DNA from: Fragilaria crotonensis
Lineage: Eukaryota > Bacillariophyta > Fragilariophyceae > Fragilariales > Fragilariaceae
Length of the DNA: 64,000 nucleotides
Direction of reading: 5' to 3'
Assembly: GCA_022925895.1 (NCBI GenBank)
Contig: JAKSYS010000013.1
Coordinates: forward strand, 62,001 to 126,000
Position 1 is the stretch's first letter; each line of letters begins with the position of its first letter. This document shows positions 1 through 64,000 of the stretch, one piece after another. Both the position numbers and the translations under genes were made by a program. Below the pieces are notes generated by a model. It saw nothing but the letters and a program-made list of their open reading frames with translations, did not search any database and was not told the DNA's origin.

Positions 1-334
1 TTTCTATCATAGGAACGAGAGAGAAAATTTTTGACACGGATCATACATCATAACATCATGCATGGTACAGTGTATGAGTTACGAGTACATCTTTACGTGA
101 TACCGAGTTGCACCCAGACACGATTCGTTATTCTTGTCGTCTGCTGCTTGATGCATGATTGTACGTGTACTCCGTTACCACGGCGTACGGAGTACAGTAT
201 TACTGTCTTTATCAATACTGTGTTCAGGTACAACTGACATAGGAACTGCTACGAAAGGACAGAGTTGCACAGTAGCTGGTACAACGGTAAGGTAGTATCT
301 GAGCCGTTAGAGCTGCCATCCGGTGCCATCACAT
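1..334. other. Spacer with no recognised gene
   Basis: Short open frames are present but none has a recognisable domain, and the sequence is rich in GTAC and AGTAC words, as are the other spacers here. The last eight bases (327–334, CATCACAT) are the left target-site copy of the adjoining element. Confidence 0.5.
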
Positions 335-978
335 CAGAGACGGGAATTTCTGAAAACATGCAACCCATGGGTGCCCACGTAAATCTGTACTCACGGAATT
401 ACCAGCCCAAACCCACCCAGAACCCACACCCTATTGCAGTTCGACCCAAGCCCACCCAAGCCCAATAGACAGTAGCAGTACCATTGCTTCGTGGTACTCC
501 CGTAGATATTACCTACAGTCGTGTTCTTGTCAAGATGTGTCGGCCCACCCAGGCCCAACCATGAAATCCTGAGCTCACCCAAAACCCACCCTTAACCCAA
601 TGGGTTTGGGTGGGCCGTGGTTTGGGTGGGCTGCAGAGAGGAATTCAAACCCAGCCCACCCAAACCCGGCCCACCCAAACCCATTGGGTTAAGGGTGGGT
701 TTTGGGTGAGCTCAGGACTTCATGGGTGGGTCTGGGTGGGCCGGCAAATCATAGCAAAAAATGACAGTAGATGTTTGCTACCGGTAGTAGTAGAAACATA
801 TACTCCAGTACTAACTACTGGGTTTGGGTGGGTTTGGGTAGGTCTTGGTAGATCGTATGGGTTCTGGGTGGGTTTGGGCTGGTACTTCCGTGAGCGTAGC
901 TTTACGTGGGTACCCATGGGTTTGATATTTTCAGAAATTCCCGTCTCTGGTGGGCTGGGTCCGAAATTCCCGTCTCTG
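335..978. mobile_element. Nonautonomous hAT-like foldback element with 8-bp TSD
   Basis: The 644-bp element starts with CAGAGACGGGAATTTC and ends with its reverse complement. It is flanked by a perfect 8-bp direct repeat, CATCACAT (327–334 and 979–986). The arms are inverted over roughly 90 bp (about 335–427 against 859–949), and the interior is a mirrored array of CCCACCCAAA-type units with the inverted centre near 600. The right end carries the terminal motif twice. An 8-bp duplication and CAG-type termini fit the hAT superfamily. There is no transposase inside; the internal open frames are simply the low-complexity repeat read through. Confidence 0.75.
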
Positions 979-1020
979 CATCACATAGCATACACCAATG
1001 ACCCATGATATCAATCGACA

Positions 1021-2044
1021 ATGACAAGAATCATAACTCCGATTGCCCTCCTGTTGTGTCTTCCTTCAAAAATTCAGCCTGTAGATACGGATCTAAACTG
1101 TACACTCTGTTCTGATGGTAAGTCTAGACACACAATAAGCGGGGCTCTTTATATTTAACAATACTCGAGTAATTCCAAACTACCAACTACCGGTAGTACA
1201 GGTAGGTCCAACGACCCTTCATGTGATGAAGTGCTGACTTTGTTCTTAAAGACCAAGTGCTGCGACCGGTTGCGACTTGGTCTCTGGACTGTCCATTGAG
1301 TTTTGATTGAGTCATGCTCGCTCGGACAAGTAGATTCACATGTGATACGTGGGTTGACAAACTCCAGTGCGAAATCAATCTTGCCCTGCACCTCATGCCT
1401 AACGCTATTCCACTTCCCACACCAGGATCAATCCCTAACAATCCTAATGGTAGAAGTAGATTTGGTGATGAAACGATTACTTGTCAAGAGGCCTATGACT
1501 TGGGGCCTATCTTGCTACCGGAGGACAATTGTACGTTCTTCCAAGACATTGGCACCAAGATTTGTTACTGTGGTGTAGAACTCCCGACCAATAATTATTC
1601 GTGTCCTCTCTGCGAAGATGGTACTGCACTACCAGATGGTCTGTTGGAGGCATTTCCCGGTGAAACATGTGCCGAGATGCAAGTGGATGCCAAGCGCGAC
1701 AGTGCAATTACGAATTCCTCCTCCACGAATCAATCCAGGTGCGTGTATTACCAAGGTGTGGTGGGCACTACTGTGGTTGCAACAATCCAATGTCCTCCGC
1801 GGATGTCTGTCGCATTTGTGGTGATGGCGTGGATCTGCCAAACCCTCAACAAGAAATACCAGAAGCGACATCTTCGTCGTCATTGTCGTCGTGCATAGAA
1901 TTTGAGTTTAACGCTTCGGTCAGTGGTACATGCAGTGCTGCTCGTGATTCATACCAAAAGGAGTGTTGTTCGAATACGCCCAGTCCGACACCAACCAGCA
2001 GCGCGATTGGAATGGGACTTTGGTCCCTGGTCGGACAGGCGTGA
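1021..2044 (+). CDS. Secreted Cys-rich repeat protein (two exons, one frame break)
   Basis: Exon 1 is 1021–1117, opening with a signal-peptide-like stretch (MTRIITPIALLLCLP) and ending at CTLCSDG. A GTAAGT donor at 1118 and a CCAG acceptor at 1424–1425 remove a 308-bp intron and restore the phase, giving CSDG followed by SIPNNPNG. The mature part repeats a module of paired CxLCxDG motifs, a TC(Q/A)E turn and a CYCG or YCGCNNP turn. I associate this pattern with diatom secreted proteins of unknown function. The frame changes by one base near 1765–1772, between YYQGVVG and HYCGCNNP; the Cys pattern continues perfectly in the new frame, so this is a base error or a recent lesion. The end of the protein is Ser/Thr/Pro-rich. 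Role unknown; probably cell surface or wall. Confidence 0.7.
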
Positions 2045-2313
2045 TAGTGACTGGATTGTGGGCAATTTCAGCAGTTTTATAGTAATCTTCATCGAGAGGT
2101 GCACGTTGTAGTACCTGGGCGTTAACGAACACACTGGTACCAGCCGATCTACTGGTAGTAGAGGTTGTTAGAGAGAACTTGTAGAGTGAACGTCGTCTAT
2201 AGTGATGATTCTGTTTGCAATTGATATTCGGGACAGAGAAAAGTGACATTTATCAAGAGGGTTTCGTTTGCACCTTAGTGTGTTTGCACTCGTATTTTCA
2301 GTGGCGATCACGA

Positions 2314-2898
2314 TCAACGAGCACCACTTTGCCCTTTGAAGGACATGACCTGCATGGATGATGAATAGCAGGGACATGAGCAATTTGAAAAAAGCAAGCC
2401 CGTAAATGGCAGCAAATGTAATATGCAATGCGTCATAAGGTTGTTGTAACGTACCCAATACAAGAATACCATGACAACCACAACAAAGGCAACTAGGTAG
2501 CACATATGCTTGGCCCCGCCACTCTCCAGCATAGTTCCGATTCTCTTGAGAGATGATCCAAGCAAATTGGAAACACCTGCGAAGCCATCACCCATGTCAT
2601 CCAAGAGCGAGTTCTGTTCTCTAACTTCATTCCCAATATCAATCGTCAATCCCTTCAAACGAGCCACCTGATCACTAAGTTCCGATATGCGATCGTTGTT
2701 CTGCTGTTCCAAAATGTTGGCGTTGGTATCTCTTCCAGCTTCAAGGGATGACGGATTGTAGCCGCTTCGATACATGTTTCCACCCGATGTGTTCTTGTTA
2801 TTGTACTTGTTGTTGTTACCGCTGCTGCTGTTGCTGTTGACGCTATGACTGCTAGAATTAATGTTATTGTTGTTTCGATGGCGCATTGGCGTAGTCAT
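2314..2898 (-). CDS. Bet1-type Qc-SNARE
   Basis: Bet1 SNAREs act in ER-to-Golgi vesicle fusion. The protein has an Asn/Ser-rich N-terminus (about residues 8–45), one SNARE helix with the family core IDIGNEVREQN followed by LLDDM, and a C-terminal membrane anchor (CYLVAFVVVVMVFLYW). The gene has exons 2898–2455 and 2349–2314. The intron between them is 105 bp, starts GTACGT, ends GCAG, is a multiple of three and has no in-frame stop. Spliced, the protein is about 159 residues and ends a few residues after the anchor, as Bet1 normally does. Unspliced, it would gain 35 residues in the lumen. Assignment is strong from the SNARE core and anchor. Confidence 0.85.
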   Translation of the reverse strand: MTTPMRHRNNNNINSSSHSVNSNSSSGNNNKYNNKNTSGGNMYRSGYNPSSLEAGRDTNANILEQQNNDRISELSDQVARLKGLTIDIGNEVREQNSLLDDMGDGFAGVSNLLGSSLKRIGTMLESGGAKHMCYLVAFVVVVMVFLYWVRYNNLMTHCILHLLPFTGLLFSNCSCPCYSSSMQVMSFKGQSGAR

Positions 2899-3458
2899 TC
2901 ACACACAAGTCAAGGTTGTTAATACATTCGCATGCACGATGGAAGTGAGGTAAGCATTTGCACGTCTTCGAGCTTCGGCTCTGAGTGAGAGGTACATACA
3001 ATACGATGTACAAGTACGTAGTAATTGTACTACCTAGTACTCGGAGATACGCAGTAACATTTGTACCAGACACGAAGTGCTTCTCTACCGGTACCAGTAC
3101 TCGTGCACAGGTTATGGTACTTGTACTGTACATGTACATGGGCTCGTGTCAGATGAAAACGATTAACTTCAGCGACGACACTGGAAGTTATCGTAACGTC
3201 CAGTTCAAGTATCTGGTAATGTCGTACCCGGTAGTATTGACTCCACGCAAGGTCGAGGGTATCCCACAGAGCAATACGGAGTCACTTCCGTATGAATGCA
3301 ATGCATGAAAAAGAGCGGTCACAGTGAAAAACAGATCGCGTCTATATGCACATGACTGTTTTACAACATAAACAGTTCTACCGGCAGTCATTGAAGTCGA
3401 CGACAGTCTACATCAGTTGACGGAAGACTGAGGAACAAACAATATACTCGGTGGTACA
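2899..3458. other. Intergenic stretch between divergent genes
   Basis: This lies between the start of the Bet1 gene (-) and the start of the glycosyltransferase gene (+), so it should hold both promoters. I see GTAC/AGTACC-rich sequence but no gene, and no motif I would assign with confidence. Confidence 0.4.
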
Positions 3459-4881
3459 ATGCATGCGAACGCCATGCCAAAGACTGCAACCATGCCGAGA
3501 TCGAAATCACAAAGCACACTGTTTTTGTATTTCATGCTGGTTGCACTGTTCGCAACCATGATTTCCGTGGCGCAAATTCATGTTTCGTCGAGATTCATTC
3601 GCAACGCCAATACGGATGGTAACGACCCTCAAGGGCTACAGCTCGTACCCGGTCTAAAAGTATGGAAAAGTGAAGCTATTGACAGATTTAAACGGAAGCA
3701 TCCAAAAATTGAAGACCAAGATGTGATGGCAGTCCAAAACCAACCTGTACCGCAAGACCTGCACGGATCGAACGACGACGAAGAAGAAGAAATAGAAACT
3801 GATCAGGAGTTGGATACTCGTCATGACAAGGGAGATATTGACGAGATACACGAGGGGGGTGATGCCGAACTCGGGCACTGAAAAAGAACACTCAACCGTA
3901 AAGCAATCAGATACAGCAATTAAAATCGCTCCTCGACGACCCAAGGCAACGATTGTTTACGCAATCGCCGTCACGGAATGTCCCAGCGATATGCACGTTC
4001 TCTACGGGGCATCAGTGTTGGCAGAGAGTATCAAGAACATGTCCTTTCGACGCAACGTCAACTCCACCTATGAGTACAGTCTCTACGCCTTTGTGCACGA
4101 CGATGCTCGCGCGTGTAACGCACCTCTCTATTCGCTGGGATACACCGTGTTGAATGGAAAATCTCCATTGGATGAGGTTGACAAGGAATACATTAAGATC
4201 TACGCTCTATCCCTATCGAATCATAAAATCGTTGTCACGTTGGAAGTTGATACACTCCTGTTGCAACCATTGGACGAATTATTCGATTTCATGCTGGAAG
4301 GAACGGTCAGCACAGATTTGGCACAGAGCCAAAACTTTGATCCAAACATTAACCCAGATCGAATTCATTTTGTTTCCACCAAGACTGCTGACAGGCTCGT
4401 GGATCATTCCTTCTTTATTGCACGCACATCCAAGGATGCGTATCCAAAAGCATTGGAGCAAATGAAGGCGCATCCTGGCAAGTCTTTTGATGATTTTCTA
4501 AATCATGTCTACGGCAAGGACCACTTGGAACTGGACAATTGTGTGTACAATACATACATTTCTGCTGCTGCAGGTGCCAATCTGGAGGATGCAAAAGACA
4601 ATGGTGTACTACCATGCGATAACGTGCCATTTGAGAAAATCAAGTTTGCCCACTTTTCATCGTGTGGTGTACCGTGGAAATGCAAAGACATGACGGAGGA
4701 ACGAGCAGTGTGTCAAAAACTTCATAGGGAGTGGCATCGAAATCGGCAATTATTGGATGAGGCCCTGAAGAACGCACTTCCCCACCCTGATGGTGGGTTG
4801 GCCAATACCTTTGGTTATTGCAAACGCATCGGAGAATTCAAGCCTATCAAGATTGCTATAATAAACCAGGAAGATGTATAA
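3459..4881 (+). CDS. Type II membrane glycosyltransferase, GT8/glycogenin-like (one frame break)
   Basis: The N-terminal frame (3459–3881) encodes a short cytosolic tail, one membrane segment (LFLYFMLVALFATMISVA) and an acidic stem. The catalytic frame runs to 4881, overlaps the first and is shifted by one base at the G6 run 3854–3859. Family marks are ATIVYAIAVT at the start of the fold, EVDTLLLQPLDELFD at the metal site, where the usual DxD is EVD, and AHFSSCGVPWKC, matching the HFxxxxKPW-type C-terminal motif. The architecture predicts a Golgi enzyme that transfers a sugar from a nucleotide donor. The substrate is not predictable, and the altered acidic motif leaves activity open. The two frames together give about 470 residues. 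Confidence 0.72.
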
Positions 4882-4971
4882 TAGTCGTTAATGAAACATG
4901 CTACTCGGAGTACATCGCTGTATACAAAGTGCAGGCGCGTCTGCACTTTACGCGCATGGTTCGGCATGCCA

Positions 4972-6005
4972 TCACCACACGAACCCATGATTCATAGAGA
5001 AAGAGCACTGATCATAGTCCAAATGGCCAATATCGCCAAGCATTCGTGCCGACACAAATCCGCTTGGTCTCAGGACAAGATAGGTAATACTACAATTGAA
5101 AATGGACATTCGCAACCATGCCTCGGGTGGTAGTTGCAGGCATCGACAGAAGAAGTATCGGATGATGTTTCCATGACAAACAATAACTTCGAATTCGTGG
5201 CGATCTTCTGGCCCCTGTGGCCCTCGGAAGATATGTGCTTTGAAAACCCGCTCTACTCGTCCCCGACTTTCGTCGATTTCTTTCATAGTGTCGGGATCGT
5301 TTAAATCTCGGGTCGGGATGATTGCAGCAGGTCTTTGGAGAGAAGACGATGGCAAATGATAGTGTGAGAAATGTAATAATATGCAAAACTTTGGAGTACA
5401 AGGACAAGTGGGGCGAGGGCGGGTTCAACGTACAAACATTCGTTGAGCAACCGATCTGGTTTTGCCAACTTGACTCCATTGAGGTGCTTCGCAATGATCG
5501 CTGCAGTTTCTTTGGCGCGAGTCATATCACTGGATCTAACAATTTTTATATCGCAAGGTCCAAATTGTTCGTCGATCCCCTGCTGAATCTTGGCCAATCG
5601 CTTTCCTGTCTGTTCCGCTTGGATCCTCCCCAATGGTGTCAACTTTCTCAGTTTGTCATTCTTATCACCGTCGACTCCATCGACATTTTCTTCGTATTGT
5701 CCATGCCGAACTAAAATGATATGCCTGATTGTACCGTAAACATCGCCTCTTCCCTCCATCTGACCTTGCAGGGACGTATCTTCCGTCATTCTTCCGTCCC
5801 AATTGTAGTCCCACAATGGATACGGTAATTTAGGTTTGAATAGCTGTCTCTTGAGGACTTGACCCTCAACCAGTTCCATGTCCAGTTCAGCAGGGCTGCT
5901 GATTGTGTACATGGCGTAGCATCCTGATCCGGCCGCAGCGATCATGGCCATTGGCCGGATTGCCGATCGGCCAAGCAAATACAAATGATTCATTTTGGTA
6001 TACAA
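4972..6005 (-). CDS. PGAM5-like histidine phosphatase
   Basis: Exon 1 is 6005–5434 and exon 2 is 5332–4972. The 101-bp intron begins GTACGT, ends CAAAG, and the join reads LLNECL-PAAIIP in phase. The protein has an N-terminal hydrophobic segment (PMAMIAAAGSGCYAMY), then the phosphoglycerate-mutase-fold active site ILVRHGQY. Downstream are RSSDMTRAKETA and the second catalytic histidine in VIVCHGN, with the PPEAWLRM block common in PGAM5. PGAM5 enzymes are Ser/Thr/His protein phosphatases anchored at mitochondria; that role is inferred from the family. The start was chosen at the first ATG ahead of the hydrophobic segment; a second Met lies four codons in. Confidence 0.85.
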
Positions 6006-8106
6006 GTTTGGTGTTTCTTAGAACGTCGTTGCAATCTTGGCAAGAAGAGGATACATCAACGACTTGAGAATTGGGTATTTTACTTGTTCTGAAGAAGTTT
6101 CAAAGGTTGGAGACCTAACCTGGATCCTTGTACTGCCGGATGTAGAAAGTAGGACGAGGCTGTCGACCGATGGTGCGAGGATCCAATCGCACAGCTTGAC
6201 CACTTTATGAGATCGTGGGAGCAGGCAGGAACTACGCCTGCCGAGCAATGATTGTGCCGAGCCCGGATTTTAACGAATATATTCTTGTAGTGCACATTAT
6301 TACAGTACATTCGAACGCTACCTATCGCAGTAGCTGTAGTATTCTATTGCCCAGGTGTCAGACCAGGTTCTTGGGCACACGTATAAGCACATGTATCATA
6401 TCATACTCGTACTCCGCTCTCCTTCAGAATTTGATGACGTAGGAGCTGACACGCACGTCGCAATGGGAACCGACAAAAACCCAAGACAGTTCCACATCTA
6501 AATGTTCTCTGAAGGATGTCCCGGAAGGGATAGTTCTGCAGTCATGCCGTTACACGTTGCGTCATTCTGTTCCGGATTCGAAGCCATGTGATAGATGGAT
6601 GATGACGTAGGCAAGAGAAACGTGGTTTGGTTGTGATGGTGTGTGATGTGTCACCGTTCGGTTATGGAGCCATCACCCATCACCCATTAAGATGCAGAAG
6701 ATAGCCCAGGTTGTACCAGTAGCACAGCGTACTCAAAGTACAGGAGTAAAACTACGGCCAGGTTCCCAAGTTTCCGTGCCCAAAAAATCACAACGGACCA
6801 CTACCTCTACTGTAGGTGTAGCAGGTTCCATGCTCGACAGTTCACAACCCTTGTCACACAAACAATTCATAGCACATTCGAACTCCTAGAGTAGAGATAA
6901 TTCTGAAAGGACATCGTTCCGAAATTATTCTCCATCCACAATCATTATCACAAAAGGCTTCATCACATTTCGTCATCATCATTTGAATCCTCTGCTTCCA
7001 AGATTGACAAAGCCACCTGAGCCTGTGAGTCTCACTGTAGTAGAGGAGTTCTTGCTTCAGACTAGCATACGAATTGTTGGGTGTGGTGTGGTTCAAAGCC
7101 CATGCCATCGCAGCAAATTTCTCAATGCTTGTTGCTTTCTTTGCTTTTACACTCAAAGGAGTTTTTCATCTTGTGCATTTGTGAACTGACAAACTGCCTG
7201 AAAGAACTACTAGTCAATACTTTTGCAAAACTGGAACTTATCAAAAGTAGGATATTGTGTGCCAAGCAGCCAACAGCAGAGCAACAAATCTCCATCTCCT
7301 TCAATGCTGGCACCAGAGTTTCGAGGCAAGAAATTGTTGTTGAATGCATCAGATTCCATATGAATGGATACCATCTGTGACAGCCAGCAGCTTATTATGC
7401 AATCAAAACATTGATGGTCCAACTCCATCTGGAATGAGATCCACTTCAGTTTCTTGAATCCCAGCCACTTCCAACACCTTCCTCCACATCAACAAAACTC
7501 CCACATGCTGCTGAACCATTTTTCTCATCTGCCCCTTGGAAAATGATGAAACCGACAAGCAGCCCCAATGATTCCAGACCCCAGCACTCTGGCAAAATGG
7601 GTTCCCCTGGTGCTGCAACCACGTGATAGAAGACCAATGACACCCCTTAACCTTCTGCAGTAAGTCAAGTTTGTCAATCAAGGTCTGTATCATTGTCAGC
7701 ATATATCAATTGTGTAAACTCTTTGGTCAGCCATCTTGTTCGCAAGGTTCTGCATTTGTGGAATATAGAACCAATCTTCCACACAAAAATTGTATTTTGG
7801 GATTCGAGCACTCAAGTACCGTTATTAGGAGCAGAGAAAATGGAGTATTAGACCATTCCGGCACAGGTCCTTGTAACTGGTGGTACAAGTAGACCTACTG
7901 CGTTCCTGATTTGTGACTTACGGAGTACTAGTACTTATACCGATCCTGGTACTGTACCGAGCGGGTCGAAGCGGTACTACAAGTAAACAAGTACCGGTAC
8001 CAGTAATCAAATTTTGGATGGTGTGCTTATGTACAAGTACCAGTACCGGTCCGAGATCCTTTGGCGTGTGGATTGTATGAGGCCCGCAAAAATTCATTAT
8101 TGCATC
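6006..8106. other. 2.1-kb gene-poor region with weak coding traces
   Basis: No gene is recognised. A 65-codon open frame at 6692–6889 (+) has no known domain. Between about 6850 and 7700 the minus strand carries a chain of short open frames with cysteines and tryptophans (for example 7403–7702 and 6854–7156) that could be an old coding relic, possibly a DNA-transposase remnant, but no catalytic motif is visible. From 7900 to 8050 the sequence is GTACCGGTAC/AGTACC-rich. Confidence 0.4.
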
Positions 8107-10660
8107 ATGACAGGATCGTCGTCGTCCTCATCGCCGGCGTCAACAACAGCTTCGCCGTCGCCCCCCGGAACAAACAAAAATTCTATCCCACGTGCTGGTG
8201 AAGTTCTCAAGATTGACTTCTCGGACGTCTACGTTGGAAAGCGTGCGCGCGCTCGGGTTCGATGTGGTGAATGTGAAGCCTGTACCCGAGATGATTGTGG
8301 AGTTTGTTCTAGGTGTTTGAAGAAGGTGAGATCAAGGAAGAGTGAGATGCTGAGATGCCGCGCCTTTTTTGGGGTGTTCTCGGTTCGTAAGGATCTGCCA
8401 GTATTTGATACTTGCTAGTACTTTGATTGTCGGCCAGGGCCGTGAGGCCCCACGCGGCTTCGAATTTTTGCCTCTTGAAATACGATGGTGAATCGGTCTC
8501 GAATCTTGATAGCAATTTGCCTCTCAGACACTTTCCCAGAGATTGTCCCATAAGCATCGCTTTGCTCTCTTGTGCTTGTTTATCACTCCCTCGTGACGCG
8601 CTACATCCTCTCCACTAACATCGTGACGATATAAATTGCTCATCGGCGCAGAAAAAGTTTGGAGGCGACGGTAGTTGTAAAGGAGCCTGCATCAGTCGGC
8701 AATGTAAGAATTTGAGAGACCGGCCGCTTCCAAAACGCGTGCGTGCTGCATCTCTGGACCAGAGCGACAAACCGCATGCCACCGCCAAGTCATCGCGGCG
8801 TATCCGTCAGATGGCGTTCAAGCGTAAGAGCACATCTTACGATAACGGCGACGACGAGTCCGCTGAAGTGTCGCGAATTTCATCTCAGCAGCAGAGAGGC
8901 GCAATCACTGGCGCCACAAAAGCAAACAATGTTAACAACACTTCGTTTGAGGATCAGGACACTTCTGACGACGACGATTCTGTCGATGAGACAGAGGCTG
9001 CTCCAGTGCATCATCGCAAGTCGTTACCAGGCGCTCATCGATGGCTTCGACGCAGCGAGGACCATCAAGATACGGTTTTTTGTGATCCTGCACGCGACGG
9101 ATACACACCATTACAGGAAGGAAAAGGAGCAGTTGTCGACACGTCTGTCGACCCTGACCCAGTGCCGTCTAGCAGCCTTGCGCAAGGAAGGTCATCTTTC
9201 AAGCCAAAGTCAAAAACACCAGCGAAGCCCCGGACTCGGAGGACGAAACCGGTAAAGCAGTTGATTGGCAAGAATGGAATACCTCCTCAATCATATCTCT
9301 ACGGCAGGGCAGTTCCACATCCAACTGAAAATATCTGCGTTGGTTGTCTAGGTCGGCGCTCGGAAGAGTTGGAGCACGAACCGATCATCTTTTGCGATGC
9401 GTAAGTGAATTTGAAGTTTTGTGACTTGTGATTCTATGCACGTGATGTGTCTAGCTGACATTCGTGCGCGTTCCCCGGCAGTTGCGACCGCGAATTTCAC
9501 CTCGCTTGTTGCGAACCTCCCCTCGAAGAAGTCCCAGCGGGCGCCTATTTCTGCTTGGATTGCAGTCCGAGTGGAACGACCGCTTGTCTCGAACGATATT
9601 TCGAAAAACATCACGAAGAACGTGCCGAATACGATTCATCGCGAGCATTTGTGACGTACAAACTCAACGAAATTCTTGACGGCTCTGATTACATCCCACA
9701 ATCAGAATTAGGTCGCGCCTCAAAGTATCACTACGACGCGATATCCTTCTCAAACCGTTACCTCCAACTCAAAAGTCCACCTCACAATGCTACAAAAGTG
9801 AACAAGGGTGGAAAAATAGAACCCGTGAAGCCAGATTTTTTACTCGGCAAGTGCGTCCGTCTTTACTGCCCAATCGACAACCAGTATCACTCGGGTCGCA
9901 TCATTGACTGGCGAAAGGCGACGCATTCTGATCGCTTTTGGGATTCTGAAGTGGCCGACGTTGAGTATTTTGTTCGCTTCCCAGCTGGCATAGACTATCG
10001 GAAGAAAAATATGAGCAATGGATTGTCCTGGAAGAACACTCGCTGGCCGTCGCATCAACATTAATTTGGGGCATGAATGTGCAGCGAAGGGGGATATTGG
10101 GGTTCAACCCAGGTCAGACTTGGTTACGAACATCAATAGAGGTTTTGCCGGTGCAAGCCTACTTGGATAAGGCATCGTTTCAAATCTACGAAGTTGGCGA
10201 CGTTGTCAAACCTGAACACAAGTCGTGGGCATTGGCCAGCTTTTATGGCGAAGAAACGCACCAATTGGTTGATCTAAGGGATGAAGCGGTTGATTTCTTT
10301 TCTACGCCGTTTGCAGAAGCTCGACGTAAGCACATGGTATCCAACGACGTGGATTGGCAATTGGATATTGCTTCGGGATTGGCCCGCGTTGAATGGGCGG
10401 AGCAGGAACGAGTCCGATCGTGGCAGAAGATGAAATTGGCAAATGCCTTCCATCCAAAGGCACTTGTCCTTCGTGACGAAGGGTCACTCGAACCTTGCTT
10501 GCTGAGAGAACGCGAACCTCGACTGTGCCCGTCAATTCGGGTAGACTTCGATCGATCATTTTTGTTGCATGCTGTAGTGCGGGAACCAACACGAGACATG
10601 GCGGGTTCGCTTGTTTGTGAATTGGTCGCGCCTTCGCCACAACTTATGGAGCAGATGTAG
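8107..10660 (+). CDS. CXXC plus PHD zinc-finger chromatin reader (three exons, one frame break)
   Basis: Exons are 8107–8325, 8652–9400 and 9482–10660, with introns of 326 bp (GTGAGA donor) and 81 bp (GTAAGT donor). The first join completes a CXXC finger: VRCGECEACTRDDCGVC, then after splicing KKFGGDG, CKGACISRQCKN. CXXC fingers bind unmethylated CpG. The second join completes a PHD finger: ICVGCLG, FCDACDREFHLACC, YFCLDC; PHD fingers read histone tails. A C-terminal block starting LLGKCVRLYCPIDNQYHSGRI resembles a Tudor-like fold and ends in QWIVLEEHSLAVAS. The frame shifts by one base at the A5 run 10005–10009, with clear protein on both sides. The chosen ATG precedes a Ser-rich leader; an in-frame ATG also occurs at 8014. 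Nuclear location is inferred from the domains. Confidence 0.8.
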
Positions 10661-11046
10661 CGTCGTAGCACTCGAATAAACTATGCTTGTCTAACATGGC
10701 GTACGCTATCGCATTGCCCGCAACGGAGAGAGTCATAGTGTTAAAAGGATTTTCGATAAGAATGGATCAGGTGCAGCTCCATACTCCATTACTACTCAGG
10801 GTACTTTGCATGGCTATGGCTGCAATGGCGTACACCGTGGCATGGCATGCAGTGTAGAGAAACCTAAGTGTATTCTAAGCACGTACGAAAGTGGTTCTGG
10901 GATTAGCCTATATAAATTAAGAGCTATATTGCGAGCAACTCCGCTCCCAAGTCAGCAACATTTTGGGTTCTCATCAGTATGGCTCAACAAAAAAAAGACC
11001 AGTAGCGCTGCGCACGCTAAGCCACGCTGCGACTCCATTCTCGTGA
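10661..11046. other. Intergenic, no feature recognised
   Basis: This spacer separates the convergent CXXC-PHD gene (+) and the Lys-rich gene (-). I see no coding pattern and no clear repeat in it. Confidence 0.4.
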
Positions 11047-11759
11047 TTATCGGTAGTCCGCCTCTTTTGAAAGCTTCTTTGTCTCCTTGTCAGCCTCCTC
11101 TTCGTCCTTCTCGTGAACCTTCTTTTCCTTTTTCTTGGCGCCCTTGGGCTCCTTGGTTTCACCGTCTTCCTTCTTTTCGCCCTTCTTTCCCTTGTCTTCC
11201 TTCTTTTCGCCCTTCTCTCCCTTCTTTCCCTTGTCATCCTTCTCTTCGCCCTTCTCACCCTTCTTTCCCTTGTCATCCTTCTCGTCGCCCTTCTCACCCT
11301 TCTTGTCATCCTTCTCTTCTCCCTTCTCTCCCTTGTCGTCCTTCTTTCCCTTTTCATCCTTCTCTTCGCCCTTCGCACCCTTCTTGTCATCCTTCTTTTC
11401 TTCCTTGTCGTCCTTCTTTCCCTTGTCATCCTTCTTTCCGCCCTTCTTTCCCTTATCATCCTTCTTCTCGTCCTTCTTTCCCTTGTCATCCTTCTTCTCG
11501 TCCTTCTTTCCGCCCTTCTTTCCTTGTCATCCTTCTTTTCGTCCTTCTTTTCGCCTTCTTTCCCTTGTCATCCTTCTTTTCGTCCTTCTTTCGCCCTTCT
11601 TTCCTTGTCATCCTTCTTTTCGTCCTTCGTTTCGCCCTTCTTTCCCTTGTCCTCCTTTTCTGTGTCCTTCTCCTCTTTCACTTCCTTTTCATCCTTCTCT
11701 CGCCCTTCTTTCCCTTCCATCGACGATTTCGTAGCTTTCAAGTACTCTTGGAAAAGCAT
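11047..11759 (-). CDS. Lys/Glu/Asp-rich tandem-repeat protein (frame broken in the repeats)
   Basis: The minus strand starts [13 protein letters not shown] and runs into charged repeats of the type [14 protein letters not shown], built on a CCTTCTTTCCCTTGTCATCC-like DNA unit. The last block contains [15 protein letters not shown] and ends with [10 protein letters not shown] at a TAA (11049–11047). The first and last blocks lie in different frames, so at least one single-base length change sits in the repeat tract; several units differ by one C or T. All other frames over this tract give absurd Leu/Ser/Phe- or Arg-rich peptides and are shadows. The protein would be highly charged and probably disordered. 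No known domain. Function unknown. Confidence 0.5.
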
Positions 11760-12992
11760 TAAAGGCAGTCAGAGCACCGCGGTTGTCAGCATTGCCAGCC
11801 GCAGGTCTCATTTAAATTCGTTGGTTTCGTGAGCTGCTATATGCCTCCGACGAAGACGTAGCATTGTGTACTGTTTGTACAGTTCAGTATAGCAGTAGTG
11901 CAGTACCAGGTGGTGTAACAGACGCACGCACTGAAACTAGTCATCGCTTACGGAATGCAGTATGACATATATTAGGTATGAGACAGTATTCATTTGATCA
12001 ACCCGAGTGGTTTCGTGACGCTGTTTATTATATATATATATGTTGTTCGTTCGGTGGAACGTTCTTTTATGTTTGTTCAGAAATGGTTTGACATCCCACA
12101 TGGAATTAAGCGAAGCATTCGTATTTGTAACGCATACTCAATTTGTTTTATTTATCGTGAATGAATGTATCATAAGGCTGTCACGCCCGTTGTATAAGGA
12201 AACGCATGAACGTCTTAACGTTTTTACATAACATGCAATGGCCATGTTCATGTTTATCACTTTTTTACAATCGGTGGCCGTTTCGTAAGTACCGTAATCT
12301 AGAGTTTACCTACTGTGCTGAACGTTCACAGGCGCGCCGAGTGTCTTGGATGCGTCGTACGCGTTTTCGCCAAATTTGATTGAAACACTATAGAATTAAA
12401 GAAGTCCGAGTATGTCCGCATTCTCTTTCGTGTGTATCACACGAGCCCAAAACGAATCTATGTGTACTTAATTACCAGTTGCTACAGTATGCTAACCTAC
12501 GTAATGTACAAGTATCATACGAAGTACAGTCGGTAAACGCAATGCATGGCGTATTGCCACGTGGTAGTTTTTGTGTTCGTGTCTTCGTTGCTCTGAGTGT
12601 ACTGTACTGGAGTACTCGGACTTGAAGTACTGAATAGTATTGACAATTAAAATACCGCGATTCGCCTTGCTTCCATCCTTCCATCGAAATCGAATCACAC
12701 CTTTGGCTCCAGAAGTCGTAGTCATCACATGAAGAATCTTTCCGATGTGAGGCCATAACACAGCAATCAGCAAGAAAGACATCCGAAATCGGCAAGTCAG
12801 TCGTATACGTACAACATCTTGTGTTGTTCTGGCTTTGACTGTTGCTTAGGCTATTGTGTTCGATAAAGTGCTGCTTCGCCTGAGTTGAGCAATCACCTAT
12901 CACCTATCAGCAATCAATACAGTCATCGGAAGACAGGACGACTGGAAGCCTGAAAGAATTCTAAAACAACAAAACAATCAACAATACAGGAC
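11760..12992. other. Intergenic with an old copy of the 690-bp repeat family
   Basis: About 11865–12012 is a diverged copy of the repeat seen at 19054–19393 and 61950–62292; shared words include GTGTACTGTTTGTACAGTTC and GAGACAGTATTCATTTGATC. A short (TA)n run lies near 12030. The remainder shows no gene. The last few hundred bases should contain the promoter of the ERO1 fusion gene, but no motif stands out. Confidence 0.5.
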
Positions 12993-13685
12993 ATGTGGTC
13001 ATCTACGCGAAACATGAGAAACCGAAAAGAGTCACGAGGAAACATCCTCTTGCTTATCCTGAGTACAGCCCTGCTTGCGACACAGATCCTCCCGATCCAC
13101 GCAATTCCAATTGGCGCTGACATTGCACCATACAATCTTGAAGTTGCATTCCGTCCTAATGGACGAATTCCCGAATCACATTGCAACGTGGAAGACTTGG
13201 AGATCGCCAACGATTCGCAATTGTACTCTATTTTACAAGAATTGAAAAAGACAAACTTTTTCCGAAATTTTGTTGTTGATCTTGATCAAAAGTGTCCCCT
13301 TTCGAATAACTTTGGGACTGCAGCTGCAGCTGCACATGCGACTCATTCAAAGACACCAGATGACTCTGGAATACAACATACATCTCACGAGCAGCAACTG
13401 CAACCACATGAAGACGTAGAACAAGATGGGGACACAACTTGTGCGTCAGCAGGCATTCCCGATCTCGATCCAGACGCTGAACCCGCTTGTCATGTCCAGA
13501 CAGATGATCCATTTGGTCAAGCCGCCTTTGCCGGTGTTCCAAATCAGTTGTCTTCCACAGCCAATTCGGTTTCTACGACGACTGCTTCAACTAGTGCTAG
13601 TACGTCGTCGTCGTCGTCGTCGTCGTCAGGAACGACGAGCGGAGCGCAGCTGGAAGAACCTGCCACGTCGGACCCGATAGGATCA

Positions 13686-13745
<60 letters not shown>

Positions 13746-16735
13746 GATTCGGACGAAGCATTTGAATGCACAGGCGGGGAAGGACTTGACATGGATGACG
13801 ACGATGAACCCCTCTGTGAATTGAATCGCAGTGATTACACCCAACCCATTCGTTCCTTCCTAGCCATGGCGCTGGCATCAATTCGTTCATTGGGATGGGA
13901 GTCAGAATCGCAACGCGAGACATACCAATGGACCAAAGAAACGAATCCAGTTGTCACCGACTATGAATGCGATGAAAACGGGCAATTACCAGATGCCTTT
14001 TGGCATGATATGTGTGCCTCAATTTCTCACGGCGACTCGTCAAAGGCTGTTAATCTGATGCTCAATCCAGAGCGCAACACTGGGTACAACGGAACCCACA
14101 TCTGGAATGCCATTTATCAGGAAAACTGTTTGGCGAATGGCGATGCTTGCTACGAGGAACGCGTATTGTATCGTCTTCTCAGCGGACTCCACACCTCCAC
14201 CACCCTTGGCATTGTCAAAAACTACTATCCACCGTCAAAGCGAAAGAATCGCACGAATTGGGAACCAAACCCTGAGCTCTTTATGGAAAAGTTTCAAAGA
14301 CATGAAGATCATTTGCGCAATTTGCACTTCTCGTACGTGGTGCTGTTACGCGCCTTGAAGAAGGCTTCCGGTTTTCTGAGTCATTACGAAATCAAAAGCG
14401 GCAACATTGTGGACGATGAACTGACCTCCCGACTGTTGAAGAGGCTGTTGGATTCAGATATTCTCGAGTCGTGTCAACCCGTCTTTTCAGCGTTTGATGA
14501 AAGGCTCATGTTCGCCGGGTCCGAGTCGCTGGCGTTGCAGCAGAACTTCAAAGGGGTCTTTCACAACATTTCAAGCATCTTCGATTGCGTGCAGTGCCAA
14601 CAGTGCAAGTTGCACGGTAAAATGTCCATGCTGGGATACGGTGCGGCTCTGAAAATTCTATTCATGAAGAATAGCGAAACCTACCCATTGACTCGAAACG
14701 AAGTCGTTGCCTTTATCAATACAGTGGCAAAGTTTTCGGAGGCGCTCCGGGACGTTCGCGAGTTGACTACTCTTTACTGGCAAAAGACCGCCATCCAAGT
14801 CCCCCCAATCATTGATAGTAAGCCTGTGCTGATTGATGCTGCCGTTGGTTTGATTGCCAGTCTGGCCCGACAAGGAAAGATTGATGAAGATCGGGAAGCT
14901 CGACTCGTCGCTCTTGCCTTTCAAGGAGACGAAAACATTTTACTCTTGTTCAAACACTACGGAACCAATGTTGACAAGTTCTTGAGCCTCTCGGCGTCCC
15001 TGGTCGAAAAGCCAGTCGACGACACTCCTGATGCGATCATCGTTGGGTCTGGATTGGCTGGCTTAGCTGCGGCCCTGAATCTTCTGGATAGGGGAGGTAC
15101 CGTGACCATTGTGGAAAAAGAGCACCTGCTGGGCGGCAATTCCAACAAAGCTTCCTCGGGTATCAACGCTTGTTGTCCCAATGACAATGAATATGGTGAT
15201 TTTCTGGAAGCCTTCCGCAACGATACCATTCGTTCCGCTGGATCCGCCGTTCGTCCCGAGTTAGTTGACGTCTTGGTGAAGAACTCGGGCTCTGCCGTCA
15301 CTTGGTTGAAGGAGCGAGCTGGTGTTGACCTGTCGTTACTTGCCCAACTAGGAGGGCACTCGTACAAGCGCACTCATCGACCGTCGAATGGAATGGCTGG
15401 TGCCGAAATCATTTATGGAGTTCAGAAGGCTGTGAAAAGCGTATGAAAAAATTGGCAAAGCCAACATTATAGTCGACACTCAAGTCACGTCGCTCATAAC
15501 TGATGCTGACACAGGTCGTGTCACGGGCATCAATGCCATGGGCAAGAATGGGAATGTCGTGCAGTTGCATGCCACCAATGTGGTCTTGGCCACAGGTGGT
15601 TTCGCAGCGGACCGTAGTTCCGGATCTTACCTTGAAAAGTATCGCCCTGAGCTATTGGACATGCCAACTACCGCAGGAGCCTTTTCGACAGGCGATGGTA
15701 TCTCACTGGCGACAACATTGGGTGCTGGTATTGTTGACATGGAAAAGGTACAGATCCATCCCACGGGATGGGTTGATCCTAAAGATCCTGACAACAAGAG
15801 CAAGGTCTTGGCAGCTGAATTAATGCGGGGTGTGGGTGGTGTCCTGATAAACTCACAAGGCAAACGATTCTGCAACGAATTGGGCACTCGCGCTTACGTC
15901 ACAGACAAGATGCTGTCGCATGACGCCCACTATGCGGCAACGAAGGAATGGGACAAGGCTGCGCCAATCCCGACATTTTCTCTTGTACTGGCGTCCTCAG
16001 CCGCCGAAGACGGCAATAAGCATGTCGATCACTATGCGCACAAGGGACTTCTCCAGAGACTAGAGGGCATACAGGCGTTAGCAGATTGGGATGGGGTGCG
16101 ATAGTGAGGTCCTTCGAGAGACGTATGCATCGTACGCCCAAAGTGCTGCGGTTGGGAGAGACGAATTCGGAAAGGCTTCATTCCGCGGTCTTCCGAGCAG
16201 CGATGTGGACAACGAAGTGTTCTATGCAGGCACCGTCACACCTGTTCTGCACTACTGCATGGGAGGTATTGCGATTGATACTGAAGGTAGTGTTCTTAAT
16301 GAAGACGGAATGCACATCGAAGGTCTGCATGCGGCTGGCGAAGTCACTGGAGGAGTTCATGGCAATAACCGACTCGGTGGCAACTCGTTGCTTGAGTGTA
16401 CTGTATTTGGTACAATTGTTGGGCAAAAGCTTCCCATCAAACAACGAACTGCAAACATCGTAGCGTCCAGTAATGAAGGCGTGAAACATGTCATCGAGAA
16501 GAAGGATCGGAATGTCACCATGGATGAAGTGCGGCAACACAACACTGACGACGATTGCTGGGTTGTCATTCACGGTGTCGTCTACGATTTGACTGATTTT
16601 GCGGAAGAACACCCCGGTGGAGCGGAGTCCGTCCGCGTTCTGGCCGGTCAAGACGGTACTGAGGCATTTGCGGCCATTCATAACCAGCAGATCATGGACG
16701 ATTTCCAGGATGAGAGGATCGGAGTACTGGTATAA
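12993..16735 (+). CDS. ERO1–fumarate reductase–cytochrome b5 fusion protein (two downstream frame breaks)
   Basis: A predicted signal peptide or anchor (about residues 18–37) precedes an ERO1 domain. ERO1 marks are LMLNPERNTGYNGTHIW, AIYQENC, the FAD-contacting SGLHTST, and CVQCQQC at residues 532–538, then GYGAALKILF. ERO1 oxidises protein disulfide isomerase in the ER. A helical linker (about 605–675) leads into a flavoprotein fold with GSGLAG at 685–690. Fumarate-reductase active-site motifs follow: QIHPTGW, RFCNELGTR, HYCMGG and NNRLGGNSL. The C-terminus is a cytochrome b5 domain with EEHPGG and AFAAIH as heme-ligand histidines. ERO1 and the FAD fold lie in one unbroken 817-codon frame. 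One-base shifts follow at the A4 run 15435–15438 and the G3 run 16088–16090; the paralogue at 51372 shows one base fewer at each. About 1,245 codons in all. In-frame poly-Ser and poly-Ala tracts lie inside the ERO1 part. Confidence 0.88.
13600..13742 (+). repeat. In-frame trinucleotide repeats in the ERO1 domain
   Basis: A TCG run (near 13604–13628) encodes a Ser tract, and a longer run of GCT (near 13688–13741) encodes about 18 alanines. Both keep the frame and lie in a low-complexity insertion between the N-terminal ERO1 segment and its conserved core. They are likely length-variable and disordered. Confidence 0.85.
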
Positions 16736-17118
16736 TCGAGTGTGCATTCCGACTACAGCGATTTGAGTATCGGAGTAACTATGTAAATGGGGCGAATAAA
16801 CATATAGATGAAGCCTCATATTAGAGTTACAATCTTAGATCGGGTACTTTTTCGGTTTTGTCGATAGGGACTGCCTACAAGTATGAAGGGCAGAATTCGC
16901 TCTCACTCATTTGACCACATTCGGCAGCCGTCAAGTCGTGATGCGTCCATTGTGGACTGCAACATTGAAATACTCGCGAAATATCATCACTCTGTTGTAT
17001 CCGAAATTGAAGGATTGAGGCTGCATGCTCATTCCGTGCCAAATCAAGGAGAAGAGCGATGCTTGGGTAACTGCAAAACATGCCAAACTGCCTGCAGAAA
17101 AATTGTGCCGAAAAGTTG
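16736..17118. other. Intergenic, convergent 3' flanks
   Basis: This lies between the stop of the ERO1 fusion gene (+) and the stop of the small membrane protein gene (-). No gene or repeat was recognised. Confidence 0.4.
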
Positions 17119-17676
17119 TCAAGTGGATGAATTGGTTGGTCGGGGAGGTATCTCATCATTGCCATAATTTGTAGAACCAATGGACAGATTCTTCGGCGAG
17201 AGTCCCTCCATCCAATTGTTTTCCGATCCGGTAACTCCTGGCACAGAATCGACATTTGATTTCAACTGCTGCTTGAGCTGACTTGATTCGACAGGTGAAA
17301 CGTTCCAAGTGACAGTATTGGAAAGTTGAGTTCCCAGAACAAGGCAAGACAACAGCAGCACGAAGGTCGTTACACAAATTCGTGCTGTTAGCTTCCTCCG
17401 TTTGCCAAGACATTGACATGCTTGGCATGGAATACCATTTGGAATGCAGTAGTAGTCATTGTCCCGAGTCATGGAAATTGGAATGTTATAGATTCGGTCC
17501 ACCTCTTTATCGTTATTGCGATAGAAACCATCCAACGTATCGCCAACATCAACACTGTCGTTGCAGGGAATATTCACACCAGCAGAATAATGTGTGTGCC
17601 CTAAAGGTGTCTCAAACTTTTGTTGCCGAGACTGGTTCTGATCATTGATTTTGGAGAGGACTTGAAATGTTTCCAT
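17119..17676 (-). CDS. Hypothetical single-pass membrane protein
   Basis: This 185-codon frame encodes a polar N-terminal half containing a CQACQC cluster (about residues 84–89), a basic stretch (GKRRKL), one strongly hydrophobic segment (about 100–118) and a Ser/Pro/Asn-rich tail. No signal peptide precedes the segment, and the positive charges before it suggest N-in topology. The Cys cluster beside the membrane could be palmitoylated. I do not recognise a family. It counts as a gene because of its length, its ordered layout and the absence of a better frame on either strand. Confidence 0.5.
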   Translation of the reverse strand: METFQVLSKINDQNQSRQQKFETPLGHTHYSAGVNIPCNDSVDVGDTLDGFYRNNDKEVDRIYNIPISMTRDNDYYCIPNGIPCQACQCLGKRRKLTARICVTTFVLLLSCLVLGTQLSNTVTWNVSPVESSQLKQQLKSNVDSVPGVTGSENNWMEGLSPKNLSIGSTNYGNDEIPPRPTNSST

Positions 17677-18700
17677 CTTTTCAGATCAGTCAATGATTTA
17701 AATCGGTTGGTCAAAGTCAGGTCTTATGAAAAGTACGTTTCATGGATCACCGCTTGTGGCAATGTAATCGGAATCTTCGAAGGGATGTGGCTGATGATGA
17801 TAGTTCAGACATGGGTTTAACTAATCAGTATTCAGAGTAAAGACGGTTAGGGGAAGACTTGCGCTATTGCAGAGGGCGTTGCAGGCACAGACAGCGACAT
17901 GAGCAGCGTTGCGTGATTGTCCTTGACTGTGAACAGCACTTACCATCATGATCGTTGCCGTCCATATCAGGCTGATAAGTATAGACTCAATCTCCGGTGT
18001 CGGTTGCAAATTGCAACAGTGGACAGTGGAGTATTTAGACCAGTACCATACTTGTACAGTGGCGTGCAGTCCAATCCTGGAGTGCGCTCTACATGTCGAG
18101 TACCAGCACTGGATTACTCCGTACACCGTACTGTGGACTATGGACCAGGGATTGGAAGTAAATAACCACCGGTACCGGTAACCAAATACCGATGGTATTA
18201 TACTGTACCACTACTGTGATTTTTAAAATGCCCAATAACTGGTTACCTGAGAGTTGCAATATACCAACCAGTAACCAAGACCCTTGGTAATTTTCTACTG
18301 AGTTTAGTCGGTAGTATTTTGAATTCCGGTGTTCGGGAATACCAGTCGGAATTTCCATAAATGTTCTGTCCTGCATCAGTGTGTTTACGGTTCATTTCTG
18401 TACTGTAGTACTGAAGTTTACTGTTACTGTAGTGTTTTTACAACCATTATACCTACCGGACGAAACCAATGGAACCGAGTAAGTACTGCGATTCGAAAAA
18501 TGAAGAGAAGTTATATTCATACCGGACTGAAGGATTTTTCAATACCAAAATACCTCCCAGTGCAACAGCACAATACCATTCTACCTACTGGAGGACTGTA
18601 ATACCAGATTCAACGTGGGACAGTATTATTTTTCCAATCCCTGCTATGGACTATGAACCCATGCTCGAGCAATAGGGTAATGCGTCCATGCATATATATT
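17677..18700. other. Intergenic, AGTACC/TACCGGTA-rich
   Basis: I see no gene. The stretch is dense in short palindromic words such as ACCGGTACCGGT and in repeats of ACCAGTA/TACTGG type, like other spacers in the window. Confidence 0.4.
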
Positions 18701-18725
18701 ATCCTACTCCTTTTTAAATTTGGTT

Positions 18726-18767
<42 letters not shown>

Positions 18768-19393
18768 TGTTACGGAGTATGACCACTCTGGGGTACTGTT
18801 GTACTGTTACGTGGATTACATGTACTACAGGTCTACAGTACATAAATCGACGGTAATTTATGTTGAAACGACAGTGTCCTACATTACTGTAGTACAGTAC
18901 TGTAGGAATTCAAAGCTACTGGACGGAATAGTCATCGAATTTGCTGTAAACAGGTTGTTTCACAAATGCTACTGTAAACACCAGTATGTATCATACGCCT
19001 CCGATCAGTTGTGAGGAACCCACTACTAGTATGTTATTATATGACACTATGCATAGTGGGTACCTCCCAATTGGTCGGACTTCTGGAATACGGCGTGTAC
19101 GGTATGGGTTGTGCACGGTTGTGTGTACTGTTTGTACAGTTCAGTACTATACGCAAGTAGTGCAGTACCCCAGAGTGGTCATACTCCGTAACAGACGCAC
19201 GCACTGACGCAACTACGTATATGCAAATCTTACCGACATCTCTTACGGAGTACTCCAGTATGCATGTATGACATTTATGCTCCGAGTATGAGACAGTATT
19301 CATTTGATCCAGTACCCCAGAGTGGTCATACTCCGTAACAGACGGACGCACGCACTCACACACGCACACAATTAATTTATAATATAGTAGGAT
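18701..19393. mobile_element. Nonautonomous TIR/foldback element with GT-microsatellite arm
   Basis: The left arm (18701–18799) reads ATCCTACT, then a (GT)n microsatellite, then CTGTTACGGAGTATGACC and ACTCTGGGGTACTG. The right arm (about 19298–19393) is its inverse, ending in AGTAGGAT. A further internal copy of the CCCCAGAGTGGTCATACTCC block lies near 19168. The right 340 bp (19054–19393) recur at 61950–62292 with high identity, and an old copy lies near 11865. There is no coding capacity. A target-site duplication could not be fixed. The superfamily is unknown. Confidence 0.65.
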
Positions 19394-19599
19394 ATGTTCA
19401 TATTGGCGGCAAGAACAACAGGGATTTTTGAAAGAGCCTGGTTTGGCCTCTTTTTGAAATACACTTTTTTGCTGATGTCGACCCCGAACTACGGATGCAC
19501 ATTTCAAGGTTCGATAAGTGCAACAATTCAAGCGATGAATGATCGTTCGAACAACGCATTATAAGAGTCCAATAGAGAGTGCACCTACTCCTTCTATGA

Positions 19600-21965
19600 T
19601 TGATATCTCGCCTGTCCCCTTCTCAAATAAGCATGGCATCTGTAACAGCATCCAAGGCAAAGAGACCTAGAATTTCCACAGACGTCGATACGATCGCTCC
19701 TCCTACCCATGCAAGCCCTTGCAAGTGGCTTGACCAACTCAAGTTGTTGCTGCCCATTGAAACACCAACAAGGTTACTCCTTCCGAAGAGTCTCACGAAC
19801 GCAAAGATTAAACTTTCGCTTCATGAGACAAAACGCTTATTTGATGACCACGGGTTTAGGTCGAGTTTAGTTACGTCGCCAAGGCCCGCACTCAGCATTT
19901 ATTTGGAGTCGTGCAAGGTGGACCACAATAAAGATTTTGAGTCGTCATTGCTATTGTCGAATGGGAGAACTTTTCTCCTTGCCATGCTTGGCATGCATCC
20001 TGAACAGATGGAGCTCGAGCATGCTTTCAAAACATACATTCACTCCATGTACATTTTCAGGATGTTTGTCTTGTCTTTGCGTCGCACTTGTCCCACGGCA
20101 CTAGAGGGTGTAAATGAGGGCGATAGCATTAATAAGATTTTCGAGGATTATTCTCAAGGGATTCAAGGACTCACAAACAACAATCCTGGCTCTGTAGATT
20201 TCACAACGGAGGCATCTACTTTAATTTCAAATATTTGCCAGGTGGATACTCGGTTCAGGATCGATCAACGACAAAACGAGTACCGTCGTGTTCAGCTATT
20301 GAATTCAACCTTTTCAAATGCGCTTCTGCAGCTGTTTCTAGACTTTCACGAGAGTTGTATCCAAGACATCTTGTATCAACCATCACCTACCAGCCCAGCG
20401 TATGAACGCATTACCATTTTTCTGCACGATCCCGAAGAGTCGACTCAACGACCACCGTCGTTCATCTTTCTTCCATCACTCAATACAATTCTGACAAAGG
20501 CGTTGACACTGTTGTTGACGATGCTATGCAATGTTTCTGGCGTTTTGTCATGAAATTTGGATACGTTTGCATGCCTTTCATCAAACTTCAAATGTCACCC
20601 CATCTCAGGGCGTATTTCAAGACAGGACTGGTGCCCAATCCACACACTCCAATGTCCATAAAGGCTCATTTCCAGCCCACCTATCCATTATCATTCTATC
20701 TATGGGGTTGTGCTGGCAGTGGAAAGTCTAGCCTGGTCCGAATTTTCCCTCTCGCCCTCCAAGCCACTATAGCCGATGTTGCGGATCCCGAACTGTCTGT
20801 GCAATTCGTGAAGCAGACTCTCAACAAACCACGATCCGATTTGGATCTGGAGCTGACGGCACGCCCAAACAATAACGACATGTCCCTCATGAGCATCATT
20901 CAGAGTCGTCGCATGACCTTGGCCCAATCCAAACCGGGCTTGGTTGTTGTTCACATGGAAGAAATGCCCAACTCAGCACCACAGCGTGATCCGAATCAAG
21001 TAGAGGTCTGCCAAATACTGAGTCAGCGTTTCTCGGGCCGGAACAGTGACTACGTAGAGAAAATTGTGGCGCCACCTCGAAACTCGACTCGACGTGGGAT
21101 TTGCAATGATGCGTCACTCGTCTTGCTGTTCACATCCAATTATGAATTACACGAGGCAGGGGAGCTGGCCTTGAAGAAATTATTCTTGTTGTCGAACCTC
21201 GTCACTGTGGAGATGCCATTTCTATCTGGAAAGGATCGGAAGGATTTCGCACTTTGTTATATGCAACAATGCATTTTCGATAGTTTGGCGAAATTGCACC
21301 CAACAAGCAAATTAATTATGGACATCGATTTCGGAGATGGTGACACTCGACCTTTGGTCCGGCACATTCGCATGCTTGCTCACTTTGTCTCCACTCTCTT
21401 GAAATGCAACGATAGCACACCCACCATTGTCATCCAGCAGAGTGGAAATCGCTGCATAGTTGAGGCAGGCTCACAGTCCGTCGAACTCACGATTGGATAC
21501 ATGGGCATATCGTTTCCCAAGGTGCCCCGAGTGTTCGATGCAAGGGCAGTCGAAGTGATGCATCGTATAGATCAAAAAGAATATGCGGAGGAGTTGTATC
21601 AAGTGCTCGAATGCTTCTTTACCAAAGCCTTGGCCCCGGCGGTGGTAGTATCCAACAATGGCCAACTTATTGCTGCGCTGGTCGCAGCTATTGCTGAGTG
21701 CAAAGGCGTACGCTGTCTCCAGTCCATCGGCGTCTCCGAATGTAAAATGATGAAATCACTGTACGATTCCAAGCATACTTACAACTTGCGAGATGAAATC
21801 CTCCGAGAGGGACGCGGATCCCACTGCGCTATAGAACTAATCTGTCACAATCAGGATGCTCAGTTGTGCATTCGCGAAATGATCGAAGATTCTCCAAGTA
21901 TGACAGCCTTTCGACTAGTAACAGCGCCCTCTACAAAGCAGGTTTATTCTTTGGTGTCCATGTGA
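19600..21965 (+). CDS. AAA+-like ATPase of unrecognised family (one frame break)
   Basis: The N-terminal frame (19600–20553) and C-terminal frame (from about 20463 to 21965) are shifted by one base between about 20455 and 20530. The N-terminal 290 residues have no recognised domain. The second part has a Walker A loop (WGCAGSGKSS), a hydrophobic strand ending in acidic residues (LVVVHMEE, a Walker B candidate) and LVLLFTSNYE, a sensor-1 candidate. A C-terminal region with LHPTSKLIMDIDFGDGDTRP follows. The gene is convergent with the STAND gene at 22082, with 116 bp between stops. Its 3' part recurs as relics at 25776 and 31868, each again facing a STAND gene. Function unknown; an in-frame ATG at 19633 is an alternative start. 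Confidence 0.65.
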
Positions 21966-22081
21966 TTGGAAAGATCTCGCCAGAGGTCGAAGCCGTGCCT
22001 CCTTGGTGTTATAGCGGAGAAAGGTTTACCAAATTCGAAGCGAACGTCAAGTTGCATCGTGTTGTGCAATTGAACGTTCGT

Positions 22082-25000
22082 CTAATGTGACACAATAGCA
22101 ATCTTGTTGATTTCTTCTTGCAGCGCTTCAACTTTGCTGTAAGCGTTCCACTCGTGGTAAGAAGAACACGCGAGTCGAAGTTGTGACAGTGACGACGACA
22201 CGTCACCTCGTTCACCAAGATATCTGCCGTATCGTTCATGGGCCAACGACCTTTCAAGTAGGTTATTCGACGAATTTGCCAACGTAATCGCGATCCGGTA
22301 TTTTCGAACCGTCTTCACGTGTCGGCGCGATGATAGGGACGATACCTCCGCTTGAAGCAGCGTCAGTTTGCCCAAGCAGTCGTCAGTTGCTACTGGGCAA
22401 ACACGATCAATCTGTTTCAAGCAGCGACGGGCTGCAATACGCAACCGTTGCTTTCTCATCCCTGTCGCCTTGAACAGTGCTACATTTGCAATTCCGACAA
22501 GCAAATAGAGCAGGGCGAGATCGTAGCCTTCGTACGGAAACTCCCGGAAAGCACGTCCCAACCGTACTGCGTCTTTGTATTCACAAAAGATTACAGCAAG
22601 CGTTATCTGATCCGCTTCGGCCCAATTCAGCTTGTTGTGATGTGGGACATTCTCCCACTCCGACGTGTCGCCAATTAAAACGCGTACCATCGAGAGCATA
22701 GGACTGATCATTTTGAGAATCGTAGAATTCTTGTACTTGTATTCCGAACGAGTTATGAAGCGTTGGCTTTCCTCCTTGAGCTGCTTCAAAGGCTTTCCTG
22801 ATTCAAACGAATAGAAGAGGTACATCGAGATATTGATCATTGCAACCTATTGGAGTGTAACAAACGGCGTCAGTCATCGTCTAAAAGAAAAGAACATGAA
22901 TTCGATTGCCTACATACCTCTATGTCACCGGTCTCCAATCCAACTCGGTAACCTCGCAGCAATGGATCAAAGGCCATTTGATTTGGTCTTGTCCAGCCGT
23001 GAATGAAACCGTAGAACGCGGCATGAACGCGTGGGATCAAGCCTTTGCTTGGAACCGATCCAATATCTTGAAACTGAGATTTCCCATTCTTGTACCTTCG
23101 GGGACATTCCATTTCTTGCTGACCAGCAACATTCCATACACACTAAACGCAACGCTTGAAACAGCGCACAACCCATGCTCGAGACTGAGCTGCACCATTC
23201 GCGTCGCCAGCAACGGGGCAAGCATCGGCTTATGAAAAAGGCGATAGTGAATAGTACGTTCATGATTTGCATTGAGGATACTGGTCGAATGTTTTTCATT
23301 GTCGGCAATCGAAGTAAAGCCTCGTCAGATTTTCCACTCAGCAAGTGTCTTGTTTTCATGAAGGCGTACATTATATGAACTTTGCTTGGATCTTCTGGAA
23401 AACTCTCACCAAGCTGATTCAGCAAATCTAGAGCTAGGACAATCGCTTCTGATGTGCGATTCATGGATCCGAGGGCGTACACTTTCGTCAAATTAGCTTG
23501 CAGTTTATCATCGAAGCTCCGACCACCCGTAAGTACCTCTGCAACCATCGATTCAACGTTTTCAAAGTCCCCACAAGCATACGCGATTTCAGCTGCCGCG
23601 TCGTGAATTGCAAGTGTCAAATCGTAGTCATCTCTCCAACTTCTCTTGTGCAGCAGGTTTACTGCGAAGGTTATACTTGTTCTGGCAGATTCGAAGCTGG
23701 ACAAATCGACAGCCTTGCGAGCTGCATCAAGGGCTAATTGCGCAAATCGGTTCCTCTCCTTGTCCTTGATGCAGCTAGCTCCCTTGATCACTTGTCCCAT
23801 CACCGTCAAGAGGTCATCCTTCAATTCCTTGCTGCTGATGTTTAAGATGAGCTTTCGACCGATTGATAAATGAAGATGTGCTTGCTCGTCTTTGCCACCA
23901 ACGACACGAAGAACCGCCTCTTGCATACTATTGTGAATAAAATGCCATTCTCGCACCGATCCAGAACTTTTCTCCGATGCGAGTAGTTTCGAGCCTTGGT
24001 TGCGATCCATCACTGCAAGGATGCCCGCTTGTTCGGCCATGTCGAGGTACGGCACTGCATTAGTTGACATTGCCGAAGATACGAGCTTGGAATTAAAGCG
24101 GAATCCAATACAGGCGGCGATTTTGAGGGCCTCTAGAGTAGGTTCAGACAAATCCTCCAGTCTCCTTGAAAAGTAATCACAAACAGTTGTACATCCGCCA
24201 CTGAGAGTCAATGCCGCATCTTCCTGCAAGGTCCACGATCCAACATCGGCATTGGAGGTAAGGATTGCTTTAGCGTACAAATCGTAGATTAACTTCTCCA
24301 CGTACAATGGATTACCCATTGTTTGTTGGTGGACCCAAGGACTGACAAGCTCAACGGATTGATTACCGGCTTGTAACAAATCGTCAACAATATAGCTTGT
24401 CGCTTCCTCGTTTAAATTTTGGAGGGAAATCTCAACAACGGCGTAGCCTTTGGCCTCCAAACCTTGGACTTCCCCGTACCACCAGCTCTCCTTGTCTTCA
24501 AGATCACCGTCATACGTGATGATGTAAAACGAACCATCACCTGGAGTACACATTGGGTCAAATAACCAGTCGAACGATGCTGAATCTGCCCAGTGAAAGT
24601 CGTCCATGACAAAAACCAGTGGAAAGTCCCAAGAGCATGATGCGTTCAATAGTGTTTCAAACGTGGTCCAATCAAAACGATATTTCTGATGTGCGTCGGC
24701 GGAAGCGCCATTGGTATCGAATAACAATTCGAGACGAGGATAGTATTTGACGAGCATTGCGATTTCAAAGGAATCAAAGAGCGTCCTGACTCGTCGTTTC
24801 CGCTCGGCAATCACCTTGTCACTTTGAGATAGAATGTCGTCCACCCACTGTCTGACGGCCGCAGAAAATCCTGAACCGATCTGTAGAACAGATTGACGAT
24901 CGCCAATCCAATGAATCATGCTTCCATTATCTATTAGAAGCTGTTCCTTGATGCTGTTTGCCAGTGCTGTCTTTCCAGATCCTGCACTTCCTTTAATGAT

Positions 25001-25312
25001 GGCAACCACGGGACGAGTTTGGGTTGTGCTTTGCGATGAGCGATACGCCTCGAGGAGCTGCTGTTGTTCCTTGTCTCGTCCGTACAGACGGGAACACCGT
25101 TTCAGCGGTTTCGTTCCATCATTCGCATGTTGTTGTGATCCATTTCTGTCGTTCATTGTCGTATTCAAATCCCTTGTCGTGTCCGTGTCCGTTGTTTCAT
25201 GGTTGACGTTTGACATATCAATTATATCACCGGTTCCCTCATCATCCACGTTATGGCTATTGTAAACCACCGAGGTATACCCTGCCTTGTTATCGTCCTC
25301 CGATAGTGTCAT
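22082..25312 (-). CDS. STAND/AAA_16 ATPase, array copy 1 (two frame breaks)
   Basis: The protein has a low-complexity N-terminus with DNKAGYTSVV, then CSRLYGRDKE, Walker A GSAGSGKTALANS, Walker B LVFVMDDFHWAD and GNPLYVEKL. This is the COG3899-type ATPase layout also found in soluble adenylyl cyclase and PknK-like proteins; no cyclase or kinase domain is visible. A long helical, TPR-like C-terminal half follows. Exon 1 ends at 22918 and exon 2 runs 22846–22082; the 71-bp intron has a GTATGT donor and the join reads GDIE-VAMINIS. Compared with copies 2 and 3, one A is missing at 23235–23239 and one C near 23038. Roughly 1,035 residues. Such ATPases usually act as signal-controlled switches; the ligand is unknown. 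Confidence 0.8.
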
Positions 25313-25775
25313 TGCGATTAATCAGCAGTGGCAAGGCTGTGCGTTGTTCATGGTATCGTGGTGTGTATGGCGGAATGATCCTCGGGCGTATGTTGGTGTT
25401 CATCATCTGCACATCAGCACTATGCCCATTATTCTGTCATGACACACGCACGCACGCTTCACATTCACACCCTCTGATGCTTGTACTGATTACTGCGTAC
25501 TGAGTACTAGAATGTACCGGAGTACTAGGTAATAGATGGATCGTAGAGCTCGTGTGAAAAAAAAGCATGTTTGGCAATCTTTCAGCGAATATAGCAGGAT
25601 TTTGTTATGTTTTTCCCGATATTTTGTTTCGAATGCCTTTTGGATGGAGCTCATAGCTTTCGCAGAGTCATCATACTGTACGTGTGGTCCTCTACAGATT
25701 TTTAGAAGTGGCATTTAACCGAAACATCAATGAAAAACTATGGATGCAGGATGCATGCCTATCATCAAAAATAGG
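25313..25775. other. Spacer between array units 1 and 2
   Basis: This is the 5' flank of STAND copy 1 and the junction to unit 2. There is no gene; a short ACGCACGCA stretch lies near 25445. Confidence 0.4.
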
Positions 25776-26162
25776 ATTGTTTGGCGCACTTGCACCCAAC
25801 ACTCAATTTAGTTATGGATATAGAAATCGGAGTTGGTGACACTCGACCGCCGAATGTGCTGGAGCATACGTTGTCTCTGCCCGTTGCATCGTCCAACGGA
25901 GTGGAAGTTGCTGCAAAGTTGTGGCAGGCTCACGGTCCATCGAACTCACGATTGGATGCATGGACATCTGTTTCCCAAGGTGCCCCAAGTGATCGATGCA
26001 CAGGTTCATGAAATGATGCAGCGTATAGATGAAAAGAAATATACACAGGAGTTGGATCAAGTTCATACATGCGTCTTTATTCAAGCCTTGGCCCCGGCGG
26101 TGGTTTGTATTCAAACAATGGTCAGCGTATTGTTTGTAGAGGAACACGGGTTACCAGGGTGA
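25776..26162 (+). pseudogene. 3' relic of the AAA+-like ATPase gene, unit 2
   Basis: The DNA aligns with the intact gene from about position 21281 onward: LHPTLNLVMDIEIGVGDTRP corresponds to LHPTSKLIMDIDFGDGDTRP, and further on SFPKVPQVIDA and ALAPAVV match. The P-loop half is absent. Several frames are needed to follow the similarity, so it is a host-gene fragment. It ends 33 bp before the stop of the convergent STAND copy 2, mirroring unit 1. Confidence 0.8.
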
Positions 26163-26194
26163 AAGAGAACGGAGATCTGCACACTCCAGTACAA

Positions 26195-29100
26195 CTAACA
26201 GGTCAACGACTGCGTCACCATGGCCATCTTGGTGATTTCTTCTTGTAGCAGGTCAACTTTGCGGTATGCGTTCCACTCGTGGTAAGAAGAACACGCGAGC
26301 TGAAGCTGCGACAGAGAAGACGACACGTCGCCCCGATCAGCAAGATATCTGCCATATCGTTCATGGGCCACAGCCTTTTCGAATAGGTTATTCGCCGAAT
26401 TCGCCAGAGCAATCGCAATCAGGTATTTCTGAACCGTCTTCGCATGGCGGCGTGGAGACAGGGACGAAATCTCGGCTTGAAGCAACTTAAGTTTGCCCAG
26501 GCCGTATTCAGTTGCTGCTGGGCGTACACGATCAATCCTTTTCAAGCAGCGACGGGCTGCAATACGAAGCCGTGCCTTTCTCCTCCCTGTCGCCTTGAGC
26601 AGTGCTACATTTGCAATTCCAACAAACATATAGAGAAGAGCGAGATCGTAGCCTTCGTAAGGATATTCCTGGAAGATACATCCTAACTCCACAGCTTGTT
26701 TGTAGTCACAGAAGATGACAGCAAGGGTAATCGTCTGTGCTTCGGCCCAGTTTAACTTGTTGTGATTTGGCCCATGCTCCCGCTCCGATTCAACCCCGAT
26801 CAATGCGCGCACCGTCGAGAGCAGTGGGCTGATCTGCATTATCGTAGAGTTTTTGTGTTTGCTTGCCACACGGGCAAAATACCGCTGATTTTCCTCCTCG
26901 AGTTGCTTCAGAGGCATCCCCGATTCAAACGAAAAGAAAAGGTATATCGTGATATTTATCATTGCAAACTGACGAATTTTGACCGGAAGTGTCAGGCATG
27001 TTTTAGAAACATGAAAGTAAACAGCATACCCTTCGTACCTCGATGTCGCCTGTCTCCAATCCAACTCTGTAACCTCGCAGCAATGGCTCAAACACCAATT
27101 GATGAGGTCTTGTCATTCCGTAAATGAAACCGTAGAACGCAGCATGAACGCGTGGGATCCAAGCCTTTGCTTGGAACCGATCCAATATCTTGAAACTGAG
27201 TTCTCCCATTCTTGTTCCTTCGTGGACAAACGATTTCTTGCTGGCCAGCAACATTCCATACACACTGAACGCCACGCTTGAGACAGCGCACAGTCCGTGT
27301 TCAAGACTGAGCTGTACCATTCGCATCGCCAGCAACGGAGCAAGCATCGGCTTATGAAAAAAGGCGCCAGTAAAAACTATGTTCATGATTTGCATCGCTG
27401 ACACAGCTCGACTGTTCGTCATCGTCCGCAATCGAAGTAAAGCCTCATCAGACTTTCCATTCAACAAGTGCCTCGTTTTAACAACGGAATAAAATACATG
27501 AATCTTCCTGGGATTCGCTGGGAAACTCTCACCAAGCTGTTTCAGCAAATCTAAGCCAAGCACAATAGCTTCCGGGGTGCGATTCATGGATCCAAGTGCA
27601 TAGACTTTCGTCAAATTAGCTTGCAGCTTATCATCGAAGCTCCGTCCACCCTTGAGTACCTCTGCAACCATGTACTCAACGTTCTCAAAGTCCCCACAAG
27701 CGTAGGCGATTTCAGCTGCCGCGTCGTGTATTGCAAGCGTCAAATCGTAGTCGTCTCTCCAACTTCTCTTATCCAGCAGGCTTACCGCGAAGCCTATACT
27801 AGTCTTGGCAGACTCGAAGCTGGACAAATCGACAGCCTTGCGCGCAGCATCGAGGGCTAATTGTGCAAATCGGTTCCTCTCCTTGTCCTTGATACAGCTA
27901 CTTCCCTTGATCACTTGTCCCATCACTGTCAAGAGGTCATCCTTCAATTCCTCGCTGCTCAGGTTAAGGATCAGCTTTCGACCGATTGATAAATGGAGAT
28001 TTGCTTGCTCTTCTTGGCCACCAACGACACGGAGCATCGCCTCATGCATACTATTATGCACAAATTGCCAGGCCCCTACTGATCCAGAGCCCGACTCCGA
28101 CGTTGCTGATTGAGAGCCCTTGTACAGATCATGTACTGTCAGTATGCCTGCTTGTTCGGCCATTCTGAGGTATGGTACAGCAGAACCTGACATTGCTGAC
28201 GATACAAGCTTTGTATCGAAACGCAATCCCAGACATGCGGCAACTTTGAGCACTTCCAGAGTTGGTTTGGGCACCTCACTGAGTCTCCTTGCCAAGTATT
28301 CACAAACAGTTGTGCACCCTCCACAGTGATCCAGAGCTGCATCTTCCTGCAAGGTCCAAGGTCCACCACTGGTATCGGGAGTGAGCATTTCCCTTGAGCA
28401 CAAATCATTGACTAACTCCTCCACATACAATGGATTACCCAGTGTTTGTTGGTGCACCCAACGACTGACATGCTCAATGGCTTCGGAAGTCGTGTCTAGT
28501 ACATTGCCAACAATAGAGGTTGTTGCTTCCAGGTCCGAATGATGTAGGATAATCTCAACAATATCAAATTCGTTGGGCGACAAGCCATACAGTTCTCGAT
28601 ACCACCAGCTATCCTTGTCTTCAAAATCAATATTATAAGAAAAGATGAAAAATGATCCCTTTCCTGTAATGTTCATTTGGTCGAATAACCAACGGAAGGA
28701 TGTCATTTCTGCCCAGTGAAAGTCATCCATGACAAACACCATGGGAAAGTCCAAAGAGCAGGATGCACGCAGAAACGTTTGGAACGTGGTCCAGTCATAA
28801 CGATATTCATGCTGTAGGTTCATCGCGTAGTCCTTGGGTTCGAACAAACCTTTGAGACCAGGAAAATGTTTGATGAGCATGGCAAGTTCAAAGGGATCAA
28901 AAGGCTTTCTGATTCTCAATTTCCAAGCCTCAAGATCCTTGTCGTTTAATGATAGCATGTCGTCCACCCACTGTCTGATGGCCACCGAGAATCCTGAACC
29001 AATCCGAAGTACCGATTGTCGATCACAAATCCAAGGAATCATACTCCCATTCTCCATGCGGAGGTGATCCTTGAGGCTGTTGGCTAGTGCTGTCTTTCCA

Positions 29101-29555
29101 GATCCGGCACTTCCCTTGATGACGGCAACAATAGACCTAGATTCAGTCGTACGTTGCGATGCACGATACGCCTCGAGCAGCAGCTGTTGTTCCTTGTCGC
29201 GTCCGTAGAGACGGGAACATCGTTTCATCGGTTGTGCAGTATTTGAATTGGTGTTTGAAATGGTATTGTCAACTGCTTCTGCACGTTGTTCCTTGCCTTG
29301 TCCTTCATTCCGCTTGATCGGTAAACCAATTCGCACTACCTTGTTCTCATTGCCGTCCCTGTTCACCGAGTAAGTGCTACCATTGTTCGATAAATTGTGT
29401 AAACTCGAATCGATGATACCGGCACTGTCGCTATTCTGTTGATCCTGATTTTGATCTTGATCCTGGACTTGATCGTGATTTGCTGTATCTGTCGCTGCAC
29501 ATGCACCAAGAACAACCGATGTATATGAAGGCTTGTTTTCGTCGTCCGATATCAT
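26195..29555 (-). CDS. STAND/AAA_16 ATPase, array copy 2 (intact)
   Basis: This is the cleanest copy. Exon 1 (29555–27039) is a single open frame and exon 2 is 26968–26195; the 70-bp intron has a GTACGA donor and CAG acceptor, and the join reads GDIE-FAMINIT. The N-terminus contains a QDQDQNQDQQ-type tract. CSRLYGRDKE is followed by Walker A (about residues 148–155) and Walker B PMVFVMDDFHWAE (about 271–282). GNPLYVEEL and a long helical repeat region follow. Total about 1,095 residues. No domain for cyclase, kinase or DNA binding is seen. It is closer to copy 3 than to copy 1 in both protein and 5' flank. Its intactness suggests the family is still in use. Confidence 0.85.
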
Positions 29556-29959
29556 TTTATTATCGTATCACGAACAGTCAACAGTCAATAAGGGTAGATG
29601 CAGCAAACAAGGACTACTCCAGCACTACCAGGTATAGGTACTACGCATCAACTTATGGCGTTTGCACCATGAACGATGAACGTGGAACCATGAACCACGA
29701 ATAAATGAAGATCAACGAAGAGGTGAGAAGCCAACATACTCGTAGTGCAGGCGTAGCCTTGTACTCGAGGTGCCGCTCCAGTATTCTCAGATATTCTCGG
29801 ACTGATGCGACCATATAAGTACGACGTACCGGTACTCCGATGATAGCAGTATGCGCCCTTTCGATCTTTCGCTAGAGACCCCACCCCCGGTAAAGTGGAC
29901 GTACTGCGTAGCATGTATCTTGTGTATCATACTCAGTACTACTGTACTGTAAATAGTTT
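29556..29959. other. 5' flank of STAND copy 2, shared with copy 3
   Basis: About 170 bp upstream of the start resemble the flank of copy 3 (near 35730–35910). Shared words include GATGCAGCAAACAAGGAC and CCAGCACTACCAG. The duplicated unit therefore included the promoter. No gene lies here. Confidence 0.6.
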
Positions 29960-30367
29960 ATGACATGCGCCATAGAAATTAGACCTCATGCTTTGTTCTT
30001 CTTAACGGAGTTTTGTACCAGGAGGTTCCGGAATATCTTCTTGTCGACGCTTATGTCGACCGACATGAAAATAAGTGAAAACGGTTACGACGAGTTTAGT
30101 GATTTCCAACGGAATTTCGCATTTGACATACAGTACAAACTAAATTTTTTTTATTCAATATGGTACACCTATCTAAATTCGTCGTATGCATGGAATAGTA
30201 GAAATGTACGTACGACAAATTCGGCTCGAAAAAAAATGAAAGAAGGCTTGGAAAAATGCACTGGTATCGACTGGTATGACAATCCGATGAATGAATTCTT
30301 CACGTTTGATTCTTATATGGAATTACTTGAGATACTCCGTCGCATTCGAATGGAATCTTCTCATTAG
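29960..30367 (+). CDS. Orphan open frame, 135 codons
   Basis: The frame lies in unusually A/T-rich DNA between array units 2 and 3. It encodes a basic/aromatic protein with TGIDWYDNPMNEFF near the C-terminus and a Lys-rich helix before it. No domain, signal peptide or membrane segment is recognised. It lacks a counterpart between units 1 and 2. It might be an exon of a transferred or mobile gene, or chance. Confidence 0.3.
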   Translation: MTCAIEIRPHALFFLTEFCTRRFRNIFLSTLMSTDMKISENGYDEFSDFQRNFAFDIQYKLNFFYSIWYTYLNSSYAWNSRNVRTTNSARKKMKEGLEKCTGIDWYDNPMNEFFTFDSYMELLEILRRIRMESSH

Positions 30368-30379
30368 GAATCGTCAAGA

Positions 30380-30620
30380 TACATATGTTTTCGAGCTGTT
30401 TCTTAAATTTTCTTAAGTTTTCTCAAACTTTCTTAAGAAACTTTAAGAAGATTTGAGTTGCTTATAAAATCTCAAATAATCTACGTGAACCTGGTAATAA
30501 AATCGTGCCTTCTTAAATTTTCTTAAATAATCTCAAACTTTCTCAATCGGACGTGAGAAAAAAGAAGTTGCTCATATTTTCTTAAACTTTCTCATTCTTT
30601 CTCAACTTTACTTAATGCAA
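30380..30620. repeat. Degenerate TTTCTTAAA/TTTCTCAAA array
   Basis: About twenty imperfect units on a TTTCTTAAATTTTCTTAAG theme, with some in inverse orientation, fill this A/T-rich stretch just after the orphan open frame. Unit length is irregular, so this is not a simple microsatellite. Confidence 0.7.
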
Positions 30621-31867
30621 GATTCCTATCTGTAACTCTTGTTCGAAAACAATTTGTCTGAACGATAGTCTGCCAACGAGGACAAAATGAATTTACCGTA
30701 TTGTAGAACAAGCTCGTGTGTAGGAATGTTCAGTTGACATTGGGATGACACAAATAGTTAATAGACAAACATATTATACATAGTCATTCAGGATTTATAC
30801 ATAGAAGTCTCTGTGGTGCGTCACGTTTTGACATGAGATCTGGTCGTAAATTACAGAATTTCGTGGTTGAGACATTTCCAACAAATTCTACCAATCCTGT
30901 ACGGAGTACGATACACTATGCATGTAGCAGGAATTCCGGAACCTCCAGGTACATGTACATGTAATTGTACTTGCTGTGCATATCCACGCATCCCCTGCTC
31001 AGTATGTCATACCAGTACAAGTACGACGAGCGACGAGCCTGACAGTAACACATAAAAAAAGTGTATGACATCATAATATATATAATGAACGCGCACGCCC
31101 AAGAAGATCCAGCCAAGATGAACGCAAGATCCTGGACAATATCAATCTATCGTCGCCAGCAAGGTACACCAATGTTGGCAAGGGCATTTGGTCATGAACT
31201 ACTGCTCTTTATTTTTTTTTGCTGTCTTTTCAAAATAGTGGAAGGGAGGTGGAGGACATGACTAAAATGATAATGGCGATCGTTTTCTACTGTTGCAGGG
31301 AAAATGATGGCAGTTCTTGTTTGACCTACAAACCTTCTTGGGAGACCTCTTGATGCCTTTGATGCCATTGATGCCATTGGTGGCATACTCTCTAATGTCA
31401 GCAACCAGAAAAGAAAGGTTGCTGTCACCAAGGCTTGCACGACGCAGTGCCAAATCAAACCTACTACTAAGTCGTCCTAGTATTCTAGGCTCGTTCTCTA
31501 TAGGACAACGAGCAGTCACTACTGGCACAATTGTCCTTGGGCACAGCTTCTGTGGAGGAAGATATGCTTGTTTGTAAGTACCAACTAAAACACAAACAAA
31601 GGAAGATGTAATTATCATGGCCACAGTTTATGCATCTACTCGGAGTAGTCACTACAGTAGCTAGCTAACATACTAGGTAGTGCAAGCAGGAACACTCCAG
31701 TGTCTAAACTGCAAGCTGCTACGAGCATTTGCTGTCCTTGAATGGAACCATAAACAGCAATATATAGTGGTGGGAGTATTCGCAAGCAAAAGATGGCTGG
31801 TGATTTTGTTCAACGTAATGCCAACCCATTTTTTGTCACCTCATTTCTACTGGGTACTGTGGTGATG
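30621..31867. other. Spacer before array unit 3
   Basis: No gene is recognised. A 120-codon minus-strand frame at 31262–31624 includes a short GATGCCATT-type tandem (near 31352–31382) and has no known domain. Confidence 0.4.
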
Positions 31868-32300
31868 TGAAGGATTTCGCACCATGGAGATGCAACAATG
31901 CCGTGTTAATCCACCAAACAGGCAAATTCATTGTGGATATCGGCATTGGAGTTGGCGACACTCGACCGCCGCCAGAGCACATTCACATGCTTGCTTTCTT
32001 GGCCTCGACCCTCTTGAAACGCGAATGTAGCACAACCACAATCGTCATCTAGGAGAGTAGATATCGTTGCATAGTTGAGGCAGGCTCTTCGAACTCACGA
32101 TTGGATTCATGCGTACATCATTTCCCAAGATACCCCGAGTGTTCGATGCAAGGGCAGTCGAAGTGATTCCACGTATTGATCAAAAGAGGCATGCGGAGGA
32201 GCTGCATCAAGTTCTCGAATGTTTCGGTACCAAAGCCTCAGGCCCGCCGTGGTTGTTTCCAACAAAGGCCAGCTCATTGTTTGTGGCGAAGATTGGATAA
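31868..32300 (+). pseudogene. 3' relic of the AAA+-like ATPase gene, unit 3
   Basis: Similarity to the intact gene starts at about parent position 21237 (GAAGGATTTCGCAC). It continues through FIVDIGIGVGDTRP, HMLAFLASTLLK and FPKIPRVFDARAVEV. As in unit 2 the P-loop part is missing and more than one frame is needed. It ends 42 bp before the stop of STAND copy 3. Confidence 0.8.
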
Positions 32301-32342
32301 ACCAGAGTCGAAGCGAATGGCGAGCTGCAAACTCTAGTACAA

Positions 32343-35300
32343 CTAACAGTTCACTGACTGCGTCACCGTGGCCATCTTGGTGATTTCTTCTTGTAGGAGG
32401 TCAACTTTGCGGTAAGCGTTCCACTCCTGGTAAGAAGAACACGCAAGTCGAAGCTGCGACAGAGAAGACGACATGTCGCCGCAATCAGCAAGATATCTGC
32501 CGTATCGTTCGTGGGCTACAGCCTTTTCAAACAGGTTTTCCCCGGCGGTTGCCAAAGCAATCGCAATCAGGTATTTTCGAACCGTCTTCGCATGGTGCCG
32601 TGGAGATAGGGACGAAATCTCGGCTTGAAGCAACTTAAGTTTACCAAGACCATAGTCAGTTGCAACGGGACGTGCACGATCAATCTTTTTCGAGCAGCGA
32701 CGGGCTGCGATACGCAGCCGCGCCATTTTCATCCCCGTCGCCTTAAACAGCGCAACATTCGCAATTCCAACAAACATATAGAGAAGAGCGACGTCGTATC
32801 CTTCGTAAGGATATCCCTGGAAAATACGTCCTAACTCCACAGCTTGTTTGTAGTCACAGAAGATGACAGCAATGGTAATCTTTTGTACGTCAGCCCAATT
32901 CAACTTATTGTGAATTGGTCGGTGCTCCAGATCCGACTCGGTCCCAATCAATACGCGCATCGTCGAAAGCAGTGGGCTGATCAACATCAACGTAGAAGTT
33001 TTGTGTTTGTTTGCAACACGAGAAAAGTACAGCTGGTTTTCCTCTTCAAGTTGCTTCAGAGGCTTCCCCGATTCAAACGAAAAGAAGAGATATATCGAGA
33101 CATTGATCATCGCAAACTGATGAATTTTAACGTGGAATGTGAGCCTTGTTGAAGAAACCCGATAAACAACAGCATACCCTTCGTACCTCGATGTCGCCTG
33201 TCTCCAATCCAACTCTGTATCCTCTGAGCAATGGCTCACAAGCCAATAGATGAGGTCTTGTCCAGCCATGAATGAAACCGTAGAACGCAGCATGAACGCG
33301 TGGGATCCAAGCCTTTGCTTGGAACCGATCCAATATCTTGAAACTGAGTTCGCCCATTCTTGTTCCTTCATGGACAAACGATTTCTTGCAGACCAACAAC
33401 ATTCCATACACACTGAACGCCACGCTTGACACAGCGCACAGCCCGTGTTCGAGACTGAGCTGCACCATTCGCATCGCCAGCAATGGAGCAAGCAGCGGCT
33501 TATGAAAAAAGGCGCCAGGAAAAACTATGTTCATGATTTGCATCGCTGACACAGCTCGACTGTTCGTCATCGTCCGCAATCGAAGCAAAGCCTCATCAGA
33601 TTTTCCATTCAACAAACGTCTCGTTTTAATAACGGAATAAACAAGATGACCCATCCTCGGATTCGCTGGGAAACTCTCACCAAGCTGTTTCAGCAAATCT
33701 AAGCCCAGCACAATAGCTTCCGGGGGTGCGATTCGTGGATCCAAGTGCATAGACTTTCGTCAAATTAGCTTGCAGTTTATCATCGAAGCTCCGTCCACCC
33801 TTGAGTACCTCTGCAACCATGTACTCAACGTTCTCAAAGTCGCCACAAGCATACGCGATTTCAGCTGCAGCGTCGTGTATTGCAAGTGTCAAATCGTAGT
33901 CGTCCCTCCAACTTCTCTTGTCCAGCAGGCTTACCGCGAAGCTTATACTAGTCTTGGCAGACTCGAAACTTGACCAATCGACAGCCTTGCGAGCAGCATC
34001 GAGGGCTAACTGCGCAAATCGGTTCCTCTCCCTGTCCTTGATGCAGCTACTTCCCTTGATCACTTGCCCCATCACCGCCAAGAGGTCAGCTTTCAATTCC
34101 TCGCTGCTTAGGTTTAAAATTAACTTCCGACCGATTGATAAATGGAGATGTGCTTGCTCTTCTTGGCCACCAACGACACAAAGAATCGCCTCTTGCATGC
34201 TGTTGTGAACAAATTGCCATGCACGCATTGATCCAGAGCCGGACTCCGACGTTGCTGATTGAGAGCCCTCGTATAGATCACGTAAGGTTAGAATGCCAGC
34301 TTGTTCGGCCATGCTGAGGTATGGTACAGCGTAACCTGACATTGCCGATGATACAAGCTTGGTATCGAAGCGCAATCCCAAACAAGCGGCAACTTTGAGT
34401 ACTTCTAGAGTTGTTTTCGGCACTTCGCTGATTCTTCTTGTCAAATATTCACACACAGTTGTGCACCCTCCACAGTGATCCAGAGCTGCATCTTCTTGAA
34501 ACTTCCACGGTCCACCACTGGTATCGGGAGTGAGCATTTCCCCTAGCACACAATTCGTTGATTAACTCCTCTACATACAATGGATTGCCCAGTGTTTGTT
34601 GGTGCACCCAACGACTGACGTGCTCAATGGATTCGGAAGTCGTGTCTAGTACGTTGCCAACAATAGAGGTTGTTGCTTCCAGGTCTGAATGATGTAGAGT
34701 AATCTCAACAATATCAAATTCGTTGGGCGACAAGCCATAAAGTTCTCGATACCAACAGCTGTCCTTGTCTTCAAAATCAATGTTATACGTAAAGATGAAA
34801 AATGATCCCTGTCCTGTAGTGTTCATTTGTTCGAATAACCAACGGAAGGATGTCATTTCTGCCCAGTGAAAGTCATCCATGACAAACACCATGGGAAAGT
34901 CCAAGGAGCAGGATGCACGCAAAAACGTTTCGAACGTGGTCCAATCATAACGATATTCCTGCTGTAGGTCCATCGCGTAGTCCTGGGGTTCCAATAACGC
35001 TTTGAGAGCAGGAAAATATTTGACGAGCGCAGCTAGTTCAAAGGGATCAAATGATTTCTTGATTCTCAGTTTCCAGGCCTCAATATCCTTGTTGCTTAAT
35101 GATAGCATGTCGTCCGCCCACTTTCGGACGGCTACAGATAAACCTGAACCGATCTGAAGGACAGATTGTCGATCACAAATCCAAGGAATCATGCTCCCAT
35201 TCTCCATGCGGAGGTGTTCCTTGAGGCTGTTGGCTAGTGCTGTCTTTCCAGATCCAGCACTTCCCTTGATGACGGCAACCGTAAATCTAGATTGAGCCGT

Positions 35301-35729
35301 ACTTTGCGATGCACGATACGCCTCGAGAAGCTGCTGTTGTTCATTGTCACGTCCGTACAGACGGGAACATCGTTTCATGGGTTTTGCAGAATTTGTGTTT
35401 GTATTTGAAGTCGTATTGTCCACTGGTTCTACACGTTCTTTCTTGCATTGTCCTTCATTCCGCCGGATCGGAAGACCTACTGGTACGACCGATACGTTGT
35501 TCTCATTGCCGTCCCTATTCTCCGAGTATGTGCTTTCGTTGTTTGATAAATTCTGTGAACTCGAATCGATGATACCGGCACTGTCGCTCCTCAGTGCTTC
35601 CTGATCGTGATCCTGATCTTGATCTTGGTTTGCTGTATCTGTCGGTGCACCTGTACCAAGTACAACTGATGCATACACAGGCTTGATTTCGTCGTCAGAT
35701 TCCATCATTGTTCTATCTCGAATGGTCAA
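32343..35729 (-). CDS. STAND/AAA_16 ATPase, array copy 3 (two frame breaks)
   Basis: The domains and order are as in copy 2: a QDQDHDQE-type N-terminus, CSRLYGRDNE, Walker A GSAGSGKTALANS, Walker B PMVFVMDDFHWAE, GNPLYVEEL and a helical C-terminus. Exon 2 is 33116–32343; the 70-bp intron begins GTACGA at 33186. Compared with copy 2 there is one extra G at 33722–33726 and one extra base in the run 34540–34543. By alignment to copy 2, translation may start at the Met near 35705 (MESDDE) rather than 35729. All catalytic motifs remain. The two lesions are one-base homopolymer changes, so whether the gene is dead or the sequence imperfect is open. Confidence 0.8.
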
Positions 35730-36016
35730 CAGTCAATAGCCAATAATCAAAAGGGGCGGATGCAGCAAACAAGGACAACTCGTCCTCCAGCACTACCAGT
35801 TTCAGGCACTATGATACGTATCAACTTGTGCACCATCAACCGTGAATAACGAATGCGTCGTAGATGAAGGTCAACGTATGTGGTGAGAAGATTAACGCAC
35901 ATATTGTGTGATAGTGTGACATTATAAGTGATGTGTATTCTATATTCTATGGGCGACATGCGACATGCGTAATGTGATCCGAATCTCCTACCACTCGTAG
36001 GGTACTACAGTAGGTC
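35730..36016. other. 5' flank of STAND copy 3
   Basis: The first 170 bp match the copy 2 flank. A similar GTCAACGTATG...AACGCACAT segment appears again near 36770–36800, on the far side of the inserted TIR element. Confidence 0.5.
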
Positions 36017-36647
36017 TACCGTAAAACTCTCTGGTTAAGACCCAGGAATTGTGCGTGATTTTGTCCAATTTTGGGGTGGGTCTTAACCTACGTAAACTGA
36101 TAGCAAGATTCCGTTCAAATGTGAACCATAAAACATTTAAAAAGAGGTTTTTCCTTATCTGATTCGTGTCTGAGAAACGTCCTCACTGTTGTTGGTTCTC
36201 ATCGTCGTTCGGTGACGTCGTTGTCCATAATGATCGGACTACTGCTCTTTATCCGTAATAGCAAAAGGAGGCGTTTCACGAACTTTCAGAGGCTTGCAAA
36301 TAGTTACGAGGTTTGTTCCGTTGAAGAATGTGTGCGCACGCATGCATGGTTTGTTCGGCGCGTTTTGGGCCGAAAAACCCGAAAACGTCTGTTGGCACCC
36401 CGAGGAATCCGTCAAAACTGTTGTCCATCCACCTGTATATTCGACTAGAAATCACTCGTAACGTCATCTGATTATATAAGTGTTATATATGGAATTGAAG
36501 CCCTTTTTGTCCTCTTTCCGGTCAGGTTGTCCATTCTAGAGAGAACGAAGTACAGCTGGGTTGGCATGCACATGTCTGGGAAATGACCTTTTTTGGCGGG
36601 GGTGGGTCTTATCCTACGAGGGGTCTTAACCAGAGAGTTTTACGGTA
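36017..36647. mobile_element. Nonautonomous TA-flanked TIR element
   Basis: A perfect 28-bp inverted repeat (36016–36043 and 36621–36648) begins CCGTAAAACTCTCTGG just inside a TA on each side (36017–36018 and 36646–36647). This fits a Tc1/mariner-type TA target duplication. Both ends also contain a direct subterminal block of GGGTGGGTCTTA type. The interior has one 78-codon open frame (36212–36448) without a transposase motif. Confidence 0.75.
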
Positions 36648-36992
36648 GTTCCACTTCTTTTAGAAGAAAATTTGTCACGCGTTGTGGTGCTTCTCAGAGA
36701 CGTCATTTTTGATGGAAAGCTTCACTTGTCTGAGCTATGTCATACGCGCACTGTATGCCTACAGACGTGGGTCAACGTATGAGGTGCGAAGCAACGCACA
36801 TTTGTATCCCAATACTTGTGAGGTAGTAACGCAATACTCTAGCTGACGTATATTCCATTAGTGACATGCGTACTCGTACTTGGAGTACTTGAGTACAAGT
36901 ACCCGGTGTCTCAGTCGTCGCGCCGGTTCTCATCACAGACGTCATTTTTCACTTGACTGAGCTACCACTGTGCCGGTATTCTCCGAGGTTTC

Positions 36993-37115
36993 GATTAGAA
37001 TGCAAGGAAATGACGTCAAGGATGACGTCACAGTACTGACCCGTTCACGTGCTACCTTCGGTGAAACAGTACTCCAGTAAGGCAGTACCATATGGAGTTT
37101 CCTTGCATTCTAATC
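36993..37115. promoter_or_regulatory. Paired CRE-like palindromes inside an 18-bp inverted repeat
   Basis: TGACGTCA occurs at 37011–37018 and 37023–37030, 12 bp apart. Both are enclosed by a perfect 18-bp inverted repeat (36993–37010 and 37098–37115). TGACGTCA is the classical bZIP/CREB site, and CRE-type sites have been tied to CO2/cAMP control in diatoms. The nearest gene start is STAND copy 3, 1.3 kb away, so a link to that gene is only a guess. Confidence 0.45.
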
Positions 37116-37126
37116 AGATCCGCTAC

Positions 37127-37182
37127 TAGTACTTGAGACTTGAGACTTGAGACTTGAGCGCTTGAGAGCTTGAGAGCTTGAG
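37127..37182. repeat. Short CTTGAG-based tandem repeat
   Basis: Consecutive units ACTTGAG then GCTTGAGA repeat about seven times. It is a simple minisatellite with no coding frame. Confidence 0.8.
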
Positions 37183-40130
37183 AGTACAACAAGTACGCCA
37201 ATGACCGAGTAAAGGAGAAAAAGAACCATGCACACAACATTTCTCGAGAAAAACCCTCGCATCTAACAGCTGCTGTATATGGAATTGTATGGAAAACAAA
37301 ATCATAGCCGCGGTATTATCTACAGTACAGATTGTATTGCCCTCCTTTGGAATTGTTTGTTTCATAGTACTGGAGTTTTGTAGTTTAAAGAATTCATGGG
37401 GTTAATGTTTTACACTGATAGATTATGTTTCAACTTTCAACTGCCATCCACGGAAGAAAGCTGTGATCATCAACATGAAATTCCACCAGCATTTGAATGT
37501 TTTCATTGGAAAGGTAAGAATATCCCTTGGTATTCTTGTTGAATTCTGCAGGCTTTTTCTCACGTTTCCAGTTCTCGGCAGTTTCCTTTGTCACCTGGAT
37601 CCACACGTGGCACTGCAGCTTTAGTTTAGAAAGATAGTAATCCTTGAAAAACTGGTTCCTGTGGAACACAGCATTTGGCTGTTTCTGCCCTTTAATGAAC
37701 ACCAACGTTTTCTTTCGTGCGTCGTACGAGAATCCGAGGCAACGAAACCAGATAATGGGATTGGTGACTCATCTAAATAGTACACACTCAGCAGACAGTC
37801 TGCTTTAGTTCTTTGTAATCTGTTGTTCTTGTTGTTGTCTGTCTGTCTTAATTGTCCTCCTCATTGTTGTGTTTAGATTCTTCTTTGCCAACTGGCTCAT
37901 CATTCAATGATTAGCTCGCCTTTATTGCGCTTGGAAGTATTTTTGATATTAACTCATTGTTCCTCGCCAACTTGATTGTGAGATTGGCAAGATTCTCAAT
38001 ACAGTACTACTACCACTGATGCCACGGAATTGTTTACTCCTCCTGGATGTATGCAAGCGGATCTGGAAACTGTTTTGTTTGCTTACAAATCTTCAGTTCG
38101 AATGTGGAAAGCGCATGCAATTGGCTATTTAGAGATTGTTCCATCGTCCTGCAACAACTGTTCTTTCATTTGTGCCGGCTGTTTTGATTCCAATCTTGCT
38201 GCTTTCAAATATTGCTTTTGCACAAATTTGGCAGGATTCATCTCCTCAAGTGCGAAGGTGTAGGCTCAGCAAAGAATCAAGCAAACATCACTGTTTACAG
38301 ATGACAATATCATACAGAGAACAGAGATTGCCCTTATCATGCTTATCTATTAGATCTCTCCATCCATCCTTACTAGTAGTTCAATTGACTTGCTGGAGTC
38401 GCTCAATCCATTCCTCCAGGGCTTCAACAAGAACGTTGCGGATCACTTAAATTATTGCCTAGCAACAGTTTCTTCACTTCGGGACTGTCAAGCCAAATAC
38501 GTCTCGACAACGCTCGTTGCTTATGCAGGGCCCTGTCCATGTTGCTGTTGTTTTGTTCTGTGCTTCAACTTGCGCTTGAGCTTTCCGATTTGCGGGTGAT
38601 TGCTTATTCGTCAAATTATGACCTCTGGAACACCGTGAGCAACTCTGTACTAGTAACGGCTGGTTATTAGCTAATGGTTGAGTCTTTTATGATTTGTGTA
38701 GTCCGCACTGGAGTGCCGCAGCCAGGGTGTGTTAGTCAGTAAGTCCGCCAGTAGGTTTGACTACTAAAGTAGCCTACTAAAGCTAACTTTACTTGGATAA
38801 CTAACGCACCTTATCCTTAGTAAGTTCAACTTACTAACAAACCTACTATTTTACTGTTGTGTTTTGTACTACTACCAGTACTACAAACATGAAATGACGT
38901 GAGATGTGACAGGTGAACACCTTCATTTCATCCATGTCCATTGTATATATACAATCAACAGATTGGATGGTGAAGATGAAAATGTGCAAAACCAAATAGT
39001 TAGTTAAAGTATATCCTGCATCAGAACTAATAGTGGGGAGGGGGATTGTTCATTAAATTGCGCAAACATCAATGGGCAGTGTGCATAAAAAAATGACTAG
39101 AGAGTGTCATTCCAATCGAGACATATGATCATGCCCTATATCACCATTCTTTGCATCTAAGCCAGCGCTCAGATGTTGTTTCTAAGTAGGAATCCTGCAT
39201 CTACAAAAGTGGGGCAGGGAGTGTGGATTGCTTGCTCAAAAGTCAACGGTAGGCATGTTTGATTGTAGCTATGATGATGAATGGTGTAACTAAAGCCTCC
39301 TGCAAGAAATGCAATGGTAGAGAGCCAGCCATGATGCTGACAATGTGCTTCCAATGCATTTCATGGTGGTTTAAAGAGTGAAGCATTTACATGGATTCTT
39401 CCTCAGAGGCCTTGATTTGATGCTTGTATGCATGCCACCAATTGCAGAACACCTTGACAATTGATGCCATCCATCCTGCTTGGACTCATGACATTTTCTA
39501 TGTTGGCTTGCTGAAGCTGTGTAAGGGGTTGCTGTTCAATGAATGGCATGTGTAAACAGCACATGCAACCTCTCATTTTTTGCCTACCTTGAGAGACTTG
39601 ACATGCTGGCATCATTTTCAGTATTGCCAGATGAATAGAAAGCCTCCCAAACCTAACTGCAAAGCAGGGATGCAAAACAAACTTGACCACAAACTAGATT
39701 TGCACTAGTTGTACATGCACACCTTCTGACTCTTCAATGAACCAAAATATTGTGAAGTTCAGCTGTAATTGCAGATGAAACAGCAATATAACAGTAAAAT
39801 CCATGTTTATTACCCTCTATTCAAGCACACAAAATTTGAGGACACACTGGCACTGCATACCTGCATACTGGGAGGCCGTGCCGATCGAGTTTTCTAAAAA
39901 TCGACTCCATAAATAATATTGCAAATTTTGTTTACGCATCAACTTGTACCTACGAATCTCAGATTGCTCGTCTGGAAGGTCCGGCCGCATCGTCGGAAGC
40001 GTGGAAAATCCGAGAACACGTGACACATCATAGTAAGCAAGTATCGTTCCCACGCTGAATCGTTTTCAACTGAAAAAAGCAAGGCCGGCGCGTTTATCAT
40101 GTGGATCCTAATCAGTGCAATTCCGCTTAC

Positions 40131-40290
40131 CATAAGTGAAATTTCACTTACTCACTATCCGAAAGTGGCACGTGTCGCCTACGCAGATCCGTAAGAAGAC
40201 ATTTTATGTAAGTGAAATTTCACTTACGGTCAGTGGAATTCCACTTACTGTAAGTGGAATTCCACTGACTGTAAGTGGAATTTCACTTAG
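40131..40290. repeat. Tandem array of AAGTGGAATTCCACTT-type palindromes
   Basis: A single palindrome (TAAGTGAAATTTCACTTA, near 40132–40151) is followed about 55 bp later by four consecutive 20–22-bp units near 40208–40289. Each unit is itself palindromic around AAATTT or GAATTC. Centres alternate, which looks like successive unit duplication with correction inside units. The surrounding open frame simply reads the repeat as ILTVSGIP-like blocks. Confidence 0.8.
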
Positions 40291-40866
40291 CATGAGAATT
40301 CCTTGCCGGCTCGTTTGGATCAACCGTTCCAGCTACAAATATCGCAACACACGTTATTGGAAGCCAGCGTACGTGGAATTACTCAGGCAACGGAGCTTAA
40401 CGGCTAGAACTTGTTTTGGCCGGACCTTCCTGTGAGTATAGAAATTCCGTACCATGTACCAGTAGTAAGTAGAAATCTTATTCCCGTACAATTTTACCCG
40501 TGATGGCCGGCTCGACTAGTGGACTTGCACGGGCTCCCACAATTTACTTTACAAAAACATCTACTCGAGTAATGTAGCACTGGTACTACTACTCAGGTGC
40601 TTGGGTTTTAAAGTTAACGGCATTATACCCGGTGGAACCTGGTACCAGGTGTACAGCGCCGTTGATGACTCCGTCTCCGTAGTGCATGGAGTATTAGTAT
40701 GGAGTTTGGAGTACTGCCAACAGTACTGTAGCATTTAGTGTTCTAAATAGGAATATGAATCTGCAGGATTCACAACCCAACCGATGTCGAATCGCCTAAT
40801 GGCAGAAATGATGAACACGTTCCACCTTTTTCGGATATCATTTAGTCTGGCATGAAAAAATATGTA

Positions 40867-43800
40867 TGGCTGGTCTCATGTTCGAGGAGCACGAGGTAGG
40901 CGTTCATACGTTTTGTACAGGTGGATTTTCCCCCTAAGTATCATAGATCTCCGACGTCACGAATCATAATAATTTACTCGAGGTAAGCACGAGCATCGAC
41001 GATGAGATTGAACGCATTCGGAATCATCCCAGCAGCAACCGTAGCCTGACTCACCTCAACCTTTGTGCTCATCATTGTCGCAGAATACGAAAGGTATGAG
41101 TGAGTCAGGCAATGTCAAAAGTCTTGGCTCAAAAACCTTGATTATTCGCAGTGCCTTCCTAAAGATTTGTTCCGACACGAGATTTCATCGAAGATTGCAG
41201 AACAAGTGGTTACCAGCCGAGACTTGGGTAGAGGCACTCACAAAGTCACATCTCATTGATCAGACATTGATGACATCAATAACTGTGGGAACCTTTAACT
41301 CTGCGATGGGAAAAAGCAAAGGTGACTTTGATGGCCAAATGATGTCGCGTTATGATGGGACTAACATGACCGGGATATTTCGGCTGACATTTCAACGAGC
41401 AATGTATTACATTGTGACAGACAAGAACAGACAAGTTCCGTATCCCTGTCTTGATGATAGTTGGAAGGAAGCAGTGTTGGGAATAGCCAAGAATATCTTC
41501 AACTTGCCAGCAACACGATCATTCCCGAATGATCTACAATTGCTTCCACCAGCGTCAACAAGCAAGCGTCAGAAGACAGGAAACCAGCACAAGGATGTTG
41601 CTTCTATTGCTGCACCCCCCGCTGGTGAGTCCTGTTGTCAACATGAGTCATCCTCTGATAGACAACACCACTACTACCAGCACCAGCAGTATTGCGGCCG
41701 CCGGTTCTTTGTCTCCGCCTCCGAGGATGTCTGATAGTACTAATAGTACTAGACAAGAGTTTTTGGGTTCTTCTCTACCATCCTACTGGAACAGTCAAGA
41801 TGCCTGCAATTTGTTTGGAATCAAATTGCATGCACCATTAGATAACGTGAGAGATATGCTAATGCTTCGGGTGGAGCTTTTTGCAATCGGTCAATAAAAG
41901 CGAAAATGGGTGGCGAAATGCTATCGAGGGCCGCGATCCTGACAATCTCTGTACCCCCTCCGAAATCTTTGCGATTCGTGGCCGATCAATGATTCTATGC
42001 CTAGCCTACAAACTGGCAATGCTCAATATGAACAAGTGGACGTGGTTGGAGTGTTGTAATGAGGCATGCTCGCAACTCAACCCGCTTGGAATTATACAGG
42101 CAACGCACAAACGTACTGTGTGCGATTGGAATAACATATTCCGGCGTCACGGCACTTTTCCACATCCAAATCACTCGGTGCGATGTGGCAAGCGACCGTT
42201 ACCTCTCCTTTTTGAGAAGTATCCTGTTGCGATGGACGAGATAATTCAGTTTGGCGTTAAGAACCTCACAACGTTGACAGTTGAGTCGGTTCATGGATTT
42301 TGCCATGACGTTCTCATACCGAAGCTTTTCAAGCAATGGAAGTCAGATATTGAACATAGTAACATACAAAATAGGGATCAAGATCCGTTGACGAAGGAAA
42401 TGTTTCTGGTCGAGCATAAAATCAGTACGTTGAGTATTCCAACGTGCTGGCGATGGATGCACCGTCTTGGATTCACATATAATACACAGCGGAAAGGTTA
42501 CTATGTTGACGGGCATGAGCGTAGTGATGTGGTTGCATCACGGAAAGTATTCTGTGAAACTTATCTAACTGATATTGAGCCACGATGCCTGCGATGGATA
42601 AAAGTATCGCAACGTGAGTTGGACACAACACACAATGTTCTGAATCCTGAATTCGGGTATCGATTTGTTGATGAAGCTGGCGAGTCCCAAGTTGAATTTC
42701 ATGTGGACTACTGCACTAGTCATGAAAGTAAAGACAAAGAGCTATTGGTAGGCAAGCATCCTACGATTAGTGTTCGTGCACCGCCTGGTTCAATGCCCAT
42801 TGAGATGTTTGGACAAGATGAGAGCGTCTTCTCTCAATTCATATTCCCGACCAAGGCTTGGATTGGACCCAATCAAGAACGAGGGCTTTTCCCGAAATCT
42901 CTTGGGGAGGGACTTATGATATCCGCATTCGTATCCAGAGACTCAGGTTTCGGATTGCCAGTAAGTCCTGAACAGCTCAATACAATCAACATGTTGCGAC
43001 AAGGCACCGAATACATTGACAAAGTGGCAGCAACTCAAATCTTGTCATCGGTTGCAAAGCCACCTCTCAAAGAATCACCATTTGTACGCAACCTCCTGAT
43101 CGGTGCAACAAAGGGCGGTTACTGGAACAGCTTCCACATGGCCCTCCAGTTGGAAGATGTCGTGGACTGCTTGAAGGTTGTACGACCTGGCTTTGATTTT
43201 GTTTTTCTCTTCGATCATAGCCAAGGCCACGCGCGAAAGAAAGATGGTGCACTTGATGTATCTAGTATGTCACGGAGTTTCGGTGGAGTCCAACCAATGA
43301 TAAGGAACTCCACAATCGTTGATGGATGTCTCGGTCCATTTAATCGCACTTTGAGTACTGGAGACGTGCAGTCAATGGTGTTTGAAGAGCACCATGATGG
43401 TCCTTGGTGGATAACAACACAAGAGGGGCGCGAGGCGCGACGTCGTGACATTCATCATGCTCCTACTGAGGATGGTACGACAACGAAGCTCACCAACAGA
43501 ACAAAGCTTCAACTTGCAAATGCTCTGAGAGACGAGGCAGGCGTAACTGTTGACCCCCTTCGTCCTATGAACGAGATAAAGGAGTTCGCCAATCGACATG
43601 GTGTAGATCTCCAGTACCGAAAGGCTCACATCACGGAAGGCTGGATGGGAAAATCAAAAGGGCTACTACAAATTCTGTGGGAACGGGGATGGATTGATCC
43701 TTGTAAGTGTGCAACATTCAAGCAAGATAAGACAGCCGGCATGATTGTAAATACCTCGTTCTACACCATTAACGGGCGAAAAGATGCGCAAACTGGACAG

Positions 43801-44528
43801 ATCCTTGAGACCTCATCACTCCGAGCTCTGATGGGACAATGTACCGACTTCAAGGAAGAAGAAACAGCGTTGCAGTTCCTTGGAAAGCAGTTGGGCTTGC
43901 GGGTTTTGTTTACTCCCAAATTTCACTGTGAATTCGCAGGAGAAGGTATCGAGTATAACTGGGCGCATGCTAAGGCAAAAATGAGGATTACTCCACTCCG
44001 CGAGAAAAAAGGCCGAGCAAATTTCATTTCACTTGTGATGAAATGTATTTGCCCTGAAACTGTGTTGACAAAGGAGAGGATCAGAAAGTTTTCTGCACGC
44101 GCAAGGGCTTACATTTGTACTTACTACCATTTATCGAGAGATCTGGCAACCAACGAGGATGATCAAAACAGTCGTACTGGTGATCCAGATGCATTCGTTA
44201 ACATGGCCGAGAAACAACAGCTCTTGTACAAGGAGATTGAACGTTTGATGAAAAAGTTCAAGACACATCGATGTGCCCTTGACTTCGACCATGGGTTTGT
44301 CAAGGGGGACTTAATTGATTTAACTCAATAGATTGATGCATGGGCTGCAACAATGGGATGTTTGATGTATAATGGAGTCGATAAAAGATACACGAATTCA
44401 GACTCGCACTCGGAACTCGGAACAAATTATTGAAGGAAGAATTGATGACGTCTACTATGGAATTTATTGAACGCCCGTAAAAATTGTACCACGTCTCACC
44501 TTGTGCGGGTTGATTGTGAAACCAGCCA
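40867..44528 (+). mobile_element. Candidate boundaries of an IS630/Tc1-like DNA transposon
   Basis: The transposase gene is bracketed by TGGCTGGTCTCA (40867–40878) and the near-perfect inverse TGAAACCAGCCA (44517–44528, one mismatch). Each sits next to TA on the outer side. TA duplication and short TIRs suit the transposase family, but a 12-bp match could be chance. Confidence 0.4.
41096..44331 (+). CDS. DDE transposase, IS630/Tc1-like family (two frame breaks)
   Basis: The main frame (41881–44331) encodes 816 residues with a recognisable DDE layout: an acidic GQDESVF strand, FVFLFDHSQGHARK for the second Asp, and FTPKFHCEFAGEGIEYNW for the final Glu. The last motif matches the PKFHCELN-IE-W signature of large eukaryotic IS630/Tc1-type transposases. 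The region before it contains RHGTFPHPN and CWRWMHRLGF, a helix-turn-helix candidate. Upstream coding starts at 41096 and passes through two one-base shifts, at C6 (41615–41620) and T5 (41878–41882). The first shift lies next to a GTGAGT that could instead be a donor. Whether the element still moves is unknown. Confidence 0.65.
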
Positions 44529-44775
44529 TACTCTAAACATATAAAGAATGAGACTTATACATGATTATATCTACGTATATAAGCGTAAACAGGACCGGCA
44601 ACTCCGCCAATAGTAGGAAGCGTTTGATGGTGTAAGGCGAACTTCTTGCCACAACCTAACCTACTTTTTGCTGGCGATGGTCCTATGAAACTCCTTGTTC
44701 TCCACAACATCAGACCAGTGACTTCAAACTATTGCAACGACCTCATCCATCAGGTGACTCCTCAGGTACATTCGT
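44332..44775. other. Transposon 3' flank and upstream region of the MYND gene
   Basis: No gene is present. It includes the candidate right terminus of the transposon (44517–44530). The stretch from 44590 to 44775 should hold the TPR-MYND promoter. Confidence 0.4.
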
Positions 44776-47504
44776 ATGGCAGACTCCAATGACTCTGCGC
44801 ATCGCCCACTGGCGTCGCGCACCACAGATCCGGAAGCCGCAAGTTATGATGAGGCGTCTCAACTTGTGCAAACGGGTTTGCAACATGCTCGCAGTGGCAG
44901 CATTGACGTTGGTCTCCCACTAATAGCATGTGCCTTCTTACTGGATACAAGGGCCATCGAATTTAAACCCGTGCTCGAACAGAATCAGGATGATCCTCTT
45001 AAATATCTCGACATGGATTTATTGCAACAGCTCATCGACTATGATGGTGGAAACAACGTGGCATCTCAGGTCTTGATGATCTATGCCGCTATCCTTTTCG
45101 GTCAAGCGGAAGGGGCTCGCTCTCGCACTCTTCAGGCACTCCGTGTCTCATCCAACATTATCACTGATATTACGAACGATCCAACCATGGAAGATCCTTC
45201 TCGCGGCATATTGGGTGGCTGTCTGAAGCGAGTGATTCTCTATCGCATGCGTGCCACGCTGTACTTGTCCTTGGAATTGCCCAATGCCGCAGTCGAAGAG
45301 TTGTCCGAGGCGCTGCATTTGAATCCGAACCTGACCAGCATTGGATGTGAACGTGCCGTCCTGTGTGCCATCATGTCCTACAAGAGCGATCGAGATCTCG
45401 TACACGACTTTCGACGAGTTGCCAGACACGCCCATCCCGACGCACGAGAATTGCGAGAGACGTACGCGTGGTTGGCCAAGCTCATTGTAGGTAATCGAGA
45501 ATTGGGATCGTACGAGCAAGCGCAGAGGTATCTGCAGTTGAATCGATCCTCGAAAGCGAGGCAAGAAGAGATATATGGACCAACAACCAGCTTATTGATT
45601 GAATCCGAAATGGAAGCTGCAATGAAGGCATACGAGACATCTATGGCCAGGCGTAGAGAGAGTCGGGCGGAGCAAGTGCTGCCAACTTCCTCGCCAAAGC
45701 ATTTCACCTTTCTAGAATTCACGAATACGATTGAAGAGGATGAAGACGAGAGAGATGCATCCGAAACGAGTCAACGTGGAAGGACAATCAGCAGCTTCAC
45801 TGTCAGCAGTCGCGATGAAGATAGCAGGACACCGATCTCACGTGGGGTGTCCGCTATGGAGTTAATCAAAACAATACGTCAAATCGCGATTCCTTCACAA
45901 GATAAAATCATCTCCCCTTCATATTTGGATTCGTCGTCAAAGACGAACGTGACGACGCCTTCAGGTGATAACATCAGGTCCCCAACATACGTCGATTCGC
46001 CATCAACGACGAAAACGGTGACTCCTTCAGATGATAAAATCAGGTCCCCTACATTCTTGGATTCATCCAAGACGAAAATGGCTGCACATCCAGAAAATAA
46101 ATCCATGTCCCCTCCATACTTGGATTCGCCATCAAAAACGAAAATTGAGACTCCCACAAACGACAAAATCAGGTCACAGACTTATTTGGATTCACCACCG
46201 AAGGCGAAAATTGCGACTCCTTCAGATGATAAAATCAGGTCTCCTTCTTACTCGAATTCGCCGCCAAAGTCGAGAACTCCGATGAATCGACGAGGTCTTA
46301 TTGCTTGCACCGCATGCGGAAGCTCTGCGACTCGTGAGCTTCCTCTTTCTATGTGCTCGAGATGCTGTGGTGCATTCTATTGTTCCAAAGAATGCCAGAG
46401 ATCTAAGGTACGGTGCACGGTCTTGGTTGTGCCACTCAGTAACATCAGATTGCTATGAATACTAACTGAATTCGTTGCTGCGATTTTCAGGCATGGGTCC
46501 AACACCGTCTCCTTTGCAAGGTAACGGCAGGCGATCAAACGAACAACGATTCTCAACCGTTGACGGCCAGCCCAACGAAGCGACTTGCTAACGTCGTTTC
46601 ATCGCCGAAGCAAGGGAATTCGACCGGACGTCTTCTTCCTCGGAAGCCACTGGACGAAGAAATGCAGGTGTGGGAGCTTGCCAACAAGCGCATGCGACTT
46701 TATGTCACCAAACGCTTCCGCGATCATGGTAGGGACTTTGCTGGCTGGTGGCATGCAATGCCCGACACAGGAAAAAAGGATACTCTGAAACAGATCACAA
46801 ACAGTACTTTTCCAGCCAAGTCGCGGTCCAACGTTCGCATGGTACCAGTTCTGAAAACAGGCGATCCTAAGTATTCTGCCTGTGTATTGAAGGAATGGTG
46901 CTTCGAACGCACTCTGTCCAAGTGCAAATGCGAAAAGCATTGGCACAAAGATGCTCTTCTCCACGAAATGTTTTATCACTTAGAGGAGGATCGTGCAGAA
47001 GACATTGAGTATCAACTGTGTGTTTCCATGGTCATGCAAGGATACATCCCATCTTCTAATGACGACGAACCGAGGCTCCTTCGCCTCCCAAATGAGAGCG
47101 ACCCGGTACAAGCCCATCAGTTCCTGCATCGGAAAGGTACGCTCCACCAGGGCATTCTGTCCTCTATCAAGAAGACGGGCATCGTACCACCGCATCTGAA
47201 AGAGAAAGTTCCCTTTGAGTTATTCCTGCATCGAAACTGGTATCGTTTCAGCTTGTTTTGCCTTCTATTTGAGACTTTCGACGAAAGAAAGCGCGGTTTG
47301 CCCATCGACTTTCCCCTTGAAAGGCTCCGAGGCTGTGAGTATTGTAGAAGGGGTTGCGAGGATGATGACAGTGTACAATGCCAAGGCTGTCAAGAAACAT
47401 GGTGGTGCTGTCAAGGGTGTCACAAGGTGTCCACCCACGCGAAAGAGTGCTCGTTAGCAAAACCTCTCACATTGAAGCAAGGTCACGCAGTACTTTTTGC
47501 GTAA
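44776..47504 (+). CDS. TPR-repeat protein with MYND zinc finger, paralogue A
   Basis: Exons are 44776–46407 and 46491–47504; the 83-bp intron has GTACGG and TTTTCAG ends. The N-terminal half is helical and TPR-like (ASQVLMIYAAILFG, AAVEELSEALHLNPN). Then comes a Ser/Pro-rich tandem repeat (about residues 373–500). A MYND finger starts at Cys511 (CTACGS, MCSRCCGAFYC) and is completed after splicing by WVQHRLLCK. The C-terminal domain contains DFAGWWHAMP and ends with a second Cys cluster (CEYCRRGC, CQGCQETWWCC). MYND fingers bind short proline-rich peptides. The same layout occurs at 57584 on the other strand. About 880 residues; function unknown, probably a protein-interaction adaptor. Confidence 0.8.
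45894..46280 (+). repeat. 66-bp coding minisatellite in MYND paralogue A
   Basis: Six units of 21–22 residues on the theme SDDKIRSPTYLDSPSKTKIA are arranged in tandem. Nearly every unit has two or three SP or TP sites, which would suit proline-directed kinases. Units differ by point changes and the frame is kept throughout. Confidence 0.85.
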
Positions 47505-47782
47505 GAAGAGAAGAGGACTATCCCAGAACGTCGCGGTGTCATTCGCGATTATGGTTGATTTATATGTTTAGGTACTGTCATAGGATCATCGAAGTTAACA
47601 GGCTGAAGATTGTCATTTAAATCCAGACTAGCTATGTGGGAGGAGACCAGTTACTAAAACGCGTTTCCTATCAAAATCTTCGCAATCGCCACATCGTCGC
47701 CCATCACCAACGTCATGACACTCCTTCCGGTGCTGTCAATAAACCTGAAAACAACTCCGAAGAGCTGCGCCTACAATCAACC

Positions 47783-49627
47783 TCAACTGTTTACCGCTTT
47801 GATCTTTGGTTTATCTTCGTAAATTTGTCTGATCTTTCGCTGAGTCACACATGTGAGGGCATTGCTGAATTGGTCGAAGGAAATCTTCCCACCTTGCTGG
47901 GCTCCGACTTCTGTCATGATTTTGTCAATATCCTTGTCGGTGATTGTTTTTGGTAAGACCTTTCGTAGGTCTTCCTTGTCAATAAAGCCTTTGGATGATC
48001 GATCAAATTGACGGAATGCATCCATAATCTTGTGTTGCGCGAGATTGCCCTGAGCCTCCAAGGTACACGCAAGAAACTCTGTGTAGAGTATCCGCCCGGT
48101 ATTGTTCACTTCCTGTGGGATGTAGAAACGCGGTTTAGAATTTTCCTTTTAGGAGATATCACAAACCTCAATCTGAATGATACGTACCACCTGGCTAAAT
48201 ATGCTTTTGAGCTCGGCATCAGAATAGTTCAATCGAGAAAGGCAGTCTTTAAAATCAGAGTAAGAGAGGGAACCATCACAGGACTTATCGTATTCATCAA
48301 ACAGCTGACGCAACTCGAAAATCTCATCGGATGATGACCTGCTGGCAATAATTTGCAATGCGATCTTTTTCAGATTACTGCTCTCTCCAAAGTGCAACAT
48401 ACTGTTCGGAATGTTGCGCACGACGTCAGGGTTCGGGGGTTTATTTGACAATTTGCTTCGATTTTGTATGAACTTGTGCTTCAAAGCTTCCTTTGCCGTA
48501 GGGCGATCGTCAGGATTCCGTTGCAAAAGGCGAAGGACGAAATCCTTGGCATCTTTCGAAATTTGTTCCCACGCCTTGCCTTCGAACTTAATTTCTTTCG
48601 TGCGGATCTGGTGTTTCACTTCCTTCCTGGTAGTCAAAACGAAGCGACAGGGATCGTTAGGGCTTGTTCAAGTCGACAAAAACGTCACCACGCGAAAACG
48701 TCCCCAACTTACGGATCTTTCCCACTGAATGGCATTTCATTGGAGAGGAGCATATAAGCAATTACACCAACGGACCACAAATCTGTCGATGATCCAGTGT
48801 AGCATCCTTGTATGGCTTCTGGGCTCATGGTGTATAGAGTGCCGCATCGTTCATAGTGCCTGTCTCCCTTCAAAATGTACTTCTTAGCGAGCCCAAAATC
48901 GATCAGCTTTACATCGAGATTCTCCTTGTCAACATATAGAATATTCTGAAATTTGAGGTCTCTATGAACAATGTTGCGATCGTGTAAATACGCGACCGCC
49001 GAAAGCACCTGTTCAATAATGGTGGCAGCGTCTCGTTCGGAACATGGTGGTCTCGAGTAGAGATCGCCTCCTTCGCACATTTCCATAACAATCGCCGCAA
49101 TGCGATTCCGATGCAACCTATAAGTCTCGAGCGCCCGGACAATGTGAGGATGATCCTGTGTTGAAATAATGAGTGAGCATCGCGGTGAAGGTCGCTACAT
49201 GCGTCGATGTCTAATGGGTGTATTCCTTACGTACCAATCCCTTGAGTAGTCTAATTTCATTTTCAAATTCGTCCAGAATCTCAGCCTTGATCATGTTCAC
49301 GTCGATCTCCTTTAGAGCATAATATTTGACTGGAGACTTCGAGTTTGATTGTTCGAATGCTGTAGGTCCTGCGACACTGTCTGCTCGTTCCGGTAAGGAA
49401 ATTCGTGAGGACCTCGAACGGCGCAAAAGGGACGAAGGCCGTCTTATGCTTGGAGTCTCCCGCCTTTTAATCCGGGAGATCTTTGCTGTGCTGCCTTGTC
49501 CAATCACCTCCACTACCTCATACAAACTATCGAAACTCTGGTGGATGGAAAAGACAAATCGATGCGGGAAATGTGCTGATGTCAGCATGGCCGTTGGGGC
49601 TTTTTCTTTGCCACAGATGGCCCCCAT
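47783..49627 (-). CDS. Calcium-dependent protein kinase (CDPK)
   Basis: Four exons: 49627–49235, 49155–48713, 48626–48188 and 48112–47783. Introns are 79, 86, 75 bp; donors are GTACGT, GTAAGT, GTACGT. Every join keeps phase, giving about 534 residues without a break. The protein starts MGAICG, an N-myristoylation/palmitoylation signal. Kinase motifs are YYALKEID (catalytic Lys), VHRDLKFQN, LIDFGLAKK and SPEAIQG. EF-hands follow: DEYDKSCDGSLSY, EVNNTGRILYTE formed across the last intron, DRSSKGFIDKED, and a weaker AQQGGKISFDQF. CDPKs decode Ca2+ signals by releasing autoinhibition. An insert with SSLLRRSRSSR near the N-terminus is Ser/Arg-rich. Confidence 0.92.
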
Positions 49628-50436
49628 ACTGATCCCAGTTGCGCGTATTCGTTGAGTTCTGAGCTGCAGTCAACTTCGCAACAATATGCTTCCTTCTTGT
49701 AATCGCTTCCAACGCACCGCACTTGTCTGAAGTTTGCTGCTCAAGGAAAAGAAATGCAAGCGTCCTCTTTACTGGAAGATCACACCAATTAATTGCAAAT
49801 TGTGTGCTTGTTGACAATGAGCGCTACAATTTAATTCACCTCTGTACTCTATCCTCGCAAACGAAGAAGAAACACAATTTACTGTTCAACACGAGAGAAG
49901 TGTTCGCCCAAGAAACGAACTGTTCGGGGAAGGTGAGCGAAGGAGAATGACTTCAGTTGCCGAAGGGTTCCCTGCAGCCCTCGCACTACGAAATGACAAA
50001 CACTCTCTATGTAATAGGACGAAACGTGTGTGTCACGGTGTAAACTTACGAAAACGTTTGTTTCTGATGACTTGCATGAGATGAGTATGACATATGTGTT
50101 GTACTGTTGTACATACACGGTACCGTTTCATGCTGCAGGCTGCAGGAGTCAGGAGTACATCGACCAGTGTATTATATAGGTACAACCTCCAGTATTTCTT
50201 GAGAAGTTGGAGCATCTGCGTATGTACATACTCGCAGACTCATATGAACCCACCTGCTGTTTTGGCGACTTCGGTAATGCAGTTGACCCTTTGTGTCCTA
50301 TGCAGAATGTACTGAACACTACAGTTTTGTACGGCATTTTCAAGGAAATTGCATACAGTATACAGTACATCGTGGCACAAAAGTTACTCCAACAAATGTA
50401 TGCATAAAACAGCACATGACGAACGAAACCCGATCA
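49628..50436. other. Intergenic, promoter side of the CDPK gene
   Basis: No gene is recognised. The stretch upstream of the CDPK start is moderately A/T-rich, and the rest is ordinary spacer. Confidence 0.4.
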
Positions 50437-50748
50437 CTGGGGAGACATTGATAGCAGAGACGGGAATTTCTGAAAATATCAAACCCATGGGTACCCACGT
50501 AAAGCTACGCTCACGGAAGTACCAGCCCAAACCCACCCAGAACCCATAGATCTACAAGACCTACCCAACCCACCCAAACCCAGTAGTTAGTACTGGACTA
50601 GATGGCTCTACTACTACCGGTAGCAAACATCTACAGTCATTTTTTGCTATGATTTGCCGGCCCAGACCCACCCATGAAATCCTGAGCTCACCCAAACCAA
50701 ACCCAATGGGTGGGCTGAAACCCGGTCTCTGGGGAGACATTGATAGCA
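50437..50748. mobile_element. Partial second copy of the hAT-like foldback element
   Basis: From CAGAGACGGGAATTTC at 50455 the sequence matches the reverse complement of the right half of the element at 335–978: the same arm, the same CCCACCCAAA tract and the same GGTAGTAGTAG block. It ends near CGGTCTCT at 50729. An 18-bp direct repeat, CTGGGGAGACATTGATAG, lies on both sides (50437–50454 and 50729–50746). This is longer than the 8-bp duplication of the full copy, so the history was not a simple insertion. Confidence 0.7.
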
Positions 50749-51371
50749 TGTGCTACTCGGAGTAGTACTAGCAGTACAAGTACAAAAGATCAGGATGATG
50801 ACAATTCAAATAGTTGACGTTTTCTGTTATGATAGATAGATCACGTCGACATTATCAGATGCTAGGAGTGACTGCTGATGTTTGGCTTCGCATTGGACCA
50901 GAAGATGAAGATCACAAATGAATTTCTCGGCGTGTTGCATATTGATTACTTTCCCCATGGTCCATGACGAGCAGATCCAAGCTTTATCGTTCTGGCTTAT
51001 GCGTTGCTCTTTTTCTCTTTTGCTTTTCATTCTATAAGGTAAGATTGAGTCACATTGTAATTACATCGTGAAGACCGGAAACCAAGAGTCAGTAAGAAAC
51101 GAGTGGCACTTATTTGGAACCATGGTTCAGAATTCTGACCCGATTCAAAACGTACAAATTTGATTCATGATTTGATCGTCGTCGGCCACCGAACCCTACA
51201 TCGAGAAGCCCGTCAATGCATTGATCCACCAGAGCGACATTATTCAGGTAAAAACTCTGAGTTTTCTTGTGACATTGTTGTGATTCACAAAGCACATCTC
51301 ACATGCTAGGGCCAAACTGACTGACCTTCGCATTTTCCCTTTAGTTTCACAAGGAACTGTACAACATTGAG
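50749..51371. other. Upstream region of the reductase paralogue, possible 5' exon
   Basis: At 51177–51248 an open stretch ends in ATTATTCAG before GTAAAA. A CCCTTTAG acceptor near 51344 would join it in frame to FHKELYNIE and the next gene's Met. The stretch has no clear start codon, so a spliced 5' extension is possible but unproven. Confidence 0.35.
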
Positions 51372-53033
51372 ATGGAAGAACAAGTTGATGCTACCGTTGA
51401 TTGGATTTCCTCTCTTGTCCGCCAAGGAAAGATTGACGAGACGCTGGAAACAAAACTCGTAGCGCTCGCGATGCAACGCGACGAAAACCTCATGCTGTTA
51501 GTAGCGCAGCATGCAACAAATGTGGATCAGTTTGTGGCCCTCTCGGCGTCTCTGGCGGACAAACCAGTCAATGACATTCCTGACGCGATTATTGTTGGGT
51601 CAGGATTAGCAGGTTTGGCTGCAGCTCTGAATCTTCTAGATAGGGGAGGCGTTGTCACGATTGTCGAAAAGGAACACACCTTGGGCGGCAATTCCAACAA
51701 AGCTTCCTCAGGTATCAATGCATGCTGTCCCAATAGCAATAAAAACGGTGATTTTCTGCAAGCCTTCCGCGACGACACAATTCGATCCGCTGGAACCGCC
51801 GCTCGCCCAGAGTTTGTTGACATTTTGGTGAACAACTCGGGTGATGCCGTCACTTGGTTGAAAGAACGTGCTGGTGTTGATTTGTCCTTGCTTGCTCAAC
51901 TGGGCGGTCATTCCTACAAGCGCACCCACCGACCCTCCAATGGAGCAGTTGGCGCCGAAATCATGCGTGGAGTTCAAAATGCTGTCAGGGCGTATGAAAA
52001 AGTTGGTACACTCAAGATTTTAGTCGACACCAAAGTGACGACAGTCATTGCTGATGCTGACACAGGTCGTGTCATTGGCATCAACACCTCGGACAAGAAT
52101 GGGCAGATATTGAAGTTGCATGCCGCTAATGTGGTCTTGGCCACGGGAGGTTTTGCAGCGGACCGTAGTTCCGGATCTTATCTGGAAAGATATCGCCCAG
52201 AACTATTGGACATGGCGACGACCGCAGGCGCCTTTTCGACAGGAGATGGTATCGCGCTGGCTACAACATTGGGCGCAGGAGTTGTTGACATGGAAAAGGT
52301 GCAGATCCATCCAACGGGATGGGTGGATCCCAAAGATCCTGACAACAAGAGCAAGATCTTGGCTGCTGAATTAATGCGTGGTGTGGGTGGTGTCCTGATC
52401 AACTCACATGGCAGACGATTCTGCAATGAATTGGGCACTCGATCTTACGTCACCGACAAGATGTTGTCGTACAACAAGCATTATGCTACGACAAAGGAAT
52501 GGGACAAAAGCGCGCCAATCCCAACGTTTTCTCTTGTATTGGCGTCTTCTGCCGCAAAGGATGGCAATAAACATGTTGAGTTCTATTCGTACAAGGGACT
52601 TGTTCAAAAATTGGAAGGTATTCAGGCTTTAGCAGATTGGATGGGATGCGATAGTAAGGTTCTCCGGGAGACGTTTGTATCTTACGCCAAAAGCGCTGCT
52701 GTTGGAAAAGATGAATTCGGAAAGGTTTCGTTCCGCGGTCTTCCGAGCAGCGATTTGGACAACGAAGTCTTCTACGCCGGCACCGTTACACCTGTTCTGC
52801 ACTATTGCATGGGAGGTATTGCTATTGATACTGAAGGTAGTGTTCTAAATGAAGATGGAACGCGGATCGAAGGTCTGCATGCGGTTGGCGAAGTTACTGG
52901 TGGAGTTCACGGCGATAACAGGCTTGGAGGAAACTCGCTGCTTGAGTGTACCGTATTTGGTACTATTGTTGGGCAGAAGCTTCCCATCAAGCAACGGCTC
53001 ACCAACATTGCAAAGAAAGCCCTTGAAGAGTGA
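51372..53033 (+). CDS. Soluble fumarate reductase flavoprotein, stand-alone paralogue
   Basis: One clean frame of 553 residues is very similar to the reductase part of the fusion gene at 12993. It begins with the same helical leader (VDWISSLVRQGKID against VGLIASLARQGKID), then IIVGSGLAGLAAALN for FAD, QIHPTGW, RFCNELGTR, HYCMGG and DNRLGGNSL. All active-site motifs are present. It has neither an ERO1 domain nor a cytochrome b5 domain, and no signal peptide is visible from this Met; an upstream exon could supply one. Expected activity is FAD-dependent reduction of fumarate or a related enoate. Lack of any break makes it a reference for the frame changes in the fusion gene. Confidence 0.88.
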   Translation: MEEQVDATVDWISSLVRQGKIDETLETKLVALAMQRDENLMLLVAQHATNVDQFVALSASLADKPVNDIPDAIIVGSGLAGLAAALNLLDRGGVVTIVEKEHTLGGNSNKASSGINACCPNSNKNGDFLQAFRDDTIRSAGTAARPEFVDILVNNSGDAVTWLKERAGVDLSLLAQLGGHSYKRTHRPSNGAVGAEIMRGVQNAVRAYEKVGTLKILVDTKVTTVIADADTGRVIGINTSDKNGQILKLHAANVVLATGGFAADRSSGSYLERYRPELLDMATTAGAFSTGDGIALATTLGAGVVDMEKVQIHPTGWVDPKDPDNKSKILAAELMRGVGGVLINSHGRRFCNELGTRSYVTDKMLSYNKHYATTKEWDKSAPIPTFSLVLASSAAKDGNKHVEFYSYKGLVQKLEGIQALADWMGCDSKVLRETFVSYAKSAAVGKDEFGKVSFRGLPSSDLDNEVFYAGTVTPVLHYCMGGIAIDTEGSVLNEDGTRIEGLHAVGEVTGGVHGDNRLGGNSLLECTVFGTIVGQKLPIKQRLTNIAKKALEE

Positions 53034-53278
53034 TTGGGTCGCTGTGGCCGAGGTGGAGAATGACACCTTTGCAATGTTCCCACTGGTTTTGAAGGCAACG
53101 AAATGTTGCAAGCGAACCATGAATGCGCGATGGCAGCGTACGCGCAGGGGACTTCCGCTTTGAACGTTGGAACAGAGGACTTCAATTGCTTCATAAGCTG
53201 GGGTGTTCCAAACACTCGTCCTGAGCATAAAGTTAGTTAACATAAGTTTGCACAACTATTTTAAGGGATGCATGTCTT

Positions 53279-56200
53279 CTAAACCGTCTCGGTCCGATTC
53301 ATCTCAATGAGATTGGCACTTCGACTCCCAATAGTCAGTGTACCGCACTCTTCGCCAATAAGAATTGGCAAAATTGGTTGATCACCGCATTTTTGCAATT
53401 GATCGTTCCACCAACGATTCACGAGACGACGGTCCTGTTGGTTCATAGACTTGAGACGAACAGTGCCACCGCTTCCACTACATTCGTCATCCAACGTGGC
53501 TGCACTAGAGGAATTACCCATGAGAACTTCTTCACGACCTAGTTGGTTTGGAGGGAAAGGCTGCTCAGGACGAGCTCTGGGATTGGCTCTGAGCGCCGGC
53601 TGGATGTATGCTTGTTTGAATGGATCGTGGTGACCAATCAATGTTCCACGATCAGGTTCCACGCTGTCGTGTCCCAGCTCACTGGACTCGGGAATCGAGG
53701 TGCCGGTAGCTTGTGTCTGCCGGTCACTTTCCGACCCGTCGCGGCCCTGCTGCTGCTGCTGCTGCTGCTGTTGTTGTTGTTGTTGCTGCTGCCGTTGAAG
53801 CTGTTCTCGCAACAGTTGTTGTTGCTGGTGCCACGTGCGGAGAGCGTCTTCCTCATGCGTCAAGCTTATATCCATAACCGTGGCTACTTCGAGTGGCAAG
53901 GTCGAACTGGAAGGATCATAACGAGCGCGAGTGGATCGGAGAAAGAAGTACGTCATGAAGATCAGTGCAATCGTTGCGTAGGCCTCGTGACGTGCCTCTT
54001 TCAAAATGAATTGTCCCGTGATGGTCATTTGTGCAATAATGAGACCAAAGACGAATCGGCGGAAAATCTTGGGCCAGAATTGACCACCAGTCTCAAAGAC
54101 ACTCTCATACACGTACAGATGATGGTGGGTCCATATGATGCGTGAAAACAGGCAAAACATGGCACATGGAAGCAAGACCATGGGGGCCACGACGGCGAAA
54201 ACGACAGAAATCACAACGACCAACATATCTTGGGCCAGAATCTTGTGGAAAGGAAACCAACCGGGGTCGTCGATCGCACGAAGGCCCATGACTGTGTTGC
54301 GTTTCATTCGCAAGGTTGCGTTGGGGAACATTATGAAACGTAAGAGCGATTGCACCAAGCTCATCGTTCGAACCAGTTCAACTCCGAGCCCTAGAAACGT
54401 CTTCATGGTCACAAAGGTGATGAAGAAGGATGACATGCGGGGGAGTGAGTTCCCCAGTAGCTCAAACATGGCCTCTGGGTTATCAATGATTATTGCAATT
54501 GTGTCAAAGATGGATCCAGCAATGGTTGTCACCAAAAAGATATTGACGACCTGGAACAGAAAGTATCGTGAAAAGGCGCGCATCTGCACCTCGCTATATG
54601 AGACTATACCTTCGGCGCGTCCAATCGCAATGAAAAGCGGCGGCAAAAGTTGCTGAATGCCCACAATGCACAGCGGTTGCACCATGGCAATGGCTGACGA
54701 GAAAAAGGCGGATGCTTGATCAAGCTGGGCCAACCTTGATGACGACGAAACGAGGGCCGACTCGCTGACAAGTAGCGAGACGAGGGCAACAGGAACAACA
54801 TAAAAGCCAATGAGTAAGAGCACGAGCGCCTCTCCGAGGTAACTTCGAGTTCTCACGGCTCCCTTGCTCACGTATATATTCTCCCACAAAATATCCCGGG
54901 GTTCTGGTGCGGTAACGACTTGCATGCTGCCAGGTTTACTCGAGTGCATCGACTGAATGGCAATCGTTGATGCCGTAAAGGTTCGCATCTCCACAAATGC
55001 CTTGTCTGTAACTTCGTTAATGTGCTCTTCCAAATCATCTGGACCTCCACTGCCGTCAGCTGTTTGTGGTCGACCCAGAAAGCTCACTTTGTTGCGAGCC
55101 AATTTGCTGTATCTCTTGATGGCTTGCTTGGCTTTGCTGTAGGATGCTCGTTTCTTTTTGATCTTTTCGTGAGTCTGCATCGGCATTGTCGAATCATGAA
55201 AGATTCCATCTTCTTCAATTTCCGACAAGCCGCCTCCGTTGGGATTGTTATTGTTGGTTGGAAGTGGCGATCGTGATCGCAACGCTTGTGCTGTAGAAGT
55301 GTTGTACGCGTGACTACCAGCATCACAGCAGTACCAGTTGTACTCGACGGAGGTCGATACAACCCTGCCAATTGTTCATGAGAATGGACAAACGGACTTG
55401 CGAGAATGTAGGCAATATCATTGCGACCGGCTTCACCGGGTTCCATTTGATCCAATTTCGCCATGACACGGACGCGACGGCGCTGTTCGGCTTCAATTTG
55501 AGAATTCATGTCTTCAAGCTTCCCGTAGAGTTTGGTGAGTCGGTCTTGACGATTGGTGTGACAACAACAATAATCGGTGGATAGTTTGGAAAATGTGGAT
55601 TGAGCGTACAATTTGAGCTTTTCGGCGCGACACAGCAGCAAAAGTTCTTGTTCAATTCTGGTCAAGAGTGAGGTTCGTCGCGCAATGAGTTGTTCGAGAC
55701 GGATCAAGTTTTGACACATGGTAACACTCTTGACAGCATTTGGGTACACATGTCGAAAGTATGTGCCGATTTTCTGTGCGGATCTCAAATGTCGAGGAAT
55801 GTTGGTGACGAGTACCGTTCGAAGATGGGGTTCCTTGGAAAGCAAATATCGATGTCGAATGTTGTTAAAGGCCTCGTATTCAACCAATAGTTCGCGGCAG
55901 ACGATTGCCGTCAAGAGATAGGCAGCAAAGCAATGGACCCAAAGTCGTGGACTTCCACCGGATACATTTGCCATTGTGAAACGCAAAAAATCAGTAAAGA
56001 GTAGCGACCCGACATATCCTTTGAGATCGGAAGCATTCGCGTGGCCACCTCCTGTGAAATTGAGAGGGAGCAGAACAATGAAGGAAAAGACACTCATTTT
56101 GACAATGCATCGCAGTGCGAGGCGATGGAATCGCAAGAAGATGAGCGAATCAAAGCCTACTCGATTGATGATTTCTTCGTCGGACAAAAAGAAACAAATC

Positions 56201-56847
56201 TTGACCCAACTTGTGAATCCATCTACGGGCAGAGGTGGTGGCACGAGCTTGGGTAGGCGATGACGCCGAGGTGATATGAACAAGGGACTCGTTTTCTGAT
56301 TGTGATAAAAACAGCTCATGAATATGGCAAAGAGGCAGGTAAAGATAACGTACAACATTGCGAGTGTTGCAAAACTCATGCTCGTTTCTCGAAATGCTGA
56401 TACGTCTTCGACGTACGGGGGAAGGAAGGATAGTCGACGTCCCATTCCATGAATGCTTGTGTTTGTGCTTGCAACAATTGCATCAGCTGTCGATAGTCCT
56501 TGTTCATCTTCTTGCCCTTGTTCCAAGAATGCCGAGGCTATTGATTGAGTTTGACCAATGGCAGACCTTGCCGCTGTCACGACAACAGCAACAGTTGCAT
56601 TCGTACTGCTTTCGCTTCCAACACTCACATGCTGCTGCAGCTGCTGCTGTTGCAACTGTCTCCAAAGGATGGAAAGTTCATTTTCGAACGCAACAAACGG
56701 TCCCAACACTCGAATCAGACACGGTTCGATCCATTTCACAATGATTGCTTCTCTCCATGATAATACTGCTTGAAAGCATTGTAACCAAGAGAAGGTCCAG
56801 ACCCAGGAAATGTCAATCAAAGGCGTCATTGCTATACATGCAACCAA
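53279..56847 (-). CDS. OSCA/TMEM63 (CSC1-type) channel (one frame break)
   Basis: The N-terminal frame (56847–about 55300) has membrane segments, LVTNIPRHLRS at the start of the cytosolic domain, and a CCCC-containing coiled region. The second frame (to 53279) has the family signature APEPRDILWENI and then a run of membrane helices of the RSN1_7TM type. A poly-Gln tract and a disordered tail follow. These proteins are mechanically or osmotically gated cation channels, or related lipid scramblases. A one-base shift near 55296–55310 joins LVVTRT to STAQALRSRSP. Total near 1,180 residues. The family assignment is strong; channel activity is inferred. Confidence 0.85.
53749..53796 (-). repeat. 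Poly-Gln codon repeat in the channel tail
   Basis: A run of about fifteen CAG/CAA codons on the minus strand encodes a glutamine tract in the cytosolic C-terminal tail. Mixed codons suggest an older, partly stabilised repeat. Confidence 0.85.
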
Positions 56848-57583
56848 AAAACAGTGAACATGACATCCTCATTCTAGCTTGTGCTGCTACTGGTACCACC
56901 AGCTGCATCTGCACAGGTATGCATATGACATATGACATACGAGATCAACTCACACGTTTGGAGTCTTGACCGAGTCCCTTGAGAAAGCTCTCCCAAACGT
57001 CCCCATACCCGCCATCTGCTCCGATTTCCATTCATAAAACCGTACTACTCCAGTACTACCGGTATAGTTGAAACTACTGCCAGAACCAGCTACGGTAGCA
57101 TATATGAACATACCCGTGCCCCTTCGATAGCTCGCATGCGCTCATGCGTTTTATAGTTCGCCTAAATAGTTCTCCGCAATTTCTACTCTACTGTCGTTAG
57201 TCAACTGACCGTTAAACTGCATCCGATTTGTTCTGTTCACCCACCTGGTTGAGCATTACTCGGATGGTTGTATTCATTGATCGACGGACGCATCTAGAGG
57301 GGCCACTTCGTATCGCCATTATCCTTGGATTGATGCATCCTAAAACCATGCAAATGCTCTTGTGTGAATGCCATTGTGTTTACCTCCAGTGCTGCTGGCA
57401 CAGAGCCAGCCACCGCCAAGTTGTGCAATGCCATCCTTGGGTTCCCGTGATCTCCACATGAGACAAACACACACCGCTGTCTAAGGCAATTCGTACACCA
57501 CTACTTAGCAAAGTCGTACTTGCAGAGAATAGCAAATTACAGTAGTACTAGTACTTCAACACCCCCCGGGGTCCAAAAAAAAT
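56848..57583. other. Intergenic, no gene recognised
   Basis: It lies between the start of the channel gene and the stop of MYND paralogue B. A 77-codon plus frame at 57228–57461 has no recognisable content. Confidence 0.4.
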
Positions 57584-60525
57584 TCAACTAAACTGAATCC
57601 GAAGTTTAGTAGGTTTGCCAATGGGACAGCAACGTCCATGAGCCGACGCGTGTCGACAATTTGCGCCGCACCACCACTTTGCGGTACACATGGGGCACCG
57701 AATGGCACTGGTCGCAATACAAGCCTGATGACAATACTCGCACCCCTGCAATCGAGCAAGTGGCATTTCTGGCTCCTTGTGGCCCAATTCCAATTCATCA
57801 AATAACTCCATAATCAGCGCGTAGATTGCCAGTCGGTACGAGTCCCGCAATAACAGATACGAGAACGGGGAATGTTCCTTCAGGCCACCGCCATCCAACA
57901 TGGCAAAGACGGATTCCATGGCCTCCGAGGTGCATTCTCGTTCATTACCACCACCTGATGCAGTTGCAGTGGGTCATCGTCCATTGGAGGTTCCACAAAC
58001 TTGATCATACCATCGCGACAGCTACGATCCGGAAACATTCCTTGGTGTACCATCTTGACACAGAACTGATACTCCATTTCTTCCGCAACATCCCAACACA
58101 TGACATAGTAGTGTAGGTCATGCAACAGTTGATCGCGATAGTCGTGCTGTAAACACTCCTCATCACTGCAACTGCAAGGGCAAAGGATGGTCTTGAGTGA
58201 AAAGTCCGTCAAGACCCGCGCCCCGTGTCGTGGACCACCCGATTTCAGCAACAACGCAATGTCAGGCAGTTTGGCGGGAACGACAGGTATCGTGTTCTGA
58301 GTAATCACATTCAAAATGTCGGTGCGCTGCACGGTGGACAAGTGATACCACCAACACGAAAAGCGAGGACCGTCCTCTTCGAATCGAAACACTAGGTAGT
58401 CGCGGATCGTTCGATTCGCGAGCTCTTGTCCTTCGTGGTCTTTCAGAATCCGCGTCGGTCTTGTGAAATTCAAGCCATGTCCAATATGAGGCTCTCGTTT
58501 CGGTGGCACGATTCGCCGATTCAGCCAAACTCCACGTCGTTCGTTCCCCCCTTTCCAATTGTTACTTTCGACGTGTGAGTTGCGATTCGCAATGAAACCG
58601 TCGTCTTCGACGTGTGAGCTACGACGCGCTATGAAGTTGTCGTCTTCGACACGTGAGTTGCGATTCGCAGCGAAGTTGTCGTCTTCGACGCGTGAGTTGC
58701 GACGCGAGATGTAGTTGTCGTGTTCGGCGCGTGTGTTGCGACTCGCATTGAAGTTGTCGTTCTTGGCGCGTGCGTTGCGACTCGCGATGAACCTCTCTTC
58801 TTCAACGCGTGCGTTGCGACGCAAGATGAAGTTGTTGTCGTCTTGGACGCCGTAATCGTCGTGACTCATGTGAAAGCGATCATGAGGTGCATCTCGCGGA
58901 TCGTCGTCGTCAAAATATGGAGGATAAGCATCATCTATTTCTTCATCATCACGATGGTTTCTTTCCTCAAAAGACTCACGATAAAAAGCAGCATCCTCAT
59001 CCATTGCATGACTCCCCTGGTTCTCATACATTAATGGCCCAACGAGTGGTTCGTCCCAATGAATACGAGGCGGGGTCTGGTAGCGACGGTCTTCTGATCT
59101 ATGCTTGTGTGCATTGTAATCCACTGGGGCTTTTAGAGGTGTGACCACACGAGGAATGTTACGACAAGGTTCTCGTCTTGTGCGATGCTGGAATCCATCG
59201 CTTTCAGATTTATTTACCCGGCGAGGAGATGGACGTGAAGAGTCACAACGAGTAAGTGTTTGCCAATCAAAATAAGAATCAACGTCTGGTTCTTCCTCTT
59301 GAACAAAATGGCCGGTTGCTTTGTGGTCAGGCCAGTCCTTGTTTGGTGAAAGCTATGTGTAAGTCTTGGAAAAAGGAAGGCGCGATCGACAAATCGTCAA
59401 ACTTACATCTTGTTGGCATTGCGAAGAACAATAGAATTCATTTCTACACTGAGAAGATCGAAGCAGATTACCCCCGGTGACGCTTGCGGCGCGTCCACAC
59501 GCAAAGCAGCCGCGACTTTTGTCGAGATTTCCAATGCCCTCTTTCTCCCAAGACTCCACCACGGATCCCAATGGGTCTACAGCCCCAAATAATTCTTTCA
59601 TTTCGTCTTCAATCGCTGATTTCGACACTTTTCCGTAAAGCTCCGTGTATCGCGCTGCCGCTTGACGCGACTTCTTCCAGTAGGTTTCCGCCAGTTCGTA
59701 CGTTCCTAGGTTTTTGTTTTCAAGCAGAATCTTTGCTAACCAAGCGTACGCCACGGGAAGGTCGGAGGAGTCAGGATGACAATCAGTTACTGTTCGGCGG
59801 AACTCTTGTACTGCCACTTCACCATCCTTATCTTCCAGAGACGCATACAAGCATGCTCTCGAACACCGTACAGAAGCCAAGGACGAATCTAATTTGAGCG
59901 CTGCCGTGAGTTCCTGGATTGCTTTCTTGCGATTCCCCAGCAAGGTGAACAGGGAACATCGCATTCCATGTAGTGTAGTTCGTTTCAAACATCCACCCAG
60001 AATTCCACGGGCCGGAGTCTCAATGGTTGGGTCGGCCTGGATGGCTTGGATCAATCGATCGCTCACAGTCAACGCTTTGGAAACCCTCATTTGACCAGCC
60101 CGAGTCTGGGCATGCCCAAATCGGATGGCAGAAAAAATCATCAATACCTGTGATGCAAAGTTATTTCCTCCATCATGGTCTATTAGGTCTTGCAGTAAGT
60201 TCATGTCCATAACATAGTAGCGAGCATCTTCGCGATCGCGATCGGGAAGCAGAGTCCGGAACTGGATGGCCCGGGCGTCCAACAGGTACGCACACGCAAT
60301 CTGTGGGAGACCGAGCTCAATCTGTCCGCCTCGGGCATGTCTTAAACCTGAGCGAAATAAGGTAACTGCTTCATCCAAGTCAGCCGCCTCAGGGTCCGTC
60401 GTTCTGTTTCTGAGAGGTTTGTGTTGAACTTGCTGCCTCCAATGAATCCCCGAATCTTCGTCTTCCCTCGATTTGGACGCCCAATGCTGAGGAGGCATAG
60501 CAAAGGCTTCGCAATTTGAATTCAC
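57584..60525 (-). CDS. TPR-repeat protein with MYND-like finger, paralogue B (one frame break)
   Basis: Exon 1 is 60525–59407, followed by a 54-bp intron (GTAAGT donor, ACATAG acceptor) and exon 2 from 59352. The N-terminal half matches paralogue A (RNRTTDPEAADLDEA, GLPQIACAYLLDARAI, ASQVLMIFSAI, ARGILGGCLKR). The MYND-like finger is CFACGRA, SQCRNEFYCSSQC and, after splicing, WPDHKATGH; the last Cys is His here. A 13-residue tandem repeat follows, then the shared C-terminal domain (FSCWWYHLS, CPCSCSDEECLQHD). After a one-base shift near 57920–57950 comes a second Cys cluster (CEYCHQAC, CPMCTAKWWCGANC). Inverted relative to paralogue A. Function unknown. Confidence 0.78.
58560..58840 (-). repeat. 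39-bp coding minisatellite in MYND paralogue B
   Basis: About seven units of 13 residues on the theme RNSRVEDDNFIA are arranged in tandem and in frame. The units resemble one another at DNA level (a TTGTCGTCTTCGACG-type core). Paralogue A has an unrelated repeat at a different place in the protein. Confidence 0.85.
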
Positions 60526-60658
60526 AATTCTACCTCGAGCACAGCGGACTCGGGCAAGAGCGTAAATGGTGCGGCTTCTGAGAAGGCAGCAACTTGCAGC
60601 AACCCATCAGCGCCACGGGAATATATGGTCTTCACGAAGCAATTCAGCTGGTTTATGG
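60526..60658. other. Upstream sequence of MYND paralogue B
   Basis: Only about 130 bp separate the start codon from the inserted TIR element. The left 9-bp target copy GGTTTATGG lies at 60650–60658. Confidence 0.5.
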
Positions 60659-61781
60659 GAGAGTGCCTAATGCGCTAACAACTAATGCGCTAACAAGGCG
60701 CTAAGCCAATCAGAAGCCGCTGCGACGTCATCATTTCGATTGTCCTCCGCGATAAATCTTTGCACCCCCGTCCTTAACTGAAAAAAAGAAGTCATTCGAT
60801 GTGTGAAAAAAACATTCATATTTGTATATGAGGAACAATCTTACGCACATGTAAGAAGAGCTCGGCCGTTCGTCAAGTGTGAGAATCATTTTCCGTTGCA
60901 TCGGGTCGTGTGCATACAATCCAATTTCGAGCCCTCGATTATATCAAGACAAACCTACCTTGTTTTAATACTGCAAGTCTACTACGTAGTAGCCGACTTA
61001 GAGTGGTCTCGTATACCGTATACGCAACACCGCAACTTCCATCAAACGTGTTACAGTATGCAGTATGCATACTGCATACATCTACGAAGATACTCAGAAG
61101 TCAGACTACTTGTACCATACGGCGTAGAACTGAATGTCTACAAGAACATGGTACTCCAGTACTATTACTAGGAGTATTCCTGTACTTCAGTACGATACAG
61201 TTGAGAAGAATTATCTACCGAAGTACCAGTATAAGTACCCTTTACGTCATACTACAGTACAATACTGTACATCGATCCCGGTACAGCATTGTTGATGTCA
61301 TCATCCTACTTGTACTCCAGAGTAATGCTTGGAATGTTGATCAAAACTGGAAAGCTTCACTCCCATTGTCACAAATACTGACAACAATTGCTTAATGTAC
61401 TACAGAGATGGATTGGAAAGCAAATTAAAGGGTGAACTACTGAGATGTTACATGCAGGATTGTCTGCAGCTGAGGGTCCATTTTGCCAAATAACAAATGT
61501 GGCATTTTTGTGAGCGTTTTCTGAAGTGTGTGAACGTTTGTACAAACTGGGCGTAGAAGTGTCACAATTCTACGGACCGTTACTTCTGTTCAAAAAATTG
61601 CGGGTCAGATTTATGCTATTATACATGCCATAGATTGTTTATCGGATTTTGAATCTATTGATATTTTTAAAGATGTCGATGACCGGTTTTGCGTTGGGCA
61701 GCCCCCTCCCCAAATCCGGACGTTTTTGATTGGTTTAGCGCTTTTGTTAGCGCATTAATCGTTAGCGCATTAGGCATCTTC
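60659..61781. mobile_element. Nonautonomous MULE-like TIR element with 9-bp TSD
   Basis: The 1,123-bp element is flanked by a perfect 9-bp direct repeat, GGTTTATGG (60650–60658 and 61782–61790). Inverted arms of about 50 bp (60664–60711 and 61728–61776) share TGCCTAATGCGCTAAC at the outer end. Each arm contains the GTTAGCGCATTA word twice. A 9-bp duplication is typical of Mutator-like elements. The interior has no transposase; it is rich in AGTAC words, with short open frames lacking motifs. Confidence 0.8.
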
Positions 61782-61949
61782 GGTTTATGGAGATCGCTTG
61801 CCTTAACGGCTGCGACTCCCTTGCAGCAGGGCAGCACTATCGATTTAGTTGCTTCGATCGGAATATTATCTTAATTCTCCGAACCTTTCAACGCACCGCT
61901 AATAAATAGAGATCGTATTGTGGTCCTTCAAAAGGAATTAGTGTATTAC

Positions 61950-62292
61950 TAGTGGGTAGTACCTCCCAATTGGTCGGACTTTTGGAATACGTGTACGGTA
62001 TGGGTTGTGCACGGTTGTGTGTACTGTTTGTACAGTTCAGTACTATACGCAAGTAGTGCAGTACCCCAGAGTGGTCATACTCCGTAACAGACGCACGCAC
62101 TGACGCAACTACGTATATGCAAATCTTACCGACATCGCTTACGGAGTACTCCAGTATGCATGTATGACATATATCATACTCCGAGTATGAGACAGTATTC
62201 ATTTGATCCAGTACCCCAGAGTGGTCATACTCCGTAACAGACGGACGCACGCACGCACACACGCACACAATTAATTTATAATATAGTAGGAT
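61950..62292. repeat. Second copy of the 340-bp repeat from 19054–19393
   Basis: The same order of blocks is present: TACCTCCCAATTGGTCGG, GGTTGTGTGTACTGTTTG, two CCCCAGAGTGGTCATACTCC blocks, and the ending TTTATAATATAGTAGGAT. Differences from the first copy are scattered small changes. The GT-rich left arm seen at 18701 is absent here, so this is a truncated or differently bounded copy. Confidence 0.85.
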
Positions 62293-62549
62293 GTGCTTCC
62301 GTTGAGTCCACAGTCCACAAGCTGAGTCGTCGGTCTGTATGTCATAGGCTTGTCCGTGTTGTCTGACATCTCCATTACCATACTGTATGACAGTACCGGT
62401 ACGATGGTTTATTGATCGTCAGGGATCAGGATATCTCGACGAATGTAGCGATGGGACATCGTGACATGGGACACGGACTTGGGACTTGGGACTCGGGCTT
62501 CACCGTTGATTGTCCCACATATGAAATAATACAATATGAACAGTGAAGT

Positions 62550-62999
62550 GTGAAGCACCTGAACTCATATGACGTATCGGCGACACAAGAACGATCCCTT
62601 GCCTCTTTCTTCCACATGTTGTCATCTCAACGGGAGGAAGTCAGCTATATCCACCATGACGACAAGGCAACGAGCGACGACACAGCAATCACACTTTACG
62701 ACGACGATCAATTCCGAGTATCCCCGGACCGTGTCTATCAAGTGTTCATGGGTCGGGTCAAGCTACTGCAACGACTTGTGTTTCCACGTGAACCAGCATC
62801 ACGCAACACGCACGATGCCACCAACGACAGCACAATCGTTTCATTCGACGACAACAAATTCGTTGTCATGACTTGTTCTAATCTGGTGCATGATGGGAAT
62901 GACCTACTACATAACATGGCACAAGCACAGGAACGACATCGCGAGACACTCCAACAACTTGCAATCCGACTTGACAAGCTCGATGCATTTAAGAAATGA
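62550..62999 (+). CDS. Small hypothetical protein
   Basis: The 149-codon frame is acidic in the middle (repeated DDD and DDN motifs) and ends in a helix with heptad spacing (AQAQERHRETLQQLAIRLDKLDAF) that could form a coiled coil. No signal peptide or membrane segment is seen. I do not recognise the family. The internal pattern TAITLYDDDQF and STIVSFDDNKF suggests a duplicated segment. Coding is plausible, not certain. Confidence 0.45.
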   Translation: MKHLNSYDVSATQERSLASFFHMLSSQREEVSYIHHDDKATSDDTAITLYDDDQFRVSPDRVYQVFMGRVKLLQRLVFPREPASRNTHDATNDSTIVSFDDNKFVVMTCSNLVHDGNDLLHNMAQAQERHRETLQQLAIRLDKLDAFKK

Positions 63000-64000
63000 A
63001 AAAATGAGGAAACCCTCTTGCACATTCTGGACGGCATTGGTTTGTTTTTTGCTTGAGAATATCTTCTACACACAAAGATAACGTGGAATCATCCGCAACC
63101 CTGAGTCTTGCATATATCATGGTCATCATCGTTATGATAGCACTTCGTAGCACTAAGGGTTGAGACGTGGATACTAGGTGCTCCGAGTGCTTGCCATACT
63201 GTGCTCCAAACGAGACTGAGAAGGTTACAAAAGAGGGCACATATCTTGCCCCATGGATACGAAACCAATTCTGCCCATCCAATATCAGATATCAGCGATT
63301 TTCGAGGCCTGCGGTCCAATCCTTGATTGCATTGGACACTCTCTGGTGGTGGTGAGTGTTGATTAAAAAAAAAAGGTATCCATGAGGACGATTCCCATCT
63401 CCCATCGACATTGCCACATCGAGCTATGGAGCTATTGGCTTCTGGCCGCCGAACTTATGCTACGGTACAAGTAGTGTACTACACAAAAGGGTGTGGGTAC
63501 TGGGTACAAGTACTGTACTCCAAGACTGTATCATGATAGTAAACTTCCTCCAGATTTGAACGCAGTCGCTTACAAGATTCATTGGTCGGTTCCGTCTAAC
63601 AGTCCTAATTCCAACGTCAAAGACGTTATTTCGGCCTGCTTTCATTTCTCAATTACATAGATCTACAATGTATTGTCAATACTTCACCTTTTCCTATATC
63701 AAGGGACGATTAGCGAGTTATGTTCCGTCCGAGCTTGCATGTGACACGTTGTGAATGTAGTAAAGTTGGACGTTCTGCGACCATGGGTGTGTGTCCATCG
63801 TCGATCCAGCACATCCTGTACTGTAAGTATACATATAACACGCGCCCGAAATTTTATGTAGCACACATGGTCTGACAATGAGACGCACCGTCGCCATTTT
63901 CTTGCCTTACAAGAACCAAGATATTCAAATTTGTGGAGTAGTAATATAACATAGTACTACTCCGAGCTCCGAGTGCCAGATACATTTCACCCTTTCCTCA
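63000..64000. other. Terminal spacer, no gene recognised
   Basis: Short frames on both strands lack any motif. AGTACTACTCCGAG-type words near 63950 match the style of the other spacers. Confidence 0.4.

Follow-up and report, generated by a model that had tools for sequence, protein, structure and literature searches.

We found in the diatom Fragilaria crotonensis a gene that encodes, in a single chain, an ERO1 domain, a short linker, a soluble fumarate reductase (FRD) domain and a cytochrome b5 domain. From its sequence and by analogy with yeast, we consider it probable rather than certain that the product is a thiol:fumarate oxidoreductase of the ER lumen, in which thiol electrons would pass through ERO1 and FRD to fumarate within the chain, with b5 as a relay. 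The gene lies in a window of 64,000 nucleotides, by which we mean the whole stretch of DNA analysed, together with a paralog of its linker and FRD parts (Table 1).

Table 1. Features of the fusion gene, its paralog and the stand-alone ERO1 gene; positions count from the first letter of the window, except in the last row.
Feature	Position	Strand	Remarks
Whole gene, ERO1-linker-FRD-b5	12993..16735	+	1246 aa once two one-base shifts are read through
Putative secretory signal peptide	13014..13103	+	Second Met to Ala37; probable, by hydropathy heuristics
ERO1 N-terminal part with Cys64 and Cys101	13170..13307	+	Yeast Ero1 match here alone not significant
Long low-complexity ERO1 insert (poly-Ser, poly-Ala)	13308..13952	+	Acidic loops Cys150-x15-Cys166 and Cys259-x15-Cys275
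ERO1 catalytic core	14001..14792	+	CVQCQQC 14586-14606; FAD contacts R361, T363, W371, S397, H400
Linker, unannotated four-helix mini-domain kept in fusions	14826..15008	+	
Osm1/Fcc3-type soluble fumarate reductase (FRD) domain	15018..16444	+	
FRD catalytic residues, window gene	H922 (15757), E942 (15817), R945 (15826), R966 (15889), H1086 (16250), R1126 (16370)	+	
First one-base shift, AAAA run	15435..15438	+	Probable assembly error
Second one-base shift, GGG run	16088..16090	+	Probable assembly error
Cytochrome b5 domain	16517..16729	+	Axial His 16610-16612 and 16679-16681
Stand-alone paralog, linker and FRD, without ERO1 and b5	51345..53033	+	First Met 51372
Stand-alone ERO1, other contig	L002 (G000:C350:100054-104019), ORF 1261..2490		Signal and AFVVAP, plastid-type bipartite presequence

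In the window gene, Pfam recognises ERO1 (PF04137, 2.3e-80, 270.8 bits against a gathering score of 27), FAD_binding_2 (PF00890), split over three successive matches (1e-21, 3.9e-28 and 3.5e-20), and Cyt-b5 (PF00173, 5.7e-24, 84.4 bits against 23.7), which, together with the same three domains in all 120 listed homologs, bears out the order of ERO1, fumarate reductase and b5 in one chain that an earlier note had read from the letters. The note had also placed ERO1 and the flavin fold with GSGLAG (residues 685-690; the ERO1 motif SGLHTST occupies residues 397-403) in one unbroken frame, and this frame, from 12954 to 15446, is indeed free of stops and spans ERO1, the linker and roughly the initial third of FRD. 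From residue 558, in ERO1, to residue 760, already within FRD, it contains no Met codon, so that FRD lacks a separate start in this frame. P0001, the closest homolog, likewise begins in the region of the putative signal peptide. A pyrimidine-rich low-complexity tract at 10974-11832, upstream of the gene, gives rise to long frames on either strand that are probably spurious.

The 120 homologs are the best of 517 proteins returned by a search with residues 320-1246 (E <= 1e-10) and are 60-92% identical to the query; because ranking and length limit of the search favour full-length fusions, 120 of 120 is no frequency among all ERO1 proteins. They include proteins of Thalassiosira profunda, Mediolabrus comicus, Skeletonema, Stephanodiscus triporus, Cylindrotheca closterium (P0108), Nitzschia, Asterionellopsis glacialis, Stephanopyxis turris and Leptocylindrus danicus, and the fusion thus occurs in centric as well as pennate diatoms. 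Every one of the 120 is the kind of protein that the earlier note had proposed to look for in diatom proteomes, matching both ERO1 and the FAD-binding/fumarate reductase families. The note had further proposed cDNA reads across the junction of the ERO1 and FAD domains; at the family level these are represented by ten of the listed homologs, which have transcriptome names and run through all three domains (P0018, P0021, P0029, P0031, P0039, P0052, P0055, P0070, P0087 and P0110, four of them labelled type:complete). The refuting observation named in the note, transcripts interrupted between the two domains, is thus not borne out for the family, although one ERO1-truncated transcript model, P0330, stands beside these ten. 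Its view of the fusion as a feature of one alga was too narrow, as the form is common across diatoms and is also found outside this group. Such proteins are already deposited in databases under names such as flavocytochrome c or fumarate reductase (NADH). Two individual models deserve mention: P0018, from A. glacialis, has by eye a tandem pair of b5 domains at its C-terminus, and P0330 is an ERO1-truncated transcript model whose transcript name (34339) adjoins that of the full fusion P0039 (34338), possibly an intron-retention form beside it.

The catalytic equipment of the ERO1 domain is conserved. Its inner active site CxxCxxC (Cys532, 535 and 538) is present in 121 of 121 fusions. Of the yeast Ero1 FAD contacts, which we take to be R187, T189, W200, S228 and H231, the arginine is kept in 114 and each of the others in all 121. 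The position of yeast R260 holds Lys in 110 fusions, Gln in 8 and Arg in 3, in an alignment whose register is unsure at this point. A marked difference concerns the cysteine pair before the core. Among the best 120 of 398 stand-alone ERO1 homologs, 116 keep CX4C and the remaining four are short at the N-terminus, whereas CX4C occurs in just one of the 121 fusions and 120 have a CX13-28C pair, in a loop with a mean acidic content of 43%. Another such loop is aligned in 71 of the 121. Cys259 and Cys275 are likely the shuttle pair, an equivalence suggested by their position.

With the paralog as query, the best PDB match listed for the FRD domain is yeast Osm1 (5glg, 5.6e-79), followed by Shewanella flavocytochrome c (1.9e-59) and urocanate reductase (1.6e-53). 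When compared with the Osm1 residue lists of PMC6242907, the six Osm1/Fcc3 catalytic residues (H281, E301, R304, R326, H435 and R477 in Osm1 numbering) are identical in all 121 fusions; the eleven FAD contacts compared are likewise unchanged throughout, except V194 (119). This affinity to Osm1 and the intact catalytic residues support the fumarate reductase reading of the earlier note.

These features fit a relay with the following steps. The ERO1 domain would oxidise PDI-type thiols via the shuttle pair Cys259/Cys275, the inner pair Cys535/Cys538 and the ERO1 FAD. Electrons would then pass from the ERO1 FAD to the FRD FAD, inside the chain, as we infer, or inside an oligomer, and the FRD FAD would reduce fumarate, the presumed acceptor in vivo, to succinate. 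The b5 haem would most likely pass on or hold single electrons on their way between the two flavins, although typical b5 potentials, near 0 mV, are not ideal for feeding an FRD flavin. The ERO1 domain may still use oxygen. In yeast, the separate Ero1 and Osm1 proteins pass thiol electrons to fumarate, as reconstituted with purified proteins, and docking placed their flavins over 20 Å apart (Kim et al. 2018; PMC6242907). The AlphaFold model of the fusion has a pTM of 0.55 and long low-confidence stretches, and a model of this quality does not set the distance between the ERO1 and FRD flavins.

These low-confidence stretches would also suit a fusion that merely co-locates two enzymes, with ERO1 using O2 or free flavin and FRD re-oxidising free luminal flavins in the manner of Osm1. 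Such a tether without wiring is improbable, but it has a counterpart in yeast, where Osm1 oxidises reduced FAD, FMN and riboflavin, and where thiol oxidation was still sustained by an Osm1 chimera that had lost its binding to Ero1 (PMC6242907). What argues against it is the state of the free-flavin pocket, several residues of which are not kept while the catalytic residues are. W295 of Osm1 is replaced by S, T, G, N or Q and F297 by I, V, T or M, in a comparison of Osm1 with the 121 fusions. N359 is His in 121 of 121, F362 has become Leu (69), His (50) or Met (1) and is Phe in a single fusion, and P162 is gapped in the window gene and the paralog; K76 (120 of 121), S78, L298 and Y363 are kept. 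The aromatic pocket of Osm1 thus appears to be lost in the fusions.

The linker, structured and conserved between the domains, likewise speaks for more than a tether. Its approximately 60 residues are modelled as a four-helix unit (AlphaFold, window sequence alone, mean pLDDT 86.5), and they have no Pfam match above cut-off. Our own linker profile, which was built from the same fusions, matches 120 of 120 of them and none of 120 stand-alone ERO1s. The best fold match of the linker, a VEL polymerising domain, is too weak to build on; if it were true, assemblies of the fusion might bring the flavins of neighbouring chains together.

A relay function for b5 is itself only one way to read this domain. 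It could instead be the main electron port, where an outside b5 partner donates electrons to FRD or accepts them from it, with ERO1 serving for regulation or as a second donor. The presence of b5 in every one of the 120 listed homologs, the pair of haem ligands seen in the window gene (H1206 and H1229) and in the four distant fusions that reach b5, the supply of electrons via haems in Fcc3 enzymes and a protein with ERO1 and b5 in which FRD was not detected (P0319) all lend this some weight. We nevertheless consider it doubtful, as a luminal protein would require a luminal b5 reductase and the paralog keeps the six catalytic residues without b5.

It is very unlikely that the flavin domain acts on another enoate, be it urocanate-like, acrylate-like or a secondary metabolite, rather than on fumarate. 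Urocanate reductase does appear among the PDB matches, but Osm1 outscores it (269.4 against 185.4 bits, paralog query), and the seven fumarate contacts S78, S79, H281, R326, H435, R477 and G480 (Osm1 numbering) are kept in 121 of 121 fusions. The TIGR01813 cut-off of 285.45 is passed by P0001 (359), P0108 (365.2), P0302 (292.5) and the paralog (359.2); the window gene is matched in pieces because of its shifts, with 103, 127.4 and 112.1 bits, each below the cut-off.

The two one-base shifts announced by the earlier note could be located, each as one extra base within a homopolymer. When one base is dropped per shift, 1246 residues result, and homologs align over 97-100% of residues 320-1246. 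The shifts represent a one-base excess within conserved sequence and are therefore not introns. The paralog, about 35 kb downstream, is 82% identical in DNA to the fusion gene over 1614 bases and runs in a single open frame across both shift sites; between the two FRD copies, dN is 0.107, dS 0.674 and dN/dS 0.16 (542 codons). Because of this open frame and the low dN/dS, the shifts in the window copy are probably assembly errors, which we regard as likelier than decay. Although the shifts might point to an assembly that joined two adjacent genes, or to a decaying pseudogene, this is hardly credible in view of the dN/dS and of the lack of an in-frame Met for a separate FRD, and at the family level it is already refuted by the 120 of 120 listed homologs, which come from several sources, ten with transcriptome names, and carry the fusion.

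A search of the assembly returned just the locus itself and the paralog, and thus no second copy of the fusion locus that would prove an assembly error. The paralog falls inside the fusion clade, with the window gene, P0001 and P0002, and because of this position most likely arose by partial duplication of the fusion gene. It begins at its own Met, no signal peptide was seen on it, and it is possibly a cytosolic Frd1-like enzyme. A putative ER fusion beside a signal-less paralog recalls the yeast pair of Osm1 (ER and mitochondria) and Frd1 (cytosol; PMC6242907).

A second search used the ERO1 core alone and was length-limited to shorter proteins; 120 of 145 proteins were listed, among them P0109, which was already known, and 119 new relatives. 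Our own profiles found the linker in 68 of these 119, the start of FRD in 57, b5 in 11 and neither linker nor FRD in 50, but a missing linker or FRD is weak evidence here, because the length limit drops most full fusions and many entries look like cut metagenome predictions. Thirteen proteins that end just past ERO1 (P0335-P0337, P0339-P0347 and P0349) may be truly unfused. Outside diatoms, ERO1, linker and FRD occur together in Triparma retinervis (P0282, Bolidophyceae), Emiliania huxleyi (P0290, a haptophyte) and Hanusia phi (P0299, Cryptophyceae). All three match Pfam ERO1 and FAD_binding_2 as well as the linker profile, and all three models end short of b5, that of E. huxleyi 80 residues past the start of the flavin fold. 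The distant proteins P0286, P0302, P0350 and P0351 carry all three Pfam domains. In a quick ERO1 tree with several long branches, fused proteins stand on either side of the main split, so that the fusion is either old or has been passed between lineages. The metagenome protein P0319 shows a linker-like stretch by eye and is either a real variant or the result of a missed exon. Many metagenome gene models (P0242-P0266 and others) end at or just past ELMRGVGGILINxxGxR, which hints at a shared intron site that is absent from the window gene.

Two ERO1 matches were found in the genome; besides the fusion there is a stand-alone gene, which lies on another contig. Like many of its listed homologs, this gene opens with a signal-like stretch; AF or GF comes next, and then a stretch rich in Ser, Thr and Arg and poor in acidic residues, a pattern that we take to resemble the diatom plastid presequence. 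By our own strict heuristic, 75 of 112 stand-alone ERO1s that start with Met have such a plastid-type presequence, compared to 8 of 107 Met-start fusions; a looser rule gives 82 of 112 and 22 of 107. This suggests a location of the stand-alone diatom ERO1 in or around the plastid. Since the other ERO1 has a plastid-type presequence and the fusions mostly do not, the fusion is predicted, on these N-terminal heuristics, to be the ER enzyme of this cell. A hydrophobic N-terminal stretch is found by a loose rule in 84 of 107 Met-start fusions and is missing from 23, perhaps due to wrong start models, and by a stricter 19-residue rule in 51 of 108. None of the 121 fusions has a KDEL-like C-terminus. 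Internal stretches over the same hydropathy limit, present in 47 of the 121, are not taken for membrane spans; most of them correspond to strand one of the flavin fold, some to the linker helix, and that of the window gene to a poly-Ala run. The genome also holds five Erv/ALR and two VKOR matches as further disulfide sources, and the fusion need not be the sole one.

Taken together, sequence and analogy suggest that diatoms and some other algae are able to fold secreted proteins without oxygen. We put forward only tentatively, with the balance leaning against it, the wider proposal that in diatoms, haptophytes and cryptophytes the default ER disulfide enzyme is an O2-independent thiol:fumarate oxidoreductase that combines three redox centres on a single chain with a remodelled acidic long-loop shuttle, the conventional diatom ERO1 having moved to the plastid. 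If true, a large part of the ocean's phytoplankton would couple oxidative folding to fumarate and succinate and not to O2 and H2O2. This would bear on the limitation of H2O2 in the ER and on protein secretion by diatoms in anoxic sediments, where, according to PMC3660698, they live and respire nitrate in the dark. For plants, PMC9516139 describes folding driven by ERO as strictly dependent on O2 as its last acceptor; it refers to the Osm1 route of yeast and states that no comparable alternative is known from Arabidopsis. In yeast, the interaction that links Ero1 to Osm1 is weak. The conserved joining of these two enzymes in one gene is independent natural evidence that this link is in use, and it offers a single polypeptide for the direct study of thiol-to-fumarate transfer.

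Yeast already provides examples of both activities and of their cooperation. Among the open-licence PMC titles and abstract starts listed by our searches, we found no prior description of the one-chain four-part form or its spread, and none of the altered shuttle pair or the plastid-type second ERO1. The fusion shares its core fold, CxxCxxC and FAD contacts with canonical ERO1 (yeast Ero1p, human ERO1-alpha and the stand-alone diatom ERO1); its long acidic shuttle loop and its FRD-b5 part set it apart from the stand-alone diatom enzyme with CX4C. The kinetoplastid NADH-dependent fumarate reductase also has a soluble FRD at the centre of a multidomain chain, accompanied by an ApbE domain and a b5-reductase-like domain, and is not known to carry ERO1. 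With Shewanella Fcc3 the fusion has in common the FRD fold, the catalytic residues and a domain that supplies electrons from the N-terminal side of the flavin domain, a position at which ERO1 takes the place of the haem domain; Fcc3, however, is bacterial, uses a multihaem cytochrome c donor and lacks ERO1 and b5. A close parallel is formed by yeast Ero1 and Osm1 (PMC6242907), which belong to the same two enzyme families and have the same catalytic residues. Osm1 has an aromatic free-flavin pocket and no haem domain, whereas the fusions lack the pocket and have linker and b5 in addition, and what in yeast are two weakly interacting proteins is here one chain.
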